Shown here in pieces: positions 1 through 64,000 of a DNA stretch of 64,000 nt. The notes beneath the pieces were generated by a model that saw only the letters and a list, made by a program, of their open reading frames with translations, was not told the origin of the DNA and did not search any database. Position 1 is the stretch's first letter; every line of letters begins with the position of its first letter. Source of the stretch: Bacteroidales bacterium (GTDB lineage Bacteria > Bacteroidota > Bacteroidia > Bacteroidales > Muribaculaceae); contig JAAVFQ010000016.1 in NCBI GenBank assembly GCA_014800685.1, positions 1 through 64,000 of the forward strand, written 5' to 3'. Position numbers and translations under genes: made by a program.

Positions 1-305
1 GCTTCTCTTTCAATGACTATATGTTCTATGTCGGCTTGTCGGTAGCTTACCTTGCGGCCGATTTTCACGGGGATGAGATAGCCCTTGCGTTCCCAGTTCC
101 AGAGGGTAGTGTGGCATACGTTGAATTTTTCAAGCACCTCTTTCTTCGTCAGAAGCGCTTCATGGGATGCGCTGACCATTACGGGTAACAGCTGCTCCTT
201 TGCTTTTTCAATAAGAAGATGAGCGAATTCCTTGAGATCTTCGCTTTTGAGGGTGAGAGTGAGTCCGGTGACCCCACTCTCGATAAGGGATAAAATGCTT
301 TCCAT
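1..305 (-). CDS. Helix-turn-helix (excisionase/MerR-like) DNA-binding protein, C-terminus cut by window edge
   Basis: Reverse-strand translation from ATG at 305: MESILSLIESGVTGLTLTLKSEDLKEFAHLLIEKAKEQLLPVMVSASHEALLTKKEVLEKFNVCHTTLWNWERKGYLIPVKIGRKVSYRQADIEHIVIERE, a typical Bacteroidales HTH_17-like protein; absent from the ORF track because it runs off the edge. Confidence 0.75.
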   Translation of the reverse strand, partial: MESILSLIESGVTGLTLTLKSEDLKEFAHLLIEKAKEQLLPVMVSASHEALLTKKEVLEKFNVCHTTLWNWERKGYLIPVKIGRKVSYRQADIEHIVIERE

Positions 306-1179
306 TTTTGGGGGGAATTCCGCCGGGGTGAACAATTAGGAGAAACCGTTGGTGGCGGAGTTTGGTCATCGGATCTCCTTGCGCCCGAAGGTCGCTTGTC
401 GGTATCATTTTCCGAAAAGGCATGGCATTGGCCGTACCGATAACCGTGGTTGTCGGATAGAATATGGCTCTTCGGAAAATAAAGTGGAAGGGTGGGAACA
501 TTTCCCATAGGGTTACCGGTGGCTCTATGGCTTTCCACGGCCTCAAGCATTGGTGCGGAACCGAAATTCACCGTTGCATCGACCTCCGGGACTTCCGCGG
601 TGAGTCCGGTTTGACGGTCGGTTAAGGGTGGCGACTATATCTGTTGCATTTGTTTCTACAGTCGAGCGCCCTCTAAAAAGAAAAGCTGACGACTGACAAC
701 CGATTGTGTTACTTTTCTTCTCAGGGCTTTTCATCTTTACGGAGAATTAATCTCATCGCTCTGATTTTATAACAGCCCGTATTCATGTAAAGTTTTGGAT
801 GTCTGACGATTGCCGAATAATGTCCGATAAATGTCCGTCATTAACGAACAGGTCTCAAAATTAATCATTGACAGACGGCAATATCATCAATCTATTATTG
901 CAACATAAAAAATTAAATATAAGTTTACAGGATTTCAGTGCGTTCCCCAAGACTCCATATAGATTCCTCAACATTCCCCAAGAAATTTTCTCTCAGTGAA
1001 CATTTCGGAATATCGGAATAGGGGTTTCACGTCAAAACTCATGCTTGTCACGAGTTTCGATGCAAAGTTATATCACACGTATCCTATTCTCCAAACGTTT
1101 ACCCCCAAGATAGAGCATTTGATTGTGCACATATAGCTTCTGATTGTAATGATAGACCAATTCAGACGGCCGCAAATAA

Positions 1180-1224
1180 GAAATCCCGACTCTCAACGCT
1201 CTTGCGTCAAGAATCGGGATTTTC
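1180..1224. terminator. Intrinsic terminator hairpin
   Basis: AGAAATCCCGA ... TCGGGATTTTCT inverted repeat just downstream of the minus-strand CDS. Confidence 0.7.
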
Positions 1225-1235
1225 TATTATGCACA

Positions 1236-2438
1236 CTATACTTCTTTGAATTGGTTGATCTTTTGGAGGGCTTCTTGTATTGATTCAAGCAGTCGCTTTT
1301 TTCCAAACAGTTCATACCGAACTTTGTCTCGTTCTTTTAATAAGTCTGGGATTTGTTTAATCGCATCTCTAATCTCAGTTTTAGAGAAAGGTTTATTAAG
1401 TCTCTGATGGAGGAGTAATAAGTATCTTAACATCTCGATCTTTTTCGAGCTTAAATGCCAATTGTCTTTATAATAATGTCTCTTATGCAACCTGTCATAA
1501 ATGGAGAGTACCGGCTGGTTCGACAACTGAGCTATATGCTGTTCGAGATTCGTAATGTATTCTTTTAACCCCTTTTCTTTCTCAATGGCATGTATAGAAT
1601 ATCTGTCAAGTATGTCATGTAGAGTGCTAATGTATTCTTGAGGATTGATCTGATGGGGTAAGTTCTTTATATTGTCAACAAACTCTACAGCCCCTCCAAT
1701 CTTTCCTGCCTTTATCTCTTCTAACTCATCTCCTGAAACACATTCACTGGGGCCATTAGGCCTATGGAAATAATATGAAGATTGAGTGAGTAGTCTATTA
1801 AGACCATCCATCATCTGATTCAGATGGCTTCTCACCCATCTGAATACTTCGTTTTCCTGATTATCACATACTGCATTGTAGAATACGAGGGTGTCAGTCA
1901 TCAACTTTCTCCATTCAGAATATTCAAGACGATAGTTATAGGTATAATGAATTAGTTGCGAAAAATTGGCAAAGCGATATTTGATATAATCGCTGTATGG
2001 TGTAAGTTGAATGCCCTTATAAAAGAAACGAGTAATTAGTTCACTGCAACTACCATAACCAAAGTTAGAGTACACTTCAAAAGAAATATCATCATTATAA
2101 TTCCATGTAAAAGTTTTCCAACCACCTCGTCGATGGGAGATGGCCACTATATCATTTTCAGCCAAAACTCGATCTGACGATTGCTGAAAGGCCAACGCAA
2201 TACGTCTTAAAGAGCGAGTCATATTAAATGAGTAACGACTGCCAGGGGTGTTTAGTGATTCGTATGACAGGTCCGAAGCATATTGATCGCCAAGAGATGT
2301 AGAGTAATTAAAATGTTGCCTTAAATCATAATCAGATGGTTCACATTCTAACATAAGAGGGAATGTTACCAACTCCAGCTTTCCATTAGAGTTTCTTTTT
2401 ATTGCATAAATTATATCACCGGAGACAAATATACTCAT
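1236..2438 (-). CDS. Hypothetical protein, 400 aa, AT-rich, family not recognised
   Basis: Intact ORF MSIFVSGDIIYAIKRNSNGK..., followed by a terminator; C-terminal half coiled-coil-like. Confidence 0.7.
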   Translation of the reverse strand: MSIFVSGDIIYAIKRNSNGKLELVTFPLMLECEPSDYDLRQHFNYSTSLGDQYASDLSYESLNTPGSRYSFNMTRSLRRIALAFQQSSDRVLAENDIVAISHRRGGWKTFTWNYNDDISFEVYSNFGYGSCSELITRFFYKGIQLTPYSDYIKYRFANFSQLIHYTYNYRLEYSEWRKLMTDTLVFYNAVCDNQENEVFRWVRSHLNQMMDGLNRLLTQSSYYFHRPNGPSECVSGDELEEIKAGKIGGAVEFVDNIKNLPHQINPQEYISTLHDILDRYSIHAIEKEKGLKEYITNLEQHIAQLSNQPVLSIYDRLHKRHYYKDNWHLSSKKIEMLRYLLLLHQRLNKPFSKTEIRDAIKQIPDLLKERDKVRYELFGKKRLLESIQEALQKINQFKEV

Positions 2439-2570
2439 CTGTGAAGTTGCTAATAAATGTTAAAGAATTCAGTTTCGATTTATTCAGGTCGGTTGAGTGC
2501 CGTTCAGTTGGGTTTAGAGGGTGGTGTTATAGGTAACTTTATAGGGAACTCGCTCGATTTGGGTTGAATG

Positions 2571-2613
2571 AAAAATCGCTAACAATCCGTAAATTAGATT
2601 ATTAGCGATTTTT
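2571..2613 (-). terminator. Terminator of tRNA-Phe
   Basis: AAAAATCGCTAA ... TTAGCGATTTTT immediately 3' of the tRNA. Confidence 0.7.
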
Positions 2614-2617
2614 ACTG

Positions 2618-2690
2618 TGGTGCCACCAGGAATCGAACCGGGGACACAAGGATTTTCAGTCCTTTGCTCTACCAACTGAGCTATGGCACC
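2618..2690 (-). tRNA. tRNA-Phe (GAA)
   Basis: Reverse complement ggtgccatagctcagttggtagagcaaaggactgaaaatcc...ggttcgattcctggtggcacca; anticodon GAA. Confidence 0.95.
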
Positions 2691-2714
2691 TTGCTTTGGT
2701 TGCGTTTGCGAGTG

Positions 2715-2722
2715 CAAAGTTA
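2715..2722 (-). promoter_or_regulatory. Bacteroidetes -7 element (TAACTTTG) for tRNA-Phe
   Basis: CAAAGTTA on + strand = TAACTTTG on - strand, upstream of the tRNA. Confidence 0.6.
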
Positions 2723-3272
2723 ATGCTTTTTTGAGCCGTACGCAAGTTTTTTGGCATCTTTTTTTGTACTTTTTTTCTATTTTATTGTGTTCCAGACTTT
2801 TGTATCTTTTGTTTTTTGGGTAAACCGGTGGCAATAGTTCTTTGTTGATTTGATATAGGGGATGATTAGCGGGGTGTAGATAAGTTGTATATAAGTGCGG
2901 TTTTCTTTGTAGATAGGTTGTATAAATGCTGTGTATTCAAGTGCCGGGGAGTGTAGATTATTTTTTAGCGAATTAGTTATTGATATGCGGGTCGAGGTTA
3001 TTGTTGGTGTTTTCTACATTTTTTAGACTTACTTTCCGCAGGTTTTTATTAACTTTGCAGTCCGATAGGAGCATTGTGTAGATAATCTATGGATATGACT
3101 GGCTATCAGAGGGTATTTTTTTCTTTCGATTGTAGAGAATCTCTGTAAGTGGTGATTGGTGATTGCTGTTTTATGTGCCGTTACGTGTTTTATCTACTGT
3201 TTTCTACATCCTTTATTGCTCTTATTATTTTTTATTAAATTATTTAAATTTTAAATTTATATAATAAGGATT

Positions 3273-4220
3273 ATGGAAGTGGGCCGTAAAGATGATTTGG
3301 CTGCTTTGCGCGATGAGATACTCGCATTGAAGCGTGAGAGGAATGCTCTGATTATGGCGCATTATTATCAGCGTGATGAGATTCAGGAGATAGCGGATTA
3401 TATAGGTGATTCGCTGGCTTTGGCTCGCAAGGCTGCTGAGACGGATGCTGATGTGATAGTGATGTGCGGTGTGCATTTCATGGGCGAGACTGCTAAGATT
3501 TTGTGTCCGGAGAAGCTGGTGCTTATTCCTGATGCGGAGGCGGGGTGTTCGCTGGCTGACAGTTGTGATGCGGACGAGTTTGCTGCTTTTGTGGCTGAGC
3601 ATCCTGATCATACTGTGATTTCTTATGTGAATACTTCTGCGGCTGTGAAGGCTGTGACTGACATTGTGGTCACTTCGGGCAATGCTCGTAAGGTGATAGA
3701 GTCTCTTCCGGCGGATGAGAAGATTATCTTTGGTCCTGACCGTAATCTGGGTGAATATATAAATGCTGTGACGGGGCGTGATATGCTTTTGTGGCCTGGT
3801 GCTTGTCATGTGCATGATCGTTTTTCGATGGAGCGTATTCTGGAGATGAAGCGTGAGCATCCTGAGGCTCGTGTGCTTGTTCATCCTGAGTGTCGTCGTT
3901 CTCTTCAGCTTATAGCTGACAAGGTTGGTTCTACTGCGGCTTTGCTGGCTTATGCTCGTGAGTCGGATGCTCGTGAGTTTATAGTGGTCACTGAGAGTGG
4001 CATTCTTTTCGAGATGCAGAAGGCTTGTCCTGAGAAGGTGTTTATGCCGGCACCTCCTGATGAGCCCGGGTGTCAGTGCAATCATTGTGAGTATATGAAG
4101 ATGAATACTCTGGAGAAGGTGCGTGATGCTCTTCGTGACGGCAAGCCGAGTGTTGAGGTGGATGGTGAGATAGCGAAGAGGGCTTTGCGTCCTATCCGCC
4201 GTATGCTTGAGCTTTCTTAA
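3273..4220 (+). CDS. nadA: Quinolinate synthase A
   Basis: MAHYYQRDEIQEIADYIGDSLAL, CGVHFMGETAKIL, YVNTSAAVKA, PECRRSLQLIADKVGSTAALL; typical NadA. Confidence 0.95.
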   Translation: MEVGRKDDLAALRDEILALKRERNALIMAHYYQRDEIQEIADYIGDSLALARKAAETDADVIVMCGVHFMGETAKILCPEKLVLIPDAEAGCSLADSCDADEFAAFVAEHPDHTVISYVNTSAAVKAVTDIVVTSGNARKVIESLPADEKIIFGPDRNLGEYINAVTGRDMLLWPGACHVHDRFSMERILEMKREHPEARVLVHPECRRSLQLIADKVGSTAALLAYARESDAREFIVVTESGILFEMQKACPEKVFMPAPPDEPGCQCNHCEYMKMNTLEKVRDALRDGKPSVEVDGEIAKRALRPIRRMLELS

Positions 4221-4254
4221 CTGGGCTTTATAAGGCGCAATATTCAATCTACTC

Positions 4255-4806
4255 TTGGCGATGAGGGAGAAGAAGAGTATTCTGGAGCTTACTACTACTA
4301 CTTGTGAGGATTATCGGCGTCGCAGGAAGCGGCCTCTTATATTATTATGTGATAATGTTAGGTCGCTGCATAATGTGGGTTCTTTTTTCCGCACTTGTGA
4401 TGCTTTTCTTGTGGAGGAGATAGTGCTTTGCGGTATTACGGGCACTCCTCCACATGGTGAGATTTCCAAGACTGCTCTTGGGGCTGAGCGGAGTGTGGCG
4501 TGGCGCTATGCGGAGGATGCTTTGTCTGAGGCTGAGCGTCTGCGTGGAGCGGGCTATGAGCTTCTGGTGCTTGAGCAGGCTCATGATAGCATATCTCTGG
4601 GGGATTTCCGTGTGAGACCGGATGGCCGCTATGTGCTTGTGGTGGGAAATGAGGTGGATGGAGTCTCTCAGGGGATTGTGGATATTGCTGATAGTGTTCT
4701 TGAGATAAGGCAGCATGGCATCAAGCATTCTCTGAATGTGAGTGTTAGTGCGGGGATAGCTTTGTGGAGCCTGTCGGAGCAGTTGAGTGCAGATGCTGAT
4801 ATTTGA
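4255..4806 (+). CDS. TrmH/SpoU-family RNA 2'-O-methyltransferase
   Basis: LLCDNVRSLHNVGSFFRTCDAF, VLVVGNEVDGVSQ, IKHSLNVSVSAGIALW SpoU motifs. Confidence 0.9.
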   Translation: MAMREKKSILELTTTTCEDYRRRRKRPLILLCDNVRSLHNVGSFFRTCDAFLVEEIVLCGITGTPPHGEISKTALGAERSVAWRYAEDALSEAERLRGAGYELLVLEQAHDSISLGDFRVRPDGRYVLVVGNEVDGVSQGIVDIADSVLEIRQHGIKHSLNVSVSAGIALWSLSEQLSADADI

Positions 4807-4821
4807 TGTTAGGAGAGTGAT

Positions 4822-5700
4822 ATGAAGAGGAGCGTTTTTCTGATGGCTATAATGGTGTGCATTGCATTTTTTGTGCGTGCTGATTATTATTCCGCCTACA
4901 TAGATAAATATGCTCCTATGGCTATCAAGCAGATGGAGGAGTATGGGATTCCGGCCTCCATTACTTTGGCTCAGGGACTTCTGGAGTCAGCAGCCGGTCG
5001 GAGCAGTCTGGCTACCGAGGGTAACAATCATTTCGGCATCAAGTGTCATTCCGACTGGCAGGGGGAGACAATGCTGCGTGATGATGATGCTCCGGATGAG
5101 TGTTTCCGTGTGTATAAGAATGCTTCGGAGAGTTTCCGGGATCATTCTCTTTTTCTGCGTAGGAAGCGCTATGCATCGCTTTTTGAGCTTGACGTGCTTG
5201 ACTATGCCGGATGGGCGCGTGGTCTGCGCAAATGTGGTTATGCTACCGACCCTAATTATGCCGATCGTCTTATAACTATTATAGAGCGTTATGCGCTTTA
5301 TACGTATGACAGTAATAAGGGTGGGAAGGCTCATGATATAGCGGAATATATAATCTCGACGCTTGCGGGCACTCATCCTGTGCGCAAGACGCGCGGGCTT
5401 CATTATGTGATTGCGGCTCCGGGTGATACTTATGGTAAGATAGCGAAGGAGTTTAATCTCAAGAAGTCTGATATATTGAGATATAACGATGTGAAGAGTG
5501 ATGGTGAGGTAAAGGCGTGGCAGGAGGTTTATCTTCAGGAGAAGCGTGAAGAGGCTCCTGAGGGGGTTAGCATTGTCACTATAGGGGCGGATGAGAGTCT
5601 TCATTCGGTAGCTCAGCGCTTTGGAGTAAAGATGGATTTAATCAAGAGGCTTAATCCGAATGTGAAAGATGAGCCGGGCACTCGTCTTCATCTTCGCTGA
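4822..5700 (+). CDS. Glucosaminidase (FlgJ/GH73-like) with LysM domains
   Basis: PASITLAQGLLESAAGRSSLATEGNNHFGIKCHSDW plus two C-terminal LysM-like segments; signal peptide. Confidence 0.88.
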   Translation: MKRSVFLMAIMVCIAFFVRADYYSAYIDKYAPMAIKQMEEYGIPASITLAQGLLESAAGRSSLATEGNNHFGIKCHSDWQGETMLRDDDAPDECFRVYKNASESFRDHSLFLRRKRYASLFELDVLDYAGWARGLRKCGYATDPNYADRLITIIERYALYTYDSNKGGKAHDIAEYIISTLAGTHPVRKTRGLHYVIAAPGDTYGKIAKEFNLKKSDILRYNDVKSDGEVKAWQEVYLQEKREEAPEGVSIVTIGADESLHSVAQRFGVKMDLIKRLNPNVKDEPGTRLHLR

Positions 5701-5737
5701 GCATCGTCTTCGATAAAGTAATAAGGTTCTTATTTTC

Positions 5738-5859
5738 TTAAGTAAGTATTCAAAATTAAATGATATAAGTGAGATGAAAATTACTGTAGTATAAAAACTC
5801 GTCAAGTTGGGTTAATGTAACGTTTTTTATATGTACATTAATTTTTCTCACTTACTTAA
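5738..5859. repeat. Dispersed AAGTAAGTA palindrome, copy A
   Basis: TTAAGTAAG...CTTACTTAA inverted ends, 122 bp, intergenic; right end GTACATTAATTTTTCTCACTTACTTAA matches copy C. Confidence 0.7.
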
Positions 5860-5870
5860 TATATAGATTT

Positions 5871-6974
5871 ATGGCACTTAAATGTGGAATAGTAGGACTG
5901 CCCAATGTGGGCAAATCCACTCTTTTTAATTGTCTGTCGAATGCAAAAGCGCAGTCGGCAAACTTTCCTTTCTGTACTATAGAGCCCAATGTGGGAGTTA
6001 TCTCAGTGCCTGACGACAGGCTGACGCGGCTTGTAGAGATGTGCAATCCGAGGTCTACGGTTCCTGCGACGGTAGAGATAGTAGACATCGCCGGTCTGGT
6101 GAAGGGCGCCTCGAAGGGTGAGGGTCTGGGCAATAAGTTTTTGGCCAATATCCGGGAATGTGATGCCATTCTTCACGTAGTGCGTTGCTTTGATGATGAC
6201 AATGTGACTCATGTGGACACGACGGTAGATCCCGTGCGCGATATGGAAATCATTAATTATGAGCTTCAGCTTAAAGATCTCGAGACGGTAGAGAATCGTC
6301 TGGCCAAGACCCTGAAAGCAGCTCAGACCGGTGGCGACAAGACGGCGAAGATGCAGGCGTCAGTGCTTCAGCAGTATAAGGAGGCGCTGGAGGCCGGCAA
6401 GCCTGCGCGCTCTGTGGAGTTTGAGACTAAGGATGAGCAGAAATTCGCGCGCGAGCTTTTTCTGCTGACCAATAAGCCTGTGATGTATGTCTGCAATGTG
6501 GATGATGATGCGGCCGTTGATGGCAATCATCATGTAGATGCAGTCAGGAAAGCCATAGAGGGCACCGGAGCCAATCTCTTGATAGTGGCGGCCAAGGCAG
6601 AGAGTGAGATAGCCGAGCTTGACACGTATGAAGAGCGTCAGGAGTTTCTGGAGTCGATCGGGCTGCAGGAATCCGGCGTTGCTCGCCTGATACGGGCAGC
6701 CTATTCACTGCTTGATTTGCAAACTTACTTCACGGCGGGTCCCGATGAGGTAAGGGCCTGGACCTTCATCCGTGGCACTAAGGCGCCTCAGGCTGCCGGC
6801 ATCATCCACACCGACTTTGAGAAAGGATTTATCCGCGCCGAGGTCATCAAGTATGATGACTTTGTTACTCTGGGCTCTGAGACAGCAGTCAAGGAGGCAG
6901 GCAAGATGGCTGTGGAGGGAAAAGAATATGTGGTGCAGGATGGCGATATCATGCATTTCCGCTTCAACGTCTGA
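5871..6974 (+). CDS. ychF: Ribosome-binding ATPase YchF
   Basis: [43 protein letters not shown]; full-length YchF/Obg-like. Confidence 0.96.
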
Positions 6975-6995
6975 GGCTTCGTCCAGACAAAATGA

Positions 6996-7040
6996 TAAAA
7001 AGAGGGCGTACCGAAAAATAAAAGGTGCGTCCTCTTTTTA
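6996..7040 (+). terminator. Intrinsic terminator after ychF
   Basis: AAAAAGAGGGCGTACC...GGTGCGTCCTCTTTTT. Confidence 0.8.
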
Positions 7041-7159
7041 TTTTTATTATTTTTATGAGTTGATGACTCACTTATATCGTGGATTTTTCGTAATTTTGCC
7101 GTATAATGCGCCCGTATGCCTGATAAAAGGCTGACCAGGCACAAAAACCGGTTTTTCGT

Positions 7160-8734
7160 ATGAAACATATATATGACTATCTGGTCATCGGCGGAGGTAT
7201 CGCCGGAATGAGTTTTGCGCTGAAAGTGGCTCGCACCGGGGCTTCTGTAGCGCTTATCTGCAAGACTACACTTGACGAGGCTAACACGTATTATGCTCAG
7301 GGAGGTGTGGCCAGCGTCACTAATCTGGAAGTGGATAATTTCGATAAGCACATCGAAGACACTATGATAGCCGGCGACTGGCTCAGCGACCGGGAGGCAG
7401 TGACTAAGGTAGTCACCGAAGCGCCGGCTCAGATTCAGGAGCTGCTCTCATGGGGAGTGAATTTCGATCGTAAAGAGGACGGCACTTTCGACCTTCACCG
7501 TGAGGGCGGTCACTCCGAATTTCGCATTCTGCATCATGCCGACAATACGGGTGCTGAGATTCAGAGGGGGCTTGTTGAAGCCATCCGTTCAAATCCAAAC
7601 ATCGAAGTGTTTGAGCATCATTTTGCCGTAGAAATCATCACTCAGCATCATCTCGGCCGCATAGTGACCCGACGCACGCCCGACATCACTTGCTATGGAG
7701 CTTACGTTTTGGATGAGAAGAGCGGGCGTGTGGAGACTTTTCTCTCCAAGATAACACTTATGGCTACCGGCGGCGTGGGGGCAGTCTACACTACTACCAC
7801 CAATCCTCTGATAGCAACAGGCGACGGCATAGCCATGGTGTATAGAGCCAAGGGCACGGTGAAGGATATGGAGTTCATACAGTTTCATCCCACGGCGCTC
7901 TATCATCCCGGCGACCGTCCGAGTTTTCTTATCACAGAAGCTATGAGAGGATATGGCGCCGTGCTGAGAAATCTTGACGGAGAGGAGTTTATGCAGAAGT
8001 ATGACCCTCGCCTCTCGCTGGCTCCGCGCGATATAGTGGCCCGCGCCATAGACTCTGAAATGAAGCTTCATGGCACTGATCATGTCTATCTCGACGTGAC
8101 CGCCAAAGACCCTGAAGAGACCAAAAAACACTTCCCGAATATATATGAGAAATGCCTTTCGCTGGGTATCGACATCACAAAAGATATGATACCGGTGGCG
8201 CCGGCTGCCCATTACCTATGCGGAGGCATAGCCGTCAATCTTAATGGCGAGTCGAGCATCAATCGTCTCTATGCCGTGGGCGAATGCAGTTGCACGGGTC
8301 TGCATGGAGGCAATCGTCTGGCCAGCAATTCTCTCATAGAGGCAGTGGTTTATGCCGATGCGGCAGCGCGCCATGCTTCTGAGGTAATTTCGGGCTATGA
8401 GATAAGAAATGATGTGCCCGAATGGAACGATGAGGGCACGGCACATCCCGAAGAAATGGTGCTTATCACTCAGAGCGTGAAAGAGGTGAATCAGATTATG
8501 GGATATTACGTGGGGATAGTAAGAAGCGATCTGCGCCTCACCCGTGCATGGAATCGTCTGGACATTCTCTATGAAGAGACGGAGAAGCTTTTTAAAGTTT
8601 CCAAGCCCAGCCGGGAGCTCTGCGAGCTGCGAAACATCATCAACGTGGGCTATCTCATCATGCGGATGGCTCTTGAGCGCAAGGAGAGCCGAGGACTGCA
8701 TTACACGGTAGATTATCCTCATCCGGAGAACTAA
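7160..8734 (+). CDS. nadB: L-aspartate oxidase
   Basis: YLVIGGGIAGMSFALKVA, YYAQGGVASV, HREGGHSEFRILHHADNTG, GIDITKDMIPVAPAAHYLCGGI. Confidence 0.95.
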   Translation: MKHIYDYLVIGGGIAGMSFALKVARTGASVALICKTTLDEANTYYAQGGVASVTNLEVDNFDKHIEDTMIAGDWLSDREAVTKVVTEAPAQIQELLSWGVNFDRKEDGTFDLHREGGHSEFRILHHADNTGAEIQRGLVEAIRSNPNIEVFEHHFAVEIITQHHLGRIVTRRTPDITCYGAYVLDEKSGRVETFLSKITLMATGGVGAVYTTTTNPLIATGDGIAMVYRAKGTVKDMEFIQFHPTALYHPGDRPSFLITEAMRGYGAVLRNLDGEEFMQKYDPRLSLAPRDIVARAIDSEMKLHGTDHVYLDVTAKDPEETKKHFPNIYEKCLSLGIDITKDMIPVAPAAHYLCGGIAVNLNGESSINRLYAVGECSCTGLHGGNRLASNSLIEAVVYADAAARHASEVISGYEIRNDVPEWNDEGTAHPEEMVLITQSVKEVNQIMGYYVGIVRSDLRLTRAWNRLDILYEETEKLFKVSKPSRELCELRNIINVGYLIMRMALERKESRGLHYTVDYPHPEN

Positions 8735-8779
8735 AGTGCTCTAATGCCGTTATCTACATTAGAGATTAATTCTTAGTAT

Positions 8780-10444
8780 ATGATAAAGACAAGATACATT
8801 GTGCCCGCGGCGCTTGCGCTTGGCCTCACTGCACTGACGGCGGCTCCGCAAAAGTCGCATGATGCGGCCGTGACGCGCAATCTAAATACCTTCAATGCTC
8901 TGGTCAAAGAGTTGGAGCTTAACTATGTGGACTCCATACGCACCGATGAAGCCTTCGAGACGGCTATCGGTGCGATGCTCTCTACCGTAGACCCCTATAC
9001 CGAATATTATAATCCCGAAGAGCGTCGGCAGCTTGAGACTATGACCACCGGCGAATATGGCGGCATAGGCAGCTATATTCTGGAGCGTGACGGCCACACC
9101 TATATTTCCGAGCCTCATGAGGGGTCTCCCGCGGCTCAGGCCGGACTGAAGGCAGGTGACTGGATAGTGAGAGTGGACACTACCGACACGCGCAACATGA
9201 AATCTTCCGAAGTGACCAAGCTGCTGCGCGGAGTGCCGGGCAGCCGTCTGCAGGTGGAGGTGATTCGTCCCTATGATAAAGACTCGGTCCATGTAGTAGA
9301 CATAGAGCGCAGAAAGCTCGTCGTGCCCTCTGTGCCATATTATGGAGTGGTAGACGGCAATTTGGGATATGTGAAGCTCACATCCTATATAGACAAATCG
9401 CCTGAAGAGGTAAAGGAGGCTCTGGAAAGTTTCAAGAATAATCCGGCAATCAAGGGAGTAGTGCTTGATTTGCGTGGCAATGGCGGCGGACTTCTCGAAT
9501 CGGCCGTAGACATACTTGGCAATTTCCTGCCTAAAGGGACAGAAGTGCTTCGCACGCGCGGAAAGAATAAAAATTCAGAAAAGATATATAAAACGCGCCA
9601 CACCCCTATCATGCCCGATATGCCGCTTGTGGTTCTTATAGACGGCGGTTCGGCCTCAGCTTCTGAAATAACGGCGGGAGCTCTTCAAGATCTTGACCGC
9701 GCTGTTCTTATAGGGTCGCGGAGTTTCGGAAAGGGTCTGGTGCAGAGCACTCGTCCTTTGCCCTACGATGGTCTGCTCAAGGTGACGGTAGCAAAATATT
9801 ACATACCCTCCGGACGCCTGATTCAGGCCCTTGATTATTCCCACCGTAACCCGGACGGTAGCGTGGCGAGGACGCCTGATTCACTGACCAACGTTTATCA
9901 TACGCGATTGGGACGCGAAGTGAGAGACGGCGGAGGTCTGAAGCCGGATGTGGAGGTTGACTGGGGTAAACTCAACAGATTGGTGTATAACATCGTCACC
10001 GGACATAAGGATTTCGATTTTGCTACCCGCTTTGCTGCCGAGCATCCTGAAATAGCTGCTCCGGAAGACTTCGTAGTCACCGATGAGATGTATGAAGAGT
10101 TCAAGAAGAGCATAGACCCTGCGAGTCTTAAATATGACAAAGTGTGTGAGGAAATGCTCAAAGACCTTACGGAAGCCGCCGAGACAGAAGGATACATGAG
10201 CCCCGAAGTGAAGAATCATCTCGACACACTGAAGTCTATGCTGACTCATAATCTTGACCATGATCTCGACCATAATCGAGCTGAAATAAGCCGTTATATA
10301 GAAGACGAGATTCTCGGCAGATATTATTATCAGCGTGGTAAGGTGATAGGCTCCTTGAAGTCAGACCCCGGACTGGAGAAAGCCCGTGAGATACTCTCAG
10401 ACCCGGCTGCATATAAGAAAATTCTCTCAGGAGATAAGAAGTAA
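8780..10444 (+). CDS. S41 family C-terminal processing peptidase (PDZ domain)
   Basis: PDZ EGSPAAQAGLKAGDWIVRVD; S41 core VLIDGGSASASEITAGALQDLDRAVLIGSRSFGKGLVQ. Confidence 0.93.
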   Translation: MIKTRYIVPAALALGLTALTAAPQKSHDAAVTRNLNTFNALVKELELNYVDSIRTDEAFETAIGAMLSTVDPYTEYYNPEERRQLETMTTGEYGGIGSYILERDGHTYISEPHEGSPAAQAGLKAGDWIVRVDTTDTRNMKSSEVTKLLRGVPGSRLQVEVIRPYDKDSVHVVDIERRKLVVPSVPYYGVVDGNLGYVKLTSYIDKSPEEVKEALESFKNNPAIKGVVLDLRGNGGGLLESAVDILGNFLPKGTEVLRTRGKNKNSEKIYKTRHTPIMPDMPLVVLIDGGSASASEITAGALQDLDRAVLIGSRSFGKGLVQSTRPLPYDGLLKVTVAKYYIPSGRLIQALDYSHRNPDGSVARTPDSLTNVYHTRLGREVRDGGGLKPDVEVDWGKLNRLVYNIVTGHKDFDFATRFAAEHPEIAAPEDFVVTDEMYEEFKKSIDPASLKYDKVCEEMLKDLTEAAETEGYMSPEVKNHLDTLKSMLTHNLDHDLDHNRAEISRYIEDEILGRYYYQRGKVIGSLKSDPGLEKAREILSDPAAYKKILSGDKK

Positions 10445-10455
10445 CGATCGGAAAT

Positions 10456-13400
10456 ATGAAACTCTCGGAGGCCGATAAGCTCTTCGCCACTCCGGCCAGA
10501 GTGAGGAGTGTGCGCTCCTTCATCAATGGGGAGCATGGAGATCGTATGCTTATCACGGGGCTTGACGGCAGTGCTCCCGCCATGCTTTTCGCGGCGCTGC
10601 CTAATGGCAAATCGCCCTATATCCTTATAGCTGACGACGCTGATGCCGCCGGCTATCTCTATAATGATATTTGCCGGATAAACGGTGGAAGCCGTGTAGC
10701 CATCTTTCCCTCAGGCTATAAGCGTGACATACGCTTCGCTCAGCCCGATGCTCCCTCACAGATATTGCGCACTGAGACTCTTGACGCATATTCGGACGGC
10801 AAGCTGACATGGGTGGTCACTTATCCTGAGGCATTGGCCGAAAAAGTGCCCATGCCGGAGGCTCTTTCAGAGTCGACTATAACGCTCTCCTCCGGAATGA
10901 AGCAAGACATGGATGCTCTTGTGCACAGGCTGCGCGAAGAGGGATTCAAGAATGTGGACTATGTGTATGAACCCGGCCAGTTTGCCCGAAGAGGCTCCAT
11001 CCTTGACGTCTTCAGTTTCAATAATGAACTCCCCTATCGCATAGATTTCTTTGACGATGAGATAGACTCCATACGCACCTTTAGCGTGGAGACTCAGTTG
11101 AGTGAAGAGACACTCCCCGGGGTCAATATTCTTCCGGCGGCGGCGAGTCGTGCGCAGTCCGGCGTCTCTCTGCTTGACTTTATCGCTCCCGGCAGCACAC
11201 TGATCTGCCAGTCGGCGTCATGGCTTCTTTCGCGTCTGGAGAATATCTGCACCTCCGGTCTTTCGGATAATGCCGTGCTCAGCGGTGAAGGGGATATGGA
11301 GGCGATAGAGCAGCTTGTGGATTACGGTAGATTCAAGGATGCCTTTGAGAAATTCCGTCGTATAGAGTATGCGGCAACAGCCGATGCCGTTCCGGCCGCG
11401 CATTATGACACGCGAATGGATTTCGACTGCTCGCCTCAAGCTCTATTCCATAAAAATTTCCAGCTCATTGCCGAGACATTCACGCGCCTGCTTTCCGATG
11501 GCTACAAGCTGCTGATACTCTCCGATTCGCCTCATCAGGCTCAAAGACTCAGAGACATATTCAGCGAACGCGGCGACAATATAGACTTCACTCCCGTAGA
11601 GAATACCATCCACTGCGGCTTTGCAGATAATGAGAAGAAAATATGCTATTTCACCGACCATCAGATTTTCGACCGTTATCATAAGTACAGTCTGCGCAGC
11701 GATAGGGCCCGAAGCGGAAAAGTAGCTTTAAGCCTAAAGGAGCTCGGACAGATAGAGCCGGGCGACTATATAGTGCATTCAGATCATGGCATAGGGCGGT
11801 TTGGCGGCCTCGTACACACCGATATGAACGGCAAGCCTCAGGAGATGATAAAACTGATATATCAGAACGAAGATCAGATTTTTGTCTCCATTCACGCCCT
11901 GCACAAGCTCTCCAAATATCGTGGCAAAGAGGGAGTGATGCCCAAAATCAGCAAACTCGGATCCGGAGCATGGCTAAGGCTTAAGGAGAAGACCAAGAAG
12001 AGGGTCAAAGACATAGCGCGCGACCTTATACGACTCTATGCCGCTCGCCGCGAAGAGAAGGGATTTGCCTACTCGCCCGACTCTTATCTGCAGCACGAGC
12101 TGGAGGCATCCTTCATCTATGAAGACACCCCCGACCAGCTGAAAGCCACCGAAGCCATAAAGCAGGATATGGAGTCGGCCCGCCCTATGGACAGGCTCGT
12201 CTGCGGCGATGTTGGATTCGGAAAGACAGAACTGGCTGTCCGCGCTGCCTTCAAGGCCGCCTGCGACTCTAAACAGACTGCAGTGCTCGTGCCTACTACG
12301 GTGCTCGCCATGCAGCATTTCCGCACTTTTTCCGAACGACTGAAAGACCTCCCGGTAAGAGTGGAGTTCATTTCGCGTGCGAGAAAGCCGAAAGAGGTGA
12401 AGCAGATTTTAAAAGATCTGGAAGAGGGAAAGATAGATATTCTTATAGGCACGCATAAGATTATCGGAAAGAGTGTGAAGTTTCATGACCTCGGACTGCT
12501 TATCATTGACGAAGAGCAGAAATTCGGCGTCGCCGTCAAGGAGAAACTCAAGCAGATGAAGGTAAATGTAGACACCCTCACCATGTCGGCCACGCCCATA
12601 CCGCGCACACTGCAATTCTCGCTCATGGGGGCCCGCGACCTCTCTTCACTCAATACTCCGCCGGCCAATCGTCATCCGATAGTGACCACGGTGGCTCCTC
12701 TGCAGGATGACATCCTCGAAGAGGCCGTGAATTTTGAAATCTCACGTGGCGGTCAGGTCTTCGTCATCTCTAACCGTATAGAGAATCTTAACGTATTGCG
12801 GAGCCAGCTGCTCAGACTCATGCCTGATCTGCGCATCGTCACGGCTCATGGTCAGATGCCTCCCGAGCAGCTTGAGAAGGCCATTCTGGACTTCTCGGCC
12901 CATGATTATGACGTATTGCTCAGCACTACGATAGTAGAGAATGGCATAGACATGCCCAATGTCAATACCATTATAGTCAATAATGCCCAGAACTTCGGAC
13001 TCTCCGAACTTCATCAGCTACGAGGGAGAGTAGGACGCAGTTCGCGCAAGGCTTTCTGCTATCTTCTGGTGCCTCCCGGCAATCCGCTGACTCCCGTGGC
13101 GCGTAGGAGACTGCAGGCAATAGAGAGTTTTTCTGACCTCGGCTCAGGCATTCATATAGCAATGCAGGATCTTGACATCCGTGGTGCCGGAAATCTTCTC
13201 GGTGCCGAACAGTCAGGATTTATTGCCGACCTCGGCTTTGAGACTTATCAGAAGATTCTCAAAGAGTCAGTCCTTGAACTTAAAACGGAAGAGTTTGCCG
13301 AAGAGTTTGCCGAAGGCTCGCAGGGGCAGCCGGAAGATTTTGTCTCAGATTGCACCATAGAGAGCGATCTTGAACTCCGGATACCGGCTACCTACGTCCC

Positions 13401-13806
13401 TCAGGAATCGGAAAGAATATCTCTCTATCAGCGCCTCGACAATATGGAGCGCCCGGAGCAGACAGATGCATTCGCTCTCGAGCTCAAAGACAGATTTGGC
13501 GACATCCCGGCTTCCACTTCCGAACTCATAAAGGTAGTTCCGCTAAGGGTCGCTGCCCGTCAGCTCGGCATAGAGCGTCTCACTCTCAAGAATGGCCGCA
13601 TGGCCCTTTTCTTTGTCGGTGACGACAATAAAGCCTACTATCGCTCCAACGCTTTCGGACGAGTTCTCTCATATTTGCAGGCATTTCCCACCCGTTGTGC
13701 CCTGCGCGAAAATAATGGCAGACGCTCTATAAGAATTGATAACGTAGATTCTGTCTCGGAAGCCCTTGATATCCTCAACACCATAAAAACCCTTTCCCCA
13801 TCATGA
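10456..13806 (+). CDS. mfd: Transcription-repair coupling factor
   Basis: 1116 aa, RecG-like helicase (RLVCGDVGFGKTELAVRAAF, LIIDEEQKFGV), CarD-like RID, TRCF C-terminus. Confidence 0.96.
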   Translation: MKLSEADKLFATPARVRSVRSFINGEHGDRMLITGLDGSAPAMLFAALPNGKSPYILIADDADAAGYLYNDICRINGGSRVAIFPSGYKRDIRFAQPDAPSQILRTETLDAYSDGKLTWVVTYPEALAEKVPMPEALSESTITLSSGMKQDMDALVHRLREEGFKNVDYVYEPGQFARRGSILDVFSFNNELPYRIDFFDDEIDSIRTFSVETQLSEETLPGVNILPAAASRAQSGVSLLDFIAPGSTLICQSASWLLSRLENICTSGLSDNAVLSGEGDMEAIEQLVDYGRFKDAFEKFRRIEYAATADAVPAAHYDTRMDFDCSPQALFHKNFQLIAETFTRLLSDGYKLLILSDSPHQAQRLRDIFSERGDNIDFTPVENTIHCGFADNEKKICYFTDHQIFDRYHKYSLRSDRARSGKVALSLKELGQIEPGDYIVHSDHGIGRFGGLVHTDMNGKPQEMIKLIYQNEDQIFVSIHALHKLSKYRGKEGVMPKISKLGSGAWLRLKEKTKKRVKDIARDLIRLYAARREEKGFAYSPDSYLQHELEASFIYEDTPDQLKATEAIKQDMESARPMDRLVCGDVGFGKTELAVRAAFKAACDSKQTAVLVPTTVLAMQHFRTFSERLKDLPVRVEFISRARKPKEVKQILKDLEEGKIDILIGTHKIIGKSVKFHDLGLLIIDEEQKFGVAVKEKLKQMKVNVDTLTMSATPIPRTLQFSLMGARDLSSLNTPPANRHPIVTTVAPLQDDILEEAVNFEISRGGQVFVISNRIENLNVLRSQLLRLMPDLRIVTAHGQMPPEQLEKAILDFSAHDYDVLLSTTIVENGIDMPNVNTIIVNNAQNFGLSELHQLRGRVGRSSRKAFCYLLVPPGNPLTPVARRRLQAIESFSDLGSGIHIAMQDLDIRGAGNLLGAEQSGFIADLGFETYQKILKESVLELKTEEFAEEFAEGSQGQPEDFVSDCTIESDLELRIPATYVPQESERISLYQRLDNMERPEQTDAFALELKDRFGDIPASTSELIKVVPLRVAARQLGIERLTLKNGRMALFFVGDDNKAYYRSNAFGRVLSYLQAFPTRCALRENNGRRSIRIDNVDSVSEALDILNTIKTLSPS

Positions 13807-14846
13807 GAAAACTATCTTTCTTGCTCTCTCTCTCATTAATGCTTATATTCCCCTTTATCCTCCCGGCACAAAATAGCGATGAGGGCACTCCTCTGCTCCC
13901 CGATTGCCGGGAAAAGGAGGTGACGATAGAGACTGCGCAAGGTGTTCTGACAGGCACCCTTACCCTCCCCCTGTCTGGAGAAAAAAACTTTCCGGCCATG
14001 CTTCTTATCAGCGGGTCGGGCGCTCAGGATCGCGATTGCACCATAGGGGGCTATAAGCCCTTCAAGGTGCTTGCCGGTGCGTTGGCTCAGAAAGGATACG
14101 CCTCTCTGCGTCTGGACGACAGAGGGGTAGGAGGATCGGCTGCTCCCAAAGGTTATTATGGCTATAAGGAATCCGTGGCTGACGCCGAGGCAGCTTTAAA
14201 ATGGCTGGAGACCTGTCCTGAAATCAATGCTCACAAAACGGGAGTATTGGGACATTCCATGGGAGGAGCGATAGCTTTCAGTCTCGCTGAGGAATTTCCT
14301 GACGAGGTCAGATGTGTAGTAGCTCTGGCAGCCCCCGCCGTCACCGGAAAAGAGATGATGATACGGCAAAATGAATTGATATCTAATGCCGTAGGTAAAA
14401 TGCTCTCTACGGAGATGCATGAGGCCTTTGAAGAAATCTTTTCCGCAGTGGAAAAGGGAGACGGCAGTCTCATCTCAGAGGCCGTGACGAAATATGGGCC
14501 TGGGGCCGGCATGGACCCTCAGACCTATCAGGCTCAGATACGCGTGCTTTCCTCTCCGGAATATGTAGAAATGGTGCAGCGGGATTATTCCGCTCCGCTG
14601 AAGAATGTGAAATGTCCGGTGCTTGCCCTTATCGGCGAGTGGGATGTGCAAGTGGATCCTAAGGCTAATCTCCTCAGCATAAAGCTCAATATACCTTCGG
14701 CTCAGGTGGCCACAGTTGCTACTACGAATCATCTTTTCCAGACGGCCACAGATTCGTTTTCCTCGCTCAACTATGGAGCTCCGGGAGCAAAGTTTTCGGT
14801 CGAAGCGCTTCGCATGATAGCCTCATTCCTTGAGTCAAATCTCTAA
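13803..14846 (+). CDS. Secreted alpha/beta hydrolase
   Basis: Signal peptide; LRLDDRGVGGS, TGVLGHSMGGAIAFSLA; start overlaps mfd stop (ATGA). Confidence 0.88.
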   Translation: MRKLSFLLSLSLMLIFPFILPAQNSDEGTPLLPDCREKEVTIETAQGVLTGTLTLPLSGEKNFPAMLLISGSGAQDRDCTIGGYKPFKVLAGALAQKGYASLRLDDRGVGGSAAPKGYYGYKESVADAEAALKWLETCPEINAHKTGVLGHSMGGAIAFSLAEEFPDEVRCVVALAAPAVTGKEMMIRQNELISNAVGKMLSTEMHEAFEEIFSAVEKGDGSLISEAVTKYGPGAGMDPQTYQAQIRVLSSPEYVEMVQRDYSAPLKNVKCPVLALIGEWDVQVDPKANLLSIKLNIPSAQVATVATTNHLFQTATDSFSSLNYGAPGAKFSVEALRMIASFLESNL

Positions 14847-14890
14847 AAGAGGGCTCTCTAAACATCAGTAACCTCTAATCCCCCTGAATT

Positions 14891-16183
14891 ATGAAAAAAC
14901 TGTCTTTATGGCATCTGTGTATGCTCACTGTCCTGCTGCTGACAGCCCCGGTGCTTTCCGCAGCAGATAGCTATAAATCGCTCAATGGCACCATGACTCC
15001 CATTTCGCTTCCGGATGCCCTTCATCCCTGGTGGCCTGACTCCCTCAGTCTTCGTTTTGTCAATCACGTAGGCCGCCACGGAGCACGTTTCCTCTCTTCA
15101 GAGTCCAAGGTGCTTAAACTTGAAAAGTTTCTTAAGGAGCAGAATGCCGCACGAAATCTCTCTGACAAAGGCGAGCAGGTCATGGCGATGCTCGACACAG
15201 TGCGTGCCCGCACGGCAGGACGCTGGGGGGCTCTCACGGAGTTAGGACGCCGTGAAGAGGAGACCATAGCCTCCCTCACCTTCTCCCTCTCGCCCGAACT
15301 CTTCCATAAAGGACACATAACATCTCTCTCATCCTACGTGCCTCGGGTGGTAGAGTCGCAATACTCCTTTTGTCTCGCCCTTGCCGACAGCTCCTCACAT
15401 CTGGAAATAGTGACTGCGGAGGGGAGAAATTTCGACATCCTTATGCGCCCCTTCGACTATTTCAAGCCCTACAAACAGTATAGGGCCGAGGGCGCATGGA
15501 AAGCCCCCTACAGTCGCTTTGAGGCTCAGATAGTGCCCGTAGGGCCCGCTCGCAGGCTACTCAAGGATGACCGTTCGCTCACAGACGCAGAATCTCAGAC
15601 TCTCGCTCTGGATATGTATGGAATCCTTCAGGGTATGGAGGCTGCCGGCATCCCTATTTCCCCCTCTGCATGGTTTTCCGTAGAGGAATATCGGGAGTGT
15701 GCCGTCATATCAAATCTGGCGCGCTTCTGCCGCAATTCCATAAACCCATATTCCACACTTGCCGGCTCCTCGGCTGCCCCTCTGCTGGAAAATCTCATTC
15801 TCACGATGCGTAAGGCTGCCGAGGCCCCTGAAAAGGAATATGACGTGGCAAGACTGCGATTCGGCCATGATGAGACCCTGATGCCCCTTATATCGCTGAT
15901 GGGGCTCACGCCGCTTGAATTGGAAAAAGATTCCCTCTCACCCATAAACGTGTGGGAACGCTGGAACACGGCAGAATATTTCCCCCTTGCAGCTAATCTC
16001 CAGCTCTTCCTGCTAAGGTCGCCGGGCGGAAAAATGTTTGTAGCCGCGATGCTCAACGAGCGTCCCGTAGCCCCTTGTGCTGCCGACAGCCTCATAGGCG
16101 GCCAGCTCATCGTATCGCTTGACGACTTCGAGAAATGCATGAAAACCCGCCTGGCTCTCTTCCCCGCAATTTCTCGCGAATAA
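14891..16183 (+). CDS. Secreted histidine acid phosphatase (MINPP/phytase-like)
   Basis: Signal peptide; FVNHVGRHGARFLSSE (RHGxR) and RFGHDETLMPL (HD) motifs. Confidence 0.82.
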   Translation: MKKLSLWHLCMLTVLLLTAPVLSAADSYKSLNGTMTPISLPDALHPWWPDSLSLRFVNHVGRHGARFLSSESKVLKLEKFLKEQNAARNLSDKGEQVMAMLDTVRARTAGRWGALTELGRREEETIASLTFSLSPELFHKGHITSLSSYVPRVVESQYSFCLALADSSSHLEIVTAEGRNFDILMRPFDYFKPYKQYRAEGAWKAPYSRFEAQIVPVGPARRLLKDDRSLTDAESQTLALDMYGILQGMEAAGIPISPSAWFSVEEYRECAVISNLARFCRNSINPYSTLAGSSAAPLLENLILTMRKAAEAPEKEYDVARLRFGHDETLMPLISLMGLTPLELEKDSLSPINVWERWNTAEYFPLAANLQLFLLRSPGGKMFVAAMLNERPVAPCAADSLIGGQLIVSLDDFEKCMKTRLALFPAISRE

Positions 16184-16210
16184 ACGAGGTTGGAATAATC
16201 GCAAAGCGAA

Positions 16211-16253
16211 AAGAGTCCCCAAAAAGTTTTTTTCTGACTTTTTGGGGACTCTT
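16211..16253. terminator. Bidirectional terminator between convergent genes
   Basis: Perfect 16-bp stem AAGAGTCCCCAAAAAG ... CTTTTTGGGGACTCTT. Confidence 0.9.
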
Positions 16254-16309
16254 TATGATTGAGAGACTGCTTCTTTCAATCTCACATAAATCGTTTTACT
16301 TCCGTACTT

Positions 16310-16744
16310 TTACTCTTCATTCAGAGCTTCGAAATAGCAGTCGGCTATCGTCAGCCATTCCTCCAGCGAGCCCTGCTGTGTATATCCCTTCACCGTTTCC
16401 GGGTCACCCAGAGTGCGCACGGCTGAATCTTCACTCAGCGTGACTACGGTTGGTTTCACCTCTGTGTCCGGGTCATAGAGCTTATTGATATTCACCGGAG
16501 CACGATCTTCCTCTATCAGATAGAGCGAACCCTTATAGTTATAAAGACCCATTATGCGGGCCACTCTCACCTTCTTCTCATCATCACTGCGGTGGATAAT
16601 CTCCGGGATATAATGAAATCCTGCGGTGGCATTGTCCCAGATGATGGCTCCTATACCTTTCTGCTCCATATTGGCGAGAAGTTCTTTCTTAGCGCTCGCA
16701 AAGAGTTGGCTGACCTGTGCGGCGAGTTCCTGCGTCTTTTTCAT
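16310..16744 (-). CDS. Conserved-looking hypothetical protein (144 aa)
   Basis: Intact ORF with normal codon usage between terminator and rsmA. Confidence 0.7.
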   Translation of the reverse strand: MKKTQELAAQVSQLFASAKKELLANMEQKGIGAIIWDNATAGFHYIPEIIHRSDDEKKVRVARIMGLYNYKGSLYLIEEDRAPVNINKLYDPDTEVKPTVVTLSEDSAVRTLGDPETVKGYTQQGSLEEWLTIADCYFEALNEE

Positions 16745-16839
16745 AGTGTTGTCAGTTTATTAATAAATAAGAGACAGACGAAATGGCGCCTGCCTCTTTT
16801 TATACATTTTAGTGGGCTGAAAAGTTCGATGCCACTGCG

Positions 16840-17637
16840 CTATCTTCCTTCTTCTATCATACGCGTGAGGCGGATGAACTCTTCCACGCCGAGACGTTCA
16901 GGCCTCTCTTTGAGTATTTCATCCTCCCAGAGCGGGCTGCCGGGAGGGATCACCGGGCCTAGAGAATTGCGCAGCGTCTTTCTCCGCTGACCGAATGCCG
17001 TCTTCACCACCTGCTTGAAGAGCTTCTCGTCCACTCCCAGTTCACGGCGTGAATTGCGCACAAGCCTGATTACACCGCTCTTCACTTTAGGAGGGGGCGA
17101 AAAGACATTCTCATCCACCGTGAAGAGATATTCGCAGTCATACCAGGCCTGAAGAAGCACTGAGAGTATGCCATAGGTCTTCGAGCCGGGTGGAGAGCAA
17201 AGCCGCTGAGCCACCTCGCGCTGAAGCATCCCGGCAGCTACCGGAATCAGCTCCTTATAGTCGAGCACCTTAAAGAATATCTGAGAAGAAATGTTATAGG
17301 GATAGTTGCCTATAAGGGCAAAAGGCTTTCCATCATAGATTTCGTTAAGGTCGAGGCGCAGAAAGTCAGCCTCTATCACTTCGAGACCGGGCATGGCAGA
17401 AGCCAGATAGCCCACGCTCTCTGAGTCAAGCTCCACTGCCTTCAGCTTGCGTCCGCTCTCAGCCAGAAAACGGGTGAGCACTCCCATTCCGGGGCCGATT
17501 TCAAGGATAGGAAGGTCGCCGTAGGGGGTGCCCTCCAGATTAGCCGACGAGATGGTGTCGGCTATTCTGTGCGCTATATTGAGGTCGGTGAGAAAATGCT
17601 GTCCGAGACTCTTCTTCGCTCTTACTTCTTTTGGCAT
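16840..17637 (-). CDS. rsmA: 16S rRNA (adenine1518/1519-N6)-dimethyltransferase
   Basis: [44 protein letters not shown]. Confidence 0.96.
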
Positions 17638-17657
17638 CTCCGCTTCACACTTTGAGA

Positions 17658-18092
17658 TTATTTTTTCTGATTCTGAAGGATGTCGCGTATCTCGGTCAGA
17701 AGCACTTCTTCCTTAGTGGGCTCCGGAGCTGCGGGAGCGGGTTCGGGTTCAGCCTCTTTCTTGCGCAGTTTCATAGCGAAACGCAGAGCCACGAAGATGC
17801 TGAATGCGATGATGAAGAAGTCCACGATATTCTGAATGAAGAGGCCGTAATTGATAGCCACTTCCTCTATGGCCGCCTGGTCTCCTACTGCCTCTTTGCC
17901 AGCCGTAATCACATATTTCAGGTTCTTATAGCCGGCCCCTCCCGTGGCAAGACTTATCACCGGCATAATGATGTCATTGACCAGTGAAGACACGATTTTG
18001 CCGAATGCTCCGCCGACGATTACGCCGACTGCCATATCAATTACGTTGCCCTTCAGGGCGAATTCTTTAAAGTCAGATAAAAATTTTCCCAT
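17658..18092 (-). CDS. mscL: Large-conductance mechanosensitive channel
   Basis: [44 protein letters not shown]; internal Met chosen as start. Confidence 0.95.
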
Positions 18093-18250
18093 CTCTGTAA
18101 TACTTTTAGGGGTTTGGATTGTTAGTTTTATAGTGGGTGGCTTCAAAGGCTTTCGCCTCCGGCCGTTAGTTTAACACCTGAATAGCAAAAAGTGTTTTAC
18201 ACCCGCCCTCAAAATATCTGTTTATCTGGCTTTTGAGTGAATTTTTCTGA

Positions 18251-19300
<1,050 letters not shown>

Positions 19301-19426
19301 TCATTGCCCGGATAGTTAAAATATTTGAAAAATCTCCCCCGGACCGGAGAAAATACCCTTTTTAGGTCAAAAATCATTTTGCCACTAAATATGGGCTCCT
19401 AACCCCGGTGGATGCATAAATAACTT

Positions 19427-19465
19427 GCGTGTTGTTCTGTTTGCAGGACAGCACGCTTCGTTTTT
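19427..19465 (+). terminator. Intrinsic terminator after gap
   Basis: GCGTGTTGTTCTG tttg CAGGACAGCACGC followed by cgttttt. Confidence 0.8.
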
Positions 19466-19542
19466 AACTGAGCTATCTTTACAAACGTAAAATATGCAAG
19501 TGCTCGTAATTTCAAAATCTTACTGAAATTTTTTAATCAATA

Positions 19543-19573
19543 TTTGGATTTTTAAAAATTATGTTGTAACTTT
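19543..19573 (+). promoter_or_regulatory. Canonical Bacteroidetes promoter upstream of candidate ncRNA/terminase leader
   Basis: TTTG (19543-19546), 19-nt spacer, TAACTTTG (19566-19573). Confidence 0.75.
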
Positions 19574-19579
19574 GCACAC

Positions 19580-19870
19580 AGATATGAGAACTAACGCCTC
19601 GTATCAGCTCGTAAGAGCATTAAATCAATTTGACTTTCAATTCCGGATAAATACGTGAGTACGTCATTCCGGATTGGGCTTCAATGCCCACTCATGGTAA
19701 ATGTTTGGTTGAATAATGGTACATCCATCTCTTTCCTGTTCTCCAAGGAAAGAGCAGTGTTGAAAAGAAAGCGAAAATATTTCTATCTTCCGCTTTGCTC
19801 TTGAAGAGCATCTTCTTTTCAGCAAAATTAAGCCGGTGATTTTTTCGAGAGAAAAAGACACCGGTTTGTT
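19580..19870 (+). ncRNA. Candidate structured ncRNA or long 5' leader ending in an intrinsic terminator
   Basis: No good ORF; promoter upstream; hairpins GCTC-gtaa-GAGC, TCCGGA..TCCGGA, GGGCttcaatGCCC, CTCTTTCCT-gttctcca-AGGAAAGAG, AAAGCG..CGCTTT inside GTTGAAAAGAA..TTCTTTTCAGC; terminal AAGCCGGTG..CACCGGTTT then T-rich. Confidence 0.6.
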
Positions 19871-19964
19871 TTATCCCCTCTCTTCACCCCTTTTTCCTAT
19901 TTACTCAAGTTTCGCAAGTTATACCTGCGAATGTAAAATTATTTATAATCCTAATTCTAATAAG

Positions 19965-21407
19965 ATGACCGAAAATTTCAAAAATGACTTTCTCGGCTGG
20001 GCCGAGAAATGCGTCAGAATCACTGACAAACTTACCGGACAGACAGTCCCCTTCTGTCCTAATGCCCCACAGCGACGCGTTCTCGCCATAATGGAAGAGC
20101 AGCGCCACGCCGGCAAGCCCATTCGCATAATTCTCCTGAAGGCAAGGCAATGGGGTGGCTCCACGCTCGTCCAGGTTTATATGGCTTGGTTGCAGCTCGT
20201 ATGCCATAAAGGCTGGAACTCTGTGGTCTGTGCCCACGTCAAAGATGCCGCCGCAGGCATCAGAGGTATGTATTCCCGCCTCCTCAGGGAATATCCTGAA
20301 GCCCTTCGCACCGGAAAGGGGAAAGACTGGGTCCTGTCGCCATACGAAAAGAGCGCCTCGGTAGTAGAAATTGCGGCCCGCGACTGCAGAATCACGCTTG
20401 CCACTGCAGGCGCTCCTAATTCCGTAAGAGGCTCTAATTTCGCTATGGCTCATCTCTCGGAGGTAGCCTTCTGGGGAGATGGCGATAGCAACGCTGCCGA
20501 AGAGATAGTAAGGACTATATGCGGCTCTGTGCCCAGAGTGGCGGATTCTCTCATCGTAATGGAGTCTACGGCCAACGGGCGCGGTGGTTATTTCTATGAC
20601 GAATGGCAGAGAGCCGCCGCAGGAAAGAGCGACAAGACTCCCGTGTTCGTGCCTTGGCATGAAATAGAAATCTACAGGCGCGATGTGGCCGATGATGAGA
20701 GGCAAGACATCCTCGCCTCCCTTGACGACTATGAGAAGTCGCTCATTGAGGAGGGTGTGGCCCTCGAAAGCGTGGCTTGGTATCATGATAAGCGCAGGGA
20801 ATATCCCACTCATGAGGCCATGATGGCCGAATTTCCCTCCACAGCCGAAGAGGCATTTTCTGCGAGCGGACTCTTTGACGCCTTTTCCGAAGAGGAATTA
20901 CCCCTCATGACAGACACTCTGCCGGCACCCTCACGTCAATCTCACTACATCCTCTCGATAATAGTGAGCCCTGACATCGCTTCAAGAGCTATTTCCGCTC
21001 TGCGTCTGGATGGGGAGCGCCTCACTGCAATAGCAGAAATTGACTCCACCGGAACTTTCCCGGTGGTAGCTGCCAGATGTTTGCGATGGTGTCAGAAGTA
21101 TGATGCCTCTGTGATCATTGGTGTCGCCGAGGCTTCGCGTGGAGCAGCAGGCCACGCTAAATGGCTGATTGAAAAGCTTGAAGAGGAGGGCGTGGAAGTC
21201 TATCACAATGAGGAGGATGAGGCTCTCGTAGTCCTTGATGAGACGGAAGTGTGCATTCTCGTAGATAGGCACCGCGAACTTGTAGCCGACTCCCGCATCT
21301 TAGAAATGCAACCCGAAATGCCTGAGCAGTATAGAGCCTTCCGCACAGACTCTCCCGCAGCCTCTCCGGGAGTGTGTGCGAGGCTTCTTGCTTTAAAAAC
21401 GATGTAG
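19965..21407 (+). CDS. Phage-type terminase large subunit (TerL-like)
   Basis: ATPase motifs IRIILLKARQWGGSTLVQVYMAW and NFAMAHLSEVAFW, VMESTANGRGGYFYDEW; start taken at MTENFKNDF. Confidence 0.82.
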   Translation: MTENFKNDFLGWAEKCVRITDKLTGQTVPFCPNAPQRRVLAIMEEQRHAGKPIRIILLKARQWGGSTLVQVYMAWLQLVCHKGWNSVVCAHVKDAAAGIRGMYSRLLREYPEALRTGKGKDWVLSPYEKSASVVEIAARDCRITLATAGAPNSVRGSNFAMAHLSEVAFWGDGDSNAAEEIVRTICGSVPRVADSLIVMESTANGRGGYFYDEWQRAAAGKSDKTPVFVPWHEIEIYRRDVADDERQDILASLDDYEKSLIEEGVALESVAWYHDKRREYPTHEAMMAEFPSTAEEAFSASGLFDAFSEEELPLMTDTLPAPSRQSHYILSIIVSPDIASRAISALRLDGERLTAIAEIDSTGTFPVVAARCLRWCQKYDASVIIGVAEASRGAAGHAKWLIEKLEEEGVEVYHNEEDEALVVLDETEVCILVDRHRELVADSRILEMQPEMPEQYRAFRTDSPAASPGVCARLLALKTM

Positions 21408-21494
21408 CCCAAGCTATGTAGGGAGAGATTGCAGTCTGCCTCCCGGCTACCTTAGATCACCGGACCGTCAATCTATTCTATAAATATAAAAGAA

Positions 21495-21530
21495 GCGAGT
21501 GAGCCAAAATTTTGATTTTGACTCACTCGC
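21495..21530. terminator. Bidirectional terminator between terL-like gene and tRNA-Ser
   Basis: GCGAGTGAGcCAAAAT tttg ATTTTGaCTCACTCGC. Confidence 0.8.
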
Positions 21531-21534
21531 TTTG

Positions 21535-21624
21535 TGGCGGAGAGGACGAGATTCGAACTCGTGGTAGGATTGCTCCTACGTCAGTTTAGCAAACTGGTGG
21601 TTTCAGCCACTCACCCACCTCTCC
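21535..21624 (-). tRNA. tRNA-Ser (GCU)
   Basis: Reverse complement ggagaggtgggtgagtggctgaaaccaccagtttgctaaactgacgtagg...cctctccgcca; long variable arm, anticodon GCT. Confidence 0.95.
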
Positions 21625-21757
21625 TTTGAGACGATATAAGCACTCCGTGCTTTGTGGCTGCAAAGTTAATACATTTTTTCTCGCTTTCCAAATTTTTAGT
21701 CAATAAAATGCTCTTCTCAGAAAGAAAAAATGTATCTACCGGTAAATGGGCCTTATT

Positions 21758-22600
21758 TCATTCCCCGGATATGGAATTATCAATATGCTCTCGCAAGCGG
21801 CGTATATGAGCCTCCGTAGCCCCGCAGCAACCTCCCGCCACAGCTACTCGTGGCTCCCCAATGGCTTCACTCATCTGCATCGCAAACTCTTCCGGACTGT
21901 AACTGAATCTGCCCGGAGCTGAGGCTGCCGGATAGTAGAGCAGACGCGCTGAAGTAAGACTTATCAGTTGACGGAGCGGGGCACGCATCTTTTCCGGACC
22001 AAAGCCACAGTTAAGCCCGATAAGGTCTGCCCCATTCTCCTCTGCAATCTCTACAAACCGGTGAAGACTCTCACCGCTTGGCAGGTGGCTGTCAGGGGTA
22101 GCGGTGGCCGAAGCGAAAAGCTTAACATCGCCCGGCGTCTCCTCTATCGCCTTCCTAATCCCCCGGAGAGCTGCTGCAGCCTCTTTGCTATCATAGAGAG
22201 TCTCTATCTGGATAATGTCTGCCCCACTCTCTATCAATGCCTCTGCCTGCTCCCGGAAGGCCCCCTGCACGTCTTTAGCATTTGGAGGGGGCGCCCCTAT
22301 CAGTCCGCTGACAAATATGTGCCGCGCCGGTGCCGCCATCTCTATCGCCTCACGCGCTATGCTTACTGCTTTTGCGTTGAGATGATAGAGTGAAATGGCT
22401 GAAGAATGAGTGGCAAGCACTGCTCGGTTAGAATTAAAAGTATTGGTAGTAATAATATCCGCACCTGCTTCGATATATGCGCGATGCATGGCGAATACCT
22501 TTTCCGGCGCCTCGGTGTTGAGAAAATCGCACACTCCGAGCCCTTTGCTAAAAGGGGCAAGCATCGTGCCGACGGGCCCGGAAAGCAATAATTTTGACAC
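21758..22600 (-). CDS. Homocysteine S-methyltransferase family protein
   Basis: LLSGPVGTML, ADIITTNTFNSNR, LIGLNCGFGPEKM, VAGGCCGATEAHI (Zn-binding GGCCG). Confidence 0.9.
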   Translation of the reverse strand: MSKLLLSGPVGTMLAPFSKGLGVCDFLNTEAPEKVFAMHRAYIEAGADIITTNTFNSNRAVLATHSSAISLYHLNAKAVSIAREAIEMAAPARHIFVSGLIGAPPPNAKDVQGAFREQAEALIESGADIIQIETLYDSKEAAAALRGIRKAIEETPGDVKLFASATATPDSHLPSGESLHRFVEIAEENGADLIGLNCGFGPEKMRAPLRQLISLTSARLLYYPAASAPGRFSYSPEEFAMQMSEAIGEPRVAVAGGCCGATEAHIRRLREHIDNSISGE

Positions 22601-22609
22601 GCCTTCTAT

Positions 22610-23098
22610 TTACTTTTTCGCGTTGACTATCCTGGGGTTCTTGAAGTCCTGACAGCCCTTACGCGCCTTAAGAGTTATGGTCACTGACTCACCGGGCATC
22701 ACATCCTTGCCCTCTGCCGTACGATTCTTGGTGGCCTCCACAAGCTCTCCATTCACAGTGTCTTCCACTATCTCATTGTAGGCCACAACGTAATCAGCAC
22801 CCTTCACTTCAGCGTTGCCGTTATTAGTGATTTTCAGGGTCCAGGTGCCGGTTTTGTAAGAGGCTTCGCCTGCCCAATTAAGGTTTTTCTTCTCTACTGT
22901 CAGAGTGAGAGCCTCCTCCGGATTTACATCTTCTGCTACCTCTTCAGCAGGTTTATTTGCCGCTGAGTCAACCATAGATACAGTATCGGTGGCCACGCTG
23001 TCCGCTACAGAATCGTTGGCACCGGTCTTCTCGCTTTTGCTGCAGGAAGCAGCGCTCAGCATAAGAGCTAAGGCCGAAACATAAATAACTCTCTTCAT
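22610..23098 (-). CDS. Putative lipoprotein
   Basis: MKRVIYVSALALMLSAASCSKSEK lipobox; start set at internal Met. Confidence 0.8.
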   Translation of the reverse strand: MKRVIYVSALALMLSAASCSKSEKTGANDSVADSVATDTVSMVDSAANKPAEEVAEDVNPEEALTLTVEKKNLNWAGEASYKTGTWTLKITNNGNAEVKGADYVVAYNEIVEDTVNGELVEATKNRTAEGKDVMPGESVTITLKARKGCQDFKNPRIVNAKK

Positions 23099-23114
23099 AA
23101 TATTACTAAAATTA

Positions 23115-23152
23115 GAGGGTGTGTCAGAAACTATACATTTCGACACACCCTC
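23115..23152 (-). terminator. GAGGGTGTGTC-family terminator hairpin
   Basis: GAGGGTGTGTC ... GACACACCCTC perfect 11-bp stem. Confidence 0.8.
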
Positions 23153-23175
23153 ACATCAGAAATTTTTACTAAGTG

Positions 23176-23247
23176 TACCCCATAGCAGAGTCGAACTGCT
23201 CTTTAGAGAATGAAAATCTCTCGTCCTAACCGATAGACGAATGGGGC
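23176..23247 (-). tRNA. tRNA-Glu (UUC), copy 1
   Basis: gccccattcgtctatcggttaggacgagagattttcattctctaaagagcagttcgactctgctatggggta; anticodon TTC. Confidence 0.93.
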
Positions 23248-23330
23248 GGCCATAATCCACACTGCTCAGGCAGGTGCAGATTTTATGTCTTTAGTCTCAA
23301 TGCCTCTCTACGGCATCGAGGTCTTATCTC

Positions 23331-23585
23331 TTACGCCAGCTTATTTATATGCTTAGCGAGACGGCTGCAGAGGTTAGACGCTTTGTTCTTTGAAATTACG
23401 TTCTTGCGTCCGAGGCGCTGAAGAAGGGCGCTTACCTTGTTGTATGCCTCAGTGGCTTCTCCCTTATTCTCCATTTTACGGATGCGACGCACTGCTGTTC
23501 TGGCTGTTTTGGCCCAGTAGCGGTTCTCGATACGTCTTTTCTCAGTCTGGCGTATTCTCTTTATAGATGATTTATGATTTGCCAT
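23331..23585 (-). CDS. rpsT: 30S ribosomal protein S20
   Basis: MANHKSSIKRIRQTEKRRIENRYWAKTARTAVRRI. Confidence 0.95.
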   Translation of the reverse strand: MANHKSSIKRIRQTEKRRIENRYWAKTARTAVRRIRKMENKGEATEAYNKVSALLQRLGRKNVISKNKASNLCSRLAKHINKLA

Positions 23586-23618
23586 CTTGGTCTTTTTTTC
23601 TTTTCTTGTTTTTATTTG

Positions 23619-23690
23619 TACCCCATAGCAGAGTCGAACTGCTCTTTAGAGAATGAAAATCTCTCGTCCTAACCGATAGACGAATGGGGC
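23619..23690 (-). tRNA. tRNA-Glu (UUC), copy 2
   Basis: Same sequence as copy 1, on the other side of rpsT. Confidence 0.93.
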
Positions 23691-23728
23691 GACCTATTCG
23701 CAACTGCGTCTCACGCATTTTGCGAGTG

Positions 23729-23736
23729 CAAAGTTA
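23729..23736 (-). promoter_or_regulatory. -7 element TAACTTTG for tRNA-Glu/rpsT operon
   Basis: CAAAGTTA on + strand upstream of tRNA-Glu copy 2. Confidence 0.6.
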
Positions 23737-23818
23737 AGCACTTTTTTTGATGCTACCAAATTTTTTTCAAAAAAAATGCAGCCTTGACCCTCTATTTACC
23801 TTTTTTCGTCCCTTTTTT

Positions 23819-25504
23819 TCAGTATTTCAGGCTCGACCCCCCTAAAAATTCCCGTAAAAGTGACGTGGAGGGGATAGGGGATAGGGGTATCGGCTCAAAA
23901 TAGCTGAGCAGTCGGAGTAGCCGGTAGGCCTGTGTGTATTCCGGACTGTCATGTCTCACTTGACGCAGCAAGGGTTCGGCATACTCTTTCATCACTCCAA
24001 GCTCAAATATCAGCGATGAATTAAACATCGCGTCTGCATTCTCCTGATAAGGGAATATCCAGCGCTCCTCTCCGCGTCTGACGCTCGACCATCTCCGTAT
24101 TGTTTCGGCTGCGCTCGTGTGGCGATATTTATGGTCGCGCACTATGCGGCGTATCAGCCGGGTGTCGGTCGTCGATATCCAGTTGTGATCATCTATGCTT
24201 AGAGTGGTCAAGGCCGATACGTAGACCTTGAAGACCTCCTTGCGCGGTAGCCGGGAAGTCAGCTCCGGATTGAGGCCGTGGATTCCCTCTATCAGGAGCA
24301 CCTCATTATCCTCAAGCCAGAGGGGACGATGTTTCTCTATCCTCTGTCCCAGCTGGAAGCTGTAGGTGGGCAGATTGATCTCCTCTCCGGCAAGCAGACG
24401 GCTGAGATCGCTGTTCAGACGCTCAAGGTCGAGCGCATAGAGGCTTTCATAATCGTAGTCGCCCGAGGCGTCGCGCGGTGTGTGTTCCCGATCGATGAAA
24501 TAGTCGTCGAGCGATATCATCTTTGGCACGATAAGATTCGTCATCAGCTCTATGCCGAGTCGCTTGGTAGAAGTGGTCTTGCCCGAAGAGGATGGCCCGG
24601 CTATAAGCACTATTCTCGCTCCTCCCTCATCATGCCGCCGTTTGATTTCGCCGGCTATGTGTCCGAGAAGTCTGCCGTGAAGAGCCTCTGCCACATTCAC
24701 TATGTCGGACGTGCGCTGCTCTCTGGCTGCACGATTGAGCTCACCGACGTTGGAGACCCCGATGATTTCGTTAAACTTCAGATAGTCCGTAAACGCTCGA
24801 TACATCTTCTCCTGAGCTATTGGCTCGCTGGTACGTTCCGGATGTTCCGGATCGCGCCCCAATAGCAGAAATCCCTCCTTATATTTCTCAAGACGGAAAG
24901 GGCCGAGACACCCCGTGCCGGGAGCCAACGGTCCGTAAAAACTGTCGGCTGTCCCGTCAAGTGTGTAATAGGGGGTATAGAGCTGATGGAGAGTATCAAG
25001 TAGAAGAACTTTCCGGTCCAGATGTTGGCCGGCAAATATCTCCTTCGCTTCCTGAGTGGGGGCCTCATGGCGCTCGAAGGGCAGATCAAGCTCCGCATAG
25101 CGAGCCATGCGGCTGCTGAGACGTTTCAGCAGCTCGCCTGTCACCTCTATCATCTCATCTCCATGAAGCAGACGACAATAGAGTCCGCGGGAAATGCTGT
25201 GCTCTATGCGGAGTCTGACTCCCGGCGCTTCATCTGTGACGCTTTTATAGAGCAGCATACAGAGCGAGCGAACGCGCACCCTGTCGGCCTGCGGGCGCGT
25301 CGTGTCGAGAAATTCTACCATGCGGGGCGAGAATACTCTATAGGTCAGCCCCTCTGTCTTGTAATTCACATCGGCACATATCGGTGTGAACTCTTCCGGA
25401 AATTCCTCCTTGTAATGCCGGAATATCTCTGAGAGTGAGCTTCCGCCGCGTACGTCGATACTGCGACCGAGGTTCACGCAATATATATTTATATAATCGT
25501 TCAT
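23819..25504 (-). CDS. Nucleoside (uridine-like) kinase with TGS-like N-terminus
   Basis: RIVLIAGPSSSGKTTSTKRLGIELMTN P-loop; DDYFIDREHTPRDASGDYDYESLYALD; ThrRS-like N-terminal segment. Confidence 0.88.
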   Translation of the reverse strand: MNDYINIYCVNLGRSIDVRGGSSLSEIFRHYKEEFPEEFTPICADVNYKTEGLTYRVFSPRMVEFLDTTRPQADRVRVRSLCMLLYKSVTDEAPGVRLRIEHSISRGLYCRLLHGDEMIEVTGELLKRLSSRMARYAELDLPFERHEAPTQEAKEIFAGQHLDRKVLLLDTLHQLYTPYYTLDGTADSFYGPLAPGTGCLGPFRLEKYKEGFLLLGRDPEHPERTSEPIAQEKMYRAFTDYLKFNEIIGVSNVGELNRAAREQRTSDIVNVAEALHGRLLGHIAGEIKRRHDEGGARIVLIAGPSSSGKTTSTKRLGIELMTNLIVPKMISLDDYFIDREHTPRDASGDYDYESLYALDLERLNSDLSRLLAGEEINLPTYSFQLGQRIEKHRPLWLEDNEVLLIEGIHGLNPELTSRLPRKEVFKVYVSALTTLSIDDHNWISTTDTRLIRRIVRDHKYRHTSAAETIRRWSSVRRGEERWIFPYQENADAMFNSSLIFELGVMKEYAEPLLRQVRHDSPEYTQAYRLLRLLSYFEPIPLSPIPSTSLLREFLGGSSLKY

Positions 25505-25571
25505 GAGCAGGGGTTTTATTTATCAAAACCATCCTAAAGGCAAAATAGTTCCATCAAACCCCTTCATTGTG

Positions 25572-25982
25572 TTAAACCCCGAGCATCCCCTCTACGATAC
25601 CCGCCAGTCGGTCAGATGCCATTTCTTCAAGGAGCTGCTCTGTGCCCGCAAATGACTCTCTGGAGAGCAATGCTGCCAGACGTAGTTCCAGGATTGCAGT
25701 GATGGCTGACGTGATGTCTGAGGCTCGGCGCTCGCTTATACTTTCCGGAAAGGTCACTGCCAGCTCCGTGCTCTCATCGTCAGGGATGCTCATGCCAATC
25801 CAAGCCTCAAGCGACATGGCTACCTCGCCGATTATGTCGCTCAAAAAGCCCCGGAGAAGTGAGAGGCGCGATGAGTCTACAGGCGGAAGAGGCCTGCCCT
25901 CCCCGCCCAGATAATGGCTCATTGATATCAGGCGCCCTCCGCAGTTGTCAAGAAGGGCATTAAGATCTATGCTTTTGTCCAT
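25572..25982 (-). CDS. Hypothetical protein (136 aa), possibly phage head-completion/adaptor-like
   Basis: Intact ORF MDKSIDLNALLDNCGGRLISMSHYLGGEG...; phage link is only a weak impression. Confidence 0.55.
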   Translation of the reverse strand: MDKSIDLNALLDNCGGRLISMSHYLGGEGRPLPPVDSSRLSLLRGFLSDIIGEVAMSLEAWIGMSIPDDESTELAVTFPESISERRASDITSAITAILELRLAALLSRESFAGTEQLLEEMASDRLAGIVEGMLGV

Positions 25983-25995
25983 AAATGTATTAAGA

Positions 25996-26027
25996 TTTGT
26001 ATGAATGAAAATTAATCTGTATCTTTG
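25996..26027 (+). promoter_or_regulatory. Canonical promoter for C1 peptidase gene
   Basis: TTTG (25996-25999), 20-nt spacer, TATCTTTG (26020-26027). Confidence 0.7.
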
Positions 26028-26063
26028 CAATAAATTTAAAAAGAACCTACTTTAAATATTATC

Positions 26064-27302
26064 ATGAAACTTCAGAACCTCCTGATTGCCGGATGTGTAG
26101 CGCTGATGCCCGGAGTGGCCGGTGCTTTCACGCTTGCAGAAGCCGGCTTCGATGCGCCGGAAGCATCCAAGAACGACTCCACAGGATTCGTCTTCACCGA
26201 TATTAAGGTGATTCCTACCACTCCCGTAAAAGACCAGAACAAGTCGGGGACCTGCTGGTGCTTCGCCGCAACCTCCTATATTGAAGACGCCATCCTGCGT
26301 AACGGCGGTCCTGAAATGGACCTCTCTGAAATGTTCTGGGTAAGACACGCATATATAGAGAAAGCTAAGAAATATGTGCGCACTCAGGGCCATATCAATT
26401 TTGCTCAGGGCGGTGGCACCATGGACGTCATCGAAATGATAAAGGAGTTTGGAGCTATGCCCGAAGAGGCTTATACCGGACTTAACTATGGCGAGAAGAA
26501 GCACTCTCACTACGAGATGTATGACGCCCTCAAAGGATACCTGGACGGCATCATAAAGGGGAATAGGAAGCATATCTCCCCCTCTTGGATAAAAGGTTTC
26601 ACCGCTATCCTCGACAACTATCTCGGTGAAGTCCCCGAAAAATTCACTTATAAGGGCAAGACATATACCCCCAAGGAGTTTGCCAAGGCTTTCGGCATCG
26701 ACAAAATCGCCGATAACTCTATCAATGTTACCTCATATACCCACCACCCCTTCTTCACGCAGTTTGCCATAGAAATCGCCGACAACTGGACATGGGCCAA
26801 AAGCTACAACGTCCCTCTTGCCGACCTCAAGACCATTATCGACGACTGTCTGGAGAACGGTTACACCGTGGCTTGGGCTGCTGACGTCTCCGAAGGCGGT
26901 TTCAAATGGTATGAAGGATATGCCATCCTCCCCGCTGAGCAGACGGAAGCCAACATGAGCGAGTCTGAACTCTCTAAGTGGACTAAAATGAGCGACAAAG
27001 ACCGTGAGGCTGAACGCTTCAAAAAGAATGGTCCTCAGAAAGAAGTCGAGGTCACTCAGGAGCTTCGTCAGCAGGAATTTGACAGCTTTGACACTACAGA
27101 CGACCACGGAATGGTAATCGTGGGAATTGCTAAAGACCAGGAGGGCAACAGATTCTACAAGGTCAAAAACTCATGGGACACAAATCAGGTCTATGACGGA
27201 TTCTTCTATGTCTCCGAACCCTATCTCCTCTCCAAGACCATCTTCGTCACCATCGACAAGCAGGCTCTTCCAAAAGACCTCGCAAAGAAAATGTTCAAGT
27301 AA
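26064..27302 (+). CDS. Secreted C1 family cysteine peptidase (bleomycin hydrolase-like)
   Basis: VKDQNKSGTCWCFAATSYIEDAIL; DDHGMVIVGIAKDQEGNRFYKVKNSWDTN. Confidence 0.9.
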   Translation: MKLQNLLIAGCVALMPGVAGAFTLAEAGFDAPEASKNDSTGFVFTDIKVIPTTPVKDQNKSGTCWCFAATSYIEDAILRNGGPEMDLSEMFWVRHAYIEKAKKYVRTQGHINFAQGGGTMDVIEMIKEFGAMPEEAYTGLNYGEKKHSHYEMYDALKGYLDGIIKGNRKHISPSWIKGFTAILDNYLGEVPEKFTYKGKTYTPKEFAKAFGIDKIADNSINVTSYTHHPFFTQFAIEIADNWTWAKSYNVPLADLKTIIDDCLENGYTVAWAADVSEGGFKWYEGYAILPAEQTEANMSESELSKWTKMSDKDREAERFKKNGPQKEVEVTQELRQQEFDSFDTTDDHGMVIVGIAKDQEGNRFYKVKNSWDTNQVYDGFFYVSEPYLLSKTIFVTIDKQALPKDLAKKMFK

Positions 27303-27354
27303 TAAACTTTTACACTGAGGTTAACTTTTACGCATAAGTGCCTCAAAGCGCGGA

Positions 27355-27390
27355 GGGGGTGTGTCAAAATGAAAATTTTGGCACATCCCC
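27355..27390 (+). terminator. GGTGTGTC-family terminator hairpin after C1 peptidase
   Basis: GGGGTGTGTCAAAAT gaa ATTTTGGCACATCCCC. Confidence 0.75.
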
Positions 27391-27529
27391 TTAGGTTTGT
27401 AAGAATAGGACAGATGCAAGGCGCTGAGGCTGAGGCTGAAGGGAGCATACACAGGTATGTGACCGAAGCCGAATGGCGTAAGCAACGCCGCAGATGGCCT
27501 ATTATGACACACCGAGTCCACTTTTTGCG

Positions 27530-27784
27530 TCACTGCAGAGCCTCAAGCGTCGTCTCCAGCTGCCGGATATGAGCCTGAAGCCGCTCTATCTCTCCCCGGT
27601 AGTAGCGTGTGGAGTTTTCGAGATTCTCCTGCAGAGTGCGTATGGCCTCCTGCATTGCCGTCACCTCCCCGCCAAGTGCTGTGGAGGAAATCTGGCGCCT
27701 ACTTTGGCGCAATGTAAGAAGCGTCTGGAGGAGCTGCACTGCCACGCCACCCCCCAGAAGCCCGATGATAAGTTCTGTAAGCAT
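27530..27784 (-). CDS. Small membrane-anchored coiled-coil protein, phage holin/spanin-like
   Basis: MLTELIIGLLGGGVAVQLLQTLLTLRQSRRQ... one N-terminal TM then heptad-like helix; resembles small proteins of Bacteroidetes phage lysis regions. Confidence 0.6.
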   Translation of the reverse strand: MLTELIIGLLGGGVAVQLLQTLLTLRQSRRQISSTALGGEVTAMQEAIRTLQENLENSTRYYRGEIERLQAHIRQLETTLEALQ

Positions 27785-27813
27785 AACTATTTTCAGGATT
27801 AGGAAAATGAAAC

Positions 27814-27876
27814 GATAAGTAAGTATAAAAGATTTCTAAACTCATATTATCGTTTAATTTTGAATACTTACTTATC
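27814..27876. repeat. Dispersed AAGTAAGTA palindrome, copy B
   Basis: GATAAGTAAGTA ... TACTTACTTATC; inner TATTATCGTTTAATTTTGAATACTTACTTA matches copy D. Confidence 0.75.
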
Positions 27877-27942
27877 TAAGAGCCCTATATAAGCCCCAAA
27901 AAGCTCTTATAAGGCCCTCTAAACTATAAAAAAGCTCTAAAA

Positions 27943-27980
27943 AGAGGAGGATGCATCGCCTCACGGCTGCATCCTCCTGA
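27943..27980. terminator. Terminator downstream of gltA-like gene
   Basis: GAGGAGGATGCA...TGCATCCTCCT stem. Confidence 0.75.
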
Positions 27981-28004
27981 CGTATTGGTTAAGTTTATAG
28001 TGGA

Positions 28005-29393
28005 TTAGAGCGATTTACAATACTCGTCAATGGCCTTGGCTGCCTTGCGGCCCGCTCCCATTGCGAGAATCACGGTTGCGGCGCCGGTCACGGCATCGCC
28101 ACCCGCGAAGACACCCTTACGGGATGTACGGCCATCCTCATCGGCTACGATGCAGCCACGTCGGTTGGTCTCCAGCCCTTCTGTCGTCGACTTGATAAGA
28201 GGGTTCGGGCTGGTGCCAAGAGCCATAATCACCACGTCAGCGTCAATCACATGTTCGCTGCCGGGCTTCTCAACGGGGCTGCGGCGTCCGCTCTCGTCAG
28301 GCTCGCCAAGCTCCATTTCTATGCACTCTATGCCATTCACCCAGCCCTTCTCATCGCCGAGAATGCGCGTAGGATTGTTGAGAAGATGGAAGATGATTCC
28401 CTCCTCTTTAGCATGATGCACTTCCTCCACACGCGCGGGAAGCTCCTTCTCACTGCGGCGATAGACAATGACCGCTTCTGCGCCAAGTCGCTTGGCTGTG
28501 CGCACGGCGTCCATCGCCACATTGCCGCCCCCGACTACCACTACCTTGTGGCCCGAATAGATGGGAGTGTCATACTCATCATCGTAGGCCTTCATAAGAT
28601 TGGCACGAGTGAGAAATTCGTTGGCTGAGAAGACGCCATTGAGATTCTCTCCTTCAATGCCCATGAATCTCGGAAGTCCTGCGCCTGAGCCTACGAAGAC
28701 AGCATCAAAGCCCTCTTTATCCAGAAGGTCATCCACGGTCATGGTTCGGCCCACGATGACGTCGGTCTCTATCTCCACGCCGAGATTTTTGACTGCCTCC
28801 ACCTCCTTGGCCACAATGCGCTCCTTCGGAAGTCGGAATTCCGGAATGCCATATACCAGCACCCCGCCCACCTTGTGAAGAGCCTCGAAGATTTTCACTT
28901 CATAGCCCAGCTTCGCAAGGTCAGATGCACAGGCCAGACCCGCAGGGCCCGACCCGATGATGGCCACACGCTTGCCGTTTTTCACTATCTCGGGGGTGGG
29001 AAGCTCATCGCGATGCTCTATGGCCCAGTCGCCCACATAGCGCTCAAGCTTGCCGATAGCCACAGGCTCTCCCTTGATGCCGAGCACGCAGCTCCCTTCG
29101 CACTGTGACTCCTGAGGACACACGCGGCCACAGACGCTTGGAAGCGTACTGTCGGCGCCGATGGCGGCTGCCGCTCTTTCCAGATCATCCTCAGCTACTG
29201 CCTTGATGAAGGCCGGAATATTGACGTGGACCGGGCAGGCATTCACGCAGCGGGGTTTGGGGCAAGTGAGGCAACGGCTCGCCTCCAGCTTTGCCTCCTC
29301 GGCATTGTAGCCGTAGCATACCTCCTCGAAATTTGTGGCGCGACGCGCCGGATCCTGTTCGCGTACTGCTACGCGAGGTATTCTGTTAGCCAT
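28005..29393 (-). CDS. gltA: NADPH-dependent glutamate synthase small-subunit-like / NfnB-like oxidoreductase
   Basis: Start MANRIPRVAVREQDPARRATNFEEV; CLTCPKPRCVNACPVHVNIPAFI, two dinucleotide-binding motifs. Confidence 0.9.
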   Translation of the reverse strand: MANRIPRVAVREQDPARRATNFEEVCYGYNAEEAKLEASRCLTCPKPRCVNACPVHVNIPAFIKAVAEDDLERAAAAIGADSTLPSVCGRVCPQESQCEGSCVLGIKGEPVAIGKLERYVGDWAIEHRDELPTPEIVKNGKRVAIIGSGPAGLACASDLAKLGYEVKIFEALHKVGGVLVYGIPEFRLPKERIVAKEVEAVKNLGVEIETDVIVGRTMTVDDLLDKEGFDAVFVGSGAGLPRFMGIEGENLNGVFSANEFLTRANLMKAYDDEYDTPIYSGHKVVVVGGGNVAMDAVRTAKRLGAEAVIVYRRSEKELPARVEEVHHAKEEGIIFHLLNNPTRILGDEKGWVNGIECIEMELGEPDESGRRSPVEKPGSEHVIDADVVIMALGTSPNPLIKSTTEGLETNRRGCIVADEDGRTSRKGVFAGGDAVTGAATVILAMGAGRKAAKAIDEYCKSL

Positions 29394-30243
29394 TATGACA
29401 TTTGCATTTGTGGGTTTCGGGATTCGATTTCTTGTGGTCTCTATACATCGCCTGGCGACGCATTGCCTCGTCAAAGTCTACCTGATGGCCGTCAAATTCC
29501 GGTCCATCCACGCAGGTGAAGAGGGTCTTGCCGCCTACGCTCACACGGCAGGCTCCGCACATCCCCGTGCCGTCTACCATCAGGGCATTGAGAGAAACTA
29601 TTGTGGGGATGCCATATTCCTTGGTGGCCTGAGCGGCAAATTTCATCATTATCATCGGCCCGATGATGACGCAGCGGTCATACTCCTTGCCCTGATTGTC
29701 GATAAGGTCACGCACCAGTGCGGGCACCATGCCGTGGAAGCCTTCGGAGCCGTCATCGGTGCAGAGATAGACGTTGCCCACCTTGCGCATCTCATCCACG
29801 TATGTGAAGATGTCTTTGGTCTTGGCGCCGATGACTACGTCGGCCTCTACGCCATGCTCCTTGAGCCATTTCACCTGAGGATAGACGGGCGCAGTGCCCA
29901 CGCCTCCGGCTACGAAAAGGATGCGCTGTTTGCGCAGCTCCTCTTCCGGAAGCTCAAGCAGGTCGGAGGGGCGTCCCAGCGGGCCGGCAAAGTCTGCGAA
30001 GCTTTCGCCCTCTTCCATGTCTATGATTTTGCGTGAAGAGAGGCCGACGGCCTGAGTCACGATGGTTATGGTGCCCTTCTCGCGATCGTAGTCGCAGATG
30101 GTCAGCGGGATGCGTTCACCCATTTCGTCGGTGCGCACGATGACAAACTGGCCCGGTTCGGCCCCCTGGGCCACGCGGGGAGCGTCCACCACCATCTCTA
30201 CGATGTTGGGCGCCAGCGTGCGTTTGCTGATTATCTTATACAT
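29386..30243 (-). CDS. Sulfide/dihydroorotate dehydrogenase-like FAD/NAD-binding protein (NfnA-like)
   Basis: FVAGGVGTAPVYPQVKWL; C-terminal Fe-S CGACRVSVGGKTLFTCVDGPEFDG; overlaps gltA start by 8 nt. Confidence 0.9.
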   Translation of the reverse strand: MYKIISKRTLAPNIVEMVVDAPRVAQGAEPGQFVIVRTDEMGERIPLTICDYDREKGTITIVTQAVGLSSRKIIDMEEGESFADFAGPLGRPSDLLELPEEELRKQRILFVAGGVGTAPVYPQVKWLKEHGVEADVVIGAKTKDIFTYVDEMRKVGNVYLCTDDGSEGFHGMVPALVRDLIDNQGKEYDRCVIIGPMIMMKFAAQATKEYGIPTIVSLNALMVDGTGMCGACRVSVGGKTLFTCVDGPEFDGHQVDFDEAMRRQAMYRDHKKSNPETHKCKCHNG

Positions 30244-30382
30244 CAGTCTGTTATGATTAGAGTTAGGTTAGTTTTCAAGGCTCGGTACGGCTCAAAAAAA
30301 TTTGCGATGGAGCCTTACCACCGCAAATTTAATCCTTTTCTGTGTATCTGACAAATATTTCGTCGCTTTTCTCCCTCTTTTG

Positions 30383-30841
30383 TCAGGGAATGGTGTAGAC
30401 GCGCTGATATGCGTAGGTCACTATACGCCCGGAGCCTGTCTGCCAGCGGAAGTAAAGCACGTTGCCGCTAAACCAGTAGTCCATCGTCACCGGTGAGCTA
30501 TATTCATACTGGATATTGATCTGATAGCTGCTGTATCCCATGTAGGGAGCCTCACACCAGTAGCCTAAACGTTCGGAATAGAGGCGTCCATTATTCCAAT
30601 AGGTGTAATAGCCACGTCCATAGCCGTCAAATTCCATCCAGTTGGTGGAGTTATAGTCCACGGGCATCCCATCGGCAGATATCAGTTCCCATCTTCCGGT
30701 CAGGGTTGAGTCATAGAATGTATCATCCCACCCTATCGGAGGAGGGCCGGGAGTCCAGATGGTATCGCCGCAGGAGGTCATCAGCAGGGCCGGTAAGAAT
30801 AGCATCACCGTTACCAGCATTTTCTTCAGGAATCTTTTCAT
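30383..30841 (-). CDS. Putative lipoprotein (lipocalin-like fold possible)
   Basis: MKRFLKKMLVTVMLFLPALLMTSCGD lipobox; GRWELISADG start of a lipocalin-like domain. Confidence 0.75.
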   Translation of the reverse strand: MKRFLKKMLVTVMLFLPALLMTSCGDTIWTPGPPPIGWDDTFYDSTLTGRWELISADGMPVDYNSTNWMEFDGYGRGYYTYWNNGRLYSERLGYWCEAPYMGYSSYQINIQYEYSSPVTMDYWFSGNVLYFRWQTGSGRIVTYAYQRVYTIP

Positions 30842-30904
30842 AAGCTATGGATTGTGTAAGCAGGGGCATTTATGGCTCCCTATCTTCTTAAACTATGACG
30901 AGCC

Positions 30905-33439
30905 TCAAATTGTTCCCAGCAGATTCACTTTTCCCAGATGTCTCAGCGCCCCGCTTAGCGATACGCGCATGGTCACGGCGTCGTGGGGGGAGAGACTCGG
31001 GCTAACGCTCCGGAAGGGGAGCTCGGCCACGCCATGCACTACGTTGCCTATCGTGGCCTCCGAGAGTATGATGTCGCTGTCATTATTGTCGGCATCGTCG
31101 GCAGCATACATATCACGGGCGCTGACCACGAGGCGAACTCTCCCCTCCCGACCTGCCGACAGTTCGGCTCTCACCATGCAATACCCCTGACCGCTCTGAT
31201 GCAGAGGGTTTGTGCGCCACACGCAGTCACAACGTTTGCCCGATGCCCCTTCGGGGAAGTAAAGATGATAGGAGGCCCCTTTCTGTCCGCATATCAGAGG
31301 ATAGCGCCCGCGATAGAGGATGTCTTCTATGACGGCTGAGCGCATGGAGCCCGCTATGGAGTTTTCGCCTGCCTGCCAGATGTCAAGTGCCAGAGACTTG
31401 CCGGTGCGCTCTTTCGGGAGAAGCCAGAGCTCCATAGAGGATTCAAGCCATAGCAGACGGTCATATTCCGTGACTCCTGTCATCAGAGTGCGCGTGCGGG
31501 CGTCTGAGAATTGCACGAGCTGGCCATCGGCAAGGGCATAGACTGACCGCTGTCCGAATGTGACGGCTTCGGCATCATGCACTTTCAGGGCTGAGATGGC
31601 GCGCAGATTCTTATAGTAGCCTCTGAAGTCATGCATGAGCGCAGAGACACCGTTGTCTGTGAAGCAATAGACTATGCTGCGCGTGTGGGAGCCACTGACG
31701 TCGGGCTGTGCAGCGATGACGCTTATCACTCCTCCCAGAGAGTCGGAGGAGTCGGCGATGGCCAAGGGGTTGGCCCTGACGCTCGTCACTATCCGCTCCG
31801 GCTTCCACTCCTTTATTTCCGTTTCGCCGCGCGGATGGCTCTCTCCGGCCACTGCGAGGGTGTCGAGGGGTATGGGGTGGCCGTAGGGAGATGCATAGAA
31901 GGCTGAGTTTTCTGTGGTCGATTTGGTGAGAGGAAGTGTGAGGGTGTAAGGGATTCCGGAGCGTGTGAAGGTGATGATAATCTGCTCAGCCCGGCTGTCG
32001 GGATAGCTGAGCAAGGGAGCCAAATCCATGCTTGGGAGCAAGAGGTCGCGCGTGAGGGTGCGGAGACGTCCGTCCAGCCTGATAGTGACGCTGACTGTGG
32101 CCTGGAGGCTTCCGGCGCGTGCATTCTGAGCGGCATCGGGCACTGGGATGTCCGGGAGTGGTTGGGAGATATTGCCGAGGTGAAGAAAGCCGCCGTGCGT
32201 GGCGATGACGGAGGCGAATCCGGGCATTAGGGAGGTCACCTCTGTGGAGTCATTTCGGGTGCGCAGGCGTCTGCGTGGGATTCGGATGGCCTCCGAATCA
32301 TCGGAGGGTGTGATGAGAGCGGCGCGAAAGGTCTCGGCTTCGGCAAGCTGACTAACCAAGGAGGCCTCATCATTACGCTCCAGACGCACGGCGAGTGTAT
32401 CCCCGTCGGAGGTCTGGCGATAGAAGGCTTCGACCCCCTCGTCGGCCACCGGCTCGAATGGTTCGCTCACACGCACTTCGATATGGCGGATAAGGCTCCC
32501 CCATTTGGCGAAAAAGTCGCTCTCTTCGCTCTTCATGCCTACCCGGATAGAGAATGTAGGCAGCGAAAGGGTGGCAGTTCCCGTTTCGGTGAATCCCTCC
32601 TTAGTTCGCTCAAGAAAGAATGTGGCATCGGCGTTATCAGAGGAGACGGCCGGAGGAAGAATAATCTGCGGGGCCGAGAGATGCACAAGGCTTCCGTCCC
32701 ATAGTCTCACCCCTATTCTCACGGCTATGGGAGAGGTCCAGAGGCCGGCGGAGCGAGCAGTAGCAGAGGCTCTCTTATATGCATTGCGCACGGATTCTCC
32801 AAGGAGCGCCGTGAGACGCTTGCTCACGCCGGGACGGAAGTCACTGACTGCCGGAGATATTTCCACAGAGCTGCAGGTGGCCTTGACGGAGGGCTGGTCC
32901 ACACGCTCTACGCTCAGGCGGGGAAAGGCCGGTAGTGGCCCCAGATAACAGTATTGCCCGGTCTGTCGATCGAAGCGCAGATATTCGAGCGAATCGTCTT
33001 CCATGCGCATGACGGTAAAGGCGCCTACACGCTGAGTCTCCACTACTTGCTTGGAGAGGGTGGCTATAGTGATGTTTTTTTCAACGACAGATTGAGTGGA
33101 GCTTATAGCGTATGAGTGAATAAGTCTTCCGGAGCTACTTTGGGTCAGGACATTTACAAAACGGTCGCGCTCTTCAGCACCTACCGGACGATATGGCGAG
33201 CCGGAGAGTATGAGAGGCTGAGATACCGGAATGAGACGTTCGTTATAGAATCTCATATTCTCAACGTAGGCCACGAGGCCGAGCGATTCGGGCACGGGCG
33301 AGCCAGTGGCGGGAGTTCGCAGTGAGACCGAGGGCTGACGGGTCTTTATCCCCATGAGAGTGGGCTGTATTTCTATAAGATTGCGGTGAGGAGTAGCTGA
33401 GGAGTCCCTCCCCTTCTGACAGTTGGATTTTAAGGACAT
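30905..33439 (-). CDS. Large putative virion-associated/tail-like protein (844 aa)
   Basis: 27 bp downstream of the portal-like gene in the same operon; repeated beta-rich segments (VYCFTDNGVSALMHDFRGYYKNLRAISALKVHDAEAVTFGQRSVYALADGQLVQF). Confidence 0.6.
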   Translation of the reverse strand: MSLKSNCQKGRDSSATPHRNLIEIQPTLMGIKTRQPSVSLRTPATGSPVPESLGLVAYVENMRFYNERLIPVSQPLILSGSPYRPVGAEERDRFVNVLTQSSSGRLIHSYAISSTQSVVEKNITIATLSKQVVETQRVGAFTVMRMEDDSLEYLRFDRQTGQYCYLGPLPAFPRLSVERVDQPSVKATCSSVEISPAVSDFRPGVSKRLTALLGESVRNAYKRASATARSAGLWTSPIAVRIGVRLWDGSLVHLSAPQIILPPAVSSDNADATFFLERTKEGFTETGTATLSLPTFSIRVGMKSEESDFFAKWGSLIRHIEVRVSEPFEPVADEGVEAFYRQTSDGDTLAVRLERNDEASLVSQLAEAETFRAALITPSDDSEAIRIPRRRLRTRNDSTEVTSLMPGFASVIATHGGFLHLGNISQPLPDIPVPDAAQNARAGSLQATVSVTIRLDGRLRTLTRDLLLPSMDLAPLLSYPDSRAEQIIITFTRSGIPYTLTLPLTKSTTENSAFYASPYGHPIPLDTLAVAGESHPRGETEIKEWKPERIVTSVRANPLAIADSSDSLGGVISVIAAQPDVSGSHTRSIVYCFTDNGVSALMHDFRGYYKNLRAISALKVHDAEAVTFGQRSVYALADGQLVQFSDARTRTLMTGVTEYDRLLWLESSMELWLLPKERTGKSLALDIWQAGENSIAGSMRSAVIEDILYRGRYPLICGQKGASYHLYFPEGASGKRCDCVWRTNPLHQSGQGYCMVRAELSAGREGRVRLVVSARDMYAADDADNNDSDIILSEATIGNVVHGVAELPFRSVSPSLSPHDAVTMRVSLSGALRHLGKVNLLGTI

Positions 33440-33466
33440 AGGATTAGGTTGGATGAGTTTATGGGT

Positions 33467-34852
33467 TTATAGGTTTTCATGGTCGGCCAGAAGTGCATTG
33501 CGGCGCGTGAGAAAATCTTCAAAGCTGCTAAGGAGGTCGAAAATGCTCACAGAGGCCTGTTCGAGTTCTCTATTCATCATCTCGGCTCCTTTGGCAGTAG
33601 AGGCGCTTCCGCGGCTTGAGGCGTTTGTGCCGGATATTTCATTGAAGAGTCTCATCTGGGTGTCAAGGAGCTGACCTGCTCCGGCGAGTGTTCCCCCCTG
33701 ATTGAGCTGATAGGGCATCACATTCTTGGATGTGCGGCGGAAGGGGAGGATTCCGCCCGGCTCTGCCCAAATCCGCCTTACATCCTCCCAGGTCATGCCT
33801 CGTGGGAGCTGGTCAGTGGGAAAGAGCACTACCCCTTTGGCCGAGGCGCGGAGCACTGAGTCGAGCAGCATCACGAGATTATTGACAGATTTCTGCTGGT
33901 CTATGACGTCTTCTACCAGGGAATGTACCTCTCCGTCCACCATAGGATAGAGTGAGAGAACGAAGGGGTGGGATCCGGCGGTCATTACGGCGAGCAGCGA
34001 GCCATCCGCAAGCAGCCAGCTACCTTTCCATCGCGGCACGTAGTCAAGGCGAAGAACAGGAGCCTCATCGCCGGCATTCTTTCTGCGGCGGCAGAGGCGT
34101 AGGAATCTGTTTTCGGCCTTTTCGCTCCAGTCCTCTTCGGTGTAGGATGCTGTTTTGGGGTCGTGAATACGCATGATGGTCACATATTCCTTTTTCCACA
34201 CTTCCACCACGCGAAGAGTGCCCGACGTGTCGGTCTGCATGAAGTCGATTTCCGCAGCGCAGCATGGTGTGGGAGCCGTGGCGAGAGGAGAGGCCGGCTG
34301 CGTAGAGATGGCGGCCAGGCGGGAGGCAAGGTTGCGGAAGCCGGATTTGCTCTCCGGGGCGAAGCGTCGCATAATCTCTGAGGGCTCCATATCGTGAAGC
34401 ATTCCGATAAGGTTGCAGTCGGAGGCATCGGGGGCTGAGAAGCGACCGAATATCAGGCGTGCGGGCGAGACGTTGATGTAGTCTGAGGAGTCTGCGGAGT
34501 CTGAGATTCGCTGCGCCGCGCATCCTGAGATAAGAAACTCTTCAAAGGAGCGGGCATCGCGGTTGTCGTCGCCCCCGGAAGAGGCACGGTCAAATCTCCA
34601 TCGCCCTACAATGCTTTTCACGAGCTGGCGGATGAGATTGTTGCATATCGGCACCCTTCCGGCATCGAGCCATGCGCTCTCTTCGGAGATGATACGTCCG
34701 TCGGAGAGGCGATGCACGTCGCCCCATTGTCTGCCGAATGTGAAATCACGACATCTGCGCCGTTTTCTTCTGAATTCGGCAAGGGCGGTCCATGCGTTGC
34801 GTGCCTCTTCGAGCAGCCGGCGTCCGGGATTGTTTTCAGTTGAGTTATTCAT
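33467..34852 (-). CDS. Phage portal protein-like
   Basis: FTFGRQWGD, ICNNLIRQLVKSIVGRWR, VEDVIDQQKSVNNLVMLLDSVLRASAKGVVLFPTDQLPRGM; position between MCP-like and tail-like genes. Confidence 0.75.
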   Translation of the reverse strand: MNNSTENNPGRRLLEEARNAWTALAEFRRKRRRCRDFTFGRQWGDVHRLSDGRIISEESAWLDAGRVPICNNLIRQLVKSIVGRWRFDRASSGGDDNRDARSFEEFLISGCAAQRISDSADSSDYINVSPARLIFGRFSAPDASDCNLIGMLHDMEPSEIMRRFAPESKSGFRNLASRLAAISTQPASPLATAPTPCCAAEIDFMQTDTSGTLRVVEVWKKEYVTIMRIHDPKTASYTEEDWSEKAENRFLRLCRRRKNAGDEAPVLRLDYVPRWKGSWLLADGSLLAVMTAGSHPFVLSLYPMVDGEVHSLVEDVIDQQKSVNNLVMLLDSVLRASAKGVVLFPTDQLPRGMTWEDVRRIWAEPGGILPFRRTSKNVMPYQLNQGGTLAGAGQLLDTQMRLFNEISGTNASSRGSASTAKGAEMMNRELEQASVSIFDLLSSFEDFLTRRNALLADHENL

Positions 34853-34870
34853 GGATTAGTGAGGTGTGTG

Positions 34871-35464
34871 TTAAGGACTAAATGGAGAGGAGCTTTCCAG
34901 AAGTGCGGGATCGAAGATGAAAGAGCCGTCGGCGGGTCTTACCACAGCGGAGAGTTCGGAGACTGAGGGAGTGGCCGTCTGTCCGGGAGTGGCGCGGAAC
35001 GCAGAGGTATAGTAGGAAGTGAGCTGAGGTTCTCTCTCCAGCCCATGAGCTTCAAGCTCTCCATCGGGACGGAGATAGGCTTTCGGCGCAAAAGGAGTGG
35101 ATGCGAAGGCTCTTATCTCTTCGCGGGCTGAGATGGAGTCGGTCAGAGGGGGAAATTCGCAGACCGTGTGACGCCAGTCGGCCATCTTGAGAGTCAGAGG
35201 GCGCACACAGCGCTCCGGCAGTGAAAGGCGTGCGGCGTTTCGGGTTATATATCTTGCTGTCACCTCCTCACTGATTTCCTCTCGCGGGAGGAAGCAGGGA
35301 GGGGCCTCGGCAAGCTGCCGGGAATACCAGGCTTCGGCCTCGGCGAGAGCAGTCTCGCTCAGCGAGGTGAAGTCCTGTATCCCCGACAGTCCCGGGGAGG
35401 GCGTGAATCCCTTTCTGCTCAGCCACATCGACACCATCTGTTCGGGAGTGTATCTTTGCAGCAT
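34871..35464 (-). CDS. Putative connector/adaptor-type protein in virion operon
   Basis: Intact 197-aa ORF between capsid-like and portal-like genes. Confidence 0.5.
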   Translation of the reverse strand: MLQRYTPEQMVSMWLSRKGFTPSPGLSGIQDFTSLSETALAEAEAWYSRQLAEAPPCFLPREEISEEVTARYITRNAARLSLPERCVRPLTLKMADWRHTVCEFPPLTDSISAREEIRAFASTPFAPKAYLRPDGELEAHGLEREPQLTSYYTSAFRATPGQTATPSVSELSAVVRPADGSFIFDPALLESSSPFSP

Positions 35465-35489
35465 GATTTAAATCATCAGAATTAGGGTT

Positions 35490-36692
35490 TTATCCTATGA
35501 CTCTCGTGTGAGCCTCCGGGTAGCGTAGGGTAAGACAGCTGGCTTCGGTGAGCACCATAGCCTCAGTGTTGCGCTGTCCGCTGCCGCGCAGGTCGAGGGT
35601 TTCGGCGTGGAAGGGGATGAAAATGTGTTTCTGGATATATTCGGGGTCTATGATAATGCCGTTAGAGGGCATTCCCATAGCGTCGAAGATGTCGCTGAAG
35701 ACCACATAAAGTCGCCCGAACTTTGATATAATCTCGGAGAAATCTATGCCCCACATAGTGACCTGATCGCGTGCTGTAATCACTCTTTGTGCGTCTATCT
35801 TGTTGAGGGCGGTGATGAGTTCGCTGCCGGCGAGAAGAATCTTTCGGCGCGACCCGCTGTTTTCGGTGAATGCCTCTCTGAGAAGGTCTACGAGGGCATT
35901 GCCATCGAGTTTGGCCACATTCACGCGCATCTCTTTTCCGGCCTGCTCCCAGATGCCCTGGGTAAGCATGACCTGCTCCCCTTTGAGAGGGTCATAGATT
36001 TTCATTTTATGACCGAAAAGAAACTGCTTCTCCATGCCGAGGCGCATATCATAGATGGCCGCCTCCTGCTGGTCGGTGAAATTCCAGCCTATCTCCTTAT
36101 GGCTCATGCGCATGATGACCGACTGCTCTATCTGCATTTTGAAGATCTGGCAGAAATTGGTGTTTTTCTTCGGCAGGACGGCAAACTGCGGAGTCTGCAC
36201 ATCAAGCTGGGTGGCGGCGCGTCCCATTCGGATAATCTGGGTGCCCACTTGAGGGAGTGAGGCCCCTGAGGCGTCGGAGAAGATGGTGAGGCCATCATCG
36301 GTCTTGGCGCCCACGTATCCCGTGTGGCGGGTGCCGTCATCATCTATCCATGTAAACGTCTCCGACACTTCGAGGATAGAGGGGTCTGACACCTTCAGGG
36401 TGGCCTGCGTGATGCCATCTTCTGTGGAGAGAGTCTTCGCCGAGACGGCGGAAGTGGTGTCTTCGCGGGTGTCTACCGAATAGTAGTCTACCTCCATAGC
36501 GTCGACATTGCGGACGTGACCGAGGCGTGAAATCTGATCGAGGGGGGTGGCCATAGGGCGGATTTTGACTATTTCGCTGTCTATGGCATGCTGCATGAGT
36601 CCGGGAGCACCCTTTTCGGCAAGCTCGGTGGTGAGGACTGCATTGGTAACGTGTGTGCCGCCGGCCTGTCCGGCTACAAAGTTCTTTTCCAT
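35490..36692 (-). CDS. Phage major capsid protein-like (HK97-fold, SU10/DUF5309-like suspected)
   Basis: MEKNFVAGQAGGTHVTNAVLTTELAEKGAPGLMQHAID..., GRRKILLAGSELITALNKI, FGRLYVVFSDIFDAMGMPSNGIIIDPEYIQKHIFIPF. Confidence 0.75.
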   Translation of the reverse strand: MEKNFVAGQAGGTHVTNAVLTTELAEKGAPGLMQHAIDSEIVKIRPMATPLDQISRLGHVRNVDAMEVDYYSVDTREDTTSAVSAKTLSTEDGITQATLKVSDPSILEVSETFTWIDDDGTRHTGYVGAKTDDGLTIFSDASGASLPQVGTQIIRMGRAATQLDVQTPQFAVLPKKNTNFCQIFKMQIEQSVIMRMSHKEIGWNFTDQQEAAIYDMRLGMEKQFLFGHKMKIYDPLKGEQVMLTQGIWEQAGKEMRVNVAKLDGNALVDLLREAFTENSGSRRKILLAGSELITALNKIDAQRVITARDQVTMWGIDFSEIISKFGRLYVVFSDIFDAMGMPSNGIIIDPEYIQKHIFIPFHAETLDLRGSGQRNTEAMVLTEASCLTLRYPEAHTRVIG

Positions 36693-36809
36693 CTGAAATA
36701 AGTTAATAAGTGGATACCCCTTTGATAGAGTGTATTTGAAAGAATAAGGGGATTAGGTTTGAAAATATTTGAAAATTGAAAAATTGCTGTGCTTGCTCTC
36801 GTGTGGATA

Positions 36810-37250
36810 TTATTCCCACACAGAGCGTCTGTGTGCTATCAGTGGCTTTTCTGCCGAGGGTGAGTGGGGAAATCCTCTCAGTCCTTCCCAGCGCTCTGCG
36901 ATGGCCTCATTGCGACCGCGCAGATAAGCCTCTTCGGGCGTTTCCGAGCGAGTGGGAGCCAACTCCTCTCCGGGGGTGGGAGCGGCAGGTTGTGTTTTCG
37001 CTGTGAGGGCGTGCATTTCGTTTCGGATTACGGCTGTGAATTCTTCGGTGATGATGGCGCGTAAGGAGGATAAAAATTTGTCGGTAAGCTGAGAAGTATC
37101 ATCGCTTTTATTCTCGGAAGAGGCTGGTTTTTCGATGGGTTCTGTCTGATTGGCATCGGGAGTCGGGCTGGAATTTTCAGCTTGCGGAGCTTCGGTCAGC
37201 TCCCTTTTCTGCTCGTTGTCGGAGGCAGATTCCGGTCTGGGATTTTTCAT
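36810..37250 (-). CDS. Scaffold-like acidic/proline-rich protein preceding capsid gene
   Basis: Low-complexity PEST-like N-terminus, short C-terminal helix EEAYLRGRNEAIAERWEGL; position immediately 5' of MCP. Confidence 0.5.
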   Translation of the reverse strand: MKNPRPESASDNEQKRELTEAPQAENSSPTPDANQTEPIEKPASSENKSDDTSQLTDKFLSSLRAIITEEFTAVIRNEMHALTAKTQPAAPTPGEELAPTRSETPEEAYLRGRNEAIAERWEGLRGFPHSPSAEKPLIAHRRSVWE

Positions 37251-37409
37251 TTGTGTGGAAAATTTTAGGATTAGTTTAATTTGCCTGCGTTTCGCAAGCT
37301 CGATTTAGAGTGAGGATGAGGGGACTGTGAGGCCTGCAGGACACCGGCATGAGAATGGATGGTTAGGATTAGGAGGGAATGGCCGGTGCATTCCGTTTTT
37401 TTGACAATG

Positions 37410-37441
37410 CAAAGTTACTGCTAAAATCTAAAAATAGCAAA
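37410..37441 (-). promoter_or_regulatory. Canonical housekeeping promoter of the virion-like operon
   Basis: On - strand: TTTG (37441-37438), 20-nt spacer, TAACTTTG (37417-37410). Confidence 0.7.
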
Positions 37442-37649
37442 TAATATTTTCAAAAAATATCAAATAAAATTATATTTCATTTGCAATCAGCGGAGAGTCA
37501 GGGGCTTGCAGGAGGGAAAAAATTTGCGGTCCGGTGCATTTTTCGGAACAAATGAGCCATTTCTGAGGTTATGGAGATAGAATAAGTGTGTAAAAAAGCA
37601 CCCCGATACGCATTGGGAAAGACGTAAAAATCATAAGTAGGAGCAGAGC

Positions 37650-38147
37650 ATGAAAGAGATAAAGATAGAGACCATAATAAAGGAATGCGGATATGAAGAA
37701 CTTGAGGCGCAGGATAAGGCACTTGTAGATGCTGCCCGAAAAGCCACAGAGCGCTCACTCGCCACCTATTCCGGATTTCATGTAGGGGCGGCCATATTGA
37801 TGGATAACGGCGAGATAATCACCGGAGCCAATCAGGAGAACGCCGCCTATCCCTCCGGAACTTGCGCTGAGCGCACAGCCTGCTATTATGCATCGGCCCG
37901 CTATCCCGGCGTCCCGATGAAGAAGATAGCCATCGCTGCCTGGACCCGTCTGCATCAGCCGGAGGGGGCTCCACATCAGGATTGTTTTCAGGCCGAACCC
38001 ATTTCTCCCTGCGGAGCCTGCCGCCAGGCTTTGCTCGAATATGAAGCTATGTATGGCCCCATTGAGGTGATACTCTATGGCAAAGACCGCATTTTCATTC
38101 TCCCCTCCGTGGCTTCCCTCCTGCCGCTTACCTTCACCTCATTCTGA
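37650..38147 (+). CDS. cdd: Cytidine deaminase
   Basis: YSGFHVGAAILMDNGEIITGANQENAAYPSGTCAERTA ... SPCGACRQALLEYE. Confidence 0.95.
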   Translation: MKEIKIETIIKECGYEELEAQDKALVDAARKATERSLATYSGFHVGAAILMDNGEIITGANQENAAYPSGTCAERTACYYASARYPGVPMKKIAIAAWTRLHQPEGAPHQDCFQAEPISPCGACRQALLEYEAMYGPIEVILYGKDRIFILPSVASLLPLTFTSF

Positions 38148-38174
38148 GAAATTTCCAAGATATTATCTTACCAC

Positions 38175-38211
38175 GATGGCGCCTGACGATGAACTTATTG
38201 TCGGGCGTCAT
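38175..38211 (+). terminator. Terminator after cdd
   Basis: GATGGCGCCTGAC ... GTCGGGCGTCATC. Confidence 0.65.
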
Positions 38212-38266
38212 CGTTTAATTCATAGGAAACCTTACGTAAAAGATTTATAGAATTATTAATAGAATT

Positions 38267-38632
38267 ATGGAAAACACAAACAGACTCTATATCGTCTCAT
38301 TCGGCGATTCATCCAAGTATCGTTACATCTATTCCGCTGGAGCATCAGATGCATACTCAAGTGAAGGCAACCCCCTTGCTTCTGTGGAGAAAGAGCTTCA
38401 CGATTATCTGGAAAATCTCTTTCCCGGACGCACATTCGCCTATCTTGTCTCTCCGCGCATGACTGAGGTCAGCTGGGAGCACCGTGACAAATATGCTGAC
38501 TATCCCATGCTCGACAGCAAAGCGATAGAGGAGATCAAGCAGGTGCTTGCCCGCGAGGTGAGAGAGCGTGCGGATCTCAACGAGCTCAATGATAATGCCC
38601 CATTCTCTCAGATAGCGTCCGCTAATTTCTGA
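38267..38632 (+). CDS. Hypothetical protein (121 aa)
   Basis: Intact ORF MENTNRLYIVSFGDSSKYRYIY..., tightly upstream of VKOR-like gene. Confidence 0.75.
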   Translation: MENTNRLYIVSFGDSSKYRYIYSAGASDAYSSEGNPLASVEKELHDYLENLFPGRTFAYLVSPRMTEVSWEHRDKYADYPMLDSKAIEEIKQVLAREVRERADLNELNDNAPFSQIASANF

Positions 38633-38675
38633 GACTACCGGCATAGCAGACAAAATTGGGTAAAAGAAGAAGACT

Positions 38676-39659
38676 ATGAAAGGTACGATATTCACACGCA
38701 TGCTTTCAGAACTCGGCGTGCGCCACACACCCGATTATAGTGACGAGCGTTTTGAGACGATGCCCTTCAAGACACTCTTCGGCCTTAAGAAACTCTGTGA
38801 GGAGTATAAAATCCCTACGCAAGCATTGCGCCTCTCCGCCCCGTCCGATATGTCGCAGCTTGACGCCCCCTTTATGGCGCACACCTCCAGCGGAATGGTG
38901 ATAGTTCGCGACTTCGGAGCGGAGAGAGTGGTCTACGACACTCAGGGAGTGGAAGAGAGCATTGGCCGGGAAGCCTTCGAAAAAGCCTCGGACGGCGTGG
39001 TGTTCCTGATGTTTCCGCAGTCAGACTCCATAGAGCCCGACTATGGCCGCCACTTCTTCTCACTCCTTATAGACCGGGGGAAGCGAGTGGTAATGTGGGT
39101 GCTTTTGATTCTCATCTGCGCCTGGCTCATTGCAAGGGGAGGACTCTGGAGATCGCCCTGGGCGCTTGCCGTGATTCTCCTTGATGTGGCCGGAATCTTC
39201 TTCTCCACTCTCCTGGTGCAGAAGGGTATGAAAATCCATAACCCCACTGCCGATAAAGTGTGTGGCGTCATCGAGCAGGGTGGCTGCGACACTGTGCTCG
39301 AGACCAAGGCCAGCTCCTTTTTCGGCATCTTCAACTGGTCGGAAGTCGGACTCACGTATTTCGGCGTTTCGCTGGCCACTCTGCTGATATTTCCGCAACA
39401 TGCTCCCTGGCTCGCGGCGCTCAATCTCTGTTGCCTTCCCTTCTCCCTCTGGAGCGTTTGGTATCAGAAATTCCGTGCTAAAGCCTGGTGCACAATGTGC
39501 CTTTCGGTGCAGGCGATCCTTTGGCTCTCCTTCGGCTGCTACTGGGCAGGAGGGTTTGTGCAGAACATCTTCCCTCTCCCTCTCCCCTTCTTCGTGCTTA
39601 TAGGAGTCTATGCCACCGTTCTGCTCCTCATGAACCGCATACTCGCCTTCTTCAAGTAA
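38676..39659 (+). CDS. Vitamin K epoxide reductase family protein with N-terminal C39-like domain
   Basis: Four TM VKOR core, CGVIEQGGCDTVLETKASSFFGIFNWSEVG and AWCTMC; N-terminal KTLFGLKKLCEEYKIPTQALRLS C39-like. Confidence 0.85.
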   Translation: MKGTIFTRMLSELGVRHTPDYSDERFETMPFKTLFGLKKLCEEYKIPTQALRLSAPSDMSQLDAPFMAHTSSGMVIVRDFGAERVVYDTQGVEESIGREAFEKASDGVVFLMFPQSDSIEPDYGRHFFSLLIDRGKRVVMWVLLILICAWLIARGGLWRSPWALAVILLDVAGIFFSTLLVQKGMKIHNPTADKVCGVIEQGGCDTVLETKASSFFGIFNWSEVGLTYFGVSLATLLIFPQHAPWLAALNLCCLPFSLWSVWYQKFRAKAWCTMCLSVQAILWLSFGCYWAGGFVQNIFPLPLPFFVLIGVYATVLLLMNRILAFFK

Positions 39660-39684
39660 GTACATTAATTTTTCTCACTTACTT
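39654..39684. repeat. Dispersed AAGTAAGTA palindrome, copy C (minimal)
   Basis: AAGTAAGTACATTAATTTTTCTCACTTACTT; contains the stop codon of the VKOR gene. Confidence 0.7.
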
Positions 39685-39704
39685 AAAAAAATTCAGAATT
39701 TATT

Positions 39705-39860
39705 ATGAAAAGCATAAAACGACCGGATATAAAAGGAGCGGTAGAGCTTAAACCTCTTGAACTCAATGCCATCCACTTCTCCGACAAGCATACGCGGCTC
39801 ACTCCCGAAACGCTTGCGGCTCACCCTGCTTGCATGTCGGCGAAAAAGTCGGCCGACTGA
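39705..39860 (+). CDS. Small ORF, 51 aa, possible peptide precursor
   Basis: MKSIKRPDIKGAVELKPLELNAIHFSDKHTRLTPETLAAHPACMSAKKSAD; below the ORF-track length cutoff. Confidence 0.5.
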   Translation: MKSIKRPDIKGAVELKPLELNAIHFSDKHTRLTPETLAAHPACMSAKKSAD

Positions 39861-39917
39861 CGAACCATCGGCCCCCACTATCCGTTTTCACACAAAGACA
39901 CTTGTAATAAGCAATCC

Positions 39918-41126
39918 ATGAAACCAAAAATGATAATAGCCTGCGCAGCGCTCTCTCTGGCCGCGCCCATCTTTACCGCATGTTCGGATGACAAAAACGA
40001 CGCCCCCGCACTTTCCGCTGAAAAGGTATATAGCGGAAAGTCTCTTGATCTGGAATATTCCGGAGAGGAGATGGATGGAAAGTCGGTAAAAGTGACGCGC
40101 AACGGCGAGACTGCCACGCTCACCCTCTACTCCACTCTCGACCTGGCGGCCGTGCCGGGCGCGGGTATTATCAATTCCGTGCAGGGCCCCGGAGTGATAC
40201 CCGGCGAGCCGAATGCCATGCTTCAGGTGAATCTTGTAGCCTCAGGGGGCAAATACACCTTCTCCGGCACTCAGGAGGGCACCTATTGCTCTTATTCCTA
40301 TTCCGGCCGGCTGGATGACTCCTCCCTCTCTCTCGATATAGACAATGTGGTGCTGAAAGACAAGACACTCGCCGACACCGAATGGACTCCGCAGCCCTAC
40401 ATTCCCTCCACTCAGGGTCTCGGGGCGCCTCTGTCATCGCCACTTTCACTGACTTGGACAAGCTCGGAAGCCATAGATTTGGGCAACGGCATGGAGCTTG
40501 ACACCCAGCAAGTGGCTGATATGCTGGCTAACGTCCCTCTTATCTACGACAAGGCCACCGGAGAGAATGCCTCTTTGGCTCAGCTGATAGCCAGATATGT
40601 AAAGAGCATATCCTTCGGAGCTGACGGGAATGTCTCGGCCATTTATAATACTGTGGAGGGAGGCAATCGTCTCGACACCGAGACCACACCGGTGAATACG
40701 CTCCAATATGTGCTTCCCGGGTCCAATCGTCTTCTTCTCTTCGTGGACTTCCGCTCCATAATCACAGACATTCTCGATGAGACCCGCGCCCAGGTCTCCA
40801 CCTCTACACTTCTCTCCACGATAGAGAGTCTGCTCAACGTGGTTCAGCCTCAGCTCTCTCAGGGCTTCCCCTTCGCCTATTCCTCCGATGGCTCCAAGAT
40901 GACCCTCTCGCTCCCGCAGGAGGTGGCCACCCCGGCTGTCAAGCAGATAATCAGCTCACTGCTCAGCGATAAAGAGGTAGCGCAGGCGCTGCTGCAGAAA
41001 ATAGCTGACAATCCCGCAGCCGCCGAGTATCTTCCCGTAATTCAGAATGTCATAGCATCATTGCCAAAAGTGGTGGAAGCCACCGGCAGTATCACCCTTA
41101 CTCTGAATCTCGTCCGCGTGCAGTGA
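39918..41126 (+). CDS. Putative lipoprotein (DUF4925-like)
   Basis: MKPKMIIACAALSLAAPIFTACSDDKNDAP lipobox; KVYSGKSLDLEYSGEEMDGKSVKVTR. Confidence 0.75.
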   Translation: MKPKMIIACAALSLAAPIFTACSDDKNDAPALSAEKVYSGKSLDLEYSGEEMDGKSVKVTRNGETATLTLYSTLDLAAVPGAGIINSVQGPGVIPGEPNAMLQVNLVASGGKYTFSGTQEGTYCSYSYSGRLDDSSLSLDIDNVVLKDKTLADTEWTPQPYIPSTQGLGAPLSSPLSLTWTSSEAIDLGNGMELDTQQVADMLANVPLIYDKATGENASLAQLIARYVKSISFGADGNVSAIYNTVEGGNRLDTETTPVNTLQYVLPGSNRLLLFVDFRSIITDILDETRAQVSTSTLLSTIESLLNVVQPQLSQGFPFAYSSDGSKMTLSLPQEVATPAVKQIISSLLSDKEVAQALLQKIADNPAAAEYLPVIQNVIASLPKVVEATGSITLTLNLVRVQ

Positions 41127-41164
41127 GTCGGGGGCTCAATCCCGTAAGTGTAAAGATAAGAATA

Positions 41165-41213
41165 GAAAAAGGGTCCTTTTTGAATTATTATTCAAAAAAA
41201 GGGCTTTTTTTTA
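41165..41213 (+). terminator. Terminator hairpin
   Basis: AAAAAGGGTCCTTTTTGAAT tat TATTCAAAAAAAGGGCTTTTTTTT. Confidence 0.75.
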
Positions 41214-41244
41214 CTGACATATACGTTTTTTCACTTTATTTTAT

Positions 41245-41252
41245 TATCTTTG
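41245..41252 (+). promoter_or_regulatory. -7 element TATCTTTG upstream of U32 peptidase gene
   Basis: TATCTTTG 11 bp upstream of the ATG at 41263. Confidence 0.55.
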
Positions 41253-41262
41253 CGGAAGAATT

Positions 41263-42507
41263 ATGGAAAGAAAGGATTTTGAAATAATGGCCCCGGTGGG
41301 GTCGTTTGAATCCCTCTCCGCAGCCCTTAGAGCGGGCACCGATGCCATCTATTTCGGCATAGAGGGACTGAACATGCGTGCGCGCTCATCGGCCAACTTC
41401 ACGGCCGACGATATGGAGCGCATAGCGGCGCTGTGCAATCGCGTCGGCGTCAAAACCTATCTGACGGTAAATACAGTAATCTACGGTGAAGACCTCGCGC
41501 TCATGCGTCAAATCATAGACCGCGCGAAGAGTGCCGGAATATCCGCCATCATAGCCTCCGACATGGCCGCTATCCTCTATGCCGTAAGCATAGGAGTAGA
41601 GGTGCATATTTCCACGCAAGTCAATATCAGCAACGTGGAGGCGCTGAAGTTTTATGCTCAGTTTGCCGACGTCATGGTTCTTGCCCGCGAGCTCAATATG
41701 GAGCAGGTGAAAGCAATTCATGAGGCCATAGTGCGTGAAGACATCCGTGGGCCGCGCGGCGAGCTCGTCCGGCTGGAGATGTTCTGCCACGGCGCGCTCT
41801 GCATGGCCGTCAGCGGCAAATGCTACCTCTCGCTCCACGAGATGAACTCAAGCGCCAATCGAGGCTCCTGCGCACAGATATGCCGCCGGGCATATACGGT
41901 AACTGACCGTGAGACCGGCGAGAGCCTGGATATAGAGAACAAATATATCATGTCGCCAAAAGACCTCAAGACCATTCATTTCCTGAATAAAATGGTAGAT
42001 GCCGGTGTCAGAGTCTTCAAGATAGAGGGACGCGCCCGCGGTCCGGAATATGTGGCTGAGACGGTAGCTTGCTATTCTGAGGCGCTCAAGGCCATCTGTG
42101 ACGGCTCCTATTCGGAAGAGCTCATCAGAGGCTGGGACGAACGGCTTGAGAAGATTTTCAACCGTGGCTTCTGGAATGGATATTACATGGGGCAGCGACT
42201 GGGAGAATGGAGTGCGAACTATGGCTCCTCGGCCACCCGCACAAAGGCCTACATTGCACGCATACGCAGATATTTCCCCAAACTCGGGGTGGGCGAATTC
42301 CGCATGGAGAGCGGAGTGCTACGCCCCGGAGACGAAGTGATAATCACGGGGCCCACTACCGGAGCCCTCACCTTCCGGGCCGAGGAGTTACGCCTCGAAC
42401 GCGACCCGGTGCCTGAGGTGAAGAAAGGTCAGATTTTCTCCATGCCCGTGCCGGCGAAAGTCCGCCCCTCCGATCGCCTCTATCTCTGGGAAAAGAAGGA
42501 TAACTGA
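41263..42507 (+). CDS. Peptidase U32 family protein
   Basis: MAPVGSFESLSAALRAGTDAIYFGIEGLNMRA; FCHGALCMAVSGKCYLS; FKIEGRARGPEYVAETVACYSEA. Confidence 0.92.
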   Translation: MERKDFEIMAPVGSFESLSAALRAGTDAIYFGIEGLNMRARSSANFTADDMERIAALCNRVGVKTYLTVNTVIYGEDLALMRQIIDRAKSAGISAIIASDMAAILYAVSIGVEVHISTQVNISNVEALKFYAQFADVMVLARELNMEQVKAIHEAIVREDIRGPRGELVRLEMFCHGALCMAVSGKCYLSLHEMNSSANRGSCAQICRRAYTVTDRETGESLDIENKYIMSPKDLKTIHFLNKMVDAGVRVFKIEGRARGPEYVAETVACYSEALKAICDGSYSEELIRGWDERLEKIFNRGFWNGYYMGQRLGEWSANYGSSATRTKAYIARIRRYFPKLGVGEFRMESGVLRPGDEVIITGPTTGALTFRAEELRLERDPVPEVKKGQIFSMPVPAKVRPSDRLYLWEKKDN

Positions 42508-42516
42508 CTTTTCACC

Positions 42517-42576
42517 TAAGTAAGTATTGAAAATTAATTTATACTATATTATCGTTTAATTTTGAATACTTACTTA
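42517..42576. repeat. Dispersed AAGTAAGTA palindrome, copy D
   Basis: TAAGTAAGTATTGAAAATTAA ... TTTAATTTTGAATACTTACTTA, near-perfect 60-bp palindrome. Confidence 0.8.
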
Positions 42577-42611
42577 AAATCATTTAATCATCACCTAAAA
42601 TCATTTAAATT

Positions 42612-44051
42612 ATGAAACATCTTTTACTCCCCGCCTTAGGCCTGCTGATGACAGCCGCTTCGGCCGCGGCTGCCACTCCCTGGACGGCAGTTCAGGATAT
42701 TGCCGACTTCACCACCGATGCCCGCTATGCGATAGGCTATTCCAACCCCAAGGGCGTCTGGAAAGCCAATGGCGACGTGATGAGCTACAATTTAGCTCCT
42801 CAGGATCGTGGCTTCTATGCTATCTCCGACTGCGATATGACCGCGACCGCTCTCAACACAGTTCCCGCTGAGGCAGCCATCGTGCGCCTTGAGGAGGCCG
42901 GAAATGGTCTTTTCAATATCTATCTCACCAATGGCCCCAAGACCGGATATCTCGTGCCCCTCGACGGCAAAAACGGCATAACCGTTTCAGAGACACCCGT
43001 CCCGGTGAAAATCACGCTCGGCAAAGGGCCGGCCGATGATTCGCTCAAAGAGCCGCTCTTTACCACCTCGGTTCGCTATCAGACCGCAAGCGATGATGAC
43101 CGCAGCGATTTCTCCTGGGTCAACACCGCTGTGAACTACGAAATGACTCACGTGTTCTGGGTATGCATGCAGGCTGAGAGCGGCGGTCAGCTCTTCTTCT
43201 ACAAAGAAGATCCCACCGCGGCCCCCACTCAGACCTATAAAGCCACTCCCGAGGCCGGCGCTTACGATGAATATCCCGCAGTGACGCTGACTTTCGACGG
43301 CGTATCGTCTATCAAGATAGCGGAAGGGGCTAAGGCTACCCTCACGCTCGGTGGCTACACATTTGACTTCAGCCTCTCAGCTGAGGGTAATGCTCTCACA
43401 CTCACCCCTCAGGAGGCTATCACCGCCTATTCCGGAGCCTTCACGCCCTTTATCCTTGAGCTCCCCGAGGGTGCTGTCACTCTCGTCTATGGAGAGAATG
43501 AATATCCCAATGAGGCCATTACGATAAACTCCTATAGCGTCAATCCTCCCACATTCAGTCAGCTTGACATCGTGGATGCTCCCGAAGTCTACACTTCCGT
43601 CAGCGAGCTTAGCTCACTGGAATTCGCCTACACCGATCCCTATACACTCGATGCTGTGAATACCCGCAATCCTCTGACCATCACCGGCCAGAACTTCGGC
43701 GCTTACGGCACGCTCAATGTCACCGGCACCGAGGAGAAATCTTTCACCGCTACCGTGCAGTGGACCACTCCGGAGGAAGAGATAGTCAGCGACCTTTACG
43801 TCGTCACCATACCTGCCGAGGCCATCGTAGTCTCCAATGGCTATGGCTATATCTTCCGCAACGATGAGAACATCAACTTCGAGCTTACGCTTGACCTCTC
43901 TGCATCTGTAGATTCATTTGAGGCGGACAGCACAGTGACCGTCTTCAGCGCTACCGGCATCTGCCTGATGCGCAATGCCGCTCCGGAAGCACTTGAGACT
44001 CTCCCCGCCGGCCTATACATCGTCAACGGCAGGAAGCTCATCCGCAAATAA
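42612..44051 (+). CDS. Secreted protein with T9SS-type C-terminal tail
   Basis: Signal peptide; C-terminus VTVFSATGICLMRNAAPEALETLPAGLYIVNGRKLIRK. Confidence 0.75.
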   Translation: MKHLLLPALGLLMTAASAAAATPWTAVQDIADFTTDARYAIGYSNPKGVWKANGDVMSYNLAPQDRGFYAISDCDMTATALNTVPAEAAIVRLEEAGNGLFNIYLTNGPKTGYLVPLDGKNGITVSETPVPVKITLGKGPADDSLKEPLFTTSVRYQTASDDDRSDFSWVNTAVNYEMTHVFWVCMQAESGGQLFFYKEDPTAAPTQTYKATPEAGAYDEYPAVTLTFDGVSSIKIAEGAKATLTLGGYTFDFSLSAEGNALTLTPQEAITAYSGAFTPFILELPEGAVTLVYGENEYPNEAITINSYSVNPPTFSQLDIVDAPEVYTSVSELSSLEFAYTDPYTLDAVNTRNPLTITGQNFGAYGTLNVTGTEEKSFTATVQWTTPEEEIVSDLYVVTIPAEAIVVSNGYGYIFRNDENINFELTLDLSASVDSFEADSTVTVFSATGICLMRNAAPEALETLPAGLYIVNGRKLIRK

Positions 44052-44094
44052 CTGATTCGCTAATAGCAGCGCACTACTCCAATTATAATAACGA

Positions 44095-44131
44095 GAGGGT
44101 GTATCGGAATTTCGTATTCCGGTGCACCCTT
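44095..44131 (+). terminator. GAGGGTGTGTC-family terminator variant
   Basis: GAGGGTGTATCGGAAT ttcg TATTCCGGTGCACCCTT. Confidence 0.75.
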
Positions 44132-44375
44132 AATTATAGAGCATAGCAGGCCTGGGAGCATCAACCCTGCAAGAAACTGGCACTCTGCGACGCTCCGTTA
44201 TGTTTTTTTAAGTAAGATTTAGACCTTATATATTAGGAAAACGGCATATTAAGTATTAACTTTGCAATGCAAAAACAAAACATTCACGCATAATTAGAGC
44301 GTGTCTTGATTCCAACCGATTTTAAGAATAACAGCAATCAGTTAAATCCCGACACACTCCCAAAAGGAAAACATC

Positions 44376-45509
44376 ATGGCAAAGAAAAAAGTAGCAACCC
44401 GCGCCGCCGCAGACTCCACACGCGAGCAGAAACAGAAAGCCCTTGACGTGGCACTGGCTAATCTTGAGAAAGATTTCGGAGCCGGCACCGTCATCCGTCT
44501 CGGCGATGAAGCCGTAAAGGATATAGAAGCTATCTCCACCGGCTCCATTGGTCTTGACAACGCCCTCGGAGTAGGAGGTCTTCCCCGCGGCAGGGTCACA
44601 GAGATATTCGGTCCGGAGTCATCCGGTAAGACCACGCTGGCTATCCACGTGATAGCAGAAGCCCAGAAGCAGGGAGGCGTCTGCGCTATAATCGATGCCG
44701 AGCACGCCTTCGACAGATTTTATGCCCAGCAGCTGGGCGTTGACACCAATAACCTCTGGATAGCTCAGCCGGAGAGTGGCGAGCAGGCTCTCGACATCGC
44801 CGAGCAGCTTATCAACTCAGGGGCAATCGATGTGCTTGTAGTTGACTCCGTGGCCGCGCTGACCCCGAAAGCGGAGATAGACGGCGAGATGGGAGACAAG
44901 AATGTAGGCCTTCACGCACGCCTCATGTCGCAGGCGCTCCGCAAGCTCACCGGCACAATTTCCCGCACCCGCACATGCTGCATATTCATCAATCAGCTTA
45001 GAGAGAAAATCGGAGTGATGTTTGGCAATCCGGAGACAACGACGGGTGGCAACGCGCTGAAATTTTACGCCTCAGTGCGCATAGACATCCGCCCCTCGTC
45101 GGTAATTAAAGATGGGGAAAAGGTGATAGGCCGTCTCACGAAGTGCAAGGTGGTGAAGAATAAGGTGGCTCCCCCCTTTGCAAAGTGCGAGTTTGACATC
45201 ATGTTTGGCGAGGGCATCTCGCAGGCCGGAGAGATAGTGGACATGGGCACAGAGACGGGCATCCTCAAGAAGTCAGGCGCCTGGTTCTCATACGATGGCT
45301 CGAAATTAGGTCAGGGGCGCGACGCCGTGAAGCGGGTGATAGCCGAGAATCCCGATTTGGCCGAGGAGCTGAAGACGAAGATATTCGCACGTCTTCAGGA
45401 GATAAAGGCAGAGAAGGCGGGTGAGAAATTCAGTCCCTACGCGCCCCCTGCAGAGGAGGTAGTGGATGCCGATGAAGAAGTGGCCGAGCTGAACGACTTT
45501 GATGTCTGA
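44376..45509 (+). CDS. recA: Recombinase A
   Basis: [34 protein letters not shown]; complete RecA. Confidence 0.97.
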
Positions 45510-45546
45510 GCAGCCCCTGAGGCCCCTTTAAAGGCAATATAGTATT

Positions 45547-45582
45547 AAAAACGCCGGCGGAAACATCTCCGTCGGCGTTTAG
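45547..45582. terminator. Terminator between recA and der
   Basis: AAAAACGCCGgcgGA...TCcGTCGGCGTTTA. Confidence 0.7.
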
Positions 45583-45623
45583 ATTTCTATAATTTAGTCC
45601 CCGACCTACGGGGGCTTGCCGTC

Positions 45624-46943
45624 TTAAGATTTGTCGCGCATGAAGATGGCGATGGGAGAGCCGTGGAAGTCCCACTTGGCCCGGATCTTGTTTTCAAGGA
45701 ATCGACGATAAGGCTCCTTGACCCACTGGGGCAGATTGCAGAAGAAGACGAATGTGGGGATAACGGCATCCTTCAGCATGGTGACATACTTAATCTTCAC
45801 GAATTTACCCTTATTGGAGGGAGGAGGGGTCTCGGCCACTACCTCCAGCATATAGCTATTGAGCTGCGAGGTGGGGATGATGCGTTTGCGATTTTCGAAG
45901 ACATGGGTGGCAGTCTCCAGAACCTTGTGAATGCGCTGCTTGGTGAGCGCTGAGGTAAAGATGATAGGGAAATCGGTGAAAGGCGCAAGTTTGTTTCTGA
46001 TGGCAGTCTCGAATCGTTTCTGCGCCTCGAGAGAGCGGTCTTCCACGAGGTCCCATTTATTGACACAAACCACAAGCCCCTTTCGGTTTCGCTGTATCAG
46101 GCCGAAGATATTTGCATCCTGGCCCTCAATGCCGCGGGTGGCGTCGATCATCAGAATGCAGACATCAGAGGCCTCTATGGCGCGAATGGAGCGAATCACG
46201 GAGTAATACTCGATGTCTTCATTGACCTTCTGCTTCTTTCTTATTCCGGCGGTGTCTACGAGGTAGAAGTCAAAGCCGAACTTATTGTAACGGTGATAGA
46301 TAGAGTCGCGGGTGGTGCCTGCGATGTCAGTGACGATGTGGCGTTCCTCGCCGATGAAGGCATTGATAAGGGAAGACTTACCGGCATTCGGACGTCCTAC
46401 GATGGCTATCTTGGCGATGTCATCCTCCGGCTTGTCGTCCTCTCTGGGTTCAGGCATATCGGCGATTATCTCATCAAGGAGTTCGCCGGTGCCGGAGCCA
46501 TTGGCTGAAGAGACTTCAAAGGGAGTGCCGAGGCCGAGGCTGTAAAATTCCGGGACGTTATATCTGGCATCGCCCACATCCTCCTTATTAGCCACCAGAA
46601 TCACGGGCTTTTTGCTTCTACGGAGGATAGCCGCCACATGGTCGTCAAGGTCAGTGATGCCATTAGAGGCGTCAACTACAAAAAGGATGACATCCGCCTC
46701 CTCGATGGCTATCTCCACCTGCTTATTGATTTCCTCCTCAAAGATGTCTTCGGAGTTGACTACCCATCCGCCGGTGTCGACGATGGAGAACTCCTGTCCG
46801 CACCAGTCCACTGTGCCATACTGGCGGTCGCGGGTGGTGCCTGCCGTGTCGTCCACGATGGCACGGCGAGTCTGCGTCAAACGGTTGAACAACGTGGATT
46901 TCCCTACGTTGGGCCGCCCTACTATTGCTACTAATCTGCTCAT
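45624..46943 (-). CDS. der: Ribosome biogenesis GTPase Der
   Basis: Two P-loops: [17 protein letters not shown] and [19 protein letters not shown]-like C-terminus. Confidence 0.96.
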
Positions 46944-46971
46944 AAATAGTTCCTATTCCTAATAATGTAAA

Positions 46972-47005
46972 GACGGGCTCTCTCCGGGGAAAGAGCCGTC
47001 TTGCG
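46972..47005. terminator. Terminator between era and der
   Basis: AAGACGGGCTCTctccggggaAAGAGCCGTCTT. Confidence 0.75.
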
Positions 47006-47021
47006 TTTGGTTTCTGATTAA

Positions 47022-48086
47022 TTATTCGACGTATCCGAAAGCACGGAGTTTGTTCTCGCGGTTGCGCCAATCTTTTTCCACCTTGACGAAGAGTTCGAGA
47101 TATACTCTCTTGCCAAAGAATTTTTCGATGTCCTGACGAGCCTGTATGCCCACTTTCTTAATCTTCTCGCCACCCTTGCCGATGATGATGCCTTTCTGGG
47201 TGTCGCGCTCCACGTAGATGACAGCCATGATGTGGATAGCCTCATCTTTTTCGTCAAACTTCTCCACGATGACTTCCGCGCTGTAAGGAATCTCACGCTC
47301 GTAATTGAGAAGAAGTTTCTCGCGGATTATTTCAGTGACGAAGAAGCGTGCGGGCTTGTCGGTGAGGGCATCCTTGCCGAAGAAAGGTGGAGAGGGGGGC
47401 AGGAGTTCCACGATGCGGGCCTTGAGGTTATCCACATTGAAATGCTCCTTGGCGCTTGTGGGGAAGATCTCGGCATTCGGGAGACGCTTCTTCCATTCAT
47501 CGATGAGGCGGTTAAGCTCATCGTTACCTTTCAGCAAGTCCACTTTATTGATTACCAGCAGCACGGGGGCCTTCTCCTTGGCCACTCTGGCGAGGAAGTC
47601 AGCGTTTTTCTCAGGGTCTTCCACCACGTCGGTGACGTAGAGAAGGACGTCAGCATCGGTCAGTGCGCCCTCGGAGAATTCCAGCATCGACTCCTGCAGC
47701 TTATAAGCGGGCTTCAGCACTCCGGGAGTGTCTGAATAGACTATCTGATAGTCCGGGGTGTTGACGATGCCCATGATACGATGGCGGGTGGTCTGGGCCT
47801 TTGAGGTAATAATAGAAATGCGCTCGCCGACCAGATCATTCATCAGTGTGGATTTGCCCACGTTAGGGTTTCCGACGATGTTTACAAAGCCTGCTTTGTG
47901 TCCGGGCTTGACAGCCGGAGCGTCAGCTTTCTCATCATCTGAGTCTTCGGCCTTGTCAGCTATCTCTTCAGCCTTGGCCATAGCCTCCTCCCCTTCGCGA
48001 AGAGCCTTCATCTCACGTTTCAGTTCTGCGCCTTTGGGTTCGGCATCGTCAAATACTTCATCTATTGAATAATTTTCGTTTTTCAT
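47022..48086 (-). CDS. era: GTPase Era with N-terminal acidic extension
   Basis: [43 protein letters not shown] domain C-term. Confidence 0.95.
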   Translation of the reverse strand: MKNENYSIDEVFDDAEPKGAELKREMKALREGEEAMAKAEEIADKAEDSDDEKADAPAVKPGHKAGFVNIVGNPNVGKSTLMNDLVGERISIITSKAQTTRHRIMGIVNTPDYQIVYSDTPGVLKPAYKLQESMLEFSEGALTDADVLLYVTDVVEDPEKNADFLARVAKEKAPVLLVINKVDLLKGNDELNRLIDEWKKRLPNAEIFPTSAKEHFNVDNLKARIVELLPPSPPFFGKDALTDKPARFFVTEIIREKLLLNYEREIPYSAEVIVEKFDEKDEAIHIMAVIYVERDTQKGIIIGKGGEKIKKVGIQARQDIEKFFGKRVYLELFVKVEKDWRNRENKLRAFGYVE

Positions 48087-48177
48087 AATTTTGTTCTATT
48101 AGTTAATTATTGCCATCCGGCTTTCGTAAATATAAACGCAGAGCGGCTCCGGATAGTTCTGCCGAGGAGAAAAAGAA

Positions 48178-48212
48178 GAGCGCCCTGCGTAAAATCCGGT
48201 TCAGGGCGCTCC
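48178..48212 (-). terminator. Terminator after rubrerythrin
   Basis: AGAGCGCCCTG ... CAGGGCGCTC. Confidence 0.75.
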
Positions 48213-48241
48213 AAATATTTTAATAATCCGTTCTGATATTA

Positions 48242-48826
48242 TCAGAAGAGCTCACCAAGAGCCTCATAGTGCTGGTAGGGGTGCTTGCAAGCGGGACATA
48301 CTTCGGGAGGAGTGGTGCCTTCAAAGATGTAACCGCATACGAGACACTGCCATTTTATGGGCTTTTCGCGTTTCCATACGGTGCCCTTCTCTACCTGGTC
48401 GGCCAGTTCGAGGAAGCGACGGCGATGATGCTCTTCAATGGATGCGATAGCGCGGAACTGTTCGGCTATTTCGGGGAATCCCTCTTCATCGGCCACGTCG
48501 GCAGCTTTCTTGTAGAGGTCTACGCCCTCTGTCTCCTCCTCAGAGGCTGCGGTGCGCAGGTTGTTGAGCGTAGAGCCGAGTATACCGTTATCTATTGTAG
48601 TAGCTGGGGCTACTGCGCTCTCTTCAAGATATTTGAGGAAGATTTTAGCGTGATGAAGTTCATTGTCGGCAGTTTCATTGAAGATGTTTGAGATCTGATA
48701 ATACTGCTCTTTATTAGCCTGCTGAGCGTAGAAAGTATAGCGCGTGTAGGCTGTTGACTCGGCTACGTATGCGTTAGCGAGATTGATTTCAGTCTTTGTG
48801 CCTTTGATGCTCTTTGTTGTTGCCAT
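48242..48826 (-). CDS. Rubrerythrin
   Basis: AYVAESTAYTRYTFYAQQANKEQY, EEHHRRRFLELA, C-terminal rubredoxin WQCLVCGYIFEGTTPPEVCPACKHP. Confidence 0.95.
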   Translation of the reverse strand: MATTKSIKGTKTEINLANAYVAESTAYTRYTFYAQQANKEQYYQISNIFNETADNELHHAKIFLKYLEESAVAPATTIDNGILGSTLNNLRTAASEEETEGVDLYKKAADVADEEGFPEIAEQFRAIASIEEHHRRRFLELADQVEKGTVWKREKPIKWQCLVCGYIFEGTTPPEVCPACKHPYQHYEALGELF

Positions 48827-48965
48827 GTTTTAGTGTGTTTTTATAGTGATATGTGAATTTCTGTAATTAAAACATCGGCGCGCGACATAATGTTTACCAC
48901 TCTTCTATTTTTGTGGGTGATGCCTAAATTCAAACCGACACTAAGCGAATATTGAAAATTATTCT

Positions 48966-48973
48966 TAACTTTG
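48966..48973 (+). promoter_or_regulatory. -7 element TAACTTTG upstream of recO
   Basis: TAACTTTG 27 bp before ATG. Confidence 0.55.
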
Positions 48974-49000
48974 CTGCAAATTGAGGCATTATAGGAAAGA

Positions 49001-49735
49001 ATGATAGAGACTCTACACGGTCTTGTGCTCGAAAGAGTGCGCCATAACGACAAGTCAGACATCGTCTCGCTCTACACGCGCGAGCGCGGCAGGGTGCCCT
49101 TTGTGGTTCAGGGAGGCCAGAGCCGGGGGGCCAGAATGCGCCGGGCCATGCTCATGCCCCTCTCCGTAGTTGAGGTGACCATGCGCAGCCGTCCTTCGCA
49201 GGAATTGCAACGCTTTTCCTCGCTGAGCGTTGCCCGCCAGTTTCCCTCTATCTATGGCGACCCGGTAAAGAGTGCTGTGGCCATCTTTCTGAGGGAGTTT
49301 CTGAGCCGTCTGCTCAGGGAATATCCTGCCGATGATATGCTGTGGGAGTACATAGTGCGCTCACTGGCTGTGCTTGATGCGTCGGAGGGACATTCTACGG
49401 CTAATTTCCATATAATTTTCCTTGCTAATCTCACCGGCCCGCTCGGCATCAGACCCGATATAGAGCGCAGTCGGTCCGGTCTGCCCCCCTATTTTGATTT
49501 GCGGGCGGCGGCTTTCTGTCTTCACGCCCCTCTTCACCATGATGTCCTGCGGGGTGAAGAGGCTCGTATCGTGCATTTGCTGAGCCGCCTTGACTTTCGC
49601 AACGGAGGGCGGCTTCGCCTCAACCGCATGGCCAGACAGCGGCTTCTCGAAGGGCTTCTGCGCTTTTACTCATTGCATTTTTCCGGCCTTGACTCCATGC
49701 GTTCGCCTGAAATTCTTCAGTCGCTCTTCGACTGA
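49001..49735 (+). CDS. recO: DNA repair protein RecO
   Basis: GLVLERVRHNDKSDIVSLYTRERGRVPFVVQGG; RecO N-terminal OB domain. Confidence 0.88.
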   Translation: MIETLHGLVLERVRHNDKSDIVSLYTRERGRVPFVVQGGQSRGARMRRAMLMPLSVVEVTMRSRPSQELQRFSSLSVARQFPSIYGDPVKSAVAIFLREFLSRLLREYPADDMLWEYIVRSLAVLDASEGHSTANFHIIFLANLTGPLGIRPDIERSRSGLPPYFDLRAAAFCLHAPLHHDVLRGEEARIVHLLSRLDFRNGGRLRLNRMARQRLLEGLLRFYSLHFSGLDSMRSPEILQSLFD

Positions 49736-49750
49736 AAGCGTAGAGAAAGC

Positions 49751-49777
49751 CCCGGCTCGTTAGACAAGCCGGGGCGT
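49751..49777. terminator. Terminator between recO and OmpA-family gene
   Basis: GCCCCGGCT cgttagac AAGCCGGGGC. Confidence 0.8.
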
Positions 49778-49805
49778 AAATGTCAGTTAAGAAAACTCAA
49801 GGGGC

Positions 49806-50663
49806 TTATTTGCTTCCCTCGGGAGCCTGATCTATAAGGTCGAGGAACTGGTCGAGCTTCGGAGTGATGATAATCTCCGTGCGGCGGTTGCGTGCTTTTC
49901 CGGCCTCGGTGTCATTGTCAGTGAGAGGATTAAACTCACCGCGTCCTCCGGCGGTAAGGCGATTGGGGTTGATGCCGAATTTGTCCTGCAGCACCTGTAC
50001 GATTGATGATGCGCGGAGGGCCGAGAGGTCCCAGTTGTTGCGGATATTCGTTTTCTTGATGGGCACATTGTCGGTATTGCCCTCTACGAGCACTTCATAG
50101 TCATCGTAGTCCTTGAGAATCTTAGCAATCTTGCTGAGAGTGGCCATTGCCGCGTCGCTCACCTCATAGCTTCCCGACTTGAAGAGCATATTGTCGGCCA
50201 GCGAGATGTAGACAACACCCTTGAGCACCTTGATGTCAACATCCTTGAGCTCGGAAGTGGAGAGCGAGCGTGTGAGATTGTTGGTGAGCACCATATTGAG
50301 CGAGTCAGATTTTGACTTTGCCTCGACGAGATGCTTGATATAGGCGTTGGAGGCGTTTATCTCGTCAACGAGTTTTGCGATGTTGACGGAGCCCTGAGAG
50401 CTTGATTTGAGTGACTCGTCAAGAGATGCTTTCAGAGAGGCCATGCCACGTTTGAGCTCGTCATTGTTGGCATTTGCCTGCTGGAGGAGATATTTGAGCG
50501 ATTTTGACTCCGCGTTGCATTCAGTGAGTCCGTCGCGTGTGGTCTGATACTCAGCCTGGAGGGCTTTGTAGTCTTCCTGTAGTTTTACGTATTGCTTCTT
50601 GCTGGCGCAGCCGGTGAAAATAAGGGCTGCTGCGGCTACGTAGAGAAATGATTTGATTTTCAT
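49806..50663 (-). CDS. OmpA family lipoprotein
   Basis: MKIKSFLYVAAAALIFTGCASKK lipobox, coiled coil, OmpA domain NTDNVPIKKTNIRNNWDLSALRA...GRGEFNPLTDNDTEAGKARNRRTEIII. Confidence 0.92.
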   Translation of the reverse strand: MKIKSFLYVAAAALIFTGCASKKQYVKLQEDYKALQAEYQTTRDGLTECNAESKSLKYLLQQANANNDELKRGMASLKASLDESLKSSSQGSVNIAKLVDEINASNAYIKHLVEAKSKSDSLNMVLTNNLTRSLSTSELKDVDIKVLKGVVYISLADNMLFKSGSYEVSDAAMATLSKIAKILKDYDDYEVLVEGNTDNVPIKKTNIRNNWDLSALRASSIVQVLQDKFGINPNRLTAGGRGEFNPLTDNDTEAGKARNRRTEIIITPKLDQFLDLIDQAPEGSK

Positions 50664-50716
50664 AGGCCGGGTAATATGTAAGTTTAAAAGTAGGTCCTAA
50701 GTATCGTATACCTTAC

Positions 50717-51988
50717 TTAACGCTTAACAGGCGTCTTTTGTCGGAAGATAGCCTCAAAAACTTTATCTGAGGCTCCGAGCTTGCTTTTAATGTAAGCACC
50801 GGCCGCCTCTCCGCAGCCCTTTCTGTCAGAGTCATTATCCATCAGGCGGGAGGCGTGACGCTCAAACTCTTCGCGGGAAGCGACGGAGCAGGCGCCCCCT
50901 GCGGCTATCATCTCTTCGGCTTCGATAAAGCGGTGATAATTAGGGCCGAACGTCACGGGAATACCATAGACTGCGGCCTCATTGATGTTATGGATGCCCA
51001 CTCCGAAGCCTCCGCCGATGTGGGCGATATCGGCGAAGCGGTAGATAGAAGAGAGCAGTCCGAAGCAGTCTACAATCACGAAGCGGGCGTGAGTGCAGGC
51101 TTCAGGATTTTTTGTGAGCTCAGAGTATAGCACGCAGTCCTTGCCGAGACGGGAGCGGAGGGATTCGAGCCTGTCGCCGTCAAACTCATGGGGCGCAATG
51201 ACGGCAGCCATATCAGGGCGAGAAAGCAGCCAAGGGATATAGACATCCTCATCGGGCTCCCAGGAGGAGCCGGCCACTAATATTTTCTTCCCTTCGCTAT
51301 GCAGCCTGCGGGTCAGCTCCTCCAGTTCGGGCAGGTCCCGGCGCTGACGCATAATGTCGGTGACGCGGTCGAAGCGCGTATCTCCGGCCACATCCACGTC
51401 GGTCACCCCGATAGAGGCGAGCAGGCGGCGGCTCTTTTCATCCTGCACGAAGATGCGGGAGAAGAGGTGGAGCCAGCGGCGATAGGTCTTGCCGTAAGGG
51501 CGGAAAAAGGCCTGTCCGGGCCGGAAAGCGGCCGAGATGAGATAGGTGGGCACAGACTGCTTAGAGAGGGCTCTGAGATAGTTGCGCCATATCTCATACT
51601 TGACGAAGATGGCCTGACGTGGCGATACCTTCTTCACAAACCATTCGGCCATTTCCGGGGTGTCGAAAGGGAGATAGCAGACCATGTCGGCCCCGTCGTA
51701 GTTTTTTCTCACCTCATATCCAGAGGGGGAGAAGAAAGTGAGAAGAATCTTCATTTCCGGGAGAAAACGGCGTATCCGCTCTATGACGGGACGCCCCTGC
51801 TCGAACTCGCCGAGCGAGGCGGCATGAATCCATACCCAGTCGCCGGAGAAGTCGCAATGGCGCAGGCGAGCGATGCTCTCCTTGTGGCCGGCGATAAGAG
51901 CGGATGCCTTACGGTTGTGCAGAGCGGCGGCGCGCACTCCGAGAGAGTAGGCGCCTATGCCGAGGCGATATGCCAGAGATTCAAGCAT
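50717..51988 (-). CDS. waaA: 3-deoxy-D-manno-octulosonic acid transferase
   Basis: WIHAASLGEFEQGRPVIERIR, AGSSWEPDE, IGGGFGVGIHNINEAAVYGIPVTFGPNY. Confidence 0.94.
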   Translation of the reverse strand: MLESLAYRLGIGAYSLGVRAAALHNRKASALIAGHKESIARLRHCDFSGDWVWIHAASLGEFEQGRPVIERIRRFLPEMKILLTFFSPSGYEVRKNYDGADMVCYLPFDTPEMAEWFVKKVSPRQAIFVKYEIWRNYLRALSKQSVPTYLISAAFRPGQAFFRPYGKTYRRWLHLFSRIFVQDEKSRRLLASIGVTDVDVAGDTRFDRVTDIMRQRRDLPELEELTRRLHSEGKKILVAGSSWEPDEDVYIPWLLSRPDMAAVIAPHEFDGDRLESLRSRLGKDCVLYSELTKNPEACTHARFVIVDCFGLLSSIYRFADIAHIGGGFGVGIHNINEAAVYGIPVTFGPNYHRFIEAEEMIAAGGACSVASREEFERHASRLMDNDSDRKGCGEAAGAYIKSKLGASDKVFEAIFRQKTPVKR

Positions 51989-52003
51989 GGCGAGTCAGGG
52001 GAA

Positions 52004-53521
52004 TCACTTACCGATAGTGTCAATAGCGCGTCGCAGGCGGGCTATTACCTCCTCTTTGGGCATAAGCTCGGTGACGTCGAAGAGATGCGGACCGCGGCAG
52101 GCTCCGACGATGGCGAGGCGGAAGGCATTCATGACGTTGCCGAGATGATATCCCTTGTCAGCTATCCAGCCGAGCACGATTTTTTCAGCATTGGCCGAGG
52201 ACATGTCTTCGATACCTTCGAGGACTTCGATAAGTTCCTCCATGATGCGGGGGGTATCTTCGTTCCATCGTTTGCGTACATCCTTCTCAGCGTAGGTTTC
52301 AGGGGCCTTGAAGAAGAAGTCGGCCTGCTGGTCGAGGTCTTTGACGAAATCAATGCGACCCTTCACCATTCCCACGGCGCGGGCTATGTATTCATCCGAG
52401 AAGCCGTTGATTCCTTTTTCCGCGAGCAGCGGTTTATAGAGCTCAGCGAGCTGAGTGTCGGGCATTCGCATGAGGTATTCATGATTGAACCAAGCGGCCT
52501 TCTTATAGTCAAACTTGGCGCCAGACTTCGAGCAGTGTTCGAAGGAGAATTTATCCTGAAGCTCCTTCATAGTCATAAGTTCGGTGTCATCGCCGGGATT
52601 CCAGCCGAGGAGAGCGAGGAAATTGACTACAGCCTCAGGGAGGTATCCCTGTTCGCGGTATCCGGCCGAAACGTTGCCCGAAGCGGGGTCATGCCATTCG
52701 AGGGGGAAGACGGGGAATCCGAGTTTGTCGCCGTCGCGTTTAGAGAGTTTGCCGTTTCCGACGGGCTTCAGCAGCAGCGGGAGGTGCACAAATTCCGGCA
52801 TGGTGTCGGTCCAGCCGAAGGCCTCATAGAGTAGCACATGGAGAGGAGCGGAGGGGAGCCACTCTTCGCCGCGGATTACGTGGGTAATTCCCATGAGATG
52901 GTCATCGACGATGTTGGCGAGATGATATGTGGGGAGATTGTCGGCGCTCTTGAAGAGAACTTTGTCGTCAAGGACATTACTGTTGATGACCACTTCGCCA
53001 CGGATGCGGTCGTTGACCTTAACTTCGCGTCCGGGTTCGATGAGGAATCTCACTACATACTGTGCGCCGTCATCAATGAGGCGTTTCACCTCATCGGCGG
53101 GCATAGTGAGTGAATTTCGCATACGTCCGCGGGTGGAGGCGTCATACTGGAAATTAGGAGTGGCTTCGCGTGCGGCCGCGAGCTCTTCGGGGGTGTCAAA
53201 AGCGATATAAGCCTTACCGGATTCAAGCAGACGGTCTACGTACTGACGATAGATATGACGGCGCTCGCTCTGGCGATAAGGGCCATTGTCGCCACCCTCG
53301 CGCACCCCCTCGTCAAAGCGGATGCCAAGCCAGCCGAGGGCCTCGTTGATGTAATCCTCGGCTCCGGGCACGAATCGGTTGGAGTCGGTGTCTTCAATGC
53401 GCAGAATCATCTTGCCTCCGCGGCTTTTAGCGAAGAGATAATTGAACAGGGCAGTGCGGACACCGCCGATATGGAGAGGCCCGGTGGGTGACGGGGCGAA
53501 TCTAACTCTTACTTCCTGCAT
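52004..53521 (-). CDS. gltX: Glutamyl-tRNA synthetase
   Basis: [42 protein letters not shown]-like motif. Confidence 0.97.
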
Positions 53522-53527
53522 TTCTAT

Positions 53528-53634
53528 TTAAGTAAGTAATTTCTAAAAATTAAACGAGCTATATGCACGTTGATTTTCCTCACTTGCAAAAAGCGAGAAA
53601 AATCAATCAGTGAATAAGTAAGTATTCAAAATTA
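53528..53634. repeat. Dispersed AAGTAAGTA repeat, copy E (direct ends with nested hairpin)
   Basis: TTTAAGTAAGTAATTT (53528) and AATAAGTAAGTATTCAAAATTA (53613); nested TTGATTTTCCTCACTTGC...AGCGAGAAAAATCAA. Confidence 0.65.
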
Positions 53635-53768
53635 TTATAATTTGCAAAGATAGCAAATCTTTTCCACATCTTCCCATCTTAGCGGACAAAATCATGCGAT
53701 GAGAGGGAAAACTCTTCTGTCAGCGAACACAATGTCCGCGCGGTCAGAGCCGACCGGGCGCAGACATT

Positions 53769-55769
53769 CTATTTTCGCTCCTTGATGAGGCCTGTGCGAT
53801 AGGCATAGAGGAGCTGCATGAGTTCGTCTATCTGGCCCTGGAGCTCGCGTCCTATATCAGTGTCGCGCACGCGCATGCGTTGAGTGTTCATCTCCACAAT
53901 CTGTGTGCTTCCGAGGATGTCAGTGCCATTGTGGACGGCATCCTCGGCCGTTGTGAAGGGGACGTGCTGCACGAGTTCGAGGCCACGGCTGTGGAAGACG
54001 AGAGTATATCCTGCTATTCCGGTGGTCTTATGATAGGCTTTTGAGAATCCGCCGTCGATGACCATGAGCCGGCCGTCGGCCTTTACGGGGCTTTCTCCTT
54101 TACCCACTTTTACGGGCACGTGTCCGTTTATGATATGCCGGTGTTCGCCCTTCACATCGAAGGCATCGAGGATATAGTCGCAGATTTTAGGGTCTTCTCG
54201 GAGGCGATAGTAGTGCCCCTTCTTTTCGGCCTGCACATCCTTGTCGGTGAGGAAATATCGCTCGAAGGTAGCCATCTTGGCCTTGTCGAAGAGTGGTGAT
54301 TCCGGTCCGCACCATAGATACCAGTAGTAATCCACGGCATATTCGCGGTCTTCCGCGGGCGTATCGGTATTGAAAGCCGAGCGCATCATAGAGCCGACGT
54401 GGTGGAGAAGTTCCTTCCCTTTAAAGTTTCGTCCGCGGATGCAGACCTCGCGCAGCGAGCCATCCTCATTGAGCGGCATAGAGGCGTGAAACATCAGGTT
54501 TGAGTTCCATACCGTATACATGCATCCGTGAGAGAAGAAGATGGAGATGTGGCGTTTGAGCTTGTCGCTGACGAGGAATGAATGTACGAGTTTCTCTACG
54601 AGTTCGGCTTCGGAGTCAGTGAGGCGGTAAGGGTCCGCGGGGTCTACCGTGGGGAAGTTGGAGTCGAGCATCTGATAGTCCACGCCGTCAATTCGCACGG
54701 TGCCCTTAGCGGTGTCCATGAGATGAAGGAGGTTGCGGTCTTCCATTCCCCATTCGGGATGTTTGGCTATCAGGGCAGCTTCGAGTTTGAACTGAATGAC
54801 GGAGATAGCCTTGTGCATCTGAGCCGTGAGACGACGGTTTTTAATGCCGCTCTCGGTCTCGTCTTTAGGGATTTTGGGTTCGAAGATTTTGCAGGGGTCA
54901 TCTCCGTAGACGTCCATGGCGAAGGCTGCGAGCGGGACGAGGTTTATGCCATAACCATCTTCAAGAGTGGCCATATTGTCATAGCGGAGCGACATTCTGA
55001 GCACGTTGGCTATGCAGCATACGTTGCCAGCGGCGGCGCCCATCCAGACGGCGTCGTGATTTCCCCACTGGATGTCATAGTCACGATAGTTAAGGAGCGT
55101 GTCGAGGATGAGGTGAGCGCCCGGTCCGCGGTCATAAATATCGCCGAGGATGTGGAGGCGGTCGATGGAGAGTCGCTGGATGACGTTGCAGATAGCCACA
55201 ATAAACTCCGGCGCCTGTCCTGTGGTGATGATAGTCTCCACGATACGGGAGTAATAAAGCTCCTTATTCATTCCGGAGGGGGCTTCATGCAGAAGCTCCT
55301 CAATGATGTAGGCAAACTCCTTGGGGAGGGCCTTTCTCACCTTGGAGCGGGTATATTTTGAAGAGACTCTCTGTAGGATTCTCACCAGCTGATGGAGCGT
55401 GATATGGTAGAAATTATCCATATCCTTCTCGCTGTTACGGATGTGCTGGAGCTTGTTGGCGGGATAATAGATTAGAGAGCAGAGCTGTCTGATAGCATCC
55501 TCGCGCATAGAAGTGCCGAAGAGTTCGGTGACTACACGGCGGATGTTGCCGGAAGCATTTCTGAGAATGTGGGAAAATGCTTCATGCTCGCCGTGGATGT
55601 CGGCTACGAAATGCTCGGTGCCCTTCGGGAGATTGAGGATAGCCTCAAGGTTTATAATCTCGGTAGCGGCAGCCGAGGTGTTCCCGAATGTCTGCGAGAG
55701 GAGTTCAAGCAGACGGAGATTGCTCTCCACCACTGCGGCGTCGGGGATTCGTTTAGTAGGAGTGCTCAT
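53769..55769 (-). CDS. fbp: Fructose-1,6-bisphosphatase class III
   Basis: VADIHGEHEAFSHILRNASGNIRRV, LGDIYDRGPGAHLILDTLL, WGNHDAVWMGAAAGN. Confidence 0.95.
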   Translation of the reverse strand: MSTPTKRIPDAAVVESNLRLLELLSQTFGNTSAAATEIINLEAILNLPKGTEHFVADIHGEHEAFSHILRNASGNIRRVVTELFGTSMREDAIRQLCSLIYYPANKLQHIRNSEKDMDNFYHITLHQLVRILQRVSSKYTRSKVRKALPKEFAYIIEELLHEAPSGMNKELYYSRIVETIITTGQAPEFIVAICNVIQRLSIDRLHILGDIYDRGPGAHLILDTLLNYRDYDIQWGNHDAVWMGAAAGNVCCIANVLRMSLRYDNMATLEDGYGINLVPLAAFAMDVYGDDPCKIFEPKIPKDETESGIKNRRLTAQMHKAISVIQFKLEAALIAKHPEWGMEDRNLLHLMDTAKGTVRIDGVDYQMLDSNFPTVDPADPYRLTDSEAELVEKLVHSFLVSDKLKRHISIFFSHGCMYTVWNSNLMFHASMPLNEDGSLREVCIRGRNFKGKELLHHVGSMMRSAFNTDTPAEDREYAVDYYWYLWCGPESPLFDKAKMATFERYFLTDKDVQAEKKGHYYRLREDPKICDYILDAFDVKGEHRHIINGHVPVKVGKGESPVKADGRLMVIDGGFSKAYHKTTGIAGYTLVFHSRGLELVQHVPFTTAEDAVHNGTDILGSTQIVEMNTQRMRVRDTDIGRELQGQIDELMQLLYAYRTGLIKERK

Positions 55770-55905
55770 GATTAGCGGAGTTTTTCGGTATTAATCTGCG
55801 GTCAAGCCGTCCCGGATGAATCCGGTCGGCACCGCAAAGGTAAGCAATTATTTGGAAATAGCCTAACAAACGGCAGATTTTTGAGCATTTGGAGACCAAC
55901 GTAGA

Positions 55906-55942
55906 GAGGGTGTGTCGCAGATAGCTATAACGACACACCCTC
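55906..55942 (-). terminator. GAGGGTGTGTC-family terminator
   Basis: GAGGGTGTGTC ... GACACACCCTC. Confidence 0.8.
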
Positions 55943-55970
55943 CTTCTATGATTGCGGGGCGATAGAGCGA

Positions 55971-57602
55971 TTATTTGCGGATAAGCACCTTAGCGGCTTT
56001 GCCGTCGCTGATGCGGATGAAAATGCCGCTTTCCGGCTCGGCCACGCGGAGGCCCTGAAGGTTGAAATAGAGTGTTTCGCCCTCGGAGGTCTCAAGGCTA
56101 TCCACGCCCAGAGGATTGCCCTCTTCGATTCTCTTGAGAGTCATGAAGGCCGGGGCGCCGCCGTCGGCAGTGAAGTATACGTGAATGTAATAGTCGCCGG
56201 GAGCGAGAGCAGATTTGTAGTCGCCTGGAGCGAGAGCGATTTTTACGCGATTCTCGGGGGCGAGGTCGGGGGATATTTCATCGTCGATGGAGTCATCATT
56301 GCTCGGAGTGGCCCAGCGGTGGCTGTTGACCTGAGACCAGTCGGAAGATTTGAGAGTGGTGATGGCGATTTCGCCTGAGGAACTGCCGTCGGCTGCCACC
56401 ACTTCGATTCTTCCGGCATAGTCTGCCCAGCCCTGATCGGTGTTGGGCTGCTTGGTGAGCTCAGTGCCGGCATTGGGATCCCATACGGCGCCGGCAATAG
56501 TGCCGATGACGTAGACGTGATCGGGGCCGGTGATGTCTACTACGGGAGCATCCGGGTCAGCGATTTTTGTAAATTCCACCTTATTGTCCTTGAGGTTGAC
56601 CATGATGTCATATTTGGAGCCATCGGTATTGTCGATGAGGAAAGAGGCTCCATTGTTGGGATAAAGATCCATGAGGGCACCGGCCACAGGGGCGCGGCCG
56701 TCGGAATAGGGGCCGTAGCGGTTGCCGTTGATTAGGTTCCAGTCAGTGGATCCCTCCACGGGGGTGAAGAAGAAGTGGCCTTTGAGCTCATAGTCGCTGA
56801 GGGTGTAGATGCCGGGAGCCTGAGTGGTCATCGCAGTGTTGAAAGTCCAGTTGTCGGTTCCTCCGTTTGTGGCCAGATAGAGATTTGCGGGATAAGCCGG
56901 CTCTCCCGTTACGGTGAGAACTCCGGTGTCGGCATTCTTGTCGAGCACGAAAGAGAAATCGTATGTGCCGGCGGGGAGAGTGAAGCAGTCGCCCTCCATA
57001 GAGGCTGTATATGACTGTCCGAGAGTGAGGGCCACATCGGAATTTGTGCCTGTAGCATAGATATTGTTGCCGGCGCGCATCTTGATTCTGGAGACGGCTG
57101 CAGTGAGGGTGTAGGTTCCAGTCCAGTCGTTGGAGCTCCCGGCCCTCAGTGTGAGCGGATGAGTGTCTATAGTGGTGGAATAGCCTGAGCCGAAATCGCC
57201 CACGAGGTAGACAGTGTCATATTCATTTTCAGACCATGTGCCATCGATGGTGAGAGTGCCGGTATTGTCGTTCCAAGTGAGTTTGGCATCATCGCAAGTT
57301 CCGTTGATGGCAAGGTTGCCTGCACTCCCATCGCTATCAAGCTTGTAGTCTCCATTTTTGGTGACGGGGTCTCCGGTAAGTCCCCACCAGGTCTGCGAGC
57401 CGCCATCTACAACGAGAATTTTTATCTGTCCCATGAGGGGATAGCCCTCGTCGAGAACGTAGACTCCGGGAGTGTCTCCCTCCTCAAACTGAAACTGAGC
57501 ATTTGCAGCCCAACCATATTCAGAGCCGACAAGATAGACGTCGGCGGCATTTGCTGCAAGCATCATGACAGATGCCATCAGCAGTAGATAGAGTTTTTTC
57601 AT
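55971..57602 (-). CDS. SusE/SusF-like outer membrane protein with T9SS-like C-terminal tail
   Basis: Signal peptide; SENEYDTVYLVGDFGSGYSTT; C-term YFNLQGLRVAEPESGIFIRISDGKAAKVLIRK. Confidence 0.75.
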   Translation of the reverse strand: MKKLYLLLMASVMMLAANAADVYLVGSEYGWAANAQFQFEEGDTPGVYVLDEGYPLMGQIKILVVDGGSQTWWGLTGDPVTKNGDYKLDSDGSAGNLAINGTCDDAKLTWNDNTGTLTIDGTWSENEYDTVYLVGDFGSGYSTTIDTHPLTLRAGSSNDWTGTYTLTAAVSRIKMRAGNNIYATGTNSDVALTLGQSYTASMEGDCFTLPAGTYDFSFVLDKNADTGVLTVTGEPAYPANLYLATNGGTDNWTFNTAMTTQAPGIYTLSDYELKGHFFFTPVEGSTDWNLINGNRYGPYSDGRAPVAGALMDLYPNNGASFLIDNTDGSKYDIMVNLKDNKVEFTKIADPDAPVVDITGPDHVYVIGTIAGAVWDPNAGTELTKQPNTDQGWADYAGRIEVVAADGSSSGEIAITTLKSSDWSQVNSHRWATPSNDDSIDDEISPDLAPENRVKIALAPGDYKSALAPGDYYIHVYFTADGGAPAFMTLKRIEEGNPLGVDSLETSEGETLYFNLQGLRVAEPESGIFIRISDGKAAKVLIRK

Positions 57603-57783
57603 ATTAAGTACGTAAGGAAATAATCTTAATTGCTTCCGTGAAAACAGAGGGAAGGTAGGTTAACAGGTCTCAAAATTAGTAAAAAATCAGGATATGCGCA
57701 AACAATTCCCTAATTTTCTATCGAAATTGATATCTGATAGAAATTCTTCAAGGAAAAATATCTAATAATTTAATAGATTTCAC

Positions 57784-57791
57784 TACCTTTG
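57784..57791 (+). promoter_or_regulatory. -7 element TACCTTTG for SusE/F-like gene
   Basis: TACCTTTG 25 bp upstream of ATG at 57817. Confidence 0.5.
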
Positions 57792-57816
57792 TGGCTGACA
57801 AATTAATTACAAAAAC

Positions 57817-60141
57817 ATGAAGAAAATCTATCTGTTGCTGACGGCGCTCCTCCTGACGCTTTCGGCAAATGCTGCCGACTGGTATCTTGTCGGCGCGAAC
57901 TACGGGTGGGATAATAATCCGCTCTATCAGTTTTCTCCCTCGGCCACTGATGCCGATGTCCTGACTCTGGGCCCCATAGATCTCAGCGGAGAGATTAAGA
58001 TAAAGGAGGCCACAACGTGGGATACGTCATTCGGCACCAATGGCTCCAAGCTCGTGGCTGATGTCGCGTATCAGGCCGTGAAGAATGCCAACAACATTAT
58101 GGTAGACGGCATTATCAAGGATGCTGTGGTGACCATCAATGTCAGAGATTATACCATAACGGCGACCGGCGAGCGCTCAGAAAATGAATATGACACTGTC
58201 TACCTCGTGGGCGATTTCGGCGAGGGATGGTCAGAGACCGTGCCTAATGCATACCCTCTCGCCCTCACCCCCGGGTCAGAAACTCTCTGGACCGGAACAT
58301 TCACACTTTCTGCCGGGACCAACTATTTCAAGATGAAGGCCGGACAGATAGTCTATTCCACCGGTGGCAATGATGTCAATGTAGAGCTTGACAAGCCTGT
58401 CAATGCCTATCAGAACGGCAACGCATTCGTGCTCCCTGCCGGCGTCTATACCTTCAATTTTGATTTGGCGCGTAATGCCGAATCCGGCGTTCTTACAGTC
58501 ACCGGCCAGGCCGCTCCACCCACACCCCCTGCCCCCTTGACCTCGCTCTTCGTGCTCGGAAATGTGAACGGTAATGTCTGGAATCCCACGATGGGCGTGG
58601 CCATGACGCTCACAGACGAGGGCGTCTTTAAGGTTGAGAATATCGTGGTCAGCGCTGCCGATGATGATAATAACGGCTACTTCTCCTTCTGCACCGAGCT
58701 GATGGAGTCTTACACAGAGGGCGCCTGGGAAGTAGGCAGACGATTTGGCGCCGAAGCCGACAATACGTCCGTCTCTCTTACCGAGACAAATGCTCTGCTG
58801 GAGGGTGATTATTCCTTCATGATACCCGCAGGCACATATACTCTCACCGTTGATCTTAACTCCATGACTCTCACTGCCGAGGGGAAGGCCGACGAAGTGA
58901 AGCTCCCCGAAACTCTCTACATCCTCGGCAATGTCAACGGATACGTGTGGAATCCGACCACCGGCGTCCCGATGCTCTCTCAGGGGAATGGCGTCTTCAA
59001 AGCCACTAAGGTGGAAGTGGGAGCCGCCGATGATGATAATAACGGCTACTTCTCTTTCTGCACCGAGCTTATGGACTCATACACCGAGGGCGCCTGGGAA
59101 GTTGGCAAGCGCTTCGGCGCTCCCGAGGCTGACACTCCGGCCTCTATTACGGAAGTAAATGACATAATTGCCGGTGACTTCGCATTCTCATTGGCAGCCG
59201 GCTTCTATGACTTCACGGTCGACCTCGGCGAAAAGACTCTCGTCATAACCGTAAATGACGAGCCTGAGACTCTCCCCGAAACCCTCTACATCCTCGGCAA
59301 TATCAACGGAGGCTCCTTCTCCCCTACATCCGGCACTAAGCTCGAAGAGAGCTTCGAGGGTGTATTCACTCTTGATAATGTCAGGATAACTGCCGCCGAA
59401 GGTGCCGATTACGGCTACTTCTCCTTCTGCACCGAGCTCATGGAGTCTTACACGGAGGGCGCCTGGGAAGTGGGCAAACGCTTCGGCGCCCTCACTCCGG
59501 ATGCCGATCCCGCTCTCGGCGATGCCACCCCCTTGGCCGCAAGCGACTTCTCATTCCGTCTCCTCCCCGGAGTATATAATATCGGCGTTGACCTCAACAC
59601 AATGTCGATGTCTGTAGCTTGCATCAGCGTTGACTATCCCGCTACAGTCTATCTTCTCGGCAATATCAATGCGCAGGGCTGGAATCCCACAAATGGCAAA
59701 GAAATGACATCAGAGGGGAATGGCCTTTACACGCTCAAGGGGTTTGAATTCCTTCCCGCAGAAGAGGGCTCCGAGATGGCCTACTTTGCCTTCTGCACTC
59801 GCCTGATGAGCGAATATGAAGGGGAGGGAGCCTGGGAAGTAGGCATACGCTATGGAGCCTCAGAGCCGGATATGCTCATCATGGATGAACTTCCCGTAGA
59901 GGTTGTGGCCGGCGAAAATTCTTTCTGTACGGCTGCCGGAATCAAGGTGGATATCACGCTCAATCTGGCAGACTCCACCTTAGTGGTGAAGCCCGTGAAC
60001 GACGCTGTCTCTATTATTGAAGAGGGCAATGGCGAGGCTGTCTACATCAACCTTCATGGCATCCGCGTCAGTGAGCCTGCCGAGGGACTCTACATCCGTC
60101 TCTGCGGCGATAAGGCCGAAAAGGTCTTCATAAGAAGATAA
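57817..60141 (+). CDS. SusE/SusF-like protein with four repeated domains and T9SS-like C-terminal tail
   Basis: Repeats starting at LFVLGNVNG, LYILGNVNG, LYILGNING, VYLLGNINA; C-term VYINLHGIRVSEPAEGLYIRLCGDKAEKVFIRR. Confidence 0.78.
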   Translation: MKKIYLLLTALLLTLSANAADWYLVGANYGWDNNPLYQFSPSATDADVLTLGPIDLSGEIKIKEATTWDTSFGTNGSKLVADVAYQAVKNANNIMVDGIIKDAVVTINVRDYTITATGERSENEYDTVYLVGDFGEGWSETVPNAYPLALTPGSETLWTGTFTLSAGTNYFKMKAGQIVYSTGGNDVNVELDKPVNAYQNGNAFVLPAGVYTFNFDLARNAESGVLTVTGQAAPPTPPAPLTSLFVLGNVNGNVWNPTMGVAMTLTDEGVFKVENIVVSAADDDNNGYFSFCTELMESYTEGAWEVGRRFGAEADNTSVSLTETNALLEGDYSFMIPAGTYTLTVDLNSMTLTAEGKADEVKLPETLYILGNVNGYVWNPTTGVPMLSQGNGVFKATKVEVGAADDDNNGYFSFCTELMDSYTEGAWEVGKRFGAPEADTPASITEVNDIIAGDFAFSLAAGFYDFTVDLGEKTLVITVNDEPETLPETLYILGNINGGSFSPTSGTKLEESFEGVFTLDNVRITAAEGADYGYFSFCTELMESYTEGAWEVGKRFGALTPDADPALGDATPLAASDFSFRLLPGVYNIGVDLNTMSMSVACISVDYPATVYLLGNINAQGWNPTNGKEMTSEGNGLYTLKGFEFLPAEEGSEMAYFAFCTRLMSEYEGEGAWEVGIRYGASEPDMLIMDELPVEVVAGENSFCTAAGIKVDITLNLADSTLVVKPVNDAVSIIEEGNGEAVYINLHGIRVSEPAEGLYIRLCGDKAEKVFIRR
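58546..59990 (+). repeat. Four intragenic repeats of ~363-369 bp
   Basis: Repeat starts at 58546, 58915, 59284, 59647; shared core NGYFSFCTELMESYTEGAWEVGKRFGA. Confidence 0.85.
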
Positions 60142-60160
60142 TCTGCGGCTTACCGGCAAA

Positions 60161-60201
60161 AGAAGCGGTGTGTCAGGTTTTGTTACCGACACACCGCTTC
60201 T
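60161..60201. terminator. GGTGTGTC-family bidirectional terminator
   Basis: AGAAGCGGTGTGTC ... GACACACCGCTTCT. Confidence 0.85.
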
Positions 60202-60224
60202 TCTTTCTACGGATTATTTCAAGA

Positions 60225-62828
60225 TTATTTCAAAAGCCGCTCCAGCGTGTCGGCCAGATTCTCACCGAGGTGTATGCCATACCCCTCGCGCAAATAGACT
60301 ACGCGATTAAACGTATCAGCAATTATGAATATAGGCATGGAGGTTTCCGGCAGCCCGAACTCCTCGCAGAGTTCGGTGCGGATGCTTCCACCATCCACGC
60401 CCGCTATAACAGTAGAGGGGAGTGAGGCATAGTCGGCCGGGCGGAAATGCGCGGCGCTCTGCTCATTGTCAAAAATAAGCAGAATGGGAGTGCCGAGAGC
60501 TTCGAGACGCTCTTTGGCCACGCCGAGGTCGTTAAGAGCGTGCGCCGACGGCTCATGCCCCGGAGCGATGAGGCCAAGAATGAAATAGCCGCGTCCCGTC
60601 ATGCTCACGATGGAGGCTTTCTCCTTCTGACCGAGGGGTAGGAAAAGGTTTTCAGAGTCAAAGAGTCCCTTGACGGCTATGGCCGACGTGTCGCTGCGCA
60701 GACTCAGTTCAGGGCTCTTTTCGTTCTCTCCGAGACCGAAAAATGTGGTGCGTGCCAGCACGCTACCGTCAGCCAATCTCTGCCCCGTCACCAGCATATA
60801 GGCTCCCTCGTTGAGCATCTCGCCGCAGGCATTAATTGCCGAGACGGGGATGAAGTCGTCAAATTCCAGAAGAGAGCTCCCCTCAGTGGCGAGTGAGGAG
60901 ATAGTGAAATTAGTATAATAAGCCGGTTCGCGCCCGGCGGCCGAAGCATAGTCCAGATGCAGAGGATATTTGCGCGCGGGAGTTGATTTTTCAGGCCGGG
61001 CGTGGAAGGCGACATCCTGCCATTCCCCCGTGGAGTCGGCAAACTGCGTGCGTCCGCTCACTCCCTCTATGCGGGCAGGAATGCCGAGACTCCGGCAGAT
61101 TGCCGTGAAAAGGAGCGAGAGTGAGGCTTCATCAGCCGTATGATATTTCCATGCGCTCACAGGCGAAAGGGGTAGGTGCTGAGGGTTATAGAGGGTGTCG
61201 GGGAGAGTGCGGGAGGCGAGCGCCGCAGCGAGGGCATGGGGGTCACTCCGATAATGGTCGGCATCGCTTTTGGAGATAGCATCGCGGAAGAATCTCTTGT
61301 AGGGAGTGAGATGTTCAAGAGCGATGCGCGGCGAAAGCACAAATTGGTCATAGAGAGGGCCCGACGCATACTCCGGAGTGCAGAGATGGTCATTGAGCAC
61401 TTCGGCGGTAACGTCATGGAGATCTTTGGCCGAAAGGGTGGCGAGAAGCCTGACCGCTTTCCCACGTAAGGAGTCCGGGGTGGAGGCGATAAAGCTCTCT
61501 ATTACCTGATGATTGCCTCTTGACTCAATGATAAGAGGGGCGGCTACAGTGTCGTTGAGGCCGAGACGGGCGCACAGAGACTTAGCCTCCTCAGCGGTGG
61601 GAAATCCGGCTTCGTATGCATGGCGGAGACTATCTTCGCGAGCCTTTCTGAGGTTATTGACGGCAATGGCTTCGGCCGAGGCGGAGGGGAGAGATTTTGA
61701 GGGGGGAGGGGGAGTAATGTCGAAATCCAGACTACCGCGAAAATCTGTGGTTTTGTCAAGGATGAGCGTGGGGACAGTGTCAGAAGAGCTTAGAGCCATC
61801 CCAAACCTTTTCCCGTCGGAGGCACGCATGAGCAGAGTTCCCTCGCCGGCTGTCAGCGATGCGTGCCCTCTACTGTCGGTGAGACGCGTGACGAGAGGGT
61901 AAAATTCCGCATAGTTATAGATGCAGAACTGCACGTGCGCCCCCTCTATGGGGTTTCCTTCAGTGTCAGTCACGATAACCTCTTTGGGAGAGACCGGGGC
62001 GTAGTTGGCGGTGACATTGATTGTCGTGGACAGAGGCGAGCGGGAGATAACCTCTTCCGGGCCGTCATAATCCCCTATGGCCGTAGTGGTCATCAGCAAT
62101 CCGCGGGAAGCCGGCTCGTTAAACCAGGCCATGTCGAGGTCAGGTTCAGGCTCGCAGGCACCCAGAAAATGCCATTTGCCGTCGGCCCATGCCTCCACCC
62201 ATGCGTGATTGTCATCGGTGTGTGCCCATCGGGGAGTATATACCTGTCTGGCCGGGATGCCGACGGCGCGCAGTGCCGCTACCGTGAATGTAGACTCCTC
62301 GCCGCATCGCCCCAAAGCATTGCGCATGGTAGCCTCCGGAGCAGACGTGCGTCCGTCGGATGGCTGATAAGATACGTGTTCATGACACCAGTGATTCACT
62401 TCCAGGATGGCATCTTTCATCGGAAGCTTGCTCACGCGCTCTTTCAGCAATTCGTAGAATAGCGGACGGCTGAGGTCAGTGTGTTCATTATTGACTCTTA
62501 CGGGGAGAACAAAGTGGCGCCATTCCCTTTCCGGGACGCTCTCTCCCCAGGGCATCTCGCGACGTGCGCGGAGTGAGGCGCGAATATTGGCCAGATGATA
62601 GGAGCTATCATAGTCAAGGATGTCCGGAGTGGGGAGATAGGCATAAAGAAATTCAAGCGCCTTGCGCTCGTCGGCAGAGAGTGAAGTGAGCAGCGAGTCA
62701 GGAATAACGGCGCCGGGCTGAACGGCTCCACGCGACTCGGCCGCCGCGGTGAAAGGAGTAGGAGACGCAGAGGAGGCGCAGAGGAAAAATGAGAGAAGTG
62801 ATGAAGTGAAAATCATAGTAGGAATCAT
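60225..62828 (-). CDS. Transglutaminase-like domain protein
   Basis: EVNHWCHEHVSYQPSDGRTSAPEATMRNALGRCGEESTFTVAALRAVGIPARQVYTPRWAHTDDNHAWVEAW (C-H-D core). Confidence 0.9.
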   Translation of the reverse strand: MIPTMIFTSSLLSFFLCASSASPTPFTAAAESRGAVQPGAVIPDSLLTSLSADERKALEFLYAYLPTPDILDYDSSYHLANIRASLRARREMPWGESVPEREWRHFVLPVRVNNEHTDLSRPLFYELLKERVSKLPMKDAILEVNHWCHEHVSYQPSDGRTSAPEATMRNALGRCGEESTFTVAALRAVGIPARQVYTPRWAHTDDNHAWVEAWADGKWHFLGACEPEPDLDMAWFNEPASRGLLMTTTAIGDYDGPEEVISRSPLSTTINVTANYAPVSPKEVIVTDTEGNPIEGAHVQFCIYNYAEFYPLVTRLTDSRGHASLTAGEGTLLMRASDGKRFGMALSSSDTVPTLILDKTTDFRGSLDFDITPPPPSKSLPSASAEAIAVNNLRKAREDSLRHAYEAGFPTAEEAKSLCARLGLNDTVAAPLIIESRGNHQVIESFIASTPDSLRGKAVRLLATLSAKDLHDVTAEVLNDHLCTPEYASGPLYDQFVLSPRIALEHLTPYKRFFRDAISKSDADHYRSDPHALAAALASRTLPDTLYNPQHLPLSPVSAWKYHTADEASLSLLFTAICRSLGIPARIEGVSGRTQFADSTGEWQDVAFHARPEKSTPARKYPLHLDYASAAGREPAYYTNFTISSLATEGSSLLEFDDFIPVSAINACGEMLNEGAYMLVTGQRLADGSVLARTTFFGLGENEKSPELSLRSDTSAIAVKGLFDSENLFLPLGQKEKASIVSMTGRGYFILGLIAPGHEPSAHALNDLGVAKERLEALGTPILLIFDNEQSAAHFRPADYASLPSTVIAGVDGGSIRTELCEEFGLPETSMPIFIIADTFNRVVYLREGYGIHLGENLADTLERLLK

Positions 62829-63553
62829 GAGTCAATAGCATGGCGGATGGCTCTTACCACTGCGGCATCGGTGGCCATTCTTGAGCCATCGGGGTCGGCG
62901 CTTCCCATCGAGGCGGCGGAACGGGTATTCCCGTAAGTCGCGGCGCGTGGCGCTCGGGCGGAAGCATGAAATTCCTCCGCTCCGGAAAGACGTTTAATCC
63001 CGGCGGCCGTTTTAGGGGACACCCCCGCGCCGGCCATGATAATGATTCGGCCGTCAGCCTTTTCCCGCAGCCTGCTTATCATCTCGGCGCCCTCGAGAGC
63101 ATCCTTTTCACATCCGGAGGTAAGCACGCGGCGAAATCCGAGTGAGATAATATCCTCAAGAGCGCGGAAAGGGTCGGCGACTACGTCAAAAGCGCGGTGA
63201 AATGTTGAGTCGAGTTCCGGAGCGGCTGCCAGCAGCCTGCTGCATAGAGCCTTATCTACCTCCCCTTCGGCAGTCAGGGCTCCGATGACAATGCCGTGAG
63301 CCCCCGCCGCTGCCGCTTCCTTTATGTCACTCTCCATCAAAGCCGCTTCCGGCTCCGTATAAACGAAGTCGCCGGCGCGGGGCCTTATCAGCACATTGGT
63401 GGCAATGCGTGAGGATGAGAAGCGGATAGCGGCTATCGAAGGGGTCAGTCCCCCTTCGGCAAGTCCGCTGCATAGTTCTATTCTGTCGGCTCCTCCCGCA
63501 ATGGCTTCAAGAACTCCTTCGGGGTCGCCGGTGCAAATTTCAAGTAGTGGCAT
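62825..63553 (-). CDS. cutC: Copper homeostasis protein CutC family
   Basis: LEICTGDPEGVLEAIAGGADRIELCSGLAEGGLTPS; VLIRPRAGDFVYTEPE. Confidence 0.94.
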   Translation of the reverse strand: MPLLEICTGDPEGVLEAIAGGADRIELCSGLAEGGLTPSIAAIRFSSSRIATNVLIRPRAGDFVYTEPEAALMESDIKEAAAAGAHGIVIGALTAEGEVDKALCSRLLAAAPELDSTFHRAFDVVADPFRALEDIISLGFRRVLTSGCEKDALEGAEMISRLREKADGRIIIMAGAGVSPKTAAGIKRLSGAEEFHASARAPRAATYGNTRSAASMGSADPDGSRMATDAAVVRAIRHAIDS

Positions 63554-63561
63554 GGGTGTAA

Positions 63562-64000
63562 TTATATAGAGAAACCGGAAGGAGAGGATGCCACGGCGGC
63601 CGCTCCGAGAATGGCGGCATCTGCTTCCGGGAGCGTGGAGGGTAGAAAACGGACCTCGTTCTCACGATATATCCATAGAAGGTTCTTCTCATACTCGCGG
63701 CGCATAGCCCCCTCGAAGTGATGGAAACTGCGAGCCACGCCTCCGAAGAAAATGACAGCCTGCGGGGAGCAGAAAGCGGCAAACTCCGCGCAAGCCCTTC
63801 CCAGCACTTTCCCGGTCTCGGCAAAGGCACGGAGGGCAATAGGGTCGCCATTGTCGGCAGCTTTCCCCACGTCGCCTGCCGTCATCTGTGTCAGCCTTCT
63901 GAGAGACGACTCTTCGGCCGAGAGGGCAAGCATAGAAGCGGCCGTGCAGACCACTCCCCTCGCCGATGCGTAAGTCTCCAGACATCCCATCCTCCCGCAG
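63562..64000 (-). CDS. ROK family protein (sugar kinase/regulator), N-terminus cut by window edge
   Basis: GMGCLETYASARG ROK cysteine motif then VIFFGGVARSFHHFEGAMRREYEKNL; open reading continues to window end. Confidence 0.85.
   Translation of the reverse strand, partial: CGRMGCLETYASARGVVCTAASMLALSAEESSLRRLTQMTAGDVGKAADNGDPIALRAFAETGKVLGRACAEFAAFCSPQAVIFFGGVARSFHHFEGAMRREYEKNLLWIYRENEVRFLPSTLPEADAAILGAAAVASSPSGFSI

Follow-up and report, generated by a model that had tools for sequence, protein, structure and literature searches.

The closest described analogue of the system analyzed here is the gene transfer agent (GTA) of Faecalibacterium, FpGTA I and II (PMC12946183), which belongs to a gut bacterium of another phylum, is of the short-tailed type, is encoded by split operons far apart on the chromosome and is inherited in all examined genomes of its genus; it has TerS and TerL in the main operon, lysis and fibre genes in a second one, and proven particles with about 9 kb of host DNA. 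Alphaproteobacterial GTAs (RcGTA and relatives; PMC9953437, PMC7947584) are likewise domesticated, vertically inherited phage structural genes among host genes, and their analyzed TerLs keep the nuclease residues (PMC7947584). They are of the long-tailed type and are encoded in one main cluster. The GTA framework paper lists alphaproteobacterial and spirochaete agents and does not mention Bacteroidota (PMC9953437), and our literature searches, which covered open-access papers without preprints, found no description of a GTA in Bacteroidota. Bacteroidales show some of the highest rates of gene exchange in the gut (cited in PMC12946183), and thus an inherited particle system in this order bears on how genes move in the gut.

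We analyzed a window of 64,000 nucleotides from a gut Bacteroidales bacterium of the Muribaculaceae (GCA_014800685.1, contig JAAVFQ010000016.1, positions 1 to 64,000), in which a sequence-only reading had described a compact virion-like operon behind a housekeeping promoter. The operon was confirmed, and a further part of the same system, which that reading had missed, was found outside its range. The parts are:

37410..37441, minus strand: Bacteroidota housekeeping-type promoter (TTTG-N20-TAACTTTG) of the particle operon
36810..37250, minus strand: scaffold (146 aa), a role inferred from position and from the C-terminal motif RGRNE...RRSVWE shared with relatives and phage BF1-TP2
35490..36692, minus strand: major capsid protein (MCP), HK97-type, SU10 family (400 aa)
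34871..35464, minus strand: predicted tail-barrel ring / head-tail adaptor protein (197 aa)
33467..34852, minus strand: portal protein, P22 type, without the C-terminal region of the phage portals (461 aa)
30905..33439, minus strand: predicted short-tail nozzle (844 aa)
19543..19574, plus strand: promoter of the same type upstream of TerL
19965..21407, plus strand: TerL packaging ATPase (480 aa from the likely start), with nuclease residues lost

The promoter pattern occurs nine times in the window against 0.39 expected from shuffles, and a promoter of the same type lies upstream of the first gene in five further carrier genomes (G440, G034, G030, G439 and G478). The leader to the first ATG is 159 nt, and the gaps between the successive ORFs, including the 152-aa lipoprotein gene that follows (30841-30383, minus strand), are 117, 25, 18, 27 and 63 nt. 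The capsid and portal assignments are supported by profile searches (Pfam SU10_MCP, E = 3.1e-47, and PHROG 26635, 4.7e-75, for the capsid; PHROG 156, 2.4e-31, and Pfam P22_portal, 4.6e-17, for the portal) and by alignments. The motif RGRNE...RRSVWD is shared by the 146-aa protein with the gene preceding the capsid gene in relatives and in BF1-TP2, which fits a scaffold with a coat-binding tail, although this is an inference. The structural model of the 197-aa protein (pLDDT 88) best matches the tail barrel of phicrAss001 (7qoj_D; probability 0.99, TM 0.47), but the match is weak (E = 7e-3). The model of the 844-aa protein (pLDDT 79) matches podophage nozzles, namely the phage E1004 tail, P22 gp10, cyanophage A4 and the T7 nozzle (gp12); the TM-scores are low (0.2-0.4) and unrelated beta-propellers also match, so the nozzle assignment rests on fold plus gene context.

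A search with the terminase profile hit positions 20028-20882 (plus strand), within an ORF (19836-21407, likely start 19965) which is a TerL ATPase (PHROG 2, 1.2e-15) and lies 9.5 kb beyond the operon. Weak TerL hits of about 330 aa were set aside as presumably another P-loop ATPase (RuvB-sized). The flanking genes are host genes (cytidine deaminase, FNR/GltD-like, GAPDH and tRNAs), and tRNA genes and host genes lie between TerL and the operon. The lipoprotein gene follows the operon in position, but it has relatives in 52 of 71 genomes of the genus (here g1), most of them without the capsid gene, and is not a part of the system.

The interpretation given by the sequence-only reading was thus partly supported. 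Its capsid, portal, scaffold and connector assignments, its housekeeping promoter and its suggestion of a short-tailed rather than a long-tailed particle agree with our results, whereas the genes are not a stand-alone virion operon but one part of a dispersed, domesticated system with a separate motor gene, and the lipoprotein, which had been listed with them, is not a member.

Next we analyzed the distribution of these genes. The capsid gene was found in 34 of 392 sampled Bacteroidales genomes, nearly always once; the genomes are mostly metagenome-assembled, the family labels (f numbers) are inferred, and the sample was drawn evenly over genera, so that prevalence is per sampled genome. It was also found in nine of nine genomes of family f103, Barnesiella-like by 91–94% DNA identity to locus L035, and in 13 of 71 genomes of g1, one of which, G030, shares its contig with locus L022, labelled Muribaculaceae. 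TerL and portal were each found in 33 of the 34 capsid-positive genomes, capsid, portal and TerL co-occurring in 33 of 34 and nearly always in single copy, and each occurs without MCP in only 2–3 genomes (Fisher's test, 2e-44, which ignores relatedness, although the positives span 16 genera). In near-complete assemblies of other families the genes are scattered: genome G291 (one contig) has portal at 1.149 Mb, TerS at 1.294, capsid at 1.395 and TerL at 1.427 Mb; genome G346 has portal at 0.499, TerS at 0.705, capsid at 0.837 and TerL at 0.931 Mb, a span of 0.43 Mb. Fumarase adjoins the scaffold gene in 20 fetched loci covering families f28, f58, f65, f84 and f103, and aminopeptidase P does so in f22. 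The capsid, portal and TerL trees show largely the same clades, and their distances correlate (Mantel p = 0.001 for capsid/portal and portal/TerL); within g1, however, the capsid–TerL correlation is weak (p = 0.057), and the chromosomal site is shared only among close relatives, the site next to the FNR-like gene being shared only with genome G454, so that local synteny inside the genus is limited. The distribution over the order is the pattern of an old, inherited, domesticated system; compact prophage-like copies in the same order give the contrast (in genome G162, portal, TerL and capsid lie within 7 kb on one contig, C32).

To assess functionality in the window's genus, we examined reading frames and the pattern of selection. 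All 13 g1 carriers keep open MCP, ring, portal and nozzle genes and a TerL ATPase region, though in G439 the TerL frame is split by a stop; a scaffold was recognized by profile in seven carriers and by eye also in genome G004. Closest pairs give dN/dS of 0.06–0.27 for MCP, 0.14–0.25 for portal, 0.13–0.21 for TerL, 0.26–0.35 for the ring protein and 0.33–0.43 for the nozzle, with synonymous sites partly saturated, indicating purifying selection.

In other families and in the related phages TerL keeps VDxGG(R)...D, ESN(T/S)xE and HDD. In all 12 g1 type-I proteins that were aligned these three nuclease motifs are gone: in six the nuclease half is deleted, and in six, including that of the window, it is degenerate. 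The ATPase motifs are kept: Walker A KARQWGGST, HLSEVA(F/Y)W and MESTA(N/D)G, the latter two being HLSEVAFW and MESTANG in the window. Capsid-positive g1 genomes all carry the nuclease-less TerL, 13 of 13, against 1 of 58 others. The phage TerS-like gene has a relative in 10 of 10 sampled genomes of families f22, f28, f58, f65 and f103, whereas it is absent from 12 of 13 g1 carriers, the exception, G436, carrying a second, complete cluster; of six other genomes of family f1 only one has it (Fisher's test, 8e-7). The portal has also lost its C-terminal region in f1, the capsid lacks the N-terminal membrane segment in the window clade, and genome G309 keeps scaffold, capsid, ring and portal with no TerL and no TerS.

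These results were compared with other phage-derived and shell-forming systems. The nearest relatives outside the system are Bacteroides phages BF1-TP2, BKO1-TP3 and BS-TP4 (PQ571263, PQ571269 and PQ571277), which have the same scaffold-capsid-(126 aa)-ring block and the same portal and TerL families, but are 65–68 kb phages with compact head genes, TerS, a full TerL nuclease, a full portal, a rhomboid-like protease and a membrane segment on the capsid, the capsids being only 35–37% identical. A scan of viral contigs with the MCP found no relative, but it relies on exact peptide patterns. The short-tailed P22, T7 and crAss-like phages share the portal family and the predicted nozzle (P22 gp10, T7 gp12) and ring (phicrAss001) folds, at about 8–11% identity in the fold matches; no tape-measure or tube gene is present, and no ejection, needle or fibre gene was seen near the operon. 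Encapsulins are also HK97-type shells encoded by a cell, next to a small protein with a conserved C-terminal tag, but the Pfam scan gave only SU10_MCP and no encapsulin family, and portal, nozzle and motor genes are present. In contrast to the analyzed alphaproteobacterial TerLs, the nuclease is lost in the window's genus, and, in contrast to the single alphaproteobacterial cluster, the head genes are scattered in other families.

We consider it likely that the operon and the separate TerL gene are this genome's copy of a phage-derived, domesticated, vertically inherited particle system of GTA type in Bacteroidales, apparently not described before and related to Bacteroides phages such as BF1-TP2. 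The sequences show that the genes for scaffold, capsid, ring, portal, nozzle and motor ATPase are present, intact, conserved and co-inherited, with housekeeping-type promoters and with the described retention and loss of motifs. Phage-derived head, portal and tail genes in the host chromosome and vertical inheritance under purifying selection, without integrases in the flanks examined, agree with a GTA. It is inferred from sequence alone, without experimental support for expression or particles, that the genes are expressed from these promoters, that the products assemble into a scaffolded capsid with one portal and a short nozzle, and that the ATPase docks at the portal. Starting and cutting of DNA normally need TerS and the nuclease (PMC7947584), so the g1 particle probably does not cut chromosomal DNA and should not package it by headful cutting; if it is loaded at all, it may take DNA with ready-made ends, as phi29-type motors do, or another cargo, while a separate nuclease or the absence of any cargo also remain possible. 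We do not classify the window's copy as a GTA, because a defining feature of GTAs, a cutting terminase, is lacking. The copies in families f22, f28, f58, f65 and f103 have a cutting terminase at the sequence level, although their status as GTAs is likewise a prediction from sequence. No receptor-binding or lysis gene was seen near the operon, while a holin-like gene lies in the cluster of the related locus L047.

What the window's version does today is divided among three tentative readings, none of them favored strongly and with the rest undecided. The first is slow decay, in which an ancestral GTA that worked in other families is being lost in this genus and the window's genes are relics still open by chance or recency. 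The loss of TerS, of the nuclease and of the portal C-terminus, the absence of TerL in G309, the retention of the capsid in only 13 of 71 species, and a second cluster type with full TerL, which is common in the genus and largely excludes the first, are in agreement with decay. However, the MCP, ring, portal and nozzle genes are open in 13 of 13 carriers at 30–80% protein identity with near-saturated synonymous sites, the TerL ATPase motifs are conserved in the 12 aligned proteins, dN/dS is well below one and promoters are kept.

Somewhat less likely is repurposing, the capsid serving in this genus as a protein compartment, a delivery particle or an interference factor against related phages rather than as a DNA carrier. 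This could explain the loss of DNA recognition and cutting while shell genes and the scaffold tag are kept, the gene content of G309 and the housekeeping promoter, and related prophage-like copies in the order are possible targets; on the other hand, portal, nozzle and a conserved motor ATPase are not needed for a plain compartment, no cargo gene was identified and no encapsulin family was matched. A related possibility, also tentative, is that a GTA ancestor has become a housekeeping-expressed capsid device with portal, nozzle and translocating ATPase but neither TerS nor terminase nuclease, loaded with ready-cut DNA or with something other than DNA, which would be a use of phage capsids by bacteria not described before.

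The third reading, somewhat less likely again, is a working GTA that still moves host DNA, with TerS and nuclease functions supplied by unrelated or undetected host genes: sister families keep all packaging genes, the motor ATPase is conserved and FpGTA shows that split operons can make GTA particles (PMC12946183), but all three nuclease motifs are lost in the 12 aligned g1 proteins, no TerS relative was found in 12 of 13 carriers and no lysis or fibre gene was found near the operon. An ordinary prophage or satellite with overlooked genes, suggested by the clearly phage-derived capsid and portal and by the Bacteroides phages as nearest outside relatives, is very unlikely given the host genes on both sides, the absence of integrase or replication genes in the flanks examined and the single-copy, dispersed genes in relatives.

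The dispersal of the genes over hundreds of kilobases would hide such a system from prophage finders. The graded loss of TerS, the nuclease and finally TerL among related species is a natural experiment on what capsid genes can do once they stop packaging chromosomal DNA.

Two initial observations were revised upon closer analysis. Loci L024–L063 first looked like capsid-only shells, suggesting encapsulins, but wider searches showed that sampled genomes of those families also carry portal, TerL and TerS elsewhere, and the shell-only reading was rejected for them. Stops that appeared in the MCP of G440 and G454 arise because the match runs upstream of the start codon, and the ORFs are intact.

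A second, 7-kb cluster type, which consists of a portal gene, a full-length TerL gene, a TerS-like gene, a scaffold gene, a divergent capsid gene and a ring gene, was found between host genes such as rimP-nusA-infB at four fetched loci:
L181:6923-14177
L182:8109-13831
L183:5426-13223
L184:6391-13266
Judged by full-length TerL, this cluster type is present in 48 of 71 genomes of the genus and largely excludes the type found in the window. Short separate ORFs matching only the nuclease half of TerL were identified in two genomes, G018 (contig C10, 22721-23134) and G008 (contig C2, 112039-112503); these could be explained either by a split nuclease or by fragments of the second cluster type. In the window itself, a 152-aa ORF with no Pfam match (25572-26030, minus strand) lies between TerL and the operon.

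A genome of the same family (G309, locus L187:8913-12504) retains scaffold, capsid, ring and portal but has no detectable TerL or TerS, while in one family (loci L047:2025-9658 and L052:11778-19758) the cluster continues with a tail-fibre-like protein of about 1160 aa and a holin-like gene, so it may encode receptor binding and lysis.

The capsid proteins of most other families, and of phage BF1-TP2, begin with a hydrophobic membrane-type segment of about 20 residues, which is unusual for an HK97-type capsid (capsid genes of loci L024-L037, L040, L042, L043, L046-L047, L050, L052-L053, L055-L057, L059, L061-L063 and L064). Two of the phage loci, L064 and L065, encode a small rhomboid-like protease (HxxxxHxxxN, GASA/GLSG, late His) next to TerL and the capsid block; this protease might cleave the membrane segment of the capsid protein. 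In these phages and in the phage locus L066, the gene annotated in GenBank as 'tail spike protein' is the large terminase, as shown by profile and motifs. The phage genes are as follows:
L064:18031-18498, minus strand, rhomboid-like protease
L065:9954-10472, minus strand, rhomboid-like protease
L064:15987-18014, minus strand, large terminase
L065:7847-9961, minus strand, large terminase
L066:7868-9964, minus strand, large terminase
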